Positions 1 through 64,000 of a stretch of DNA of 64,000 bases are shown here, one piece after another. The DNA is from Sipunculus nudus (lineage: Eukaryota; Annelida; Sipuncula; Golfingiida; Sipunculidae), in the NCBI GenBank assembly GCA_026874595.1, contig CM049308.1:17048001-17112000 (forward strand), in the 5' to 3' direction. A model generated the notes under the pieces. That model was not told the DNA's origin, made no database searches, and was given only the letters and a program-made list of their open reading frames with translations. The position numbers were made by a program, and so were the translations under genes. Each line of letters opens with the position of its first letter. Position 1 is the stretch's first letter.

Positions 1-1660
1 TGACTATAACCGTGCTGCCATCTAGCGTTGGATGCACGCACTAATTCCAGCTAACCCATAACACCCCCCCCCCCAATTCTCTCTCTCATTTATTTTTGAA
101 AACTTGAATTACCACGAAATGTTAGCAAGATGAACCAGAAATTCCTATTAACGTTCATAAACCTCCCATAAATAACTCACTGTGGAAATATGCCAAGTTA
201 CTTTCAACCTTTAAAATCTGATCCTTTGCATTAAAAGTATGATCCTGTTGGGATATAGAAAATCCGAGAATATTGGGTGCGGGGGTATTTCTTCTGTGAC
301 ACCGGAAGTTGTAATAAGAATGTTCTATGCTGTTTGCAGGTTCCAGGAGCTAGATGGTGGCAACACAAAGTTATGTTACATGGTTGTATCCTGGAAGGTA
401 GCAAGCCAGACTTATGGTAGGCAAGATCCTTTCATATCTTATATTATGGAGATGTAGTGGATTTTATGTGTCAACACTGATTCTCTCTGATAATTGTAAT
501 TTAATTGTTGTCGGTTCAACTGTCAGTTGCGCCACCTTCTGGCCAACTTTGTAAATTGTGTAAACATTCAGCAGATGATATCATCTCCATAACTCCATTA
601 ATATCAGAACTACTGTAACTAATCTAAGCGTAGTTATTGTTTGACTCAGATGTGCTGTGTGATTAAGTTTTGTTTATTCTAACTAGGCTTATGCCTGTAA
701 TGGTGAGAAGACCTGGTCATGATGGAACCTCTTGATCCATGAAAACCCACGGACTTGTGGTATGCTTTATTTGTCTTTTACAGTTTTAGTAGTTGCTATA
801 TTATTCTTCTGACTTATGTGAAACATTCGACTTTAATATTAGATTCGTTGTTAAAGTAGTACCAGGTATATTTGTCTTGTGACATTAATGATCTGTAGTG
901 ACAGGTTATTGTTAGATCAAGATATTGTATACTCATTGGCTGTAGGTCTAATGAGATAGTTCAGTTAGATACTTTCATGTTTACACTGTATTATCACCCA
1001 ATGAAGAATTATGGTGATGACTAATGATATCTTGTGGGATGATATGATATGCATGTTAAATGTAAGCTGATAAAAAAGGATATATTACTTGTATTAAACA
1101 ATATAATGATCAGTTATGATGTTACAATATCTGACGTGAGGTATCATGGTTATGATATGAGATACCTGTTTGGGGGAGGTACCATCCTAATTTTATTTTT
1201 ATGGGATCTATAAGTCTTGTTTGCCTAAGATCTTGTTAATGTTTCATAGAGAGATATTTATTTCATGTTTGTTGTCAGTGGTCATGCCGGCTATCAAGGT
1301 TTATCTCTGCAATATCAACCAGTGAGATATTTTATTTAAGTCAGTGATAATGACATTTATCTGAAGACTTTGAGCAGTTAGGCTTTTAGGCTTATAAGTG
1401 CTGGTGTTAACCACTATCTGTGTGTCATTTCCTAATGATATGTTTTATTTGTTGCAGGGTTTTTGTCTTGTCTCTGTGATTGGTTTGTTTGGTGACATAA
1501 AGCCTCATAAATGTAACTTCATTGAGTTGTCTTGATTCCGCTACCCCTGTCCTTCCACTCAATAACCAAACTGAATCTCGCAACCTGACAATCCCATGCA
1601 TTAAAAGTAACAGTACCACTGATAATTTACCACTGACTGACTCCCAGTAACTTTCCACTT
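1..1660. other. no supported gene
   Basis: AT-rich sequence with only short chance reading frames. A weak exon-like stretch near 330-410 on the plus strand follows a TTTGCAG acceptor but has no recognisable product, so it is not called. A C-run lies at about 62-73. Confidence 0.5.
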
Positions 1661-1682
1661 AATTATTGATTTTGAACCTCAC

Positions 1683-1866
1683 CTGAGATAGTCCTGCTGC
1701 AAAATTCCCGTTACATTCATACACAACTTTCACTAAGCGTTCTGGGCCTGGCGATGTTGATGATTTGTCACTGGGAACCACCTGTTTACACGCGGTGGCC
1801 TCGTTGTTCCGACTCGCTGTTCCATTTATAAACCATTCCCCTTTTTTATAACACACATTAGTCCTT
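1683..1866 (-). CDS. possible internal exon, product unknown
   Basis: An open stretch on the minus strand ends in a strong splice donor (CTCAG then GTGAGG, read on the minus strand) and may begin after a TAG acceptor at about 1867. It would encode a peptide containing the pieces YKKGEWFINGTASRNNEA and RLVKVVYECNGNFAAGLSQ, with two spaced cysteines and an N-glycosylation sequon (NGT). I do not recognise the family. It does not resemble any part of MCM8, the minus-strand gene further right. The case rests on the donor, the open frame and a composition richer in G+C than its surroundings. No partner exon was found. Confidence 0.28.
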
Positions 1867-3060
1867 CTATTTATTAAGTTACTAAATAATGTCAATATGT
1901 GTGATCAACCAAATATATCCCGTACCTACAAGTAAATAAATATATACCGAGGTAGATTTCTTGAATTTCCTAGGGAAGATAAACAACCATTATCCGTCCC
2001 GCCAAATATAGTGGGATACCCCCTTGGCTCTTCCATCATAGACCCCCATAAAATAACCACCCCATATGTTTTCACTTAGAAATTTACTGCAATCATTGTT
2101 CATATTTATATTCTATCATGTAATAGTAGAATTACTTTTAATGAAAACAATATGAAACATTATGTACTTAAGAATGATACTTAGCCTAGATGTTTCACAT
2201 TTGTGTACTTTCTTAAAGTATGTTATTATAAACAGGAGATATAAACAAAGTGAAATCTTAAGTGTATTGTTTGTGTATAGTTGTACACAAACATAATTTA
2301 ACTTGTGTATGAATATTAAGATGTAAACAAATATAAACAAGATGAGAGTATGAGAAGGATTTGATAGACATGTATAAACAAGATGTAAGATTGTATGTGA
2401 TAAGAGTTGATATGTATATCAAGAGGTAAGATAGTGTGAGATTAGGAGTTGTGTAAAAGATATGTAAAATAACATGGGGATATAATAACATGAAGATTTC
2501 AGGTAAACATGCATTAATGAATATCTTGAATACTTGTTGCAGAAGCATAAATTGCATTTAAGTACATTTATATACATGATACACAATCCAATATTTGTAA
2601 ACAATATGATCACGTGAGTCCAGCCTCATGTCATGCTATCGACAACACGTCGAATTAGATCGTCTGCTTTGTTTCAGAAAACAAAGAATAAACCAGTGTT
2701 AAGTGTCAGCAGCATATCGTTTATACCATTTGTGTGTGTGTGTGAGTGGACCACGGACCCTGCCTTACCGCCCGCCCTTGACATATATATAGTAAAAAAA
2801 AATTTAAAAAAATAAATATATATACATAAAAAAATACATATGGCAATATTCCAGGGCTGTTTTTGTGGACCTTCAATAACAAATAGTGTTTACTTTGTTA
2901 ACTGGCTGTAAATATGCATTGCATTGGTTGCCTGTTTGTGCCACCAGGGTGATCACTAAGTACTGTTTGTTTCCCCCTGTCATTAATATGAGGCAGGTTG
3001 ATGTGTGTCATTGTAGGTAGCCAGTGTCATGTATGTGCCCTTTTGATTATAAATTATAAC
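1867..3060. other. no supported gene
   Basis: AT-rich, with many short minus-strand frames of low complexity (runs of I, L, Y and N) typical of non-coding DNA. A short (TG)n lies near 2730-2745. Nothing else is supported. Confidence 0.5.
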
Positions 3061-3380
3061 TCTGCCGGGTTGATGTTTGTTCCCTAGGTTTTAACATTAA
3101 TATCAGCTGAGTTGATGTTTGTTCCCTGGTTACTAAATTAATATTCAGCCGGGTTGATGTTTGTTCCCTGGATACTAAATTAATAAACTGCCGGGTAGAT
3201 GTTTGTTCCCGGTTACTAAATTTATAACTGCCGGGTAGATGTTTGTTCCCTGGTAACGAAATTAATACACTGCCGGGTTTATGTATGTTCCCTGGTTACT
3301 AAATTACCGGTATTACACTGTTTATGTTTGTTCCCTGGTTACTGAATTAATATTCTGCCGGATCTATGTCTGTTCCCCAG
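3061..3380. repeat. 42-bp minisatellite, about 8 units
   Basis: The phrase GATGTTTGTTCCCTGG (with variants) recurs at about 3072, 3113, 3155, 3198, 3238, 3281, 3323 and 3365, giving a spacing of 40-43 bp. Units read roughly CTGCCGGGTTGATG, then TTTGTTCCCTGGTTACTAA, then an ATTAATA spacer. Copies differ by several substitutions and short indels, so the array is not recent. Confidence 0.85.
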
Positions 3381-3879
3381 TTGTTTATGCAATGCCACTG
3401 CTTGTTTTTATTTAAAAAAAAAAAATTATCATAACATGTATGTGATAGCTTGATGTCCTCTCTCTTAACAAGAGTTCACATAAGCTAATGGAGGTAATCT
3501 GTTGGTTTTGTTTAAGACATGTACATTGTATAAGCATTTCTCTGGTCTGTAGCAGGAAAAGAGTGTCAAATAGGAGAATCTGATGTGCTACTAGGTTATA
3601 TATTCCATATGCCAATGAGAAATTCCAGGAAACCTCAGCACCTGGTTGAGGATGATTCTCCTCCTGCCCCTAGGAAATGCCGTCAAAACAAGCCAACCCA
3701 TGCCACTAACTAGAATATCAGCAGAAGCTGACAAAAGCCCTCAGCCAAAAGAACAGTGTTTAGAGGTGGTAACAGTAACAAGAGCTAAATATCTGTTCTC
3801 ACATGGATGTATATCTGTACATGTCTCAGTTATAAATTTAAAATGGAGAGGTATGTACCATGATTCATAACAATCCACC

Positions 3880-4390
3880 AAATGCTTCCTGAAATATAAG
3901 CTTATCAGTTTTATTCTATTATAAGCTCTGTGACCTTGAAAAGTAGATCAAGGTCACCCATCTTCGAACTTGACCGAGATTTTGTCCATATACATCTTCA
4001 CCAAAGAAATAAAATTCCTATTGTGAATCATTTAAGAGATATCCCGCTCACAAGGACAAAGTTGAAAAATCCAAGAAAAATTCATTAAAAATCAGAAATT
4101 GTAGGTGACGCCCCCAAACTCGTGCAGCAGTTACAGACCATCAGTCCCTATGATCATAGTAAGTATTGTAAAAATCCACCAAATGGTTCCTGAGAAATAA
4201 GCTTCTAAATGTTTTTTCTATAATCAGCTCTAAAACGTAGAAAAATAGGTCAAGGTCACCCATCTTCGAACTTGACCGAGATTTTGTCAATATACATCTT
4301 CACCGAAAAAATAATATTCCTACGGTGAATCCTTTTAGAGATATCCCGCTCACAAGCCCAAAGTTGAAAAATCCGATAAAAATTAATAAA
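3880..4390. repeat. composite dispersed repeat, copy 1
   Basis: Copy of a repeat also found at about 4800-5440 and 6830-7145. Shared landmarks are AACAATCCACCAAATGCTTC, a segment with TGACCTTGAAAAGTAG followed by GTCAAGGTCACCCATCTT, and GAGATATCCCGCTCACAAG. Copies 2 and 3 end in an ACAGACGGACGG-rich tail followed by CAGCCTATGAGCTGAGGGCT or a close variant. Confidence 0.7.
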
Positions 4391-4780
4391 CTAGATGTGT
4401 CGGTACGACACGAATGCCCCTGCCTGGGGCAAATTAGAAACATTTGTTAAATTTTGTAAAATTTTTTTAAGTTCAGGAGGTGTTGTATGGTCAAAAGTAG
4501 GTCAAGAAGGGCAAAATGCAAACTCGATCTGTAACAGGTCATTATCAAGGAACACACCAAAAATCAGGCCAGTATGCAGGCACTGTGAAAAAAAGTCCAT
4601 ACATGTGCATTTTTCATAAAAAATTCTCTTTCATGAAATTTTCTATGTTCAGGATCTGTCATATGGTCAAAAATAGGTTAACTGGGATGAAACGCGAACT
4701 TGACCTTTAAGTGGTCATTTTGCACCTACAGACCAAACATTGGGCCAGTATCTGTAAGCATTGTATTGCGAAACTAGAAT
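4391..4780. repeat. two diverged monomers of the 180-bp satellite with a hairpin head
   Basis: Begins with two short hairpin sequences: GTGTCGGTACGACAC (stem GTGTCG/CGACAC) and TGCCCCTGCCTGGGGCA (stem TGCCCC/GGGGCA). Two diverged monomers of the satellite found at 5461-6725 follow, recognisable by GGTCAAAAGTAGGTCAA, AACTGGTCATTAT-like and CACACCAAAAATCAGGCCA motifs. The join to the flanking composite repeat suggests an insertion into it. Confidence 0.6.
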
Positions 4781-4799
4781 ATTAGCAAAAGCTGGTAAT

Positions 4800-5440
4800 C
4801 AGTTATAAATTTAAATTGGAGAGGTATGTACCATGTTTTATAACAATCCACCAAATGCTTCCTGAGAAATATCCCCCTAAGTTTTTTTTCTATAATAAGC
4901 TCTGTGACCTTGAAAAGTAGGTCAAGACCACCCATCTTTGAACCTGACCAAGATTTTGTAAATATGATGCAAAAGCACTGAAGTAATGAAGTTCTTTAGT
5001 TGAATACCTTTGGAGATATCCTGCACAAAGGCCAAAATTGAAAAATCCGATAAAATTTCATTTAAAAAATCAGAAATTGCAGGTGACGCCACCAAAACTG
5101 TGCAGAACGTACAGACCATCAGTCCCAATGATCATAGTAAGTTTTGTGAAAATCCACACAATGGTTCCTGAGATATAAGCTTCTGAGTGTTTTTCTAAAA
5201 TCAGCTCTAAAATGTAGAAAAATGGGTCAAGGTCACCCATCTTAGAACTTGACTGAGATTTTATCGATATTTATCTTCACTGATGAAATAAAATTCCAAC
5301 GGTGAATCCTTTTAGAGATATCCCGCTCACAAGGTAAAAGTTAACAGATGCGGAACGGACAGACAGACGGACGGACATCGACAGACAGATGGACGGATAG
5401 ACAGACAGCTTGTGTGACGACAATAGCCCATCAGCCTATG
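4800..5440. repeat. composite dispersed repeat, copy 2
   Basis: Second copy of the repeat at 3880-4390. It shares the same segments in the same order and ends in the tail of ACAGACGGACGG-type runs and the GAGCTGAGGGCT ending. No coding capacity is seen. Confidence 0.7.
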
Positions 5441-5460
5441 AGCTGAGGGCTAAAAACTGC

Positions 5461-6725
5461 TGTACATGTACATTTGTCATAAAAATTAATTTTCATGAAT
5501 TTTCTATTTTTAGAAGCCGTAAAACAATCAAAAGTAGGTCAACCGGGACGAAACGCGAACTCCATCTGTAACTGGTCATTATCTGCATACACACCAAAAA
5601 TCAGGCCAATATCTGCAAGCATTGTGAAAAAAAGTCCGTACAGGTGTATTTGTCATGAAAATTTCTATTTTTCATGAAATTTTCTAAGTTAAGGAGCCAT
5701 AAAACGGTCAAAAGTAGTTCAACCTGGACAAAACGCAAACTCGATCTGTAACTGGTCATTATCTGCCCACACACCAAAAATAAGGCCAATATCTGCAGGC
5801 ATTGCGAAAAAAAGTCCGTACATGTGTATTTGTCATGAAAATTTCTATTTTTCATGAAATTTTCTAAGTTTAGGAGCCGTAAAACATTCAAAAGTAGGTC
5901 AACTGGGACGAAACGCGAACTCCATCTGTAACTGGTCATTATCTGCCCACACACCAAAAATAAGGCCAATATCTGCAGGCATTGCGAAAAAAAGTCCGTA
6001 CATGTGTATTTGTCATGAAAATTTCTATTTTTCATGAAATTTTCTAAGTTTAGGAGCCGTAAAACAGTCAAAAGTAGGTCAACCGGGACGAAACGGGAAC
6101 TCGATGTGTAACTGGTCATTATCTGCCCACACACCAAAAATCAGGCCAATATCTGCAGGCATTGCGAAAAAAAGTCCGTACAGGTGTATTTGTCATGAAA
6201 ATTTCTATTTTTCATGAAATTTTCTAAGTTAAGGAGCCATAAAACGGTCAAAAGTAGTTCAACCTGGACGAAACGCAAACTCGATCTGTAACTGGTCATT
6301 ATCTGCCCACACACCAAAAATCAGGCCAATATCTGCAGGCATTGCGAAAAAAAGTCTGTACATGTGTATTTGTCATGAAAATTTCTATTTTTCATGAAAT
6401 TTTCTAAGTTTAGGAGCCGTAAAACAGTCAAAAGTAGGTCAACTGGGACGAAACGCAAACTCGATCTGTAACTGGTCATTATCTGCCCACACACCAAAAA
6501 TAAGGCCAATATCTGCAGGCATTGCGAAAAAAAGTCCGTACATGTGTATTTGTCATGAAAATTTCTATTTTTCATGAAATTTTCTAAGTTTAGGAGCCGT
6601 AAAACAGTCAAAAGTAGGTCAACCGGGACGAAACGCGAACTCGATGTGTAACTGGTCATTATCTGCCCACACACCAAAAATCAGGCCAATATCTGCAGGC
6701 ATTGCGAAAAAAAGTCCGTACAACT
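5461..6725. repeat. 180-bp satellite, 7 monomers with 540-bp higher-order structure
   Basis: The motif AAAACxxTCAAAAGTAG recurs at exactly 5521, 5701, 5881, 6061, 6241, 6421 and 6601, a rigid 180-bp period without indels. Diagnostic variants repeat every third unit: units at 5701 and 6241 share AGGAGCCATAAAACGG and AGTAGTTCAACCTGG; units at 6061 and 6601 share CGATGTGTAACTGG; units at 5881 and 6421 share AACTGGGACG. The array is therefore a trimer (540 bp) copied about twice. Because 180 is divisible by three, the minus strand stays open for up to 178 codons; this is a by-product of the period, not evidence for a protein. Confidence 0.9.
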
Positions 6726-6822
6726 GTTTTATTTCGGAAGGACGGAAGGACGGAAGGATGGAATGACGGAATGACGGACATGGGTAAAACTATATGCCCC
6801 GGCCACTTTGTGGCGGGGGCAT
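6726..6822. repeat. satellite-element tail with strong hairpin
   Basis: After GGACGGAAGG-type runs, the block ends in ATGCCCCGGCCAC, TTT, GTGGCGGGGGCAT: a hairpin with about 12 paired positions and a three-base loop. The flanking composite repeat resumes at once with AAATCAGAAATTGTAGGT. It matches the GC-rich hairpin head at 4391 in character, suggesting these are the two ends of one satellite-bearing element. Confidence 0.6.
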
Positions 6823-6824
6823 AA

Positions 6825-7147
6825 GAAATCAGAAATTGTAGGTGGCGCCACCAAACTTGTGAAGCAGGTACAGACTATCAGTGAAAATCCACCAAATGGT
6901 TACTGAGTAATAAGCATCTAAGTGTTTTTCTATAATCAGCTCTAAAATGTAGAAAAATAGGTCAAGGTCACCCATCTTCGAACTTGACCAAGATTTTGTC
7001 GATATACATCTTTACCGAGGAAATAAAATTCTGATGGTGAATCCTTTTCAAGATATCCCGCTCACAAGGTAAAAGTTAACGGATGCCGGACGGACGGACA
7101 GCTTGGGTGATGACAATAGCCCATCAGCCTAAGGGCTGAGGGCTAAC
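6825..7147. repeat. composite dispersed repeat, copy 3 (partial)
   Basis: Third, shorter copy of the repeat at 3880-4390. It includes GTGGCGCCACCAAACTTGTG, GTCAAGGTCACCCATCTTCG and the tail ending in CAGCCTAAGGGCTGAGGGCT. It abuts the 5' end of the DIRS element. Confidence 0.7.
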
Positions 7148-7870
7148 CAGGAGCCGACCCCTTCCTCTTCCAGTCAACAACCGGGCTATCTGAGGCGCAG
7201 TTCCAAGCTCTGGTGTCTGCCATCTCAGATAAAGTGAGCACAGATGTTGACACAAAGATGGAGAAACTGCTGCAATAAAAGTGGCTTCAATTCTGGTGCA
7301 GGAATCCAGCCCAAGAGTGCAAGTTAGACACAGTGTGGCCTACACTGTCACAGGTGAGACACCGCCACCAAAGCCACGTGATGATGACCTTGACGATGAA
7401 GTCATCAATATAGCTGATCACGTGGACCAGGACCTCCGTGAATCCATCTCGCGCGGAGAGTTTGTTGAACTCCACTCACTGTTAGCGTTGTCTCCTTTTG
7501 AAAAGAGGGACGAAGATAAGTTTGCGAAGCAACCATCCATTGAAAAATGCCCTCACCAAATCCCCTCCCCTGAACCTCAGCCTTCCATGTGTACATGGCA
7601 GTGTATTGCACAAAACCAGAGAAAGCCCCTGAAGCCCCTGCCATGTGCACTTACATGGAGGCCATCTGTGATCTGTATGCCAATGGCAAAACTGGCAAAC
7701 GTACGATCAGGAGTTTCGTAAGCTTAGGGCCCGCACTGGTAGACGCTGGGATAAGAGGCATAGGGATTTGTGGATGGACTCTTTGACCATCAGGGGTTCG
7801 GGGGGCAATAAAAACAGCTATAAGTCTTCAAAGTCCTCCTAGCCCTTTTGTCCACAATATACCTCTCCCC
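7148..7870 (+). pseudogene. DIRS-type retrotransposon, gag-like region (decayed)
   Basis: Frame-broken coding sequence upstream of the reverse transcriptase. Readable pieces include QAQFQALVSAISDKV-like sequence near 7195 and a later piece, YDQEFRKLRARTGRRWDKRH, near 7697-7760, which has the WD-x-x-H/R character seen before the RT of DIRS elements. The frame changes several times and contains stops, so no intact protein is possible. The role is assigned from position directly upstream of the DIRS RT; the similarity itself is weak. Confidence 0.5.
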
Positions 7871-9337
7871 ACTCCTGTGCGTGCAAATATCCTGAACCAT
7901 CTCCTGACAAAACACAAGTATCCAAAGGCACATACATCAAATCTTATTGATGGCTTCACCAAGGGTTTTAGATTAGGTTTTACTGGCATCCCAAATAACT
8001 CTATTCCAAAAAATCATCAGTCCACTCTTTCCAAACCAGAAGTTGTTACAGAAAAATTTGACAAAGAAAAATCATTTGGTCGAACAGCTGGTCCTTTCCA
8101 ATTTCAACCTTTCCCTTCCTTTCAGATTTCTCCACTAGGTGTGGTCCCCAAAAAACAAGAAAATCAGTTCCTCCTAATCCATAATCTCTCATACCTCGAA
8201 TTTGATTTGAAAACAGATAATGAAGCAGCTTTTCACCTTATTCCAGTCTCTCCTCATTGTTATCACTTGTTAGGTTTTCATTGGCAAGACCAGTTTTTCT
8301 TTGGTAAATGCTTACCAATGGGTTGTGCCTCATCTTGCCATATCTTTGAACAATTCAGCTCAGCTTTAGAATTGATTGCTTCAAAAATTTGCCAAACTGG
8401 TGCTATAGTACATGTATCAGATGATTTTTTATTTATAAATGACAATCCAGCAAAAAGTAGAGCCATGCTCAATGCATTCCATTCGCTTTGTAAAACCCTA
8501 GGTGTGCCTTTTGCCAAGGAAAAACAAAAGGACCCTCGCAGGTGCTCACCTTTCTTGGCATTGAGTTAGACACAAATTGCTTGATTGCCCGATGACAAAC
8601 TTTTAAAGCCCAAAGCTATGATAAAATCTTTCCTCAGTAGGGAAAAAGTAACTTTACATGAACTGTAGTCCTTAATCAGTTTTCTTAATTTTGCTTGTTC
8701 TGTTGTTTTGCCAGGCAGGGCATTTTTGCGGCCCCTTATTATAAAAACCCAGGGCTTATTAAAACTACACCATCATACCAGGCTTAACAAGGACATAAAG
8801 TTAGACCTTTCCCTATGGCTGCAATTTCTGGATTCCTTCAATGGGAAATGCATCTTTTTGGATTCTGCATGGTCCACCTCCAGTTCTTAAGATCTATTCA
8901 CGGACGCAGCAAAGGGGCAGGGTTTTGGGGGTGTGTTCGGATCCAAGTTGTTCTATGGAACAAATATAACATAGTCACCTTGGAATTATGGCCTATTGTT
9001 TTAGCCCTGGAAACATAGGGCCAAGATCTCTCAAATAAGAAAGTTTCTATCTTCACAGATAACCAGGCTCTAGTTTTTATTTTCATCAAGCAAACAACCC
9101 CTGAACCCAACACAAAGCACTTAGTCAGGTTCTTTGTCTTAGCTACTTTACATTATAATATTCTTTGCAGGGCCGAACATATTCCGGGAATGTTTAACTG
9201 TAAAGCTGATGCTCTCTCACGATTACAGGCGTGCAACTTCAAGATCCTTGCCCCAGCCGCGAACCCAGATCCGACTTGGATCACACCACTTCTGGCAACC
9301 CTGACTAAGTCAACCTCGGCAAACATCTTTTGCCAAC
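7871..9337 (+). pseudogene. DIRS-type reverse transcriptase and RNase H (decayed)
   Basis: An open stretch at 7877-8569 carries the RT palm of a tyrosine-recombinase (DIRS-group) retrotransposon. It starts TPVRANILNHLLTKHKYP, has GFTKGFRLGFTGIP, SPLGVVPKK, FHLIPVSP, LPMGCASSCHIFEQFSSAL and, at the catalytic loop, VSDDFLFI, so the two aspartates remain. A frameshift near 8535 moves the next motif, FLGIE, into another frame. Thumb sequence follows (KVTLHEL, LNFACSVVLPGRAFLRPL), then RNase H: LFTDAAKG (8893 on), a LELWPIVLAL-like helix, IFTDNQALVFI and EHIPGMFNCKADALSRL (about 9175-9230). At least three frameshifts and a stop at 8668 make it inactive. No methyltransferase domain is visible between RNase H and the recombinase. 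Confidence 0.85.
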
Positions 9338-9390
9338 AGCATCTCTGCCAGCACCAGGAAAGCGTATACTCGTGCCTTGGATTCACTTAA
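9338..9390 (+). pseudogene. DIRS tyrosine recombinase, N-terminal piece
   Basis: The frame reads ISASTRKAYTRALDSLN, the typical start of the core-binding domain of a DIRS-type tyrosine recombinase. It stops at TTAA (9387-9390), where the piggyBac element begins. The rest of the recombinase resumes at about 11356, so the two pieces are one gene split by insertion. Confidence 0.75.
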
Positions 9391-9430
9391 CCCTTTGGTC
9401 CACGATCGCCACCTGAGTGGCGATAGATAT
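9387..9430 (+). repeat. piggyBac left end and target site
   Basis: TTAA at 9387-9390 followed by CCCTTTGGTCCACG matches the piggyBac arrangement of a TTAA target next to CCC-starting inverted repeats. A subterminal hairpin, ATCGCCAC-CTGA-GTGGCGAT, lies just inside. I found no matching right end near 11350. Confidence 0.7.
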
Positions 9431-11355
9431 ATCATACTATAAAGGTTTAAATAACATGGCATTTTAGTTTTGCATTTGCTCAACAGATGTCAGCACCTGC
9501 TGGTCTATATGGAGGGCACTAGCTGATGTTGATATGATATGCTTATACTGTAAATGCAGTTATATTTTGCCGTTTTTGGAAACTTCAAAAGTTTGTCCCT
9601 GAAAAAATGGCAGCACGGAGGGCCGTCTGACAGCAGATGATGTTGTGTCAATGATCTGTGACCAACAGTGGGATCTCTCTGATGAATACAGCAGTGAAGA
9701 TGATGAAAATGATGCTACAGGCCCTGCAGCATATATAAAAGCTTCTTTATGCCCTCAGATCAGACAGGTGGGTGGTCAGAATTCGAACTTTGATCCTGTC
9801 AATACCGACATAAGTGGTGCCGTTTCTGATTCCTTGTCTGATGAGCCACTTAAAAGTTCCAGCTATGCCTCTGTAACTTGCCCCTCCATTAGGAACAATA
9901 GCCCATCTCTCGATAGTTCTGACGAAAATTGTGATAGTGTCATTATTAGTGGTAGTGGGTCGATTCAAAGTGACCAGGTGTCACGTGGTCATCCAGCTAC
10001 AAGGGGGCATGGCACTGACAGAGCCAGGCATCGTGGGCGTGGGCTTGGCAGGCAAACCAGAACAGTTCAGCAGACTGGGCCAGACTATGAGAGTCTTGCA
10101 AATATTGACCCTGATGCCTGGAGAAAAGATATGACCCTGCAGATCATATTATCAGGGGATACAGAAATAAGCCAGGACCCACAAAGCATATGACTCAGGA
10201 TGAAGTGAAAATGCTAAGGCGGTAGATTTTTTCAAACTGTTCTTCAACCATAATGTCATGCAACATGTTCAGGAGCAAACCAATCTGTATGCTCAACAGC
10301 AAAGAACAGCAAATCCAAATAAACACAAGTCAGAGTGGCATGAGCTGGAGGATGGTGAGCTTGAAGCTTTCCTTGGGGTTTGCATCCTGATGGACATCAT
10401 GAGGTTGCCAAAATATAAAATATATTGGGCCAAACAGTGTTTCCATTGAAGTCTCCCCTTGCTCATATAATACCAAGAAACAGGTTTTGCCAGATTCTGC
10501 GTTATCTGCACCTAGCAAATGATGCTGATACTAACCAGAATGATAAACTTAGAAAAGTTAGACCCTTTCTTGATCTGATAACTCCTGCCTTTGAGGCAGA
10601 ATATGTGATGGAACGTGAGACAACCATTGGCGAGGCAATGATTCCATTCAAAGGCAGGTTGAACTTTAAACAGTACATGAAGGCCAAGCCCGCGAAATGG
10701 GGAATCAAAGCCTGGTGCCTCAATGAGGCTAGCACTGGATATGGCTGGAGAATGCAAATCTACACTGGAGCAGGGGTTGATGCCCAACCAGAAAAGAACC
10801 AAGCCACACAGGTAGTCTTTGACCTTATGCATGGACTTGATGGCAAAGGCTACCACTTGTATACAGATAATTTGTACACAAGTCCTGTTCTTGCATCAAT
10901 ACTGTACAAGAATCAGATATATATCTGTGGGACAGTTAGAGCAGTTCCTGCACCAAGAAGATTTTTCCCTCAAGAACTTGTTTTGACAAAACGCCAAATT
11001 CGGGCTACTGAACGTGGAGATTATGATTGGAAAATGAATGGATCAATGTTGGCCATGTGATGGATGGACAAAAAGCCAGTATATCTTTTGTCCACCATAC
11101 ACCCCCCATTCCTGAATAATGGTGAGTTACCATCTGTGAGAAGATATGCCAGGGATGGCACAGAAAGGCAAGTGTCATGTCCTCCTGCAGAAGTTGATTA
11201 TGTAACATTCATGAGGGGCGTCGACAGAGCTGATCCAAAGATTCAGCTGTACAACTGTGGGAGAAAAAGTGTAAAGTGGTGGAAAATGGTGTTCTACCAT
11301 GTTATTGAAGTTGCATGTAACAATGCCCACATCATTGAATCTAAGCACAGGGCCA
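9391..11355 (+). mobile_element. piggyBac-family transposon, transposase broken, right end missing
   Basis: DNA transposon of the piggyBac superfamily, which cuts and pastes at TTAA using a DDD transposase. The N-terminus may start at the ATG at 9607, with an early frameshift into LTADDVVSMICDQQWDLSDE and an acidic tail (SSEDDEND). The transposase core runs through three frames: VDFFKLFFNHNVMQHV and LEAFLGVCILMDIMRLPKYK (10215-10440), then PRNRFCQILRYLHLAND, the MIPFKGRLNFKQYMKAKPAK block, KGYHLYTDNLYTSPVLASIL and, after an in-frame TGA at 11058, YVTFMRGVDRADPKIQLYN. Catalytic Asp 2 (YTDN) and Asp 3 (GVDRAD) are present. The first catalytic position reads GEAMIPF where the family has DEAMIPF or DESM, so Asp is Gly here (codon GGC). 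The cysteine-rich C-terminus and right inverted repeat are absent. Confidence 0.88.
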
Positions 11356-11699
11356 AATATAGACTCAAGGTCTATTCTACAGTTCAAAATCATAAACTCC
11401 AAACCCAATGGGCCTTGCCCAATTTCTTTACTGTCAAAATTTTCACATATCTGACTACCTGGCCCCCTGTTCGGTTCACCCTCAGGACACCCGATATCTC
11501 TTTCCCAATTTAACTCTCAGTTAACTCGCGATCTACTATTCTGTAATCTCGATACAAGTAAATTTAAGGGCCACAGTTTCAGAATTGGTGCTGCAACTGA
11601 AGCGGCAGCTCAGGGCAAAACAGATGCCCCAATACGCAATATCGGCCATTGGAAATCAAATGCATTTCATAAGTATATAAGATTGCACCTATCCCATTA
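11356..11699 (+). pseudogene. DIRS tyrosine recombinase, C-terminal catalytic part
   Basis: Downstream of the piggyBac remnant the recombinase resumes. Pieces in one frame (FFTVKIFTYLTTW) shift near 11460 into LPGPLFGSPSGHPISLSQFN, then run to the natural end through GHSFRIGAATEAAAQGK, APIRNIGHWKSNAFHKYIRL and a stop at 11697-11699. His-x-x-Arg (HSFR), the His/Trp of GHW and the nucleophilic Tyr (HKY) are all visible. This enzyme integrates circular DIRS DNA without an integrase. The exact junction with piggyBac sequence is uncertain by about 30 bp. Confidence 0.8.
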
Positions 11700-12745
11700 A
11701 GACTATCATTAGGTGAACAAGTGTTGAAAGAGTGTCATGATCAGTATGGACACCAGGGTGCTGACAGAATAGAGTTGCTCATTAGAGAGAATTTTTTCTG
11801 GCCAAAAATGCACCAAGGGATTGGACACTATGTAGACCAGTTTTAGAGGTGTGTACTGAGTTAACCAGTAAAATACAAGTGTTCACTTGGAAGCCTTTAA
11901 GCCTCCAAATCATTACAGGTAGTTGCCATGGATTTCACTCGGTTGGAAAAATCTTCCAGTGGGTATGAAAATGTATTAGTCCTTACAGACATCTTTACCA
12001 AATATGCTATTGCTATTCCAACAAGAGATCAGAAAGCAATAACTGTGGCAAGAGTGTTAGTCAACCACTGGTTAAGGAGGCTTGGTCCCCCTCAAAGACT
12101 ACATAGGGACCAAAAAAGAGACTTTGAAGCAATGGTTAGGAAGGATTTGTGTGACCTATGTGGTGTCAAGAAAACTTGTACGACAACATACAGGCCACAG
12201 GGGAATGGCCAGTGCAAAAGATTTAATAGAACTTTGCATAATTTACCGAGGTCTTTACCACCTGAAAAGAAAAGAAAATGGACGGAGTACACTGAAGAAT
12301 TTGTATTCTTCTACAATACCACTCCCCATTGGTCTACTGGATTCTCTCCATTCTTCCTGATGTATGGAAGGAAAGCTCAGTTTCAACAGCCTTGTCCAAG
12401 ATGATTTATTGAATCAATAAGCAACATCAACACAAGAAAAGAATATATCTGATTGAGTTGTGAAGCATCAAGAAAAACTGAAAGATGTTTATCTAATAGA
12501 TAAAGATGCAAAGATGCGCAAGGCATATTATGATCAAACTGCAATAGACCAGCATTTGGCAGTTGGCATGGAAGTTTTTAAACAACACCATAGTCAGAAA
12601 GGAAGGAATAAGTTCCAGGATGCATATTCCCCTGACTGATACACCATACTGTCTTGCAATCATAAACAAAATATTTATTTAATTGAACCTTGGAATGGGG
12701 TTGGGAAAGCAAAGTGGGTAAATAGATATGAAACTAGACATTTCA
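11700..12745 (+). pseudogene. Ty3/Gypsy-type integrase fragment (decayed)
   Basis: Starts with the zinc-binding H2C2 region (LKECHDQYGHQGADRIELL, FFWPKMHQGIGHYVDQ); the final cysteine pair is damaged by a stop. The core domain is open at 11928-12404: VAMDFTRLEKSSSGYENVLV holds the first Asp, LHRDQKRDFE the second, and TYRPQGNGQCKRFNRTLHNL has Lys where the catalytic Glu belongs (CERFNRTL in the family). After a stop, C-terminal sequence is still readable: KGRNKFQDAYSPD, then NIYLIEPWNGVGKAKWVNRY ending near 12745. No LTR, protease or RT was found next to it, so it is an isolated 3' pol fragment. Confidence 0.85.
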
Positions 12746-13206
12746 AGATGTGTCCTGTGACCTTTGACCTCATGACCCCAAAATCAATTCGGGTCTTGCT
12801 TTTCCAATGGGACATATAACAGTCAATTTTGAAATCTATACATCCATAAAGCAGGTATTATCATCCAGAAACTAATTTTTGGACAGATGGCTCCTGTGAC
12901 CTTAACCTCTGACTTTGTGACCTCAAATTTGATAGGGTTCTTCCTCTCTTGGTAGGTGAACTATGTGTGCAAGATGAAAGATCTGAGATGAAATGTTTGG
13001 CTGAAAATGCATCCACATCTTTTTAAAGATGTGTCCTGTGACCTTGACCTTTGACCTCATGACCCAAAAATCAATTTGGGTCTTGCTTTACCAATGGAAC
13101 ATATACAAGTCAAGTTTGAAATCCATACATCAATAAAAGCAGGAATTATCATCCAGAAACTAATTTTTGGACAGATGGCTCCTGTGACCTTCACCTTTGA
13201 CCTTGT
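12746..13206. repeat. TGACCT-rich tandem repeat, about 4 units
   Basis: Units of about 145 bp with a conserved block GTGACCTTTGACCTCATGAC (12758, 12894 variant, 13040, 13186 variant), followed by CAATxxGGGTCTTGCTTT and CATCCAGAAACTAATTTTTG. It is the same family as the larger array at 42780-44200. The last unit is cut by the SAM-domain duplication. Confidence 0.8.
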
Positions 13207-13914
13207 GAAGAAACATCAGATGCACACTATTATGTAATTGCCATCATCGAAAATGAATGCAGCACCCTCAAGGTTCCTAAACACATGATAGAAGAACTGT
13301 TTGAGACCACCAATGAAAAAAGCCTAATCTATACCATGACCATTACTCCTGTCCATGTACAGCTCAGAGGTAAGTCTGATTCTTCTTTGTGGGCAATTAG
13401 TTTGATTGGGAGTTAATATTGAAGGCAGGGCACAAGTCTGCAGCACGTGAAGGCAATTTACATGACTTAATTGAGGTCAGTTGGGACATTTTCCTGGCAG
13501 GTTCATTCAGCATATCTCAGCCCAGGCGGGCAGACAGAATTTGCTAAAACTGGGAACCTCATCTGACGAGAGCAAGATTCAGGAAAACTTGTAAAGAATG
13601 TCAAGCCAAGAGAAAGGAGATACCCTCAATTGCCTCCATTATCACCCGCCAAACAGACTAAAGTCTGGGCTGAAGAGCATATGACAGATGAGGCTTCAGT
13701 TGACCTGCTAGCTAAACAAGGGTTCACAACAATCCAGGCTTTACAGCTACTGTAGACATATCTTGCTCTGAAATTACCAAGAGGGCAACAAAAGTTTATA
13801 CTGAAAGCAGTCGGCCCGCTCCAAACTCATCCACAGCGGACTTTACCGCATATTCCCACCAAATCGCAAGCGGCCCTACAGTCTCTTTAATCACTGTAAC
13901 CCTGGTGGTACAAT
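13207..13914 (+). pseudogene. SAM-domain gene fragment, duplicate A
   Basis: About 90% similar to the block at 14291-15016. A first exon-like part encodes a peptide beginning EETSDAHYYVIAIIENECST and ends at a donor CAGAG then GTAAGT. A second part, starting near 13653, reads TKVWAEEHMTDEASVDLLAK, QGFTTIQALQLL, stop, TYLALKLPRGQQKFILKAVG and ends at a stop near 13890. The Trp/Glu start, two leucine-rich helices and LPRGQQK turn are characteristic of a SAM-like domain, a small protein-interaction fold. The internal TAG at 13753-13755 breaks the frame. Function of the parent is unknown. Confidence 0.6.
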
Positions 13915-14243
13915 ACCAAATGTGTACCTGCTAGAATCAGTTTCTATATCACCATACCTTGCACTTTATCATAACTCCTCTCAACACCTACTTTCACTGA
14001 TACATTCTTTCAACCTTCACCTATAAAAATATTCTTTCAATTAACCTCTTTAACAATTTGCCTATTTTTGTTCACCTCACATTTTACCATTTCTTAATTT
14101 ACAGTAAATTAGAATGGTCACTATCCACAGCTTGTAATTTTAATGTCAAACACAAAACTATTCAACAAACACACGTCTATCCTCTAACTGAATAATATGA
14201 CTGTTTAAATATACAATACACAAAATCCATTATTTTATTACAG

Positions 14244-15016
14244 CTCCAAGAGACAAAGCACCTCAAGTCAGCGCAGCTATGTTGGGCAATGAAGAAACAT
14301 CAGATGCGCACTATTATGTAACTGCCATCGTCGAAAATGAATGCGGCATCCTCAAGGTTCCTAAACACATGATAGAAGAACTGTTTGAGACCACCACTCA
14401 AGACATCCTTATCTATACCATGACCATTACTCCTGTCCATGTTCAGCTCAGAGGTAAGTCTGATTCTTCTTCGTGGACAATTAGTTTGATTTGGAGTTAA
14501 TTTTGTAGGCAGGGCACCAGTCTGTGGCACATGACGCGCGGTGACACATGACCGCCTGTCACATGACTCAATTGAGGTCAGTTGGGATATTTTCCTGGCA
14601 GGTTCATTCAGCATATCTCAGCCCAGGCAGGCAGACAGAATTTGCTACAACAGGGAACCCAATCTGACCAGAGCAAGACTCCAGAATATTGACAAGAATG
14701 TCCAGCCAAAAGAAAGGAGATACCCTCAACTCTCCTCCATTATCGCCTGCCGAACAGATTAAAGCCTGGGCTGAAGAGCATATGATAGATTAGGCTTCAG
14801 TTGACATGCTTGCTCAACATGGGTTCACCTCAATCCAGGCTTTATAGCTACTGGAGACACATCTTGCTCTGAAATTACCAAGAGGGCAACAAAAGTTAAT
14901 ACTGAAAGCAGTCGGCCCGCTCCAAACTCATCCACAGCGGACTTTTCCGCATGTTCCCGCCAAAACGCAAGCGGCCTTACAGTCTCTTTAATCACTGTAA
15001 CCCTGGTTGTACAATA
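14244..15016 (+). pseudogene. SAM-domain gene fragment, duplicate B with intact first exon
   Basis: A possible exon at 14244-14453 follows a good acceptor (TTTATTACAG) and ends at a donor (CAGAG then GTAAGT). It encodes APRDKAPQVSAAMLGNEETS through KVPKHMIEELFETTTQDILI to ITPVHVQLRG, 70 codons without a stop. The SAM-like part lies at 14757-14990: IKAWAEEHMID, stop, ASVDMLAQHGFTSIQAL, stop, LLETHLALKLPRGQQKLILK. Both stops differ from the one in copy A, so the two copies decayed separately. Sequence upstream of 14291 has no counterpart in copy A. Confidence 0.55.
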
Positions 15017-15100
15017 CAAAATCTAAAATGCAGCAAAAGCCTAGAATAAGAATGAATCAAATACAGAAAATTATAACATTCATCTATTTTATGCACCATC

Positions 15101-15117
15101 GGGGGGGGGGGGGGGGA
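15101..15117. repeat. poly-G tract
   Basis: An uninterrupted run of about 16 G, likely to be length-variable and error-prone in sequencing. Confidence 0.9.
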
Positions 15118-15663
15118 AGCAGGGCAGAGGGGAAGCCTGCTAAAACGGGTGTTTGAAGGTGGTGTTGCCCTTCACTTCCATTGTGATGCTATCCTGGATT
15201 TTTTTTGCAAATTTCAAGGGAAATATGAAATTGAAGCATCAGAGTGTGTTGGCAGATGCAATTTGATTAAATAGATGTTTTCATAAAAGCTATTGGAATT
15301 GTCTATTGTATTGTAATAGGTCCTTACTGGAAACTGGTCACAAGTGACACCAAATATTATGATTTTCATTTGTATGTTTGTAAAACATATTCATGTTTTG
15401 TACAGTGGAATGCAGATGCACCTTGCTTTCCAAGGATGTTAAAATGTGGGACAACTTTGTTTTACCAAGGGACAGCATGTACAACTCTGTGCTTGATTTT
15501 AGTTAGCTTGATCAGCCATCCATTGATTTGCTCAAGCAGATACTTTGCAAGATATTTGCTGGATTTGCAGTAGTAACAGAGGGGCAGCTGAGTGAGGTGG
15601 CAAGTTTTATGGAATGAAAAGTTCCCTTGAAACTTTAGCTCACAGCAAGTTAACCAATTTAGT

Positions 15664-16490
15664 AGGTGAGGCATGTTTTGGTGACTTGGGATACAGCATG
15701 ACAAAGGAAAGAAATGCTACTCTTCATCATCACTCAACAGTGAACATGTCAAATTGGTTTGAGAAGAAAGAGAAAGCAGAACAAAGTTAACTCTTGCAAC
15801 TGTCAAGGAGCAAAGCTGCTGAACTCAGAACAAAAAAACAAAGCTGCTCAGGAAAAATTGGTACAAAAAGCTAAAGAGCAACTGTTATCAAGTAAAAAAA
15901 AAAAGAAAAAGAAGAGAGTTGACAAGGAAACAAGAATTTACATAGACTGTGAAAAGCCATGGGGGCCCTTGTCTCTCAAGTGCTGATGTCAAGAAACTGT
16001 TAGGTAATTACAGTAAAGCTGGAGACAAGAAGTCTGCCTTGCAGTCTGAAATTAAGTATCAGAAAATTGTAAGTGGGTCTTTAAGCAAGCATTTACGTGT
16101 GAAAAGAGCATCGGATGAGCTCATCTGCAGACTTCAGGCATACCTTCATGAAATATCTGGAACCAAAGGCATTAGCAACAAGAACACAAATGATTCTCCT
16201 ATGGAAATTGATCAGGATGAGCGACACAATCCAGAGCAACTGCACATGCAGGACACTGGTGAAACTGAACTCCTAAAGGGGGACAATGTAGATTTTGGTT
16301 CATCTAAGTCTGAGAAAAATCCTGGAGAACTGGTGGCCATATTCTATGAAGAAGATCTTTAAATAGGTCAGGTTTTAAGTGCCATTGATAGTTCAACAGC
16401 AGATGTAACATTCTTAGAAAGATGTTAGTGACAAATGGCAATTTCAGTTGAAAGTCCCTGAATTGTTGCTGTTTGAGGGAATTCATAAGA
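15664..16490 (+). pseudogene. broken ORF of a transposon-like protein family, function unknown
   Basis: Shifting frames spell a consistent order of parts: DLGYSMTKERNATLHHHSTV and NMSNWFEKKEKAEQ (about 15690-15788), a lysine-rich coiled coil (15800-15930), GGPCLSSADVKKLLGNYSKA with KSALQSEIKYQKIVSGSLSK (15963-16130), then VAIFYEEDL, stop, IGQVLSAIDSSTADVTFLER (16335-16420) and WQFQLKVPELLLFEGIHK. Coiled coil, GGP-x4-DV, alternating-charge helix and a terminal beta-rich FYxx-x3-GQVL block occur together in large uncharacterised families in invertebrate genomes that I associate with mobile DNA. A stop at 16360 and two frameshifts make this copy non-functional. Confidence 0.5.
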
Positions 16491-17274
16491 ACTACAAAAA
16501 ACATGTATCACTCATAAATAATAAGGTAACTGACTTGTTTTTACACTGCATGATATATATTGTTGTATCATAATGAAACCATATATTGTGTCTGATGTGA
16601 TAAGAACACATTAATCTCTTATTTAATATAAATCGGTGAGCTTAGGCTTATTCAGTGAATGTTATTTAAACTCCTTTCATTCTTAACTCATCTTTTGATG
16701 CCAAGTGTTTATAGTCTAGACCTGCTAACAACTGAGATATAGGCTCTTCTAGTGGAAAAAGTTGGGTAATTTGGCAGTTGCCTCATTGTGAAAGAACATT
16801 CTTTGCTACAGAAGGAGAGAATTTAAAAATGTCTGTATGTTGGCCGAGATTACTTTATGCATTGCTCTTAGCAACAGTATTGTTGAAGCAGGATTTTTTC
16901 ACCAACAGCATTACTTACTGACAGAAGACTGGCTACCAAACATAATACCATGGAAAATTTTCTGCTTTTCAAAGTGAATGATGCAGTTTGGACAGATTAG
17001 AAACAGGAAGATATCATGGACACTGCTTTGAACAAGTTCATGAAAAAAAACAAAGAAAGCAAAAACTAAGTGAGACACTGTGTGAAGCAGATATGTCCTG
17101 TGTGAAGAAAAAACATGATGCTAATCATGATTATTCAACATAGGATTCTCAGTCAGATCATTCTGAATCTGTTGACCAAAATGAAGAAGATGATGACCAA
17201 GGTGGAATTGATCATGAGATCCTTTTAGTCTCTGATGATGGCAGTTGCACTATAGATTTCAGATTAGGAACTAA

Positions 17275-17665
17275 GTTAAGCAGTCTAAACCTGGTAGACA
17301 TCTAGCAGATCTGGTCTTACCTGCCTACCCATCAGACCAAGACCTGTGTGTAGTTAGACTGTTGGAGGACTATCTGGATAGAACAGTCCGTATAAGAAAC
17401 ACTAGCAAACTTTTCTTTAGCTATGTTAAACTGCACAAGAACATTAGTATTGCACCTCAGGCCATTGGATTACAGAACTACTTAGCATTGCAGGAATAGA
17501 CGCACAAGTATACATGGCACACAGCAAAACTAATGAACGTACCACTAGAGCAATCATGTGAACTGCTGGCTGGAGTAGCGAATGTACATTTAGGAAATTT
17601 TATGACAAGCCAGTCAGTGATGACACACAATATGGTATAACAATTCTTGATAAAGCACACAAGTG
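17275..17665 (+). pseudogene. tyrosine recombinase C-terminal fragment, non-DIRS1 type
   Basis: Readable as HLADLVLPAYPSDQDLCVVR, LLEDYLDRTVRIRNTSKLFF, SYVKLHKNISIAPQAIG, then, after frame changes, ELLSIAGIDAQVYMAHSK and AGWSSECTFRKFYDKPVSDD. The order (CVV-x-LLE-YL-x-RT, LF-SYVKxH, AHS-x(n)-R, GWSSxxTFxxFYDKP) is the catalytic half of a tyrosine recombinase: His of AHS, Arg, Trp of GWSS and nucleophilic Tyr of FYDKP. It is distinct from the HSFRIGAAT type of the DIRS element at 11.6 kb and resembles the Crypton-like or Ngaro-like recombinases common in marine invertebrate genomes. Several stops show it is dead. It may belong with the ORF at 15.7-16.5 kb. Confidence 0.7.
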
Positions 17666-17809
17666 ACAGCTGTTTACATTGTATGTTTACTAATAAAGTT
17701 TTTTTTGTATTCAGTGAACTCCTATTATTCATTGGATTGTCACAGTAAAACCATGTGTGCTTTGAAGTCTAGGTTGATGTTTAAGTGCTGGATGAGTGGA
17801 TGGAATTTA

Positions 17810-18054
17810 TAAAATTAAACAAACCTGTAAGTTGAAGTTTGATTGTAATTCTATCCACTCATCAGCAGCACTAAGATCAATCGCCCCCCTCTGAACCCAC
17901 CCAATATAAAACTTACACATGGTTTCTCTGCTTCAAAAAAGGACGCTTCAAGTGGCATGCACATTCTCTCAATTGATCTTGATGATGCTGATGAGTGGAT
18001 AGAATTACATTCAAAACTTCAACTTACAGGTAAATTTTTTGTTTAATTTATAAA
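17810..18054. repeat. inverted repeat, arms about 73-84 bp
   Basis: The left arm (17810-17882) contains AAATTAAACAAACCTGTAAG, TTGAAG and TAATTCTATCCACTCATCAG. The right arm (17971-18054) carries the reverse complement of these segments in mirrored order, with a few mismatches. The loop is about 88 bp. It could be a MITE or a long hairpin RNA. Confidence 0.8.
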
Positions 18055-18194
18055 TTATAATTGATGATGTATAACTCAAGTTATGTAAGCATATATTACC
18101 AACTGATTCCGTAAGCTCAATCAAGTATTGGTATGTAAAATGTGTTTAAGAGTTATAATGAAAGACCATTATAAGTTGTTATGTGTTTGCTGTT

Positions 18195-19730
18195 TTGTGA
18201 TTCCTCATGCCACATAGCTCAGAAAATATGGGTGACAGAGGCCTAAGTTCAGGTTTCCAAGGAGACTTTCACAGGCTTTCCTGCATGTCAAGTTCACACA
18301 TTCACTGCCTGGCCCGAGATATTTCCTCATTTTAAGTGACTGCTCCAGTGTCTAGCCCGAGACTTCTTGTCATTTATTTTCACCCCAAATAAAGTAGTAC
18401 TACATTATAATTCCAACCAAAAACATAGGTCAAGGCGTAGTAATAATTCTAATCAGTCTCCCTGAGGGGTCTTACCGCGAAATTAATTAGTTGGTTGTGA
18501 AGTGACCCCGCTGAACACAAGTATGCCAAGGAAGCAACCAAGGAACCCGTTACGACCAAGCTTTACAGTTGAACAAGTCCATGATGCATTTCTACATGGA
18601 GACGATTCCAACACTGATGATGGCTCTGAGACTGATGAAACAGATGACGGTAACAATTCAATGTTATTTATAATTTTAGATTGTTTTATACTGTCTAAAT
18701 ATCTCAACCCAGATCAGGGTAGGGTCTGCCCGCTAAATGCGATACTTCACACCTGAGGCGTGATCCGCTGATAAGTGTCAGCTCAATTAGTTTTATGGCC
18801 CATTAATTAGTCAAGTGCGATTGATGTGATATTGGCTCATGCAGGGCACATGCGTTAGGTTGTTATATACAAACAATCACCTGGTTCCAAGAATGAACGG
18901 ATTCAGTTGTGTAAATACACTTTATCCACAGATGAAACGATGTATCTAGACACACAATATTTATTTTTATTATTATTTGTATAGATGTAATAAACTCTGT
19001 TTATTATATTATTTTGTTGTTTACTTGTGAATGCTGAGAGAGACTGATGTGAGTATTGCCCAGTGAGTGTTCACTAATTGCTCTGGCCCAGTGCCAGGGA
19101 TCTCCGTTCTATGGTTTTATGGCCCCCTGCGTAATCAGATTATCACACCTCACTATCAGCTAATTAGCACCATCTCAGCCCCCCCCCCCTGACCTATGGG
19201 ATATGACTGTTGCAGCCTCTGTAGTCCTGGCACTTGGGGTATGTTTCGGCTGGCAGTGAATGTGTTAAAAGATTCCAGGTCCAATGGTTTACAATTTGTG
19301 CCCTGTTAACAGATGACTACATCTTTAAAGGTCTCAAAAACAGAGATAAAAATCGTAAAAAATTGAAAAATACAAGTGGCTTCATCAGTCTGATGGAACA
19401 CTACTTGATCAATATCCATGCAAAAAATTATGATGCTCAATGCATTAATTGTTCAGATACTGGAGCTTTTGTATCAAATTTTCCATTATTCTGAGGGGTA
19501 CTTTTTAGCCCCACAGCTCGAAGAATATGGGTAACAGGGAACTTATTCCAGGCTTCCAAGACAATTTTTCATGGACCTCTCTGGATGTTCAGTTAGAAGA
19601 TTCCAGGTCCAGTGGTTATGATATGTGCCCTGTTTACGGACATATGACAGGACAGCCAGAAGGCCGGATGACCAGACCAACAAAGGGTGATTGCTTAAGC
19701 TAAGAGGACTAACAGTCAGCTTAGCTAAAA
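18195..19730. repeat. dispersed repeat fragments
   Basis: Sequences around 18215-18300 and 19515-19600 share GAATATGGGTxACAG, an AGGxTTCCAAG segment and similar following text. Blocks at 19265 and 19605 share GATTCCAGGTCCAxTGGTT and TTTGTGCCCTG-like text. The 19.6 kb copy ends in ACAGGACAGCCAGAAGGCCG and TCAGCTTAGCTAAAA, the same kind of ending as repeats in the MCM8 introns. A C-run lies near 19180. Confidence 0.55.
18515..18660 (+). CDS. possible short exon with acidic tail, unknown
   Basis: Open from an ATG at 18523 (MPRKQPRNPLRPSFTVEQVH, then DAFLHGDDSNTDDGSETDET) to a possible donor, GATGACG then GTAACA, at 18649. A basic start followed by a short helix and a Ser/Asp-rich tail resembles the N-termini of piggyBac-derived proteins, but no transposase follows, so this is only a guess. 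Confidence 0.25.
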
Positions 19731-20984
19731 ATATACAGAAATTTCAAAATTGCATGCATAAAATCATTTTGAGTTTGAAATACATGCAGTCTCCTTGTAT
19801 GTTCTAAAATCAAAATAAGAATGAAATTTCACTTGACTTTTTTAAAATCACATTGCCTATGATTTAAATCTGATCATTCAGATAAGGTATCTGAGGTTTT
19901 TACTAGCATTACCTCTGCACATATATTTGTGTTGCAAAGGCCTTTTATCAAATCACCCTAGCTGCTATTATCTGAATCACTGAATGAAGATTGCATAATA
20001 TAATAACTAAACATATTGCCTGTCAGGATATTTATCTTTGCAAATGAAAGATGGCAAACAATAGAATAAGAACTGTAAACTGGGAAAATTGTTTTAATAT
20101 AACTATTGAAGCATTAGTTGATGCAGCTTTGGACTGCCAAGATTGCTTATATATTCATTTTATAAACATACATTAGCCTTGAAAAGCTCAGAGGAAATAG
20201 TCCTGCTAACTGGTGATAATTAAATAGTAAATATGTTTGGTGAGCTAGCACTGTGCACTTTATAGACTATATCAAAGGTGCAGGAGTCTTTCATGATCAA
20301 ATATTTCTATAAGTATCATTATTTCAGCTATGTGACAGTAATATGTGCATAAAATAACCATGTGAATGTATGAATACCAGTCAATTATAGAATGAGACAG
20401 AAAGTGGCGATTAGCTGAAGTATAATTATAAACATTTAATTTAATAACTGAAATAAAATGCTGTAAACAATATTAATATTCCATTTTTAAATCAGAATAA
20501 ACCATGTCTGATAAGTATATATTTTAATGTGTAATATATGAAAATTGTGGCCTGAAACCATTCATAAAATGCAATAAAAAAAATTGGTTCTCCAGGTTTT
20601 GTTTTGGAAACCTCCAAAATATGGCGTTTGGTCCTCCGTATCTTGTTGCATATCCCTCTTGGTTTTTGTATAAGTCACATGTTGTCAGGACCCAAAGAGA
20701 AGGCTTGAATTTTGTAATGCAAGATTCCTTTTTTGAAGACTAAATATTACAGCTGTAAGGTCAGCCGTTGGCTCCAGCCACCTTGATCTACCTCTATCTA
20801 TCGTAACTTCATTCTTCTTTTCTGTTAGTAACTGTTGTTATATAAGAAAATCTGTAAACCTTATATACTTTGTGAAAGGTTATCTCATGTATGACAACTG
20901 TGTGTGACTTTGCATACTAATACACATTGGTCAGTGCCATGAGAGCCTCGTTGTGTCCTGCAACATGAATGTTATTATAAAAGC

Positions 20985-21060
20985 TGGATGGAGAGAGAGA
21001 AAAAGAGAAAGAATGAAAGAAAGAGAGAGGGAGAATGAGTGAAAGCAAGAGAGAAGGATA
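20985..21060. repeat. GA-rich simple sequence
   Basis: Purine-rich low-complexity stretch of GAGAGA and AAAGAAAGAG runs. Confidence 0.8.
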
Positions 21061-22554
21061 GTGCTTATAGGAAAACCGTTTATCAAAAATTATTATATAA
21101 CTAATGATTAACAGATATGGACAGACAGAGCTGATCACTTTATGTCCCATTCTTCTGTGGCAAGAATATATGTTTATATAATTAGATTCTAAATTTTTAT
21201 TACATTAATTTTTTTCTTACTTAATAAATCCTTAAACAACTGCTTTAACCCTTTACTGTTTGTATTTGGTTGTCACAAAACACCCCCCTTACTGTTCAGA
21301 TTAATTCTAGGTTTCTCACATTTTCAATTTTGACACACTGTACATTAATGTTATGATTGATAATGTGATCAATTTTTGGTGGATCCTTATGAAAATTTTA
21401 ACACATATTACAGAGATACCAAGCAAGAGGTTAATGACTTAACCAATCATAAATTTCACATATATCTATTAGTAGAACCAGGTAAATTAGGTAAATTCAG
21501 GTAAGTATATTGTCTTTATTGTTTTAGCATATTTGTACATGAATGTCTATAGTATATCAAAGTGAAGACATTGTAAATTTAGGAACAACAAGGGAATTAT
21601 CATCCGCCGGTACCTGGTGTACTGTCATGGAAGATCTAGGTAAAACAGGTTAATGAAATATTATTAAGGTTATTTAATTTATTATAGGTTTGCAGTTCTG
21701 AAATAAATTAGACAAAACAATATATGATTTGTTCGAAGTAATTTATAAAATAAAAATAAACTTGTATATTTGACATGAATTATCATGTTGATTTAAATAA
21801 GGGTAAATTGCAATTGCCTACCTGTTCAGGTATGAAGAACTAATTAAGACCAGGTGAACTTCAAAGAAAGGTGATAAAAAATGTAAACTGACAGATTTAT
21901 CCATCAAATATGTATAAAACCCTATGAAAATAGCCAGAAGTCCACCAGAATGGTAAAATCTAACATTTACATAAGTATTTCAACCTTTGTAATGTTAACT
22001 TAGATTGTTTTGGTACTCCCGGTAAAGCGTGTATTTCCCATTTTGTCGCCCAGTGAGAGTTCTTTGCGGGGAATCCCCGTGAAATTGCATGATGGTTAAC
22101 AGTGTCAAAACGATGTCAGACATCTTTTTTTATCTTAAGACATAATAAACATTCTCGAATTTCAGTCAGTAAACTTTATTGAACATCTTTTCATATTTAT
22201 TTTGTTCAAAACATATTCTGAGATTTATCAAAGCACAAGGTCTATCGAGCGGCAAGTCCGATGGCTGCCATCTTGAAAATTTGTGACATCGCTCCACCTT
22301 CATAACAGGCATCATAAACACAGAAAATGGCTTTAGGAATGAGAAATATTCACATTTTAAGTACAAAATGATAATAATTTAGATAGGTACCGATCTTTTG
22401 TGGAAGTTTTATATGAGTTATTGTCATAGCAACCCGGCACGGCCAGTTGAAACATTGCGCTGGTTGGCGAACCTTGTGTCACTTGCCGACTCATTTCAAC
22501 CAATCGGCTTGCCAACAGAGTCATAATTAGAATTTAAATAATAATTCCTTTCAA
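21061..22554. other. no supported gene
   Basis: AT-rich. A short patch at 22020-22110 is richer in CpG and contains the palindrome CGGGGAATCCCCG, but has no open frame or splice signals that I can support. A TTAACCCTTTACTG sequence near 21247 has no matching right end. Confidence 0.4.
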
Positions 22555-23025
22555 ACAATAACAATAAAAAAAACAGTCCCTAGCTTTAATAATTTTTTGT
22601 GTTAAGTGACCTAATATTTTTTATGATTTTTTTACAAAGTGCAATATGTTTGGACTCGTAACTTTTTTAAATTGTAAAATACAGACCAAATTTCTTGCTT
22701 GTACAAAGGGACTATATAGAGGAATATTTATGATAAATATGAGAAAAAACAGATGAGTGGTTTGGATATTAGGCAGTCCTGAATTGTGAAAATAGTTTTT
22801 TAATAAAAAAAATTGAGGTTTTTCCTTAATTTCTCACTGGAACAAAGTTGTAAAAACCCAGTTTTTGGCTTTGTAGGAGATCTTCGGGACATCTAACATC
22901 ATGCCAAATTTTGGGTTCCTAGGTCTTACGGTTTCAAAACGTGCCACATCTACAGACAGACAGATGGACGACGGACAATAAACCACGACTATAGCTCAGA
23001 TGACTTATAGTCAGCTGAGCTAAAA
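22555..23025. repeat. intron repeat family ending in TCAGCTGAGCTAAAA, copy 1
   Basis: Shares with copies at 25035-25590 and 25720-26342 a series of segments: TTGTGTTAAGTGACC, TTTTTTACAAAGTGCA, GATATTAGGCAGTC, TTGAGGTTTTTCCTTAAT and AGGTCTTACGGTTTCAAAAC. It ends with an ACAGACAGACAGATGGACG run and TATAGCTCAGATGACTTA before TCAGCTGAGC. Confidence 0.75.
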
Positions 23026-23566
23026 AATACACTGAAATCCTATTATCACATCACCACCCCAATGAAGTGACAAATGTCCTCTGACCTCAATAAATATGCT
23101 CCAATTCTTCTGAGAACAATAATAAGGCGAGCCACCTTAGCGGTAAAATATTCACAATGAATTGAATATGCATAAAATTGCTGATAAAACTACTTAGAAG
23201 TTACTGTGGCAGCACCAAAGGATAACAGATGGACATAAGGATGGGTGCTACCCCTGCAATAATATAACCAATCCATTAGATGGATGTATAATAATACAAA
23301 TAATAGAAGGACAAACACAGGCATGCCCCTGCCATCATATGACCTATATGTACAATGGGTGTATAATGATACCATTAATGGATGGACATATATACAGATA
23401 TCTGTTAGATGTGTGTATAATAATACGACCCATCCATGAGACGGGTGTATTAAATTGAAACAAAATAATTAATACAAAGATACAAGATGGCACTGAAAGG
23501 AATGCAGTGCAAATGAAAATTGTAGAAAATCTGAGACGGACCTTTTAAAAATAAGTGACAACTGAC

Positions 23567-23635
23567 CTTCATCTGTGCTAATGACTTTGACAATTCCTGC
23601 CACTGTCACCATATCACCGGGTACACATGAATCAA
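23567..23635 (-). CDS. MCM8: MCM8 exon 11 (last one visible)
   Basis: Encodes DSCVPGDMVTVAGIVKVIST and ends in the codon after DE. Donor GTCAGT; 69 nt. It completes the OB-fold beta strands. The next expected exon, leading to the AAA+ domain, was not found. Confidence 0.9.
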
Positions 23636-26600
23636 CTGTCGAAAATATGGCAAGTTATTTACATGGTATTTGTTTATTATTATTAATATCTAGATCATTA
23701 TACACTTAAGAGTAAACAAGGGACCCATTGGTCACGGCGCTCAGCTGTTATATATGATAAAAAAATATGATTAAAAAATTAGGCACATGCTTGTGTGTGT
23801 GGAAATAAATATAAGCTATATTATGAGTTGTTGGTGTTTAGCTTATGTATGATTTTAATAGTATCTTTGGAAACAGGGAAGAGGATTGATTTCATTTATT
23901 TTATTAACAAATGGAGTGCTATTGTCACACATATTTTGACTTGGCCATATAACTTAAAAGCAGAACATATAATATAAGAGTTTAACTATTTATTAAAAAA
24001 ATTACAAATTGTCCAATATATAATTTTTATTAAAAATAATAAGAGAATTGTATGGTTTTTTAAAATAAAACAAAACTGAAATGATTATTAAAATAATATC
24101 AAAGAATATATTCATGGATGCATTCATGAATACATTTGGAAAGTATTTGCACTGGTATATATATACTTTCATTTTTACCTGAATTCCCATTCTTATGCAA
24201 GAAATTTTATAATGGAGTACATATTCATATTCGTATTCAAATACATTTGCAAAGTATTGCACCATGTCTGGTATTTATTCAGTTTTTACCAAACAATGAT
24301 GTTGAGAATCCATAATATACAAAATTCACACATTTAAATAATGATCATAAGTACCTGATTTTATGGCTTTTTTCATATTAAAAAAAATAAATGTAATATA
24401 TTCATTTTGTAACATATTCATCAATGTACACACTAGACACAGTAGGAATCTAGATTAATATTATCACCTGCATCTTTGTCTATCATTATTTTCTTTCATA
24501 TGATCCCTAATGATTAGTAATGAATTATATGATTTATTTTTTATTAAAATTTTCATTAAAATTGAACTGAAAAATACCATAGGTGACTGCATGGTGTTAT
24601 TTGGAATACATGACATTTTATCAATTGATACAAGATTCTTATATCATCAGTAACTGCAAGTTAATTTCCTGTTATTATCAACTAACAAATTCTTTTTTTA
24701 TTTTTCTTTAATTTGTTATTAAAAACCAATAAAAATTTATTAATTTATTGTTTATTATATTGTTAGTTAAAACTACTAGATGAGTTGGGTTGGACACCTG
24801 GATCAACTGTGGCTGGCCATAAGCTGCCTGGCTGCGCCAGTGTATGCCTCGCATCAAGCGTGCATAATTTGATGAAAGGTCAACAAGGTAAACAAACAGG
24901 AGACTCAAGAGGGGCTGGGGAGAGCTAAGGTCTGACATGGTCTCATAAAAACATTAATAAAAGCTACAATTTTTGGCCAATTTCTTTCAGCTTTCTAAAT
25001 TAAAAAACTGAAATCCTTATGTGTGCATGATATGAAAATTATATCAACAGTGCTCACAGGAAACAAACGTGCCATGGTCAAAGTTGGGCAAAATTTAAGG
25101 TACTAATTTTATATTTATACTAATAACATATAAAATTTGAAAAATTCAGAACTAATTTTGGGTATTCAATTGAATCTTGATAAAATAATGTTACATCCCT
25201 GACAAAAAATCTCTAGCTTCAGCAATCCTCTTGTTAAGGGAGTAAATATATTTCTTGATTTTTTACAAAGTGCATTATTTTTGGGCCCATAACTTAAAAC
25301 AATTACACAATACTGACATGATTTCTGGCATGTGCATAGAGACTGTATAGAAAAATATGTATATTATATATGATTAAAGTCAGATCAGTGGTTTTGATAT
25401 TAGGCAGTCTTGAAGTGTTACAATGGGTTTTAATGGAAAAATGAAGTTTTTCATTAATATCTCGAAGGTATTAAGTCCCAGTGACCAAATTCTTGGCATG
25501 GTGGGGGATTTTGGAGACATCAAATTGTATGCCAAATTTTAGGAACTGAGAGCTGAAGCTAGGGAGCTGAGCTCTAGCAAACTGTATAACACTAGCTTGA
25601 TGTAAACAATATGTTACATGGTGCTTGAAAACTTGAATAAAATCTACAGTTTATGATCATCTGGTTTCAAATTTTTGGTTTTAACAGACAAAATGCTAAC
25701 AAAAACATGCTGGGAAAATTAAATCCATAGTACTTACAGGAAAAAAACGTGCCATGGTCAAAGTTGGGCAAAATTTAAGGTACCAATTTTTTATTTTTGT
25801 TAATATTTCAAAAGATTTAAAAGATTTTGATCTAATTTTGGGTATACAATTCAATTTTGATTAATTAAAGTTATATTACTGGAAAAAAAGTTCATAGCTT
25901 TAACATGTTTTGTGTTAAGTGATCAAATATCTTTCCTGATTTTTTACAAAATGCATGTTTGGGCCAATAACTTTTTTAAATTATATAATACAGACATAAT
26001 TTCTGGCATGTACATAGGAACAATATAGGGGAATACTTATGGTAAATATGAGGAAAAATAGATGAGTAGTTTTGATATTAGGCAGTCCTGAAGTGTTAAA
26101 ATATTTTTTAAATAAAAAATTGAGGTTTTTCCTTAATTTCTCAAAGGAACGAAGCCGCAAAGACCCAGTTTTTCGGCTTGGTAGGAGATCTTGGGGACTT
26201 CAAACATTATGCCGAATTTTGGATTCCTAGGTCTTACGGTTTCAAAACGTGCCACATCTACGGACAGACGGACGGACAGACCGACGACGGACAATGGACC
26301 ACGACTATAGCTCAGATGACTTACAGTCAGCTGAGCTTAAAATCTTGAAGCAGATTAAGCTTTAAAGGGTGACATCCATATTTTTTACACATGTATGCAA
26401 AAAAAAGACTTTATTGGACAGAATTAATTACATAGGACAGAACATTTATAAAAGGATGGCAATCATACTTTTACCCATACAAAACACAGAGAGATTAATT
26501 ATAAGGTAAATTAAAGAATGCTTCAAACATTTCAGACTTTAAGATTTATGAAAACTGGAACTCTAGCTCATCTATAAAACATAATGAGTTTGATGTTGTG

Positions 26601-29600
26601 CATTCAAAAAAAGTGTTCTCAACCCTACTACTGTAAGACTTAAAGGCATTTCTCTGGAACTTTGGCCACAATCTAGATTACTATGATGAAATAAGATCAC
26701 AAGATTTTAAGGAAACCCAGTACAGTGACTTCATCCCAGCCAGGTTTATAAGTATCAGTATATAAATTTAGCAACAACCTTGCTCAGTGCTCAGTGCTCA
26801 GTGAATATAACCCAATCTTTGAAAGTGGCAGAAGCTGGCAATTAGCAGAGGAAATGCTGGCTTTAGGACTTACAAGTTTGTACAAGAAAACAGAAATAGA
26901 TTACCAAGGTCTTGGGTCAGATGACAGTCAACTGTCCTTGGGATTCTGCCGGATTCTCGATGCTCTGAGCTGATGATCTCTTGCACTCTACAAATTTTCA
27001 ACAATATATAACATAACCCTGTATATATATTTTCTGAATATAACATAGTTTACCACCTTGTGCTCTAAGAATGTCGCTTTTATAAATTTTTCAAATTAAA
27101 TTTGAAAATATTTTGTTATCAGAGTGAGTTTAAGAAATATGATAATTTACAATATAATTAATGAATAGTGACCAAAGGGTCATGACACTAAGATATAAGC
27201 AGCATGCCTTCTTACCAAACGTTTACAACTGTTACTCACTCTTTTGAAGAATTGTGTAATTTTTGTTCAAACATGTCATCTGTCAGCCTAAAAATCACTA
27301 TTGAACTTATGTTTAATAGGAACTGGGACAAAGGCCCATCACTTTAGAAAAGCACGACTTAAAAGTCAGTTGAGCTAAAGTTCTAGTTTGCCCGAAAAAG
27401 ATGGTACATTTCAAGGCATCCCCTGCTTTAGTTTTTGTGAAATTGAAGCTTTTATATGGATTTTATACCAATAAATAATTTGTTAGCTAAATTTTAAGTC
27501 ATAACCAATCTAATTTTATTCAAACGTTCCATGTTGCCCATGAAATACAGTAAAATTTAGCCAAACCAGAATCACTTTGGCAGGTCCTGCAGGTGGTTGT
27601 GTGAGTGAGTTTTCCCTGTATATGTATTCTATATCAGTATTATCAGCTAAAGTATGTGTAGACTGTTAAACAGTAACATAAATGTATGCTGTTAGTCTCA
27701 AATTCATTTTGAGCATCAACCTAAAATCTAAAAAATAAGGGAGGGGGGTGTTTGAGAAACTGAAGTTTTAATATAGACTTCTAAGATGGCTTTTTAAGAT
27801 GGATACAGCAGTTAATTTCTGAGTTGATCAGGTGATTATATAAAAAATTTTGCATGATGATAAGTACACGTGTGAACATGATGTACATTCATTCAATTTA
27901 AGGTCTAATTGTTAATTCTGTTTAATCGTCTTGAACCATCCTAATAACAGTGACCTAATTTCCTGTTTTCCCTGAGATTTCACCAAGACTTGTCTAATTG
28001 TTAAGCATAAACTTTCTTACGTGTAATAATTGTGATATGCCCTAGATGGGCAGATAGGCAAAATGATAGACAGAGACCCTCCACTACTGCTAAGCTTGAC
28101 TGAATACCTGCTCAGCTTATAAAAAATTTGATTTAATCTGAATTTTAAATATAAAATGTTTAAAGAATTAAATTGACATTTAAGCCCAAACAGTAAGGGC
28201 TAATTAAAACATACATGGCCCTGATACTCACCGAACAACCTGCCAGTCGATAGTATCTGTGAGAGTATGGTTTCTTTTCGGGTTAAAAGATTTGCTCCGG
28301 CAACCTTCTGATGGACACTAAAATATAAAGAAAAGATACATCCATACTGTCATCATATATTGTTGGTGGGAACATTTGGGAGAGATTCAAGGTAATCTTT
28401 AAGTAGTTGCACTCAATCCCATTGGTGCCTGTATCATGTGATATATATGTGCATATTCAGTGTCAACAAGAATACGGCTAGTCGACAAGCGACTCCGTGT
28501 ATCCGCCATAATAAGAGTAGGAAGGGTTAAGTGAGGCATGGATTGAGTGGCAGGGGGAAATAGAGTTACATGTGTTACATATTAGAATGGATGTCTGCCA
28601 CGTAAACATGGTTGTAGGTTGCGCCACCTGTTATTTTAACAAACACTACCCAAGATGTATACACATGCAAAATTTCAGGTCAAATCACTGCAGGAAAAGT
28701 CAAATCACTGCAGAGATATGAGTGATTTTATCCCTAAGCAGACAAACAGATGGACATTGTGCAAAAATGGCTGCAGGTGGCGCCACCATTTTTGTGTATG
28801 TTATAAAGCTATACAAGGGCTACATTTGTGTATTTTTTTTTTCCCTGATTGGTCAAACGAGTCCGGAGATATAAGCATTAATGTCTGCAGCGTGAACGTG
28901 AATGTAGGTGGCGCCACCTGTCATAAAATCAAGAAAGCTATCCAGGATGTATATGCATGCCAAATTACAGGTAATTTGGTCAAACCACTGTAGAGATATG
29001 AGTGATTTTAACCCAAGGCAGACAAACAGATGGACGCTGTGCAAAAATGGCTGCAGGGGGCACCACCATTTTTGTGTATGTTATAAGCTATCCAAGGGCT
29101 ACATTTGTGTAAAAAGTTTTTCCTGATAGGTCGAACGAGTACGGAGATATAAGCTTTGATGTCTTCAGCGTGAATGTGAATGTAGGTGGCGCCACCTGTC
29201 ATAAAATCAAGAAAGCTTTGCAGGATGTATACGCATGCCAAATTTCAGGTAATTAGGTCAAACCACTGCAGAGATATGAGTGATTTTAACCCACAGCAGA
29301 AAAACGGACGCTGTGCAAAAATGGCTACAGGTGGCACCACCATTTTTGTGTATGTCAAATGGTTCTCGAGATATGAGCTTGGATGTCATGCAGCGTGAAT
29401 GTAGGTGGCGCCACCTGTCATAAAATCAAGAAAGCTATCTAGGATGTATACGCATGCCGAATTTCAGGTGTATTAGTCAAACCACTGCAGAGATATGAGT
29501 GATTTTAACCAAAGGTAGATAAACAGATGGACACTGTGCAAAAATGGCTGCAGATGGCGCCCCCATTCTTTGTGTATGTTATAAAGCTATCCAAGGGCTA

Positions 29601-32600
29601 CATTTGTACAAAATTTTTTTCCTGATCAGTTTAACGGTTCACATGTGACCCAATAATTGGTGTAAGTTTAGGAAAAATCTGTTCAGTAGTCTCAGAGGAG
29701 TTCTCCGGAAATGGACGTGGCAGCGGCGGCGGAACCCAGTCAAAAACATAGTATTCTACAAAACTTCGTTTTGGCGGATACAATTAAATAGGTCAAACAA
29801 ATATCTCAAACAGAGAAAAGATACAAAGCTTGAACCTTATAAGGTTACAGCACTTGGCTGTACCTGGGCAACAATGATCAACCCTCATCATGCTGTGGGG
29901 TATCTTAGGGCTCACAATCCAAACTGATGTGCAAAATTTATTTGAAATAAGGAAGCTTTCTAGTACAATCCTGGTAGGATTGTCACAAGGGTTTACAATA
30001 CAGATTTTGAGACACTTTGTCCTTCTCCAAGTTAACTATAATTATACACAACCAGTATTTCATGAAGGAGGAGCGATTCTAGTGCAATTTAGACCGATTT
30101 GGACTTGCACAAGATAATTCATTGCTTAGCATTCACTGAATGTTTCATCAAAATCCATTATATTCCTCCCAAGTTAATATGGCAGAACCACAAAAAAGAC
30201 CACTTCTGACATAATTAAATATGCATAACTTAGCCAAGAATAAAACATGAGCAAGATACTTCATTGGTAAGAAATATGTTGTGAGTTTCAAGAAAATTCA
30301 TCAAATTACTCAGTTACTGCAGTGACACCCAAGGTAATGGCAGGACAGACCTACAGACACTGTCTATACCATAATGCAAAATTTCTGCAAAATCTTTAAA
30401 GATTTATAACAGATGACAACTAAAAAGACCTAATAGGATAAACTACACTTGATGTTTTTGCTCACCTTGGTTGGTATAACATACTTTCCCTCAGGTAGTG
30501 TTTCTGCCTGTTAGTGATAAATGAGAAATATTACATGATACAAATGATGATAGTGATGTGTTACAATACTTGATGAGTTACAATACTTATAAATTAGTAA
30601 ATATAACTTGGTTATTATGATCTATTTTTTCTGTGATAATCACTATTCAGATTGAGTAGCATCCAGCCATTTAAAATAACTAGTCTTGTTATACTGAACT
30701 AGTTTCTGTAACTTCAACCAATTAATGGAATCTCAAAGCCATTGAGGAATTACAGGCCATCATTTTATAATGGAATAAATCAATGTAAATTAGAAATTAA
30801 ATATGCAATGGAATATTAATATTTTTACATGCACTTCAGACAGATAAATTTCTCTTCTTTGCAAATTTCTTTTTAGATTATTTAATTATTAATCAAATCA
30901 TCAGTTCAGTGAAATTTTACCCATATAGCACCTGATGTATACCTACTTTGCTGAGCATATGAATGATAATTTACTACAAATATTTAAGATATTGATCATG
31001 CATACTTACAAAAATACCAGCACAATTTGTACACTGGAATGCCATCTTAGTACACATAGGTTTCACATTGCTCACACGGACCACCGTGCCTTTCACAGAT
31101 ATAAACTTTCCTGGAAACAATAAATCATTTACGCTGTAAACATTTATTATCCAAGACTGTAATCAAATCATGCAAAATAAATTTTATTCCAGGCTGTCTT
31201 CTTGACATGTGCTGCCTAAACAAGATAACGGAAGATATATTAAATGGAAATTGCAATCAAACTGAGAAATATTAAGTTTAATAATTAAAATAGTTAATTT
31301 TGATCACTTTGTGTAACAGTTAATGTTAAAACAGTCAATTAACTGTAAAGGTCTAAAATACAATTCAGGGTCTTAAATATTAAACTTTATGTATTTAAGC
31401 AAACCCTAGCATAATTTCTATTATGTCCATGCTGCTTCCCCATACATACACATAAGCATACTGGTCCATCTTGGTGCTTGAATACTACAGAAGTGAGATG
31501 TATCACTCAAAGTAACTCAACATTAGACAGCTAAAGCATCCTTAAGCCGTTGGCCTGCATTTGTTCTCGTGTTGTGACTAGCTCACAGCATATCTGAGCT
31601 TGAGCATGAATGACTTAGTTTTACATCAACTGATGCTACTGACTATGTAAGAATCACTGAAGTGAAAATATAATCATCAAACTTTTACCAGAGGTTATAA
31701 GACTGGGACAGTATTTACAAACCATAGCAGTTGGCCCTCAGCTGTTTTAGTGGTGTGACTGGCTCAAAGCCTGCTACACGTGCATAAATGACTGCCACAT
31801 CAACAGGTGCTGGTGGAGGGAGGGCTGCAGCTTCATCGCCCTCTACTGGCTCAGGCTTGTTCAGTTCTACAGAGATCAGCTGCAAAGAATCAAACAATGA
31901 CACAGTCTCATCACACACAATGGTGATTACACAGCTTATTTATCAAGTTATCAACCCATCTAAGCATATACAGTAAAACCTCCCATGTCCTTGATCACCT
32001 TAGTTTAGAAACCACCTCAAAATAACGAGAGTTCTCACAGTCAAAGTTCTCACAGTCAAAGTTCTCACAGTCAAAATTAATTTTTTGCTCTGTAAAATAA
32101 GACCTCGTTTAGAACCTCCACAAAAATGTGACCACTTTTGGAGTTCCCTTTGGTGGTTGTAATTCAGAGGTTTAACTGTATATGTAAATTTGCGTTTATG
32201 CCTTACAATTATACATGTTGAATAAAACTGCATTTTCATGGATGTAACATACATTGATAATTTTATATATACATATTAAAACAGACATATATATATGAAA
32301 CATACAGGGATTTAAGGAATCTTTTTGATTTACTGCTGCAATATATTGTCAAGAATGAAGGTATGAGTGCTATTTTATGAACAATGCAGCAAAATAACAG
32401 GGGTGCATGTTCTGTTGAGCATACAATGATATATACAAATGTGTGATAAGGTGCAATCGAAGATAATATAAACTGTTATTTAAATCTACCTGATGCATTG
32501 CCAAACCCATGCACTTGAGGATCTTTTCTGGGTTGTTTTGCAGTTCACTTTGAAATTCTGGTATGCTCTCTGTTAAAACTGTACAGAAAAATTAAGGTGA

Positions 32601-34564
32601 ATTTTGTTAATTACACTAAAGCATTCATGTATGAATAGATGCCCAACTCAAGCAATCAAACTGTAAATGTGTAAGTAGATCCAAATCTAAATCAAGTTAT
32701 GTTTAATTTTTAACATCATATATCATTTCCATGATTATATTTCATAAATTCCAACAGCTCAGCTAAGCACCAGAGGTACAAGTTTTCTATACAACCATTT
32801 CCTGATAAACTTAACCTGTTTTCTTTCTCATCATTTTCTTTCCTCATAAAATGTGATATTGAAATATAAACAAATACAATAATCCAGAGCATTCTCCAGG
32901 GTATATATGTTATATCACAGGTCCTTAATTATTTACATAATATTTTGAAAATAAACATCTTTAATATTTATATGATACTCAACACTTTACCTTGGTCAGC
33001 AACGAGTTCCTTGAAGTCCACTTGAAAACTGCCCTTTTCTTCTATTTCATTCTGGAAAGATTATTTAAAAAAAAAGATAACATATATGGAGCTGATTGTG
33101 GTTTATTTTAATCTTATTTAATAAAGTAAATTCAATGTATTAAAATTCAACAGCTCTATGGCACTGTACATAATCAGATACATTAGAATAATTTGAAATA
33201 GTTGAGAATCAGATATTACATATAAAATTACAAGAAAATAGATTTGCAGCATACTAGATAACTTAGAATTCAAACATTAAGTGGAAATCAAAGTAGCTGA
33301 CAATGACTATTTACATGCCAACTGGTAAAGGTGTGTTTTCAGCACTCTTTAAAATACTGCACACTACAAGCATCTTTGATACATTGAGGAAAATTTACTT
33401 GTATTACATTACAAATAAATGATGATAAGCCCTTAAACTTTACACAATGTATTCATCCAGGGCAATACTTACCAAATTATACAGTGCTTTCCAGCTGAGA
33501 AAAAACTTTTCAAATGTCTGTAGCTTTGTGACTGTTGGTGAACGATCAGAATACCCTTTAAAATTAAATAAAATAAAGTCATACAAAAACACATATATTA
33601 TTTATACTTCTTAATTCTAAATTCAAACTCATGGGCTATTCATGCTGTTTTCCTATAGCCAAGCAATTAAAAAATAGGGCTTCAGCAGCACATCTCAAAG
33701 ATCAGTATGCTTACAGAATATGAAATATCCCCAACAATCCAACAGTAACATTTAAAATATCTGTACTTGTAATATCAAAAATTTCTATTTAAACTTTATG
33801 TATATTTATATCTTTGGGAATCAAAATTGAAGAAATTATAACCTCTTTATAAAAAGTTCCAATATTATCGTTTACTGATCATTAACAGTTTTCTGACCAT
33901 ATACATTTTACTTACCCTCACTGGGGAAGTACAGATTCCAGCCTTTATATGGAGAGTTGTTATCAAGAGTTGTCTGAATCAGGTGTGGTTCAGATGACCG
34001 AGGGGCTGACCCTCCTGATCCACCTGAGAGAGATAACATGTGTACATAAATGTTATGTATTTTGCCTTTTACACACTAACAAATCTATCTAGTAAGTTGT
34101 CTCATTTGCACAATGCCTGTATAAACAATCCTTTCTTTCACAAATTAAATCATGACTCAAATGAAACCGGTAATTATTACCTATGGCCTGCAGGAATTGC
34201 ATGATTTTGAAATTGTAAATGCAGACATATTAAGTAGTATTTCACATGAATGAATGATACTTTTATTAAACTGCAGAAACAGGTAACAATTATAGAACAA
34301 GGGCCAGTCAAAAACCTTTCTTGCATGATACATTTTACAATACACACAAAGACATAAGCAATACAGAATTTATACATGTAACTGAACATTTTTTCCTCAA
34401 AATACCGTACCTCTCCCCCTGCCTCTCCACCTTCCTCCTCTCCAGTTATTGTAGTAACCCCGCCCACCTCTTCCATAGCCCCGCCCACCTCTGCTGTAGC
34501 CCCGCCCAACATGCTGGCTTCCTCCCCTCCCATGGTTGCCTCCTGTGCTGCTGACCTGACTCAT
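23567..34564 (-). CDS. MCM8: MCM8 helicase, N-terminal half (11 exons)
   Basis: MCM8 works with MCM9 in homologous recombination and crosslink repair in the nucleus. Eleven minus-strand exons splice in phase into 344 codons: 34564-34411, 34023-33916, 33555-33473, 33051-32991, 32578-32490, 31879-31723, 31110-31010, 30507-30466, 28317-28232, 26987-26905 and 23635-23567. All introns start GT and end AG. Diagnostic parts are an RGG-rich start, PYKGWNLYF, LQTFEKFF, GSFQVDFKELV, KCMGLAMHQ, LKQLRANCYGKF, KGTVVRVSNVKPMCTKMAF, a zinc-finger pair (CTNC and CPSEGC), SGRIPRT and VDSCVPGDMVTVAGIVKV, the MCM8 OB-fold. The protein normally exceeds 800 residues; the AAA+ ATPase exons (Walker A, Walker B, arginine finger) and the C-terminus are not seen between 23566 and 1. 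Either the next intron is very long or the gene or assembly is broken here. Confidence 0.93.
25035..25590. repeat. intron repeat family, copy 2
   Basis: Same segment order as the copies at 22555 and 25720, including AACGTGCCATGGTCAAAGTT near its start, but lacking the GGACAGACGG tail. Confidence 0.7.
25720..26342. repeat. intron repeat family, copy 3
   Basis: Most complete copy. It begins with CAGGAAAAAAACGTGCC, carries the shared segments and ends in ACGGACAGACGGACGGACAG, then GCTCAGATGACTTACAG and TCAGCTGAGC. Confidence 0.75.
26905..26987 (-). CDS. MCM8: MCM8 exon 10
   Basis: Encodes VQEIISSEHRESGRIPRTVD, then CHLTQDL, matching the IQEL...GRIPRTIEC block. The acceptor choice (first of two AG in TAGAG) is set by phase. 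Donor GTAATC; 83 nt. Confidence 0.9.
28232..28317 (-). CDS. MCM8: MCM8 exon 9 (second zinc ligands)
   Basis: Encodes CPSEGCRSKSFNPKRNHTLT, then DTIDWQVVR. The two Cys complete the zinc finger. Acceptor ATTTTAG and donor GTGAGT; 86 nt. Confidence 0.92.
28471..29787 (+). repeat. array of ~280-bp monomers with paired GGTGGCGCCACC palindromes, array 1
   Basis: Lies in MCM8 intron 8. It has a unique head with a hairpin (TAGTCG-ACAAG-CGACT at 28479), then 3-4 monomers, then a unique tail from CACATGTGACCCAATAATTG through AGTCTCAGAGGAGTTCTCCG and GGCAGCGGCGGCGGAACC to TTTTGGCGGATACAAT. Full or near copies of GGTGGCGCCACC lie at 28776, 28907, 29185 and 29404. Other monomer landmarks are CACTGCAGAGATATGAGTGA and AAACAGATGGACGCTGTGCA. 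The same head, monomers and tail occur at 37418-39265, so this is a mobile unit carrying its own satellite. Confidence 0.85.
30466..30507 (-). CDS. MCM8: MCM8 exon 8 (42-nt micro-exon)
   Basis: Encodes AETLPEGKYVIPTK, in phase 0 at both ends. It aligns with the DGKYSLPTK-like stretch between the two zinc-finger halves in vertebrate MCM8. Acceptor CTAACAG and donor GTGAGC. Confidence 0.88.
31010..31110 (-). CDS. MCM8: MCM8 exon 7 (OB-fold start, first zinc ligands)
   Basis: Encodes KFISVKGTVVRVSNVKPMCT, then KMAFQCTNCAGIF, with the CxxC half of the MCM zinc finger. Acceptor TTTCCAG and donor GTAAGT; 101 nt. Confidence 0.92.
31723..31879 (-). CDS. MCM8: MCM8 exon 6
   Basis: Encodes a proline-rich linker (AAALPPPAPVD), then VIYARVAGFEPVTPLKQLRA. 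It ends within the codon of the Gly after NCY. Acceptor TTTGCAG; 157 nt. Confidence 0.9.
31971..32178. mobile_element. mariner-type MITE, 208 bp, TA target duplication
   Basis: Inverted ends CAGTAAAACCTCC and GAGGTTTAACTG are flanked on both sides by TA (31969-31970 and 32179-32180), the target duplication of Tc1/mariner elements. It holds three tandem copies of a 15-bp unit (AGTTCTCACAGTCAA) at about 32029-32073. Non-coding, in MCM8 intron 5. Confidence 0.75.
32490..32578 (-). CDS. MCM8: MCM8 exon 5
   Basis: Encodes LTESIPEFQSELQNNPEKIL then KCMGLAMHQ. Acceptor TGTACAG and donor GTAGAT; 89 nt, phase checked. Confidence 0.9.
32991..33051 (-). CDS. MCM8: MCM8 exon 4
   Basis: Encodes NEIEEKGSFQVDFKELVADQ; the VDFKEL block is typical of MCM8. 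Donor GTAAAG; 61 nt. Confidence 0.9.
33473..33555 (-). CDS. MCM8: MCM8 exon 3
   Basis: Encodes YSDRSPTVTKLQTFEKFFLS, matching the MCM8 helical N-terminal domain. Donor GTAAGT; 83 nt. Confidence 0.9.
33916..34023 (-). CDS. MCM8: MCM8 exon 2 (PYKGW motif)
   Basis: Acceptor CTCTCAG and donor GTAAGT. Encodes IQTTLDNNSPYKGWNLYFPS, matching the MCM8-specific segment before the first helical domain. 108 nt, phase consistent with neighbours. Confidence 0.9.
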
Positions 34565-34602
34565 GACTGTCAAGTGGTCACTTCAATCACTGTCCATGCC
34601 AT
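34411..34602 (-). CDS. MCM8: MCM8 exon with start codon, 5'UTR part and RGG-rich N-terminus
   Basis: The coding start ATG is at 34564-34562. It reads MSQVSSTGGNHGRGGSQHVG followed by repeats of RGG, RGY and GRG, as in the N-termini of animal MCM8 proteins. The exon begins after a TTTTGACAG acceptor at 34603, so a 5'UTR exon must lie further right. The 38 nt of 5'UTR carry an upstream ATG with a 10-codon frame ending at 34570. Confidence 0.88.
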
Positions 34603-35430
34603 CTGTCAAAATAAATGATCAGAACATACATGACAATGTCACTTTCATTTGAAACAGCACTATTCTACATACTGGTGAACTTGGGACCATCGTGCATGCA
34701 TTTGCATCTTGACAGCATTGACAATCGAGAATGAATGCACCTTGTGATTCAGGATTAGTTAACTCAGATATATCCTTTTGGAGGTGACACATCAACAAAG
34801 TGTGTTTGACAACTCTTATTATTTGTTAATTGGTAAGCAACAACATCGGTCTTTGAGCTTGCGAATAAAGATCCTTCTTCTGATCGACAACTGTGGAGCC
34901 CAACCAGATCTCTGACTGTCACACATTAAACTTGTGTTTCTGCCACTAAACACAACATCCTAACTTCAGCCTGCGATGCATGCATCTTAGCTGCTGTCAA
35001 GGCACACAACAAGAAGCAACTAATGAGGTGCATCATTGCACATGTCTGATGCAGAGACTGCCACAGACTTGGCCAAGTCAATCACGGTGCACTGACTGCA
35101 TCAGAGCTGGAGTAGCCTCCCTGCCAGCACCATCAGCAAGTGTTTCCTACACAGCCCCCCAGCAGTGAGATGAACCAGTACAGTCACCTACTTGATGGTA
35201 CATCTTGGGAAGTGTTTGTGCCCATGGACTCCTCTATGGCCTCAACTGCCAGGCCTCGATGGCTTAAATGGTGACATGCTGGCAGGGACCCGTGTGAAAT
35301 CACCAAAGACAGGAGTCAAAGATGGAAAAAATCTGGCGCACCAGTTCCAGGCATCAGCTCTGCTACCCCTATGACACACACAAGGGACATCAACAACTTT
35401 GCCCTAGGAACAGGGGATGCTGATTTCATA
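34603..35430. other. no supported gene upstream of MCM8 coding exon 1
   Basis: Contains short plus-strand frames, one at 35371-35553 partly inside the tandem duplication that follows. No recognised product. A 5'UTR exon of MCM8 should lie in or beyond this stretch but I could not place it. Confidence 0.4.
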
Positions 35431-36780
35431 GTACTGAGTGCAAGGCTGCAGTCACTACTTGTGGACTTCAGTGTAAAACAGGCATCTGCAGCAAGACAAA
35501 GCAGGTCAACAGAGTACTTTGTTAGGCTTACAAAGAGATTTAGCATTTTGTAAAGCTATCCTTATGATATATGTATATAAGTATATATTGTTTATGTAAA
35601 TATGTTGTTTTCCATGTAAATATATTGTCCATGTAACTATGTTATTTTCCAGGTAAATAAATTGTCCATATAAATATGTTATTTTCCATGTAAATATATC
35701 AAGGCTCAAATTACTTTTTTGAAATTGATTAGCATGATGTGCTACTAGTGATCAATTTCCAAATTGATTAGCAAAAATTAATTTATTTTTCAATGGTATG
35801 TTTAATGATTTTTTTTGACTGCTTCAATACATATTAGACTTTCCATCCCTTCCTGTCCAAAGTGTTTTGCTATGAAAATTTTTATTAGTTACATTTCAAG
35901 GGAAAATTGTAATGTAGGGTAGAATATTAAAGGGCCTTATTTCCAACAAGGTTAATATAAATACCTAATACCTACCATGACCTTATTTAAGGAACTAATT
36001 TTTTTATTAACATGAGAAATCAGTCTTTTTTTTTTGCAACATATCAGCCCCACCTATGGCAATCAGGATCATTGGTCACATGCAAAAACAGCCTCACCTA
36101 ACAGTGCAAGTACTGAGTGCAAGGCTGCAGTCACTACTTGTGGACTTCAGTGTAAAACAGGCATCTGCAAAAAGAGAAAGCAGGTCAACAGAGTACTTTG
36201 TTAGGCTTACAAAGAGATTTAGCATTTTGTAAAGCTATCCTTATGATATATGTATATAAGTATATATTGTTTATGTAAATATGTTGTTTTCAGTGTAAAT
36301 ATATTGTCCATGTTACTATGTTATTTTCCAGGTAAATAAATTGTCCATATAAATATGTTATTTTCCATGTAAATATATCAAGGCTCAAATTACTTTTTTG
36401 AAATTGATTAGCATGATGTGCAACCAGTGATCAATTTCCAAATTGATAAGCAAAAATAAAATTATTTTTCAATGGTATGTTTAATGATTTTTTTTGACTC
36501 CTTCAATACATATTAGACTTTCCATCCCCTCCTGTCCAAAGTGTTTTGCTATGAAATTTTTATTAGTTACATTTCAAGGGAAAATGGTAATGTAGGGTAG
36601 AATATTAAAGGGCCTTATTTCCAACAAGGTTAATATAAATACCTAATACCTACCATGACCTTATTTAAGGAACTAATTTTTTTTTAACATGAGAAATCAG
36701 TCTTTTTTTTGCAACATATCAGCCCCACCCATGGCAGTCAGGATCATTGATCACATGCAAAAACAGCCTCACCTAACAGT
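35431..36780. repeat. tandem duplication, 679-bp period, two copies
   Basis: GTACTGAGTGCAAGGCTGCA at 35431 recurs at 36110, and the two copies stay collinear to TCACCTAACAGT at about 36104 and 36780. Each copy contains a short internal repeat of TGTAAATATGTT and TGTCCATGTAA-like phrases. Divergence is a few percent, indicating a fairly recent event. Confidence 0.88.
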
Positions 36781-37417
36781 TGTTGATTGGATGATGCTGA
36801 AAAAAAGATGACCAGGGACACATCTAATCTATTAAATCATTGTAAAGAGTCTGAAAAGTATTCATAAACCAGAGATTTATTTGTAAAATTCTTAATTGCC
36901 ACATAAGGCTGTCACTTCCATATGCAGCTTCCCAGGAAATTACTTTAAAATATCTAAACTTTTAAGAAAATTATTAACAAAAATAAAGCCAGGTGGACAC
37001 AGGTTGGTGGAAAAGAGTACAAGGTGAACACAAATATGGTGTATCTGAAGGGGGAGGATGGACAAGCCCTAAAATGTGTACAAAATAGAGAATATTGTGT
37101 ATGTCAGGTTAAATTCATAGTTATGAAAGGTTAAAGCAGGGCCTGGTCCAGCTTCTCTGACTAATTTCAGAGATCCCAATCCTTTTATTGCCTGAATTAT
37201 TTTCTCTTAATATGACAGGACTTAAATGGGAATTATGGGAAACTCTAAAAAATAGTTTTCCAGGTAACATAGTACAAGTGTTCCAGAAGACCCATGTCAG
37301 CAGTCAGTTGTAGCGGAGGTCAGCATAAACATTCTGCAGAGTTGTCTGATAGGTTGTGTTGGAGTTAAAAAAAAAATTATTTTTTCACGAGAAAAGAAGT
37401 AAAAACTAGACAAACTA
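36781..37417. other. no supported feature
   Basis: AT-rich spacer between the 679-bp duplication and the second ~280-bp monomer array. Confidence 0.5.
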
Positions 37418-39265
37418 GAATACGGGTAGTCGACAAGCGACTACGTGTATGAGCCAAAATCAGAGTAGGACTGGTTAAGTGAGGCATGGATTGAGTGGCA
37501 TGGGGAAATAGAGTTACATGTGTTACATATTAGAATGGATGTCTGCCACGTAAACATGATTGTAGGTGGCGCCACCTGTTATTTGAACAAGAAACTATCC
37601 AAGATGTATACACATGCAAAATTTCAGGTTGAAAGGTCAAACTACTGCATAGATATGAGTGATTTCATCCCACTGCAGACAAACAGATGGACGCTGTGCA
37701 AAAATGGCTGCAGGTGGCACCACAATTTTTTTGTATGTTATAAAGCTATCCAAGGGCTTCATTTGTGTAAAAAATTTTTCCTGATTGGTCAAACGAGTCT
37801 GGAGATATAATCATTAATGTTTGCAGTGTGAACGTGAATGAAGCTGGCACCACCTATCATAAAATCAAGAAAGCTATCCAGGATGTATAGGCATGCCGAA
37901 TTACAGGTAATTTGGTCAAACCACTGCAGAGATATGAGGGTTTTTAACCCAAGGCAGACAAACAGATGGACGCTGTGCAAAAATGGCTGCAGGTGGCAGC
38001 ACCATTTAGTGTATGTAATAAAGCTATCCAAGGGCTACATTTGTGTAAAATTGTTTTCCTGATTGGTCAAAGGAGTCCGGAGATATAAGCATGGATGTCT
38101 ACAGCGAGAACGTAAATGTAGGTGGCGCCACCTGTCATAAAATCAAGAAAGCTATGCAGGATGTATAGGCATGCTGAATTACAGGTAATTTGGTCAAACC
38201 ACTGCAGAGATATGAGGGTTTTTAACCCAAGGCAGACAAACAGATGGACGCTGTGCAAAAATGGCTGCAGGTGGCGGCACCATTTAGTGTATGTTATAAA
38301 GCTATCCAAGGGCTACATTTGTGTAAAATTGTTTTCCTGATTGGTCAAAGGAGTCCGGAGATATAAGCATGGATGTCTACAGCGAGAACGTAAATGTAGG
38401 TGGCGCCACCTGTCATAAAATCAAGAAAGCTATGCGGGATGTATATGCATGCCGGGTTTCAGGTAATTTTGGTCAAATCACTGCAGAGATATGAGTGATT
38501 TTAACCCAAGGACAGACAACAGATGGATGCCTAGCAAAAATGGCTGCAGGTGGCGCCACCATTTTTGTGTATGTTATATACATTTGTGTAAAATTATTTT
38601 CCTAATTGGCTGAACGGTTCTCGAGATATGAGCTTGGATGTCTGCAGTGTGAACGTGTATGTAGGTGGCGCCACCTGTCATAAAATCAAGAACGCTATCT
38701 AGGATGTATACGCATGCAGAATTTCAGGTGAATTAGTCAAACCACTGCAGAGATATGAGTGATTTTAACCCAAGGCAGATGAACAGATGGACACTGAGCA
38801 AAAATGGCTGCAAGTGGCGTCACCATTTTTTGTGTATGTTATAACGCTATTTTGTACAAAATATTTTTGAATCAGTGAAACCACTGCAGAGATATGAGTG
38901 ATTTTAACCCAAGGCAGATGAACAGATGGACACTGTGCAAAAATGGCTGCAAGTGGCGTCACCATTTTTTGTGTATGTTATAACGCTATTTTGTACAAAA
39001 TATTTTTCCTGATCTGTCAAACGGATCCTGAGATATGTGGGTTTATGTGTGGAAAGAGACGCACAAACTGACGGTGGTCAGAGAGGAAAGGTCAGAGGTC
39101 AAGACCAATTGGTTATGCACCAGTTCACATGTGACCTGATAATTGGTGTAAGTTTTGGAAAAATCCGTTCAGTAGTCTCAGGAGTTCTCCAGGAAACGAA
39201 CGCGGCAGCGGCGGCGGAACCAGGTCAAAAACAGTAACCACAAAAATTGTTTTGGCGGATACAAT
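37418..39265 (+). repeat. array of ~280-bp monomers with paired GGTGGCGCCACC palindromes, array 2
   Basis: Same head (GAATACGGGTAGTCGACAAG, here with a 6-bp stem TAGTCG/CGACTA), 5-6 monomers and the same tail as the array at 28471. Exact GGTGGCGCCACC occurs at 37565, 38121, 38399, 38548 and 38664. A ~110-bp local duplication (AACCACTGCAGAGATATGAG at about 38740 and 38878) extends the last part. It is in the same orientation as array 1, about 9 kb away. Confidence 0.85.
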
Positions 39266-39579
39266 AAATTTGAGCAGGAACTTTTTTGTCAGTCCAAAAA
39301 TACAATTGTGCACTATTGATTATGCTGCATTTCACCACCCATTGCAGGGTATGAAATTCACAAATATTTTAGCTTTCACTTCCTGCAAATAAGCAAAAAA
39401 GATTACTCACGAAAACAGATATATTAACTTGTGTCAAGGAATGTTAATGCCGGCCTCATAAACTGTTACTCGATATTCCTCAGCCAGATAAAGATTTCAA
39501 CATTAGGCCAAAGAAGACTTGCCGAGGACAAATGACGGTGAGCTCAATGGCCGAGAATATGGACTGTACCTTCCCCTAT

Positions 39580-39660
39580 AAATTATAATATCGTCACTCA
39601 TGATTGGCCTGGTGAAGTAGGACTGCAAATGGCGTGGGGTACCAGTCACATCTCCTGTCA
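39580..39660. repeat. diverged copy of the 47-49 kb outer palindrome sequence
   Basis: TGATTGGCCTGGTGAAGTAG followed by GTGGGGTACCAGTCACATCT parallels TGATTGGCCTGGAGCAGCGG and GCGGGGTACCAGTCTATCT at 49590-49640, so the palindromic element has at least one other copy here. Confidence 0.5.
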
Positions 39661-40439
39661 GTTACCTAAACCAGAATAGTTCACATGTCAAGGATGCGGG
39701 CAATTTGTCTGCTCCCATGGACAGGCAAAGTGGTCGAACCTAACAAGTTGAGTGCCAACTGTCTCACTGTATTTCCGACTATATTGACTGCAAAGCACTT
39801 GCAGCTAATACAAGTAGTTCTTAAATTTGACTTGCGTTTTTCGTAACTAACTAGCATTGCGCAAGCGTTTGTATACAAATTTCATGCCTTGCATTGGTGT
39901 CCCAGAAATTTTTTCTTTTCAAAAGGCGAGACTTAGATTTTTAAACTGATTCCCAGACACAACCATAGAAAATGTAAATTAGTTTGCAGCAGGTCCATTT
40001 TGTGTCACAAATTGCAATGCGATTCAGCTTTTCTCGAGCCTTGTTACCTTGTATATTGTCCATGTAAATATGTTATATTCATATATTATTCAGCAAATAA
40101 ATTTATTTTCTATATCTGTGTTTCTACTTGTTATTTATTTAATATTCAACATTATCATTCCCCCCGCTAATATGTTTCCATACCTGATGAAGGAATACCT
40201 GCAATATAGGGACACTTTGGCCTTACCCTGCAGGTGTCCCCTCACGACAGGTCTTGCTGTATAACAATTCTGAATTGTCAGCAATTAGGGTTGGATTTTT
40301 GCCGGAAAATACCCTTGCCAATGGCAGAAAAAAAGCTGAGTAAACTTTCTACCAGGCAGACATGGCTTTCTGCCAAGCAGAAATGACATATAAGGGGTAT
40401 AAAAATTTAAACAAGAGCACCACTAACGTGCATAATATG

Positions 40440-42620
40440 CCTGTTGTGTATCTCGTGACCTCTGACCTCATAAAATATGCATGGATTTTGATAAAAGGTA
40501 ATTCAGGTGCGAAACTCTACTGATAAATATATAAAATGAGTTTCATGAAAATCCATAGGATTTTTGTTAAGTCATCACTGTGCCCCCAAAGAGCGGTGAC
40601 CTCTGACCTCATTAAATATATGCATGGATTTCACTGGGAATCAAATTTGGGCAAGATATTAAAACAATTATCATTTCTGATGAGTTTTTATAAAATCCTT
40701 CATATTCTTCGTAAGTTTCTGCGTGACAGCACACAGGATGTTATCAAAATGACACTACAAAACAGCCTGTAAACCTCTAACCTCATCAAATATGTGTGAA
40801 ATCTGCTGAGAATGTGATTGAGGTAAAAACTATTGGTAAATATGTTTAGAGTTTCATAAATTTCCATAGGATTTTTGTTGTGCAACCACATTGCCTCCAA
40901 AGTGCAGTTGACCTCTGACCTCATTAAAGATGTGTGGATTTTGCTGGAAATAGAACTTAGGCGAGATATTTTTTTAATTAAATTTCTGCTTTAATAAGGA
41001 TGCTATCAAAATGACACGACAAATCAGCCTGGTAACCTCTAACCTCATTAAATATGTGTGAAATCTGCTAAGAATTTAATTGAGGTGAAAAATTCTATTG
41101 GTAAATATGTATAGAGTTACATAAAAATCCATAGGATATTTGCTGAGTCACCACATTGCCTCCAAAGTGAAGTTCACCTCTGACCTCATTAATTATGTGT
41201 AGATTTTGCTGGAAATCAAACTTAAGTGAGATATTTTGATTATTATTTCTGATGAGTTTGATCAAATTCCTTCATATTCTTTGTGAGTAATCACGATGAC
41301 AGCACAAAGCAGCTATCATAATGACACTACAAAGCAGCCTGGTAACCTCTGACCTCATTACATATCCATGAAATCTGCTGAAATTTAGTTGAGGTGAAAA
41401 ACTCAATTTTGGTAAGTCACCAATGTGCCTCCAAAGTGCTTTGACCTCTGACCTCATTCTAGGGTTGGGACGGTTACCGGTATACGGTATTATCACGATT
41501 TCTGACAGCTACGGTTATCATACCGTCAACTTTCCAATTATCGCGATACCACGATATCATTTTTTGTTCACGATTTTGGTTCACAAGCAAGCCTTTGAGG
41601 TTCAAAATAAATTTATTTCAAAGAATCACATTTATTTTTATAAAACCACATGTATTTGAATACACGTGTTTGGGTGGAACCGTGTGCTTACAGACTTCGG
41701 GATTAGTCGGAAATGTTCGGAAGTAACAGGATGAATCAGAGAGGACAAAAGCTTGAGAATTCCAGGAGAAAATAACATTATAATAAAAGAGCAATAAATA
41801 CACATATTTATGCTTTTATTGCATGGAACAGAAATGTCAACATAAAAGTATCACAACTGAATCGAACATTCCATACGGGTTGCATATTTTGCCATAAAAA
41901 ATTGGGATGGTATATTTAGCCATGATTGGTATGACACGCTCTCCGAAAATTCGGGATTCTCCGGCTCTTATGTAGCAAAAGGAAACTGATGGAAAGTTCT
42001 GACAAGCATGATTGGACAATGGGGGCAGGACTTCCCGCGCCTCAAGCTTGCACACCTGCAGGACCTTCATGCAACTTACATTACTTAATGAGTCTTTCTG
42101 TGGTACTGGCACAATAGGTATAAATGATATTAATATTTAACCCCTTGTATAAAGTCAAGACTTAAAAAGTGGTTGTTATAAATATCATTATTGATGGCTT
42201 ATTAATGCCATTATATATAATTAAAAATATCGCGATATCACGGTATATCGCGATAAAATTTGAATAATTATCATGATATCAAAAACCCATATCGTCCCAA
42301 CACTACCTCATTCAATATGTGTGGATTTTGCAGGAAATCAAACTTAGGTGAGACAATTTAATAATTAACATTTCCACTGAGTTTTATAAAAATCCTTCAT
42401 ATTCTTTGCGAGTTATCGCGGCAACAGCAAAAAGTAGTCTAGTGACCCATGACATTATTAAATATGTGTGGATTTTGCCAGTAATCAAACTCGAACGAGA
42501 TAATATGGGGGTAAATATTTATGGTGAGTTTGGTGAAAATCCATCCATGCCCTTGAAAGTTATTGCGGCAACACTAAAGTTAATGAACAGATGGTGGGTA
42601 TACCATAATACATAAAATGC
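40440..42620. repeat. tandem repeat with TGACCTCTGACCTCATTAAA core, about 9 units, split by a hAT insertion
   Basis: The core recurs near 40458, 40600, 40775, 40908, 41032, 41168, 41343, 41441 (interrupted) and 42440, spaced about 100-180 bp, alternating between two subunit types (TGTGTGGATTTTGCTGG and TGTGTGAAATCTGCTGAG). TGACCTCTGACCT is a direct repeat of TGACCT with one spacer base. Continuation of the unit after 42305 shows where the hAT element entered. Confidence 0.82.
41460..42305. mobile_element. hAT-like non-autonomous DNA transposon, 846 bp
   Basis: Ends are TAGGGTTGGGACGG and, read inward from the right, TAGTGTTGGGACGA (12 of 14 identical). The flanks are an exact 8-bp duplication, CCTCATTC, at 41452-41459 and 42306-42313, the length expected of hAT. 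Subterminal sequence is rich in CGCGATA and ATCGTGATA-like motifs. Frames inside are short and unrecognised (the longest is 91 codons on the minus strand), so it depends on a transposase elsewhere. Confidence 0.85.
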
Positions 42621-42779
42621 CTTAACTGCTACTTTCTATCACGTGTTATCATTTATACAGCTAGTAAAACAAACATGTAAGATTAAAAAACTAGGGACCC
42701 ATGGGTCTTGATGCTCAGCTGCATTTGTCTATAAGGATATATATTTATGAGGTTTTCCAAAATATTGGTCCTGTGTTCA

Positions 42780-44200
42780 GTTTGAAACCAACCTGTCTAC
42801 CCAAACTGGAGTAAGCATCCATAAACTAATTTGTGAATGGATGGGCCCTGTGACCTTAACCTTTGACCCCAAAATCAAAAGGAAACTTCCCCTATTGGCA
42901 GGTGCACCACATGTCGATGATTGAAGGATTGAGATGAAAAATTGGCTTAAAATGCATCCACAATCTTTCTAAAGTAGTGGGTCCTGAGACCTTGACCTTT
43001 ATATGTCATCACCGAGAATCAACAGTTCTTACTTTAGTGGTGGGCCATATATAAGTCAAGTTTGAAACCAATATTTCAAACCAAACTGTTGTTATCATCT
43101 TGAAACTAAAAGTGGATAGATGGCCCCTTGATCTTGACCTTTGACCTTGTGACCCCAAAAATCCATAAGTTACGTCCACTATTGGCAGGTGAGCACCATC
43201 TAGAAGATAGAAGGTTTGGGACAGAAAGTTTGGCTAAAAATACATCAACAATCTTTTTAAAGAAGTGGGTCCTGTGACCTTGACCTTTGGGCTCATTACC
43301 CCAAAATCAAAAGGGTTCTTACATTATTAGTGGGTCATATATAAGTCAAAATTGAAACAAATATGTCAATTCAAACTGGAGTTATCATCCAGAAACAAAT
43401 ATGTGGACAGTTGGGCCCCTGTGACGATGACCTTTGACCTTGTGACCCCTAAATCAATCAGGTTCTTCCCTAATTGGCTGCTCAGCTATATGTGCAAGAT
43501 GGAAGGTTTGGGATGAAAAGTTTGGCTTAAAATGCATCCACAATCTTTCATAATAAGTGGGTACAGTGACCTTGACCTTTGACCTCATGACCTCAAAACT
43601 GAACAGAATCTTCCCCTATTGGCAGGTTAGCTATATTTTGAAGATGGAAGGTTTGCAATGAAAAGTTTGGCTTCAATTGTATATCGTTCTTTTTAAAGAA
43701 ATGAGTCCTGTGACCTTGACCTTTGACCACTGGACCCAAAATCGACACAGTTCTTACTTAAGTGGTGAGTCATATATAAGTAAAGTTTGAAACCAATATG
43801 TCAAACTAAACTGGAGGTATTATCTGGAAACTAATTTGTGAACAGATGGCTCCTGTGACCTTGACCTTTGACCATGTGACCCTGAATTCATTTATGCCCT
43901 CCCCATACTGGCAAGTCAGCTAAATGTGCAAAATGGAAAGTTTAGGATGAAAAGCTTGGCTTAAAATGCAGCCATAATCTTTTTAAATAAGCGAGTCCTG
44001 TGACCTTGACCTTTGACCTCATGACCCCAAAATCATAAAGGTTCTTGCTTTAGTGGTGGGCCATATGTAAGTCAAGTTTGAAATCCATGTGTCAATACAA
44101 CCTGGAGTTATCATCTGGAAATAAATTTGTGTGGATGGACCGATGAACAGACAGACAGACAAAAAGACAGACAGACAGACAGCGTGATTACTATATGGCA
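42780..44200. repeat. TGACCTTTGACCT tandem array, about 9-10 units of ~145 bp
   Basis: The core CTGTGACCTTGACCTTTGAC and its variants occur near 42848, 42985, 43130, 43270, 43420, 43566, 43708, 43854 and 43998. Other unit landmarks are CATATATAAGTCAAGTTTGA, GGAGTTATCATC and AAAATGCATCCACAATCTTT. The array ends in an ACAGACAGACAG-rich tail at 44140-44185. It is the same family as 12746-13206. Confidence 0.88.
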
Positions 44201-44427
44201 TCCAGTTGTGATCAATAAACACACCAGGTTTTGAGACACTATATGTAATTACAGCTGAGAAACTGACATGATTGTCATTTTATAGTAAGCAAATTGAAAA
44301 AATATTCGTTAAAATAACGAAATGTGAGGCATTTCACACCAAAATTTAACCCAAGGAGAATACTTTTATGATCATTAACAGTACTTGACTTTTCTTCTAT
44401 ATCAATTTACATTCCAATGTCCAACTT

Positions 44428-45206
44428 TCAAACTCCCCAAAGACTGTGATGTGTCCTATTCCTGGCTACCATGAGTTTCTGTTGCAGCAGATACAACCTT
44501 TCCTTTACGGAATCTGAGGGCCAGAACTGTGCTAGCCATGTGACGTAAATTCCTATCAAACATATGCGGCTTTTATCTCTCTCAACAAAGACGTCATTCC
44601 ATTTTTCCATATCCTTCATTTTGTGAGAACTCTTTAGCAGCTCCTGATGCTGTTCCACAGACGATAATGTCACTATACCAAACGAGGTTTACGAGTGCCA
44701 TATTCACATCTCACAGCAGACTCAACATGCCTGACAAATTCCAAGTCCTCAAGTAGCTCATTTATTTTGTGAATTAAGCCCTGACTGTCCTCGTCTTCAG
44801 ATTCAGGCAAATTTCTTAACAATAACAATAACAATACGTCAGAGCCTGTCCCACCAGCAGAATCTTGAGCTTTTTCTCGATAAAAAAGGCTATATATTCA
44901 CAACTGTTTGTTCTAAACATTGAACACTGGTGCTCACTTGACTAATTTCTAGGTAGATATCATCTTTCATGGCTTTTAATTTGCCATCTAGTGTATCCAT
45001 TATAGCCTTTTTCATAGCGTTCACTTTCTGTTCAATTTTTTGCTCAGACTTTTTTAAAGCGGCTTTCATTTCAGCCTGACCATCCATTAGTTTTTGCAGC
45101 ATGGGGCCAATGTCAATGTCAATTGGTCCCCCTTCAGAGTCTGAAAATAACACCCCCCCCCCGGCCACCTCTTTGAGGGATGTTTATCCAGTTCTTTACC
45201 GGCCAT
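44428..45206 (-). pseudogene. LINE ORF1-like protein (coiled coil plus RNA-binding-like domain), decayed
   Basis: Reading on the minus strand from an ATG at 45206 (MAGKELDKHPSKRW), the frame shifts at a C-run (45153-45163) into GPMLQKLMDGQAEMKAALKK and a heptad-rich coiled coil to 44890. After another shift it continues with NLPESEDEDSQGLIHKINEL, FVRHVESAVRCEYGTRKPRL and, after a stop, SSVEQHQELLKSSHKMKDME and KLMVARNRTHHSLWGV. The order coiled coil, NLPE, PR-x-V, L-x-SS-x-K-x-K is that of the single-strand RNA-binding ORF1 of non-LTR retrotransposons. No ORF2 follows downstream on this strand. Confidence 0.6.
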
Positions 45207-47284
45207 TGTAACCTGGTCAAGTCCATTCAAGGCAGCGTGTTACACACTTCACTGAGTCAGGTGTCCCTTTGACCTCACTCAAGCTAATCCCCTGCACAAT
45301 GTTGCAGTCCGTTTGGCACTTTACCCACGTGTAAAAGTCAATTTTTTGTCAGATATCTGAAATAGTTATTGCTATCCCAATAACTGGTGCACCAACCATT
45401 TCCTTGTTCCATGAGCTTTACACCTGACTAAATTTCATCATGGTATTCCAGTAGAATAAGGTGTTATTCCTAAAAAAAAACACTTACCACATGACTTCTT
45501 GCCAACATTTACATCCCGGTTCTTTCTTTATTGTTTGGTACATACGTTACCATCCGCTGAAAAATGAAGGTAAACCTGTGGCTCTGTGTTTACAACAGAG
45601 CCACAACTTGGTCTAGCCATAAGAGGACATAAGGATGAACTTGTTAACAGAAATAACACAGCCTCATAGGCATGCTTTAAAAAGACAAAGTTTTGTGATT
45701 ATTTTAAAACTGCTCAGGCTCTACCTACCATTAACTGGCATAAGAGCAAAAAGCAGGCTGGAATGCAAGTGGAGTGGAAAGAAGACATACATGTCAAAAT
45801 ATGTATCTTTAAATTTGGCAGGTCTTATTAATACTCCCTAGAAGTGGACATTAGGAAATCTTATTTCAACTAACCCTAGGGATAAACCCTGGTACAGTCT
45901 TGAGTATTTTGGCAGTTAAAGTGACCAAAACTTGGTGTTTATTCTTTCCAGTGATAAAAGTAGTTTAATAATTGATTTTCTTTACAAAATCCTTTCTCAA
46001 TTACTTCTATAGAGGCAATAGGGACACACAGTTACACATTTCTAGGACTAAGTTCTTTAAACAATTAAGTTTTTCAGTTTTTATATTGAAATGCTTTTCA
46101 TTTAATGCATTTAACATCAAAGTTTAAAACATTAATGATTTGCAGAATAACCCCTGACAATTATATTACATTTATATTTGCCAAAAAAAGTTCAAAGACA
46201 CATAGATTTATATTTTTCTGCAGTGCCAAATAAATTTTTGTTTGGTCTAGTTGTTTAATCGTTTTGAAAATTTATATGTGGATCATGAGAACTAATTTAA
46301 AGTAGCACATGAAGGGTGAGGAAGAATCCGACATTAATTGATAACTAGCTGAGAGTCCTGATCAGTAGACTGTTGGCACCTCATTAGTGAGCTCTGTTTT
46401 TGTGTCCTTATGCTCAGACTGGTGCTATCAGTTCTTGGCTCAGAATACCAGGTAAAGCCCAGACAGTTAAACTGGACTGGCACCTGTACCCTGGAAGTTT
46501 GTTTCAGTAGTTTATCATACCACTGATTTCATCCTGAACATTATCAATGATGTTACTGTGGTGTCAAAAAAGGCAAAAATTACTAGTACTTTGATTAAAA
46601 GATAAATTAAAAATGTAAATGTAACATAGTAGGCTTTAAGACCATTGTCACTATACTGATTAGACAGATATATATTTATATATAAAATCAATGATATCCT
46701 AGAGAGCTGCTGTAAATGAATATCTATTCTAACAAATGCTTACCTGTACCATCTAACAGGGGGATAGGTAACTTCTAGGGGGAGTGGAAATAAGCATCTC
46801 TATTTTTTCCACTCCCCGGGGGAGTGTAAATAAGCACTTCCTTAAATTGTATGCCAGGATACATAGATACATTATCCTTGTACATTAACATAGTGATTAG
46901 TGTGCCAGTCTGCGTCTTCAGTGTGACTTGGTGATAAGACAAACCGACTGGTGCCGGCTGCCGAATTCGAAAGACTTGAAAACATGACACTTGATAGGGA
47001 AAGCCTCTTTTTGATGACAAACACGTAACCCGAGCGATAATTGGTGGGAGAGACAACTTCTCGTGACAGAGTTGAATTTCTTGTGACCTGGGTTATATAC
47101 ATGCCCCTTAAACGTTCAATTATCTAATTAAAAAAGAACAGATATAAAATTAACTTACGCCAGGTCGAAGATTCGAAGTTTTGAGAGTTTTCATATAGGT
47201 TCCATAAAGGGCGCGCTTCAACCGCAGGGTCTTGGAATCGGTGGGGCTCCTGTTTTCGCGATTACTCGTTAGGGGGTCGGTGCA
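45207..47284. other. no supported gene
   Basis: AT-rich sequence with no splice-supported exon recognised. A short inverted pair, TAGGGGGAGTGGAAATAAGC and CCCGGGGGAGTGTAAATAAG, occurs as a direct duplicate near 46776-46835. Confidence 0.45.
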
Positions 47285-47339
47285 GTAGCTATTTCAGGTT
47301 AGACTGGTACCCTGCTCTATTATCGACCTCAGCCAAGCA

Positions 47340-47899
47340 CGGTCGGTCTTTTTACCGAGCGTACCGAGCGTTACCGAGCGCTAGCGCTCGGTAGACTTTT
47401 TACCGAGCGATACCCTGGCATTGCTCTGACCCGCGTGGGGCTATCGAGCGCTCGGACTTTTTACCGAGCGCTACCCTGCCCTAACAACGGGCAGTGTTTT
47501 TACATAATCGGGACTACCGAGTGTCAGGGACTTTTTTATACCGAGCGCTACCCTGGATTTCTACCAGGCATTGCTCTGACCCGGCAGGGGCTACGGAGCG
47601 CTCGGACCTTTTTACCGACTAGGAGCGCTACCCCGTTCTAACAACGGGCAGTGTTCTTACATACTTGGGACTACCGAGCGATAGGGAGTTTTTACGGAGC
47701 GCTCCCATCGCGCACATGACAACTATTTTTTTACCGCATTCAGCACAAAACACCATATTTAGTATAAAGCATGTTTCTTAGTTAATCCAGCATACAAAAT
47801 AACTAAAGATGTCTACACCCTGGATGAGATCGATGATTTCTCACCAAACTTGTAACAACTTTTACATAATTTTTTTAAATGACGGTTTGACGGTTATAT

Positions 47900-47949
<50 letters not shown>

Positions 47950-48651
47950 GTATATATAAAGATATTTATACATATATATACATATATATATTTAGATATA
48001 TTACGATAAACATACATATAAATTCGACATATATATGTATAAATACATTTATTTATATATCACAAGGCCTATATAAATATAATATATAATTTAAAATTGT
48101 TATATTTTTACATATATCAGAATATATTTATATACATATAAATGAGAGAGAGAGAGCGAGAGCGAGCGAAAGAGACAGAGTAAAAAAATTAAGAAAGAGA
48201 GAGCGCTATACCATATATATATTATATTTATCCGAAACAGGCTATAAAGGAGAGATAGAAAGAATGAAAGAGAAAGAGAAAGAAAGAGAGACAGACAGAG
48301 AGGGAGAAGAACTTGAATTAGAGGGAAAGGTAATAAACACCTATACTATATATAATATTTATCCGATATATGTAGGAGAGAGAAAGAAAGAAAGAGAAAA
48401 AGAGAGAGATAAAGAAAGAAAGGGAGAGAGAAAGAAAGAAAGAGAGACAGTAAGAGAGAGAAAAAGAGAGAAGAACCGGAATAAGAGGGAATGTAATCAC
48501 AAAAAACATATATATTCAATGAGGGTATGTTATATTATAAAAGTTAATACACGATTTACTGCTGATATATAGATTACATATATATTTTTTGTATAGCATG
48601 ATTGCTATATATATATGTATATTTATATATATATATAATTATACATATATA

Positions 48652-48688
<37 letters not shown>

Positions 48689-49129
48689 TGGGAAAGATAA
48701 CATAAACATTGCTTATTCATGTAATATAAACAAATACAATGTAAATAATTGAATATGATATTTTGTGTTGAATGCGGTTAAAACTTCAGTTCATAATTTG
48801 TCATGTGCGCGATAGTAGCGCTCGGCAAAAAGTCCCTAGCGCTCGGTAGTCCCAAGATGTTTGAAGTATGTAAGTACACTTCCCGCTGTAAGAGCAGGGA
48901 AGCGCTCGGTAAAAAATCCCCAGCGCTCGGTAGCCCCATTATGGTCAGAGCAATAACGGGTGTGACCCCAGGGTAGCGCTCGGTAAAAAGTCCAAGCGCT
49001 CGGTAGCCCACGCTGGTCAAAGCGATGCCTGGTGTGAATCCAGGGTAGCGCTCGGTAAAAAGTCCTACCGAGCGCTAACGCTCGGTAGCGCTCGGTACGC
49101 TCGGTAGCGCTCGGTAAAAAGACCGACCC
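47340..49129. mobile_element. foldback transposon built from ACCGAGCG repeats, 1790 bp
   Basis: Both arms (47340-47775 and 48740-49129) are reverse complements with many copies of ACCGAGCG, spaced by CTTTTT, CTACCCTG and GCTCTGACC-like phrases. The outer ends are CGGTCGGTCTTTTTACCGAG and the mirror of GGGTCGGTCTTTTTACCGAG. An exact 8-bp duplication, GCCAAGCA, flanks it (47332-47339 and 49130-49137). The left arm contains a perfect 20-bp palindrome at 47373-47392 (ACCGAGCG, CTAG, CGCTCGGT). The loop is (TA)n, then GA-rich simple sequence. No transposase is encoded. An 8-bp duplication is typical of hAT or P-type enzymes; the family is otherwise unrecognised. Confidence 0.85.
47905..48720. repeat. 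TA and GA simple sequences in the foldback loop
   Basis: (TA)n at 47905-47945 and nearby, then GAGAGA and GAAAGAAAGA runs at 48140-48470, and (GA)n at 48656-48682. Lysine/glutamate-rich frames in this stretch are artefacts of the repeat. Confidence 0.9.
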
Positions 49130-49722
49130 GCCAAGCATAGAGACAGGCGTACAACGCCATCTTAAGTACTCCCAGTTGCAACTCCTGACTTACCTGTAGA
49201 CTGGTTCCAGCTTGAGTGTGCACGCTCAAACCGATTGTCATGGACGTTCACGCGATCCTGCTGGTTATTCGTGAAGATTTCTTATAAAATTACTTTCTTT
49301 AGTTATTTATAGATTCCAAATACTGAAAATTGAGTTGTTGTTGCACAAAAATTGACTGATGGATGTAAAGATGATACGATATACTGAATCTTTGATATGT
49401 CACTGTACGTGGCATTGGTTAATTATCAATATCTATTAATCTAATCATAAATGTCACACGAAATATAAAGCCAACTTTTGGCAACTTCTATGAGCAACGA
49501 AATGCTTATTTTTAACATATATAATACATACTTGAGTTGGAACCAGTCTGCCGGTAGTACTGAAAATGGCGTTGTATGCCCGTCTCTATGATTGGCCTGG
49601 AGCAGCGGTGCCATAATAGAGCGGGGTACCAGTCTATCTCAGGTTTGAGGGTCCTTAAATCCCGCCAATCTGAAAGAGCTGAATGCGACCAGGCCTTTTC
49701 CGTTTCTAGGCCAAACTTTAAC

Positions 49723-49934
49723 CAGGGGCGGATCCAGCATTTAGGAAAGGGGGGGGGGGGGGAGGCGGCTCACCCAGGAGGACTCATAGAAAAAACTAAA
49801 AAAAAAAAAAAAGGTTCCCAGGTCTGGATAAAAAGGGGGGGGGGGGATCCAGGCCGTTAAATATGGTCTAAAACCTTTACATAAGGTTGCGGCGACAGAA
49901 AAATGCGTGTTTGATCCCCTTGGATTCGCTTCTA
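49723..49934. mobile_element. small element with CAGGGGCGGATCCA ends
   Basis: Starts CAGGGGCGGATCCAGC and ends GGATTCGCTTCT, the imperfect reverse complement. It includes G-runs at about 49750 and 49840. Flanks TTTAAC and ATTAAC agree in five of six bases, a likely target duplication. It is similar to the element at 61038-61257. Confidence 0.65.
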
Positions 49935-49950
49935 TTAACAGCCAAGCTAC

Positions 49951-51697
49951 AGTGACGGATCCAGAGGGCGCCCCCCCCCCCCCCCCTTATGAGCTGAAAC
50001 ATCTCTCATTTTATCTATTTCTTTTCCCATTTATTCGTAATTAATTTTCATTTTTTATATTTTGTTATTGTCTAGGGTGTCCCCCTCCAATATGGAGAAA
50101 TATATTTAAATATGCAGTGTAAAGAGGACATTTTGAGGCACATTTCACCCAAAAATATAAGGATATTCTGTTCTTCAACTACTGTTCCCCTAAATGTTTT
50201 TTTCATAATGTACTAGTAATAAAACTGAAGAGGGTGGGGGTTCACGTGTGGCCGGCTATAATATTTAAATTTCTAATATTTAAGTTGGATAATAACTGGA
50301 AAGTCAAAACATTCAAACGTTAATAACATGTTGATATAGATCTATATGGTGAAAATGCGCATCTACGTTTATAACTTGCAAAACGTTATAATATAATTGG
50401 TAATATAATTGATACGTTCAAGTCGCATGTTAAACGTTGCATTAAATATTTTAACCGGCTCCTTTGGTATGGGCAGCGCACCGGACCCAACAGAGCACAT
50501 GCAGGTCGTGAGTTCGAGTATTAGCCGAGGAGCCGTGAGCTTTTTCACGGTGTATATACATAGCCAATGCAAGCTGAGCTCTGTATATTCTAATGGGAAG
50601 GCCTTGACTCACTCACATGTGAATGCGAATGTGTGTGCATGTATGTGTGTGTGTGTTGGGAGGGGGGGGGGGTTCTGGATATTTTGACCCAGCAGAGTGT
50701 AATAAAGGAAAGACTCCCTCCCTCAGCATATTTGGATGCTATCTTATAATCACAGGGCTGTTCATTAATATCCTCAACTTATGAATTATAGTATGTAATC
50801 AACTGTGGATAAATTAATAATTTAATTGCTATAGGTAGTAAAAAAATATTAAATTTTGTAAATTAAGTACTAATAACTGGGAAAAGAAATAGATAAAATG
50901 ATATGTTACAGCTCAACCGGGGGGGGGGGGACTCCGCCACCGACATGTTTAGGATATTAATGAACAGCAGTGTGATTTATACTCCATATTAAGATAGCAT
51001 CCAAATATTTCTTTAACGAGGGAAGGAGTCTTTAAATCGTTATTACACGTACTGTGCTTGGTCACAACATCGAGGAACCCCCAAAATTGCATTCGCCTGT
51101 GAGTGAGATTGAAAAAAGTTTGCATAAGACTTGAAAAATTTAATTTTTTAACACGAGAATTACTTGTAAAAGGTAACATTTTGAAAGTTAGAAAAATAGA
51201 TGCGCTGATATATTTAGGATATTAATGAACAGCTGTGTGATTTACTCCATATTAAGATAACATCTAAATATTTCTTTAATGAGGAAAGGAGTCTTGAGAA
51301 ATACTTGTAAAAGGTGACATTTTGCAAGTTATAAAAATAGATGCGCATTTTCACTGTTGACATCAGTGTGTTATTTTCCAGTTATAATACCCTTATTATG
51401 AAGAAATATAAATATTAAAGCCGGCCACACGTTAATATACCCCCTACCCCCACCCCTTAAATTTAAGCTTGACTGTACGTTATGAAAAATCATTTAAGAG
51501 AATTGTAGTTCAGGAAAAGGAACTGCTAATATTTTATGTGACAGGTGCCTCAAAATGTCCTCTTTACACATTAAAAAAATTACACAATTGTGTAATGTAA
51601 TTTTTTAAAATGTAAATGACATCAGCCGCCAACCAATTATAGGGCCTTCCCCCCCCCCCCCCCCCCCCCCCCCCTCGAATTTCTTGATTCGTCCCTG
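49951..51697. mobile_element. 1.75-kb palindromic element of the CAGKGRCGRATC family
   Basis: Ends CAGTGACGGATCCAGAGG and, read inward from the right, CAGGGACGAATCAAGAA. An exact 6-bp duplication, AAGCTA, lies at 49945-49950 and 51698-51703. Inside the ends come a poly-C on each side (49970-49986 and 51650-51674, same strand), then long inverted arms: 50095-50400 matches the reverse complement of 51310-51580 (shared GTAAAGAGGACATTTTGAGG, ACGTGTGGCCGGCT, AAAATGCGCATCTA). Further inverted and direct copies of GGATATTAATGAACAGC lie at 50750, 50951 and 51208. No protein-coding potential is seen. Confidence 0.78.
50456..50535 (+). ncRNA. tRNA-like sequence (pseudo-tRNA or SINE head)
   Basis: CGGCTCCT at the 5' side pairs with AGGAGCCG 72 bases downstream, as an acceptor stem. 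The D-arm region reads GGTATGGGCAGCGCACCGGA and the T-arm has GTGAGTTCGAGTATTAG, where the 3' half of the T stem no longer pairs. A T-run (CTTTTTC) follows at 50540. It looks like a decayed tRNA gene or the head of a tRNA-derived SINE inserted in the left arm of the 49951-51697 element; the right arm lacks it. Confidence 0.5.
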
Positions 51698-52136
51698 AAG
51701 CTACCATGTATGGTCTGGCCTACGATAAATAATGTTTATAACGTAAGCAAACGGTGGCGAAGGAGAGCCACGAGAGCAGGGCCGTAAGCTTCGTTTGGGG
51801 GAGGGGGGTTGGTATATTGTAAAATTATTAGAAACTCTAAGGGAAAAGCGTAAAAATATGTGAACTAAATTGTTTCTTTCTTAGGAATATGCCCGAAGAC
51901 AAAACATGCTTTATAATGTCAATGTTTTTGCGTTTCGTGAAATTATATTTCATAATCAGAGCTTATTTGTTTTGCACATCGCACAGTTTTGTTTCAACAG
52001 TATTTTATTAAATTTGAACAAATTACATTGATTCAGATAGAATACCAATTTTTAAAAAAAAATATACAATATAGCTGTCTGTAGCTTAATGAACAACTCG
52101 AGGTGCATGGCTGAACAAATAGTTTGCATTTAACCA

Positions 52137-52138
<2 letters not shown>

Positions 52139-52190
<52 letters not shown>
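52139..52190. repeat. (TA)n microsatellite, left of the ribozyme
   Basis: About 25 TA units, preceded by CCATGCA; mirrored by (TA)n and TGCATGG at 52310-52370. Confidence 0.9.
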
Positions 52191-52192
<2 letters not shown>

Positions 52193-52227
52193 TGTTCTTT
52201 CTATAGGCTGTTGGCAACCCCTTCATT

Positions 52228-52282
52228 CATTTCGTTCTGAAGAGTGCCGTACAACGGTACGAAACTGATTAGTAAACACGTG
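52228..52282 (+). ncRNA. type I hammerhead ribozyme, minimal form
   Basis: Contains every conserved core element. CTGAAGA is at 52237-52243. Stem II pairs 52244-52250 (GTGCCGT) with 52254-52260 (ACGGTAC), seven pairs including one G-U, with loop ACA. GAAA is at 52261-52264. Stem III is three pairs, ACT (52264-52266) with AGT (52271-52273), loop GATT. The cleavage triplet is GTA at 52272-52274. Stem I pairs GTT (52234-52236) with AAC (52275-52277) and, beyond an internal loop, CAT (52228-52230) with GTG (52280-52282). A short stem III is the hallmark of hammerheads in Penelope-like retroelements and animal retrozymes. No Penelope coding sequence is nearby, so this is probably a truncated or non-autonomous copy. 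Confidence 0.8.
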
Positions 52283-52308
52283 CTCACAATCGTTTGATTC
52301 CTTACACA

Positions 52309-52309
<1 letters not shown>

Positions 52310-52355
<46 letters not shown>

Positions 52356-52368
52356 TATATATATGCAT
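52310..52368. repeat. (TA)n microsatellite, right of the ribozyme
   Basis: About 27 TA units with one AAA interruption, ending in TGCATGG, the mirror of the left microsatellite border. Confidence 0.9.
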
Positions 52369-53690
52369 GGTCGAAGAGTTGAAGAGTGAAAACCGCTGCG
52401 ATATAGGCCTATTATTTTCCTTAAACAATGTCATGAGCAGATAAGAAATTTAACCCTAAAAAAGGCATGTAAGTTCCTGCGAATGCTATATTAAACTCTC
52501 TTAATGTCTTAAGCCCAACGCCTTACAAGTTTAAAGTCACCTAAAAGTTTAAATATTGTTGACAGACAGATTTAAGTATAGCCGGTTGGGGTATAGTGGT
52601 GGTGGTGGTGAAAATATGTCCCTGTTGTCGGGGTGATTATCAGGCGGAGTTTTACTGTTTTGCACGTGCACAGTAACAACCGCCTGTACACACATACAAA
52701 ATGACCATCCAATATAACATGATAACTCTTTCCTGTCATATCCTTTGATGCTTTGCCAGGAGGAAACGTAAAGACCTAGGGGGGCCACGTTTGATGTCTG
52801 CTGATAATTTTAATTGTGCATAAAAAGTCTCTGCAGGGGGCATTTTCGGCTTGCCAAGACATCATGTTTAATTCCCTTCCCTATAAACTTAGTCCACTTA
52901 TCTCACTCACAGTTGTGATTACAAGCGTAGGCGAATACGTTTAATATGTTCCCTCCAATATGTCACACACATCCGTTAATTCGTAGTTATTCTCACACGA
53001 TTTACTCATATTATTGACATCTACCTAAATTCCTTATGTAAATAACATATGGCGCCCGTGTCGTATAAGGCTCACGTCTCGGAAAAACATTCATAATGAC
53101 AGAACTACATGGTAACATGTAAATGAAAACAAACAAAACAAATTACCAGCAAAATAAGATTAATTTCATTTACATGCATAATTTATTGTTCTTGTGACGC
53201 AGGGCTTGGTTTGCCTACAGCGTACTTTAAAACGGGCATAATATATCACACTAGTTGATATATTCGGTAAAACCGTTCTTTTTTTTTTTTTTTTTTGCTG
53301 TGAGGCACTTATTAAATGAGATGAGGAATGTCGGCACATTTTTAGTTCTGTAAGTTAAAATAAAATATAGATTTTCAGTTGGATACTGTCTCAATAAGAT
53401 ATATGTTCAAATATTTTTACAGATATTTTGTGGCACTGTGCTTGTGGCAAGAAATTCATACATCAGTGTGTTTACCTTGAAGAGCTGATCATTGAAGATA
53501 TTTACATTTGCGAACCGGAATGGGACGCGGGGCCATTCAGATTCTCGAAGATCTTTTGACTGTTTACACATATTATTATTGTTAAACTTATTACGGATAG
53601 ATTGTTGAAGATATGAAAGATGATTTAAAAGTGTTCTTTTCAGGTATGAAAGCTAGGAAGAAACGGTAATATGCATACTTCGTTAGTAGC
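52369..53690. other. no supported gene
   Basis: Mixed sequence with a GGTGGT run near 52600 and a T-run at 53278. No recognised product. Confidence 0.45.
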
Positions 53691-53737
53691 AGAAAAAGGT
53701 TTATATAGGTTTATAATCTTATAATAATATCAAAGGT

Positions 53738-55480
53738 ATGTGGAGCGCTCTTAAAAAAGTATTACCTGGTTCCTCATCAGCTAAACCTGTAGATTGCGAT
53801 ATATCATGTGAAGAGTTTAATGAGTATTTCAGTACCATAGGTGATATATTAGCGGTAAATTTTAAGGCATCCGAAACCCGCCCTGTTCGGTCGTTGAATA
53901 TTACAGAGTCCCGTTTCAAATTTTCTATATTACTATCGCAGGATATACAGAAAGATTTACTTGCACTTCCACCTAAACACACTCTGGATATAATCGATAT
54001 GGACATCACATTACTCCAAATGGCTTCGCAGCTCATTAGTCCTATGTTATGTTATCTATTTAATCTATCACTATATAACGCCACGTACCCGCTTGACTGG
54101 AAAACAGCTCGAATTACTCCAGTATATAAAGGAAAAGGCGATAAAGCAAATAAGAGTAATTACAGACCCATATCAATAATACCTCACGTTGCGAAACTAT
54201 TTGAAAAAGCTGTACAAAGGCAACTAATTAGGTTTATCACAAATAGCAATAGAATTTCAGAAAGTCAGCACGCATATCTGCCCGGAAAATCTACTGTAAC
54301 GGCTCTTAGTAAATTTTCAAATGACGTATATAAAACTATGGATCAGGGTAAAGTTACTGCTGCTTGTTTTTTCGACCTAACCAAAGGATTTGATACCATA
54401 AATCATAAAAGATTATTGGAAAAGTTGTTCGTTTTTGGTTTTGATAAGAAAACAGTTGCCTGGTTTCAATCTTACCTCCATGATCGCCTACAGATCGTAA
54501 AATACAACAACAATCTATCCAATGCTGCTGTTGTTAATGTAGGTGTTCCTCAGGGTACAGTTCTCGGCCCTATTCTATTTTTGATATACATAAATGATTT
54601 TCCAAATATGCTAAATACTGATGGTATTGTAATGTACGCTGATGATGTCACTGTATATTGCCATGGTAATAATGCTGTAGAAGCTGAGATTAAATTACAG
54701 CGAGTAGTAAATCATGTGACCACCTGGTACGACGAAAACCTGCTCACTCTGAATTATAATAAATCTAATGTTATGCTACTTGGAAATCTTCATAGAATCG
54801 CTGATCACAAACTCAAGAAATCAATATTAGATACAACATTACTTTGTTCTAATAAGATTAATCTACTTGGCGTTATAATAGATGCTAATTTATCCTGGAA
54901 ACCACATGTTCACTCTCTATCCAAAAAACTATCCCAAAAGATAGGAGTTCTTTACCGAATATCAAGCTATCTGTCTATGCAATCTCTTACTAAGGTTTAT
55001 GCAACTATAATTCAGCCTCATATTGACTATGCCCTAAGCATTTGGGGTTGTTCATTATTGTCTACCAATGATATGGTACAGAAAATACAAAACAGAGCTG
55101 CCCGCATTATATCCAAAAACTATAACAGAAATGTTGATTCTATAACCATAGTAAATGAACTGGGTTGGTTGAATATACGTCAACGCTATATGTATTCTGT
55201 TGCAGTACTTATGTATAAATGTGTTTGTTCAATAGCTCCCGGTTTACAAGAGAATAATTTTCACTTTGTCAATGAAGCTCACAATCATCAAACCCGAGCT
55301 GCTGTGAGCAATGATTTAGTCGTTCCTAAACCTAGAACAAACTATCTGAAAAAATCTTTACTATATATGGGGCCAAAAGTATGGAATAGTTTATCCAATG
55401 AATCTAAGTCAGCCATAACTTGTGCATCTTTTAAGAAACGAATCAAATTGGAAATTTTAGCAACTGTATGTTCTATATGA
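53738..55480 (+). CDS. LINE reverse transcriptase, 580 codons, uninterrupted, 5'-truncated element
   Basis: Reverse transcriptase of a non-LTR retrotransposon, Jockey/CR1-like in layout. From residue about 120: WKTARITPVYKGKGDKANKS, NYRPISIIPHVAKLFEKAVQ, SQHAYLPGKSTVTAL, FFDLTKGFDTINHKRLLEKL (first catalytic Asp), GVPQGTVLGPILFLIYINDF and VMYADDVTVY (catalytic YADD). Thumb and C-terminal parts follow: LGVIIDANLSWKPHV, YATIIQPHIDYALSIWGCSL, LQKIQNRAARII-like sequence, LPKPRTNY-like VPKPRTNYLKKSLLYMGPKV, WNSL and a stop at 55478. No apurinic endonuclease domain precedes it; the first Met may not be the true start, since the element is probably truncated near 53700. The intact frame suggests recent activity or recent arrival. 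Confidence 0.92.
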   Translation: MWSALKKVLPGSSSAKPVDCDISCEEFNEYFSTIGDILAVNFKASETRPVRSLNITESRFKFSILLSQDIQKDLLALPPKHTLDIIDMDITLLQMASQLISPMLCYLFNLSLYNATYPLDWKTARITPVYKGKGDKANKSNYRPISIIPHVAKLFEKAVQRQLIRFITNSNRISESQHAYLPGKSTVTALSKFSNDVYKTMDQGKVTAACFFDLTKGFDTINHKRLLEKLFVFGFDKKTVAWFQSYLHDRLQIVKYNNNLSNAAVVNVGVPQGTVLGPILFLIYINDFPNMLNTDGIVMYADDVTVYCHGNNAVEAEIKLQRVVNHVTTWYDENLLTLNYNKSNVMLLGNLHRIADHKLKKSILDTTLLCSNKINLLGVIIDANLSWKPHVHSLSKKLSQKIGVLYRISSYLSMQSLTKVYATIIQPHIDYALSIWGCSLLSTNDMVQKIQNRAARIISKNYNRNVDSITIVNELGWLNIRQRYMYSVAVLMYKCVCSIAPGLQENNFHFVNEAHNHQTRAAVSNDLVVPKPRTNYLKKSLLYMGPKVWNSLSNESKSAITCASFKKRIKLEILATVCSI

Positions 55481-55940
55481 CACATGTTATATTTGCATAA
55501 ATTTGCGTTTTATACATGTAGCACTCATTCTTTTATCATTTCATAGATCATATACAACAACTGTAAATTAATTTCATACGTATTTAACTGAATCTAACAA
55601 TGATCAGGTCCATATATGCTAGAGATTATTGTAATATTATTGGTTCGTACGCCTTGCATATTTGCATGTGTATATATACTGATTTAATGTGATATTTTAG
55701 TTTACTCCTTCTGTCTATAGATGTATATATTGATATACTTTCTTAACTCTCTTAATATGCTTTTATGATTTGAGTCCATATGTTCATGTTTATATTTTTA
55801 GTCATGGTATTATTTTATGCATTGTATTGATAGTTTAGTCATTGTATGTTTTATATGTACTGATACAGGGCACCAAGTAAGACCAGTTTAATTTAAACTG
55901 ATTGGTTTTCCCTGTATAAACATAATGTAAATAAATATGA
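55481..55940 (+). mobile_element. 3' untranslated tail of the LINE
   Basis: AT-rich tail ending in CAGGGCACCAAGTAAGACCA, TTTAATTTAAACTGATTGG, TTTTCCCTGTATAAACATAA and TGTAAATAAATA, a tail layout typical of invertebrate LINEs that end in short A/T-rich repeats rather than a long poly-A. No target duplication could be set because the 5' end is undefined. Confidence 0.6.
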
Positions 55941-58420
55941 CCAGGTGAGAGTCTTATCCGACTTTACACTTTGCCTTATATACTTCATGGTCTCGGGCCT
56001 GTTCATTCTGGTAGCTTTTCTCGGCTCCCTGCATGGGCAGCATACACCCAACACCACTCGTCTTTGTCGGGTTGTCTATTCTACATTTTGCCTGCATACC
56101 GCCCTGGAGATAGCGCACCCTTGTGTCAAGAGTCTTAGCGAGGATCACGGTATATATGAACGGAATTCGAAACGTCAATCGTGCGGTCACAAGTACAGCA
56201 CCCGAACCATTACGCAACCACGCCCCATATTCATGCAAACAACACGCTTTTACACAGAAATTTAGAAATTTCGCCCGGGTTGTGTAAATTAAACATTATG
56301 AAGCAAATCGAGCATATATAGAGCATGCATCGACAACATCCATGCCAAAGAAGGTATTTGTCCGTGAAATATATTTTATATATTGATAAATCTGTGAATC
56401 TATTTCGCATGCAGTGTAACATCCGTGAAGCGGTATTGTAAATATAAACAGATACTTGTGCATATGCTTCCTTGGATAGTTTTCCTGATACAACTGTTTC
56501 CAGAATTTTTGGAGATGTAAATGCAAGATGCATGATAGTGCGACAATTGTTGTAGTCATTTCAACTAAAAGATTACTTGGATGAATCGGGGGATAAACCA
56601 TTTTGCTTGCTGACATAAGAAAAGAGTGACAAGGCATCAAGAGTCACATTTTTTTTCACATTTACCGACCATGGCGCAAGTGGGTCGGTGCCCGGGTCAA
56701 ATGTCAGACCAAACATGCTTAAATCCGTCACTGACAGCAGGGGCTATTCATACATGCCATATGCACAATATACCTTAATCCTGCGATGAATGTTGAAAGT
56801 GTCAAAAACATGCGTTGTGAATAACCAGATTATCAAGCACAGGCATTCCGGTCTTTACCAAATGCAGTTCGGCTGTTTTCAATGGTAAACCCCACGAAAT
56901 TAAAAAAAAAAAAAAAAAAAAAAACAATCATATGATGTATAATCAAATCGGAGAGGTCACTGCAGGAACAATAAAACGAGGTCATACACAACACGGTTTC
57001 AGAGAACAATGAGGACAAAAGTGGACCAACTTCCTATTATAAGTATAAGATTGAGTGACCGGTTACAAGCTAATATTTGCATGTGTGCGTGCATGCGTTT
57101 ATGTACCAAACGCCTTTTGTATTACTCCTTTGTGTTACCCATTATATCTTGGACAAATTTTTCAGACCAGAGACCCTCTGGAATTTGTCGAGACAGGGAC
57201 CCTTTCACATTTTAGGTATGTTTAATATACATGCGATATACTTAGTAGTGTTTCTCCTAAAAACATGGTACGCCTGTCTGCAACCATCCGCTCTTAAACC
57301 GTTTGATTGCTGCTGTATACCAATGCGGATTAACTTACACCGGATGCGATCAGTGGCGTAAAACATATACATGGCGCGCTACCTGGTAGTCGTACCGTGC
57401 GTTTTCACATATCAAGATTGTTCAAGTTCCATCCGGTCTTTCTTCTTTAAATTTTTTCTCCTTATCTGTGAGTCGTCGCGCATGCATGATATGGACTTCT
57501 GGTCACGCAGCCTTGTTTTGGTAAACAGACACAGGCTGACTGTGTTTACTCAAATACAGAATCATAACAACATTTAAAACAGGTGAACTGGAGATAGTAC
57601 ATCCATGCCGGGAAGGTTTTGTTGGAATACATTTTTATTCAGCCAAAAAAAAGAGGTAACAGGGCGAGATAATACATATATTATTGCAAATGTTTATATG
57701 AATGTAAATCACAAGTCATATGGATGCTTAAATATAGGCCTAAATCGCAAGTTATATGTTTACTAAAACAGCCGGTTACTGTAGATCAATTGCAAATGTA
57801 AACATTATATTCTTTGCCTTTAGACCCACCTTTTTATACTATTTCTACTGGAACCTGTTCACAGTTCTCATGTATTGTAAACAACCATGCAGCAACAGAT
57901 AACAAATTATCAACTATCAGCATTCCTTTAATCAGGACTCACCTCCTATAAAAAAACCTTTTTATTATAACTGACGGACAAATTGATATGGGTACAAATG
58001 CAAATTTGTCGAGTCCCGTGAGTTCAGATACTAAACTAACCTATATGATCCCTAATTTTCATCAACTTATATAGCAAATATGTCATGTTATCTATTAAAT
58101 AAACTGGCTGATACCAATACATCGTTCTGTTTGTATAACTGAAAGGTGATTGTAGAGTGTAGAATGGTACCATGCAAGCTAGTGGTTGGGATGTGACTTT
58201 CTACGTGAAATGTTAAAAATCAGCACAATCACAAACAAAACTGCCCTTTCATTATACTATCCTGAATATAAACCTAGTGACTCTTTGACAGAATGACACC
58301 TGTACTGATTAATTTTTATATTTAATATTTCCACTTCCCGGTCGGGTTTGTTTTTATTTTGCTGACACCTGCATGCGTGGGAACAGATATTTGATGATCT
58401 TAATTCAGACTTAAATCCTG
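55941..58420. other. no supported gene
   Basis: Several overlapping short frames on both strands between 55945 and 57577, none recognised and none splice-supported. An A-run lies at 56903-56924. Confidence 0.4.
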
Positions 58421-58530
58421 ATTGGTGAGAGGGAAGCTTTTTAATGTCACGTACACCTTTCTTATAAATAGACCCCGGTCCTGGACGTTTTGCTGCAGAC
58501 AGCCAACAAGTGTCAGGCTGGTGTATCAAG
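58421..58530 (+). promoter_or_regulatory. CCAAT/TATA promoter and short first exon
   Basis: An inverted CCAAT box (ATTGG, 58421-58425) lies about 40 bp before a strong TATA box (CTTATAAATAG, 58461-58471). Transcription would start near 58490-58500, and the first exon would end at 58530, where TATCAAG meets the donor GTAAGC. The 40-nt leader has no ATG. The spacing matches a compact animal promoter for an inducible or tissue-specific gene; the candidate next exon is at 62541. Confidence 0.5.
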
Positions 58531-61037
58531 GTAAGCTTATTTTTTTCGAATTTTTATAGGAAATACGTCTAGTGTTTCAATTATGATTATATGTGTTTAT
58601 GTTTACATATGTCTAATAAGAAATAAATTTTATAGATGCAACCGTAAGTGACAAGGAAAATAATAATGAATAATACATCACAATCGCTCAGTGCAGTGTC
58701 CATGTATATATTATTAAGGCCGAATCCGATGTTCTGGCGGGGTACAATGTCGTGTAGTGTGAGACCCAAAACGACCCAATTTTGGGTTCTGCGTGGTAAA
58801 ACCTCAACGTCACTGAGAGTCTCACTGTCGCAGAAACCGATTAATATACATCGTGCAGCTACCGTACGTTAAACAACAGAATCGGATGTTCACATATGCG
58901 GTTCTCCATGGAACACAAGCGGTGTCATTCTTAGCGAGACCCTGCCCTTCACACTCATGATTGGAGCTATGCGGCGACCTGTCTTGCATGAAATAAGTTA
59001 CACAATAAATATGCCAGAATAAGACAGAAATTCGCTTCTATATTTACAGTTATTTTTGAGATTGTAGAAGACAAAATAAACGCAAATAGATAAACAACTA
59101 TGTCCGTGATAATATTTGATTGATTTTAACAGTATGTGGTCATGTTTGAAGAGATATTAGGGCGTAGTGGGAGAGCGCTCGTCGGAGACAAAATCACGCC
59201 GATACTGAGAAAATCTACCGAATAAAATTCTCGACAATATTGTATGGTTAAATCGTGCATAAATCTAAAGCCGCACTGCATCTACGGTTTTTTTTTTGCG
59301 GCCGTAAAACGCTGTATATAGGATCGGTGTGAATGTACCAATATTTTGTATTGTTTTCTTTGCCGGTGTAAGTTACGCTCCCGAGGCAGCGGAAATCTTG
59401 CGCTTCAAAACAATCTACTGATTTTCCCGCTGTCTGCTTTGACCGTTTATGATGCACTTTAACACCAGGTGATGGCCTGTCTGCTGAAAAAAAAACTCGC
59501 TCCGTGTATTCCTCGCTTGGCTGGTAAACCGTTTTGTCTTCAAGCACAGGGTCTCATCTGATTGGACCAAATACAGTGCTCCCCTCTGGTGTAGCAATTC
59601 AGGATACGAGGTCAAAACAAACAGCGCTTACCATTTAGGTAGTAGGCCTATAGGTAAAGCGCTGTCTAAAGAGCGTAGTCAAAGTCTGCTAAAACAGGGA
59701 CTCTATATGTGACAGTGATAGGCTGTTTTTGTGACTATACGTGAGGTTGTGTTCTGAACTCTTCGTTAAATATCAATATGAATACTAGATTATCCTTACA
59801 AAAGATCACTACAACGGTCGTAAACATGTATAACAAGTCCATTTATAAGCGACCTCGTTGCATTTTTATATCTCCAATCTTACGTAACAGTGCATGTAAC
59901 CTGCTCTGTATATTAATTCACTTGTGTTTCCATATTTAGAGTATTACTAAACACAACACCGAGGTTCCTAATTTGTGCCTCAGAAAAGACCACCCACACT
60001 AATGGCTAAAGTTTTAAGATGTTTTACATTGTGTTTTGAAGAGAAGATCATTATGTCTGTCTTATGGATATTCAGATTTAACATATTTCTTTTCATCCAT
60101 GTGTCAATATCCATCAAATAATTCTCAAGGCAAGAGACAATTTCTGGTTGAAGACTACTATCGTTTTGTAAAAATGAAAGGTATACATGTATATCACCTG
60201 TGTAAAAATAATACTGTAAGCCATGGTTCCTGATTAAATGGTTTTGTGTACATAATCAATAAAAGTTGACCTTTGGGGTTCCACCATACTTCATCAGTAC
60301 TCGTTTAGACTGTTCATTATCAATAAAGATAGTCTGATATTTTAGTGTTGTATGATGTCTGCCATTGCCAGTAGTTGCCCTGAAATACAAAATCATGATT
60401 GAGACGTAAAAACAGTGGATTATGATAAGTCGTACAAATTAGAAGAATCAGCACAGATGCACGGCCTTGGTCAAGTAATTTTAGAATATTATTTTGTACC
60501 TTTAGTATAGGGCAGACTCAGTTGACTTGTATAGATTATAAGCTGATTGATTGAAAGATGCAGATTATTGGTTGAAATGTGCCGCCCAAGGCGACAATCA
60601 ACAACTATTGCAAGAGACTGAGACAATAATAGGAGGTTGGACACTGACCTATGGTGATTAAGTGCATCAGAATCAAGTTCTGGCTTCTTTAGAAAGGGTC
60701 TGATATGAGCACACTTGAGATATCCATGCAGGAACATAGCTTACACAGCTCAGTCCACGTATTGATGATGGTTATATGAGGGAGAAATTCACCTAGACCT
60801 TTCTTTACCAACCAAGTTGGAACTAGATCTAGATCGCAAGATTTGTCTTGGTATTTATTGATAATGGTATGTATCTCTTCTTACGCAGCAGATAAAAAAT
60901 ACATAAAGGATGGATTAATCCTGAAGTTTGTTGTGTGCCATGACTGAATTAGAACCTGGCTATAGATAACTCCTGATGGTATCTTTTGTTTATGAAAAAC
61001 AAGTCGCTGAACCTTTGTGCAAGTTCTCTTGGAGAAC
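58531..61037. other. no supported gene
   Basis: Would be the first intron if the 58421 promoter and 62541 exon belong together. Minus-strand frames at 59248-59547 are unrecognised. Confidence 0.35.
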
Positions 61038-61257
61038 CAGGGGCGGATCCAGGGTTAAGAAAAAAGGACGGGTCCTGGATTCCTGGAGAACAAATGGCAA
61101 AACCCAAAAATAGGTCCAAAAGCATCGAAGGGGGGGGGGGGGGGGAGTTCAGGCCGCAGAATAGGTCTGAAACCCTTAAAAAATGGTAGCGGTGGCTGCA
61201 TAAGGGGGAGTGGGGTTCGAACCCCCTGCATGGTCCCTCCCCCAGGAGCCGCTTCTG
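61038..61257. mobile_element. small element with CAGGGGCGGATCCAGG ends
   Basis: Begins CAGGGGCGGATCCAGGGTTA and ends in GCCGCTTCTG, the imperfect reverse complement. It has a G-run at 61131-61145 and a palindromic GGGGTTCGAACCCC at 61212. It belongs to the family of 49723-49934. Confidence 0.65.
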
Positions 61258-62439
61258 TGAATCATTTGGCAGAGGCAGACCACTACTATTCCAGAAAAGA
61301 TAATTTGTTATCCTGTATATTCCTTTTATATCCTTTAATATCATCACACACAGTTAAGGGGAGTCAAAGATGTATCTTGTGCCTGAGGAGGCAACTCAAT
61401 CAGATTTCTCTCTGATTGTATCAACAGTTTTGTTATTACCTCAGGGATAACCTTTAAAAAATCTGCAAATAGAAATAGTCTTTAACTGATACATGCCGAC
61501 TCTGATATTTGGAACTCTGATATGCGATTACTGCATAATTGTTTTCCGCCTCTAAATGAAACCCTCACATAGACCATTTCAGATTTTCAGAACAGATTTA
61601 TTTCTGTCTAGACGGATAAGTCATAATCGTATTTACTTCGTTAATATTTGAAGTAAAGTCCACAACAAATTCACATACATAACATATTTATAAAGTCAGA
61701 GGGCTGTTTTAAAAGTTAAGTTTTCTGTGATGGAAGAACTATCATTTTTTATTATCTTGTGTGTGCAAATGAGATAAATATACCTTTCCCAAAGAATTAG
61801 CGACAGGTTTCAAAGACGACTGACACTATATAATCTGGTGCTTTAAATCGGCTTGACAAATCATATTCTTGTTTTTTCAAAGCATAAAACTTTGTCTTTA
61901 ACTGTACCTTGTATACGGTATAACTTAAACAAAAACGCTGCGCTTAAACGTTGGACCCACATAAAGAAAACAGACATTGGACATGGTCGTGGTAATAGGT
62001 GTTTCAGGAAGAATTAGTGAAAAAAAAGTTGGCTAATGACATTTGACTGAACAAATTTTTCCAGAAATCAGTGAGGACGAGCAAATGGTTTTTACATTTT
62101 TATAAAAGATTCTCGATAAAAATTTCATAATTATATAATTATGTTGCTAAACAGGTAAATGCACAATATTTCAATTGGAGATGTTATCGAAATTTTGTTT
62201 TGTTTTCTTTATAATAAAGTCCGAGTGGCATGAGTTCACATTCAAAATAAAAAATTTCCATCCTAGATATGGGGGGGGGGGGGGGGGATCTTCAAAATTA
62301 ATGCGGACCTTATGACTCATTTGGTTGATTAGAAGTCTAATCTTTCTAATTGATTTAATTATAGCGTCCAGTATCACAACTTTTATTTTAGACATCAGAG
62401 GATATATTTCAAAGTGCAGGCTATTTTACATGTTAAAGT

Positions 62440-63042
62440 TCAAATTAATACCGGAGAAAAGAACTTTAAAAGTGCACTATGAACTAATAACCAAGAATAT
62501 CTAGTGAATATATGTGCATGTTTATCATTAATTGTTCCAGCTCCGACTGCAGAAATGGTCCTTTCGTACGCTGTCTTGCTGTTAACCCTCGGTGCGACAT
62601 GGCAAGGTATTTCATATATACTAGTTAATGCCTCCAACTGTAATTTGAGGATTCGGACATGGTCCAAAAAAGCGTTATTCTGCCCTGGGGGTTGTTGGTA
62701 CACGTCCACTTGCCACCAAGCTCTCTCCATAGGCAGATTCTCTCCTGGTCGCTGCATGGTCCTCCAAGTACTTTCCTGTCGCATCCCTGTAATAAGTTTG
62801 TTGTCAATAACATGTCCGTTCGTGGATATACATGAACATGAGTTTATACTAGGAGATATACAGGTGTAATGATATTCATCCAGCTCTAGCACTAAAGTGA
62901 GGCTGCCTAATGTGACGTTATATGAATATGCACATGACATTTTACATGCAGGGGAACTTCTTACAATCCCCGCAATCTTATCAAACCATGTTAAGTTTAC
63001 ATCCTCCATGCAGTTTCTTGAAACCGCTATGGGGGCTGCCAT
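62440..63042 (-). CDS. hypothetical secreted or extracellular protein fragment, 200 codons open
   Basis: Longest unexplained open frame in the right part. The peptide has regularly spaced cysteines (SPACKMSCAYSYNVT, YHYTCISPSINSCSCIS), N-glycosylation sequons (NLT, NVT) and RPGENLPMERAWWQVDVYQQ followed by LDHVRILKLQ. WWQVDV followed 15-20 residues later by a V-R-I strand recalls galactose-binding (F5/8 type C or fucolectin-like) domains, but the domain start (N-x-A-x-GKP-type) is missing, so this is only a hint. The end, after about 62640, is unlike the rest and antisense to a possible signal-peptide exon; splicing may end the exon near 62632. A TATA box on the same strand lies at 63647-63654. 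Confidence 0.4.
   Translation of the reverse strand: MAAPIAVSRNCMEDVNLTWFDKIAGIVRSSPACKMSCAYSYNVTLGSLTLVLELDEYHYTCISPSINSCSCISTNGHVIDNKLITGMRQESTWRTMQRPGENLPMERAWWQVDVYQQPPGQNNAFLDHVRILKLQLEALTSIYEIPCHVAPRVNSKTAYERTISAVGAGTINDKHAHIFTRYSWLLVHSALLKFFSPVLI
62541..62606 (+). CDS. candidate signal-peptide exon
   Basis: Acceptor ATTGTTCCAG at 62531-62540, ATG at 62555-62557, donor GCAAG then GTATTT at 62607. Encodes MVLSYAVLLLTLGATWQ, a short, strongly hydrophobic sequence of signal-peptide type. With the promoter at 58421 it would form a secreted-protein gene whose mature part lies beyond the window or was not recognised. It overlaps an antisense open frame (62440-63042, minus), so only one of the two may be real. 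Confidence 0.35.
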
Positions 63043-63142
63043 TAACGTACGGAGTTGTTACGGAGATAAGAAAAAATCAGATTCTGTAACACTAGGCAGC
63101 GTGAAATGTCTAGGGAAATGAATAAGGAAGTCACTGATTTTT

Positions 63143-63744
63143 TGTTAACAAACAATTATAATTTAATCTTAAAACAATCCTAACATAACAATACACTACA
63201 TCAATACAATTACACAGTAAAACAATAAAAATGTACAGTACCAGAGTGTCCGGATCTTAGGCTTTTCTGGATACCACCATTTTCACAGCTCAACAAGAGT
63301 AGTTTAAATCCAACGATCCACGTAAAATGTAATAATTCAAAGGCAACTGGAGACAGTCCGTATTAAATCAATATTAAGTCCGTTAAATATCTGACACCAC
63401 TGCTATTATCGGTAAGGTCCCAAAACTGACTCACACTCTTCCGTGTCCGCAGGAAATTTTTTCCTCTCTCTAAACACTGCCCCTGATTTATAGCTTTTTC
63501 ACCCCAAAGCTCAGAAACTTCTAATTCACGAACATCCCAAAGAACACAATACACACGCTCAAAGCGCATGAACAGACCAGAAAATTCCAGATTAGCACGA
63601 CAGCGTGCGAAGTGTTTACACTCCGCGAGAGTTCACCAGGTGCGGTTATTTATAGCAGCGCACAGGGTTTGCGCTTAACACGAATCAGAATGTCAACAGA
63701 CACATGTAACACTCCTGCGCACAATAAGACATTCACCTGTAACA
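63143..63744 (-). repeat. LTR-like sequence or promoter region
   Basis: Read on the minus strand it begins TGTTACAGGTG and ends GTTTGTTAACA, so the termini are TGTTA...TAACA, and it contains a TATA box (GCTATAAATAAC, 63646-63656) about 90 bp from its start. Against an LTR: the 5-bp flanks do not match (CCTTC and AAAAT), and neither a primer-binding site nor a polyadenylation signal is evident. The alternative is the promoter and leader of the 62440-63042 gene. Confidence 0.3.
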
Positions 63745-64000
63745 GAAGGCCATTTCACATATCCTGACTTGACGCAAGTTTTAAGAATGAAATATTTATT
63801 TATTGTCACCGTTACTGTTTGTAATCAAATGAATAGCTATAAACCACAATTTAAATGCTGAACATTTCACAAAGACATCTTTAGCGGTATATGAGTGAAC
63901 GTCATTTATAATAAAGTCAGGTTTAAATGTGTAATAAAAGCTTTTACTTAAATAAATATCCAAATGAATTTATAAGACGTTTGACCGGGCGCATATATAC

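What the first reader, a model, noticed from the sequence alone, without database searches (positions are those of the whole stretch)
52228..52282. Complete minimal hammerhead ribozyme between two (TA)n tracts
CTGAAGA, a 7-bp stem II with a 3-nt loop, GAAA, a 3-bp stem III with loop GATT, and a GTA cleavage triplet are all present in the right order, with stem I closing on both sides of an internal loop. Chance agreement of core plus stem II is very unlikely. Short stem III is known from Penelope-like elements and retrozymes; here no Penelope ORF accompanies it, and the unit sits between mirrored (TA)n and CCATGCA borders, which may be a small non-autonomous form.
Basis: partly seen in the sequence, partly recalled or inferred. 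Interest (0 to 1): 0.85.

Follow-up and report, generated by a model that had tools for sequence, protein, structure and literature searches.

The report
Relic of Penelope retroelement's hammerhead ribozyme
The sequence does spell a small self-cleaving hammerhead RNA, but it is the leftover tip of a known kind of jumping gene (a Penelope-like element) that landed in a TA repeat as two head-to-head scraps, so it is a lone and probably weak copy of something already described.

Summary
Rfam misses it. A covariance model built only from hammerheads of other retroelement families of the same genome finds it as the only significant hit in the window (28.1 bits, E 2.2e-5; next E 0.53). On the model-made alignment 8 of 13 base pairs change on both sides.

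It is not a new small mobile unit. 42 other places match it in a capped genome search. At several, the motif lies behind frames with reverse-transcriptase and GIY-YIG-like motifs in ~2.4-kb head-to-tail units: a Penelope-like element (PLE).

The window copy looks like a one-off, doubly truncated head-to-head insertion in a (TA)n tract. Its left scrap (52182-52217, reversed) is the end of the PLE tail; its right scrap (52215-52318) is the ribozyme-bearing pLTR end. The junction occurs once in the genome. The CCATGCA 'borders' lie outside the homology to other copies.

Stem III is self-complementary, which fits published dimer cleavage of PLE hammerheads. This solitary copy has private changes in stem I and is probably weak alone. 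Ordinary: a new member of a known kind.

The parts
52140..52188 (.). Left (TA)n tract, most likely the insertion site
   Evidence: TA tracts also lie beside most other copies looked at
52182..52217 (-). Left arm: reverse complement of the PLE tail end (positions 1650-1683 of the L024 reverse complement, 91.7% identical; its outer bases run into the TA tract)
52215..52217 (.). CAA shared by both arms: head-to-head junction; a 21-nt junction pattern occurs once in the genome at up to 2 mismatches
52215..52318 (+). Right arm: PLE pLTR end with the hammerhead (positions 1501-1605 of the same reference, 95.2% identical; 98% to the closest copies over query 27-123), truncated at its 5' side
52228..52282 (+). 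Type I hammerhead motif, minimal PLE kind
   Evidence: R1, circular: 81.9 bits; R2, non-circular: 28.1 bits, E 2.2e-5, matched 52228-52285
52228..52236 (+). Stem I 5' side (CAT outer, GTT inner); the T at 52231 is not seen in the 9 other rows of alignment A2
52237..52243 (+). Core CTGAAGA (17 of 34 places read have this form, 16 CTGATGA, 1 CTGTAGA)
52244..52260 (+). Stem II, 7 bp, loop ACA
52261..52264 (+). Core GAAA
52264..52273 (+). Stem III segment ACTGATTAGT: 3-bp hairpin, or a 10-bp self-duplex (G-U counted) between two molecules
52272..52274 (+). GTA cleavage triplet; predicted cut after 52274
52275..52282 (+). Stem I 3' side; one nucleotide missing here relative to the 9 other rows of alignment A2
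52311..52364 (.). Right (TA)n tract, most likely the insertion site

Best explanation
A dead, doubly 5'-truncated, head-to-head insertion of a Penelope-like retrotransposon into a (TA)n microsatellite, which keeps the hammerhead of the element's pLTR. Likely working in intact relatives (partly inferred): a tandem array is transcribed; neighbouring hammerheads pair through their self-complementary stem III segments and cut the RNA after the GUA as a double hammerhead; the element's RT/endonuclease cuts AT-rich DNA on both strands and starts copying at either of two RNA sites (here reference 1605 and about 1680, the ends of pLTR and tail); two short cDNAs are joined end to end. Shown here: motif, family, covariation, end points, junction. 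Inferred: cleavage, dimer action, twin priming. The window copy has one motif, no ORF and private changes in stem I, so it is probably inactive or weak alone.
For: 43 matches in the own genome, 42 besides the window, 40 of 310 candidates scored. Units ~2.4 kb apart carry frames with FDVVDFY, YRDD and IYQA..YIG. 107 RT matches, 106 of 1142 candidates scored. A hammerhead behind the ORF in 18 of 20 stretches fetched downstream of RTs of 48-78% identity by core pattern, plus L043 weakly (19.6 bits, E 0.014). R2 finds the window without training on it. 8 of 13 pairs change on both sides; 96.6% of cells paired against 21.5-51.9% when slid. The left arm is the reversed tail end. Of 14 head-to-head pairs with both outer ends in view, 11 end once at 1605 and once at 1675-1683; L004, L011 and L022 do not (read by eye). 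In print: PLE hammerheads in pLTRs that may cleave as dimers (PMC7761336, passages), head-to-head inverted pLTRs with an optional tail on one (PMC3846280, passages), AT-rich both-strand cutting and two RT start sites (PMC11167929, main text).
Against: Pfam and NCBIfam do not name RT or GIY-YIG in the family's own frames; PDB sequence searches find nothing relevant. The best RT hits are in sister family F and below cut-off: a retron RT at E 0.0048 and RVT_1 at E 0.01. So the PLE naming rests on recalled motifs plus architecture. L045, 1 of 20, shows no hammerhead. A5 was fitted to the model's structure; two of its five measures are not extreme against shuffles (pairs with a change on both sides: 12 of 500; further pair types: 66 of 500). 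A later deletion within a longer inverted pair would leave the same sequence as an original short insertion.
Confidence: 0.92

Rival explanations
1. A small non-autonomous element or animal retrozyme (~240 bp) that spreads by itself.
For: Compact, between mirrored TA tracts; animal retrozymes with circular RNAs of ~170-400 nt and type I hammerheads exist (PMC7229834, passages).
Against: Junction found once in the genome; none of the 42 other listed matches extends into query positions 1-26 (capped list); flanks essentially single copy; the window holds one significant motif only.
Confidence: 0.03
2. Chance or non-functional hammerhead look-alike.
For: No Rfam hit; folds no better than shuffles.
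Against: Changes on both sides of pairs in all three stems across PLE families; independent model hit; own stem I flanks pair 18 of 20 against a mean of 11.0 when swapped among 5 families, own arrangement best of 120 (with an automatic parse of family C 15 of 20, and 4 of 120 as good).
Confidence: 0.03
3. A host-recruited (exapted) ribozyme kept in a host transcript.
For: Core intact in this copy; hammerheads in rodent Clec2 3' UTRs and human introns are described (PMC6155905, figure legend).
Against: Both changes of this copy against the rows of A2 lie in stem I; of 8 window frames scanned, 5 match mobile-element domains and 3 match nothing. Transcription was not tested.
Confidence: 0.02

Closest known systems
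Minimal type I hammerheads of Penelope-like elements (Cervera and de la Pena 2014; Lunse et al. 2017: neither held; seen only as cited in PMC7761336, PMC6155905, PMC10085705 and PMC11167929)
   Same: pLTR position, minimal type I core, very short stem III, tandem units, stem III able to pair between two copies
   Different: This copy has lost the ORF and any second pLTR copy in line with it, and stands alone
Penelope families of the rotifer Adineta vaga (PMC3846280, passages)
   Same: Direct and head-to-head inverted pLTRs; an optional tail on one of the inverted pLTRs
   Different: Tail about 78 nt here against 31 bp there; window arms reduced to 36 and 104 bp; that paper proposes self-priming on an antisense template
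Poseidon PAc of Anolis (PMC11167929, main text)
   Same: pLTR hammerhead, AT-rich targets, two RT start sites that bound the tail
   Different: In PAc no start-site difference between strands was seen in vitro; here paired arms use one site each in 11 of 14 pairs
Animal non-LTR retrozymes (PMC7229834, passages)
   Same: Type I hammerhead in a small non-coding stretch
   Different: No short tandem unit and no second copy of this arrangement found

Membership tests
Type I hammerhead ribozyme | CUGANGA, GAAA, NUH core in order with three stems, ends in stem I | tested here: met
Type I hammerhead ribozyme | Match to an Rfam hammerhead model | tested here: not met
   Rfam scores a sister copy at 17.2 bits against 48.5, so I read this as a limit of those models for short stem III, not as a defining test
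Type I hammerhead ribozyme | Self-cleavage after H17 | not testable with these tools
   needs in vitro transcription
Penelope-like element | ORF with RT and GIY-YIG endonuclease in full-length relatives | tested here: inconclusive
   recalled motifs present and conserved; Pfam/NCBIfam/PDB give no confident domain
Penelope-like element | Tandem or partial-tandem units with pLTRs, inverted partial copies, tail | tested here: met
Penelope-like element | ORF present in the window copy | tested here: not met
   tblastn of two family frames finds nothing below E 1 in the window: the window copy is a fragment of a PLE, not a PLE
Non-LTR retrozyme | Short tandem or repeated units with a canonical type I hammerhead | tested here: not met

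The most novel reading that the evidence does not exclude
Head-to-head PLE pairs such as this one are single twin-primed insertions: each nicked target strand starts copying the RNA at a different one of the two start sites (1605 and ~1680), and the two truncated cDNAs are end-joined. The window, with both start sites and the join within about 140 bp, is a minimal natural record of that reaction, and such events would explain some 'dispersed' minimal hammerheads of animal genomes. (Lowered from 0.45 in the draft: on recheck, L022 is a third exception.)
Probability: 0.42. Interest if true: 0.4.

Novelty: new member of a known kind. Interest (0 to 1): 0.25.

Why it matters
It explains an apparently orphan ribozyme as debris of a retroelement, and shows a hammerhead that Rfam misses but a model from the same genome finds. 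The start-site pattern in inverted pairs gives a testable point on how Penelope-like elements insert, whose later steps PMC11167929 calls not yet validated.

Tried and rejected
Rfam at gathering and at E<=10: no hammerhead in the window. RF00008 over the own genome: nothing, but the controls rang nowhere either, so it shows nothing. Single-molecule folding: uninformative. Pair counts within the window's own family: too uniform, no change on both sides. MAFFT alignment of 12 sequences of all families misaligned L048/L049, so pairs were counted on the model-made alignment A5. Other copies of the flanks, for an empty site: none useful. Domain naming by Pfam, NCBIfam and PDB: weak; weak hits to unrelated families (for example baeRF_family7, E 0.0056, below cut-off) were set aside. 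A small non-autonomous unit with CCATGCA borders and a retrozyme were rejected.

Full report
What is there. The window is C3:17048001-17112000 of an unnamed 1.43-Gb genome. Rfam reports no match in the window at gathering and no hammerhead at E<=10 around the motif. A sister copy reaches 17.2 bits for RF00008, against a gathering score of 48.5. Short stem III is the likely reason (inference).

Is it more than chance? A descriptor (core, stem II at least 4 bp, stem III, stem I at least 3 bp) hits the window once and 0 times in 7.68 Mb of Markov sequence, both strands counted; it was written after seeing the motif. Model R1 contains the window itself, so its 81.9 bits prove nothing. Model R2 was built from 8 hammerheads of other PLE families only (alignment A3). 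It finds 52228-52285 with 28.1 bits, E 2.2e-5; the next of 14 matches has E 0.53. The E-values are rough because calibration was short.

Family. The 123-nt stretch has 43 matches in the genome, with 40 of 310 candidates scored, so this is a lower bound. The 42 other matches all start at query position 27 or later. I read 34 distinct places, the window included. The core is intact in 32; the two others have CAAAAC for CGAAAC and CTGTAGA for CTGANGA. Inner stem I GTT/AAC is kept in 31 of 34 and outer CAT/ATG in 28 of 34, the window not among the latter. Several copies lie about 2.4 kb apart in the same direction. Frames in these units contain FDVVDFYPSI, YRDDGLG and VIYQATV...YIG, which I recognise from memory as Penelope-type RT and GIY-YIG endonuclease motifs. 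Pfam, NCBIfam and PDB sequence searches do not name these domains with confidence; the best are a retron RT at E 0.0048 and RVT_1 at E 0.01, both in sister family F and below cut-off. Five endonuclease-part frames align with conserved cysteines, Y, YIG, R, H and others.

Other families. The RT frame finds 107 matches, 48-100% identical, 106 of 1142 candidates scored. I fetched 20 stretches downstream of RTs of 48-78% identity. By core pattern behind the ORF, 18 of 20 have a hammerhead. R1 finds 11 matches at E<=1. R2 finds 19 of the 20 at E<=0.1, but 8 of these were its training rows; the weakest is L043 at E 0.014, and L045 has none. On A5 (30 matches from 28 sources given, 20 distinct rows) 96.6% of cells pair, against 21.5-51.9% when slid; 8 of 13 pairs have changes on both sides, 4, 3 and 1 in helices I, II and III. 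Against 500 shuffles, cells paired, cells with a change on both sides and covariation score are reached by 0, pairs with a change on both sides by 12, further pair types by 66. A5 was fitted to the model, so these counts lean in its favour. Own stem I flanks pair 18 of 20 for five families and the own arrangement is the best of 120; an earlier automatic parse of family C gave 15 of 20 with 4 of 120 as good.

What the window copy is. Positions 52182-52217 are the reverse complement of the PLE tail end; 52215-52318 are the pLTR end with the ribozyme; both share CAA. The junction was found once in the genome. Other loci show the same head-to-head layout with longer arms, mostly with TA tracts outside. 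Reading by eye over 30 loci, with three overlapping locus pairs merged: 14 head-to-head pairs have both outer ends in view. 11 of them (L001, L005, L010, L012, L013, L016, L023, L026, L027, L029, L030) end once at reference 1605 and once at 1675-1683; L004, L011 and L022 do not. L014 and L021 could not be judged. In the 11, the inner breakpoints of the two arms differ by 24 to 305 reference positions, and the arms overlap by up to 11 nt or are up to 5 nt apart; L012 and L023 have an extra rearrangement, and L016 and L030 (28 and 24 positions) would also fit a small fold-back loop. On the whole this fits two truncated cDNAs joined end to end better than a palindrome (inference). PMC3846280 (passages) prefers self-priming on an antisense template; PMC11167929 saw no start-site difference between strands in vitro, which speaks against a fixed strand for each start site.

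How it would work. [quoted passage not shown] Here the stem III segment is self-complementary over all 10 nt in window/A, B, C and one E family, G-U counted, 8 of 10 in the other E and 8 of 9 in F. Predicted dimer energies are lower than two monomers, for the window -29.4 against 2 x -10.6 and for C -26.9 against 2 x -8.9 kcal/mol, with the extended stem III; for A and F the predicted dimer is a long self-duplex, not a double hammerhead. PMC11167929 (main text) shows AT-rich cutting, extension of both strands, two RT start sites that bound the tail, and a hammerhead that cleaved only with protein and was dispensable for insertion in vitro. The window copy has one motif and no partner in the window, and its two changes against the other rows of A2 lie in stem I. 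I expect little or no activity alone.

Novelty. PLE hammerheads, head-to-head pLTRs and the tail are in print (PMC7761336, PMC3846280, PMC11167929). I did not find in print the reading of inverted PLE pairs as twin-primed events with one start site per arm. The searches were 'Penelope' with 'twin priming' (3 papers, listing only, one mention of Penelope each) and 'Penelope-like element' with 'inverted' and 'pLTR' (6 papers, of which I opened 2); the library holds open-licence papers only.

Noticed in passing
G000 C17:42737906-42864745 (sample L048): Another PLE family forms a head-to-tail array: 25 listed RT matches whose spacings are close to whole multiples of 2,924 bp, spanning 43 periods; 11 of 25 have a partner 38.03 kb (13 units) further on. 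The one stretch sampled has its own hammerhead. A Penelope element turned satellite, or an assembly effect.
   Followed up: partly
L013 122-141 and 1746-1765 (C17:7.728 Mb); window 52133-52140 and 52364-52371: Outside its (TA)n tracts the L013 inverted pair is flanked by a 20-bp inverted repeat (19 of 20 by eye; 10 nt exact by script), and the window pair by ACCATGCA/TGCATGGT; 2 of the 11 pairs looked at. Possibly an inverted duplication of the target flank during insertion; unexplained.
   Followed up: partly
window 53738-55480 +: 580-aa frame with a reverse transcriptase domain (RVT_1, E 1e-38), nearest solved relatives R2 and LINE-1 ORF2 type, 1.4 kb downstream of the ribozyme.
   Followed up: no
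window 10425-12404 +: Frames with a DDE_Tnp_1_7 transposase domain (10425-11513, in two pieces) and an integrase core domain rve (11928-12404).
   Followed up: no
window 5462-6722: Tandem array of a 180-bp unit, 7 copies, 93% matches.
   Followed up: no
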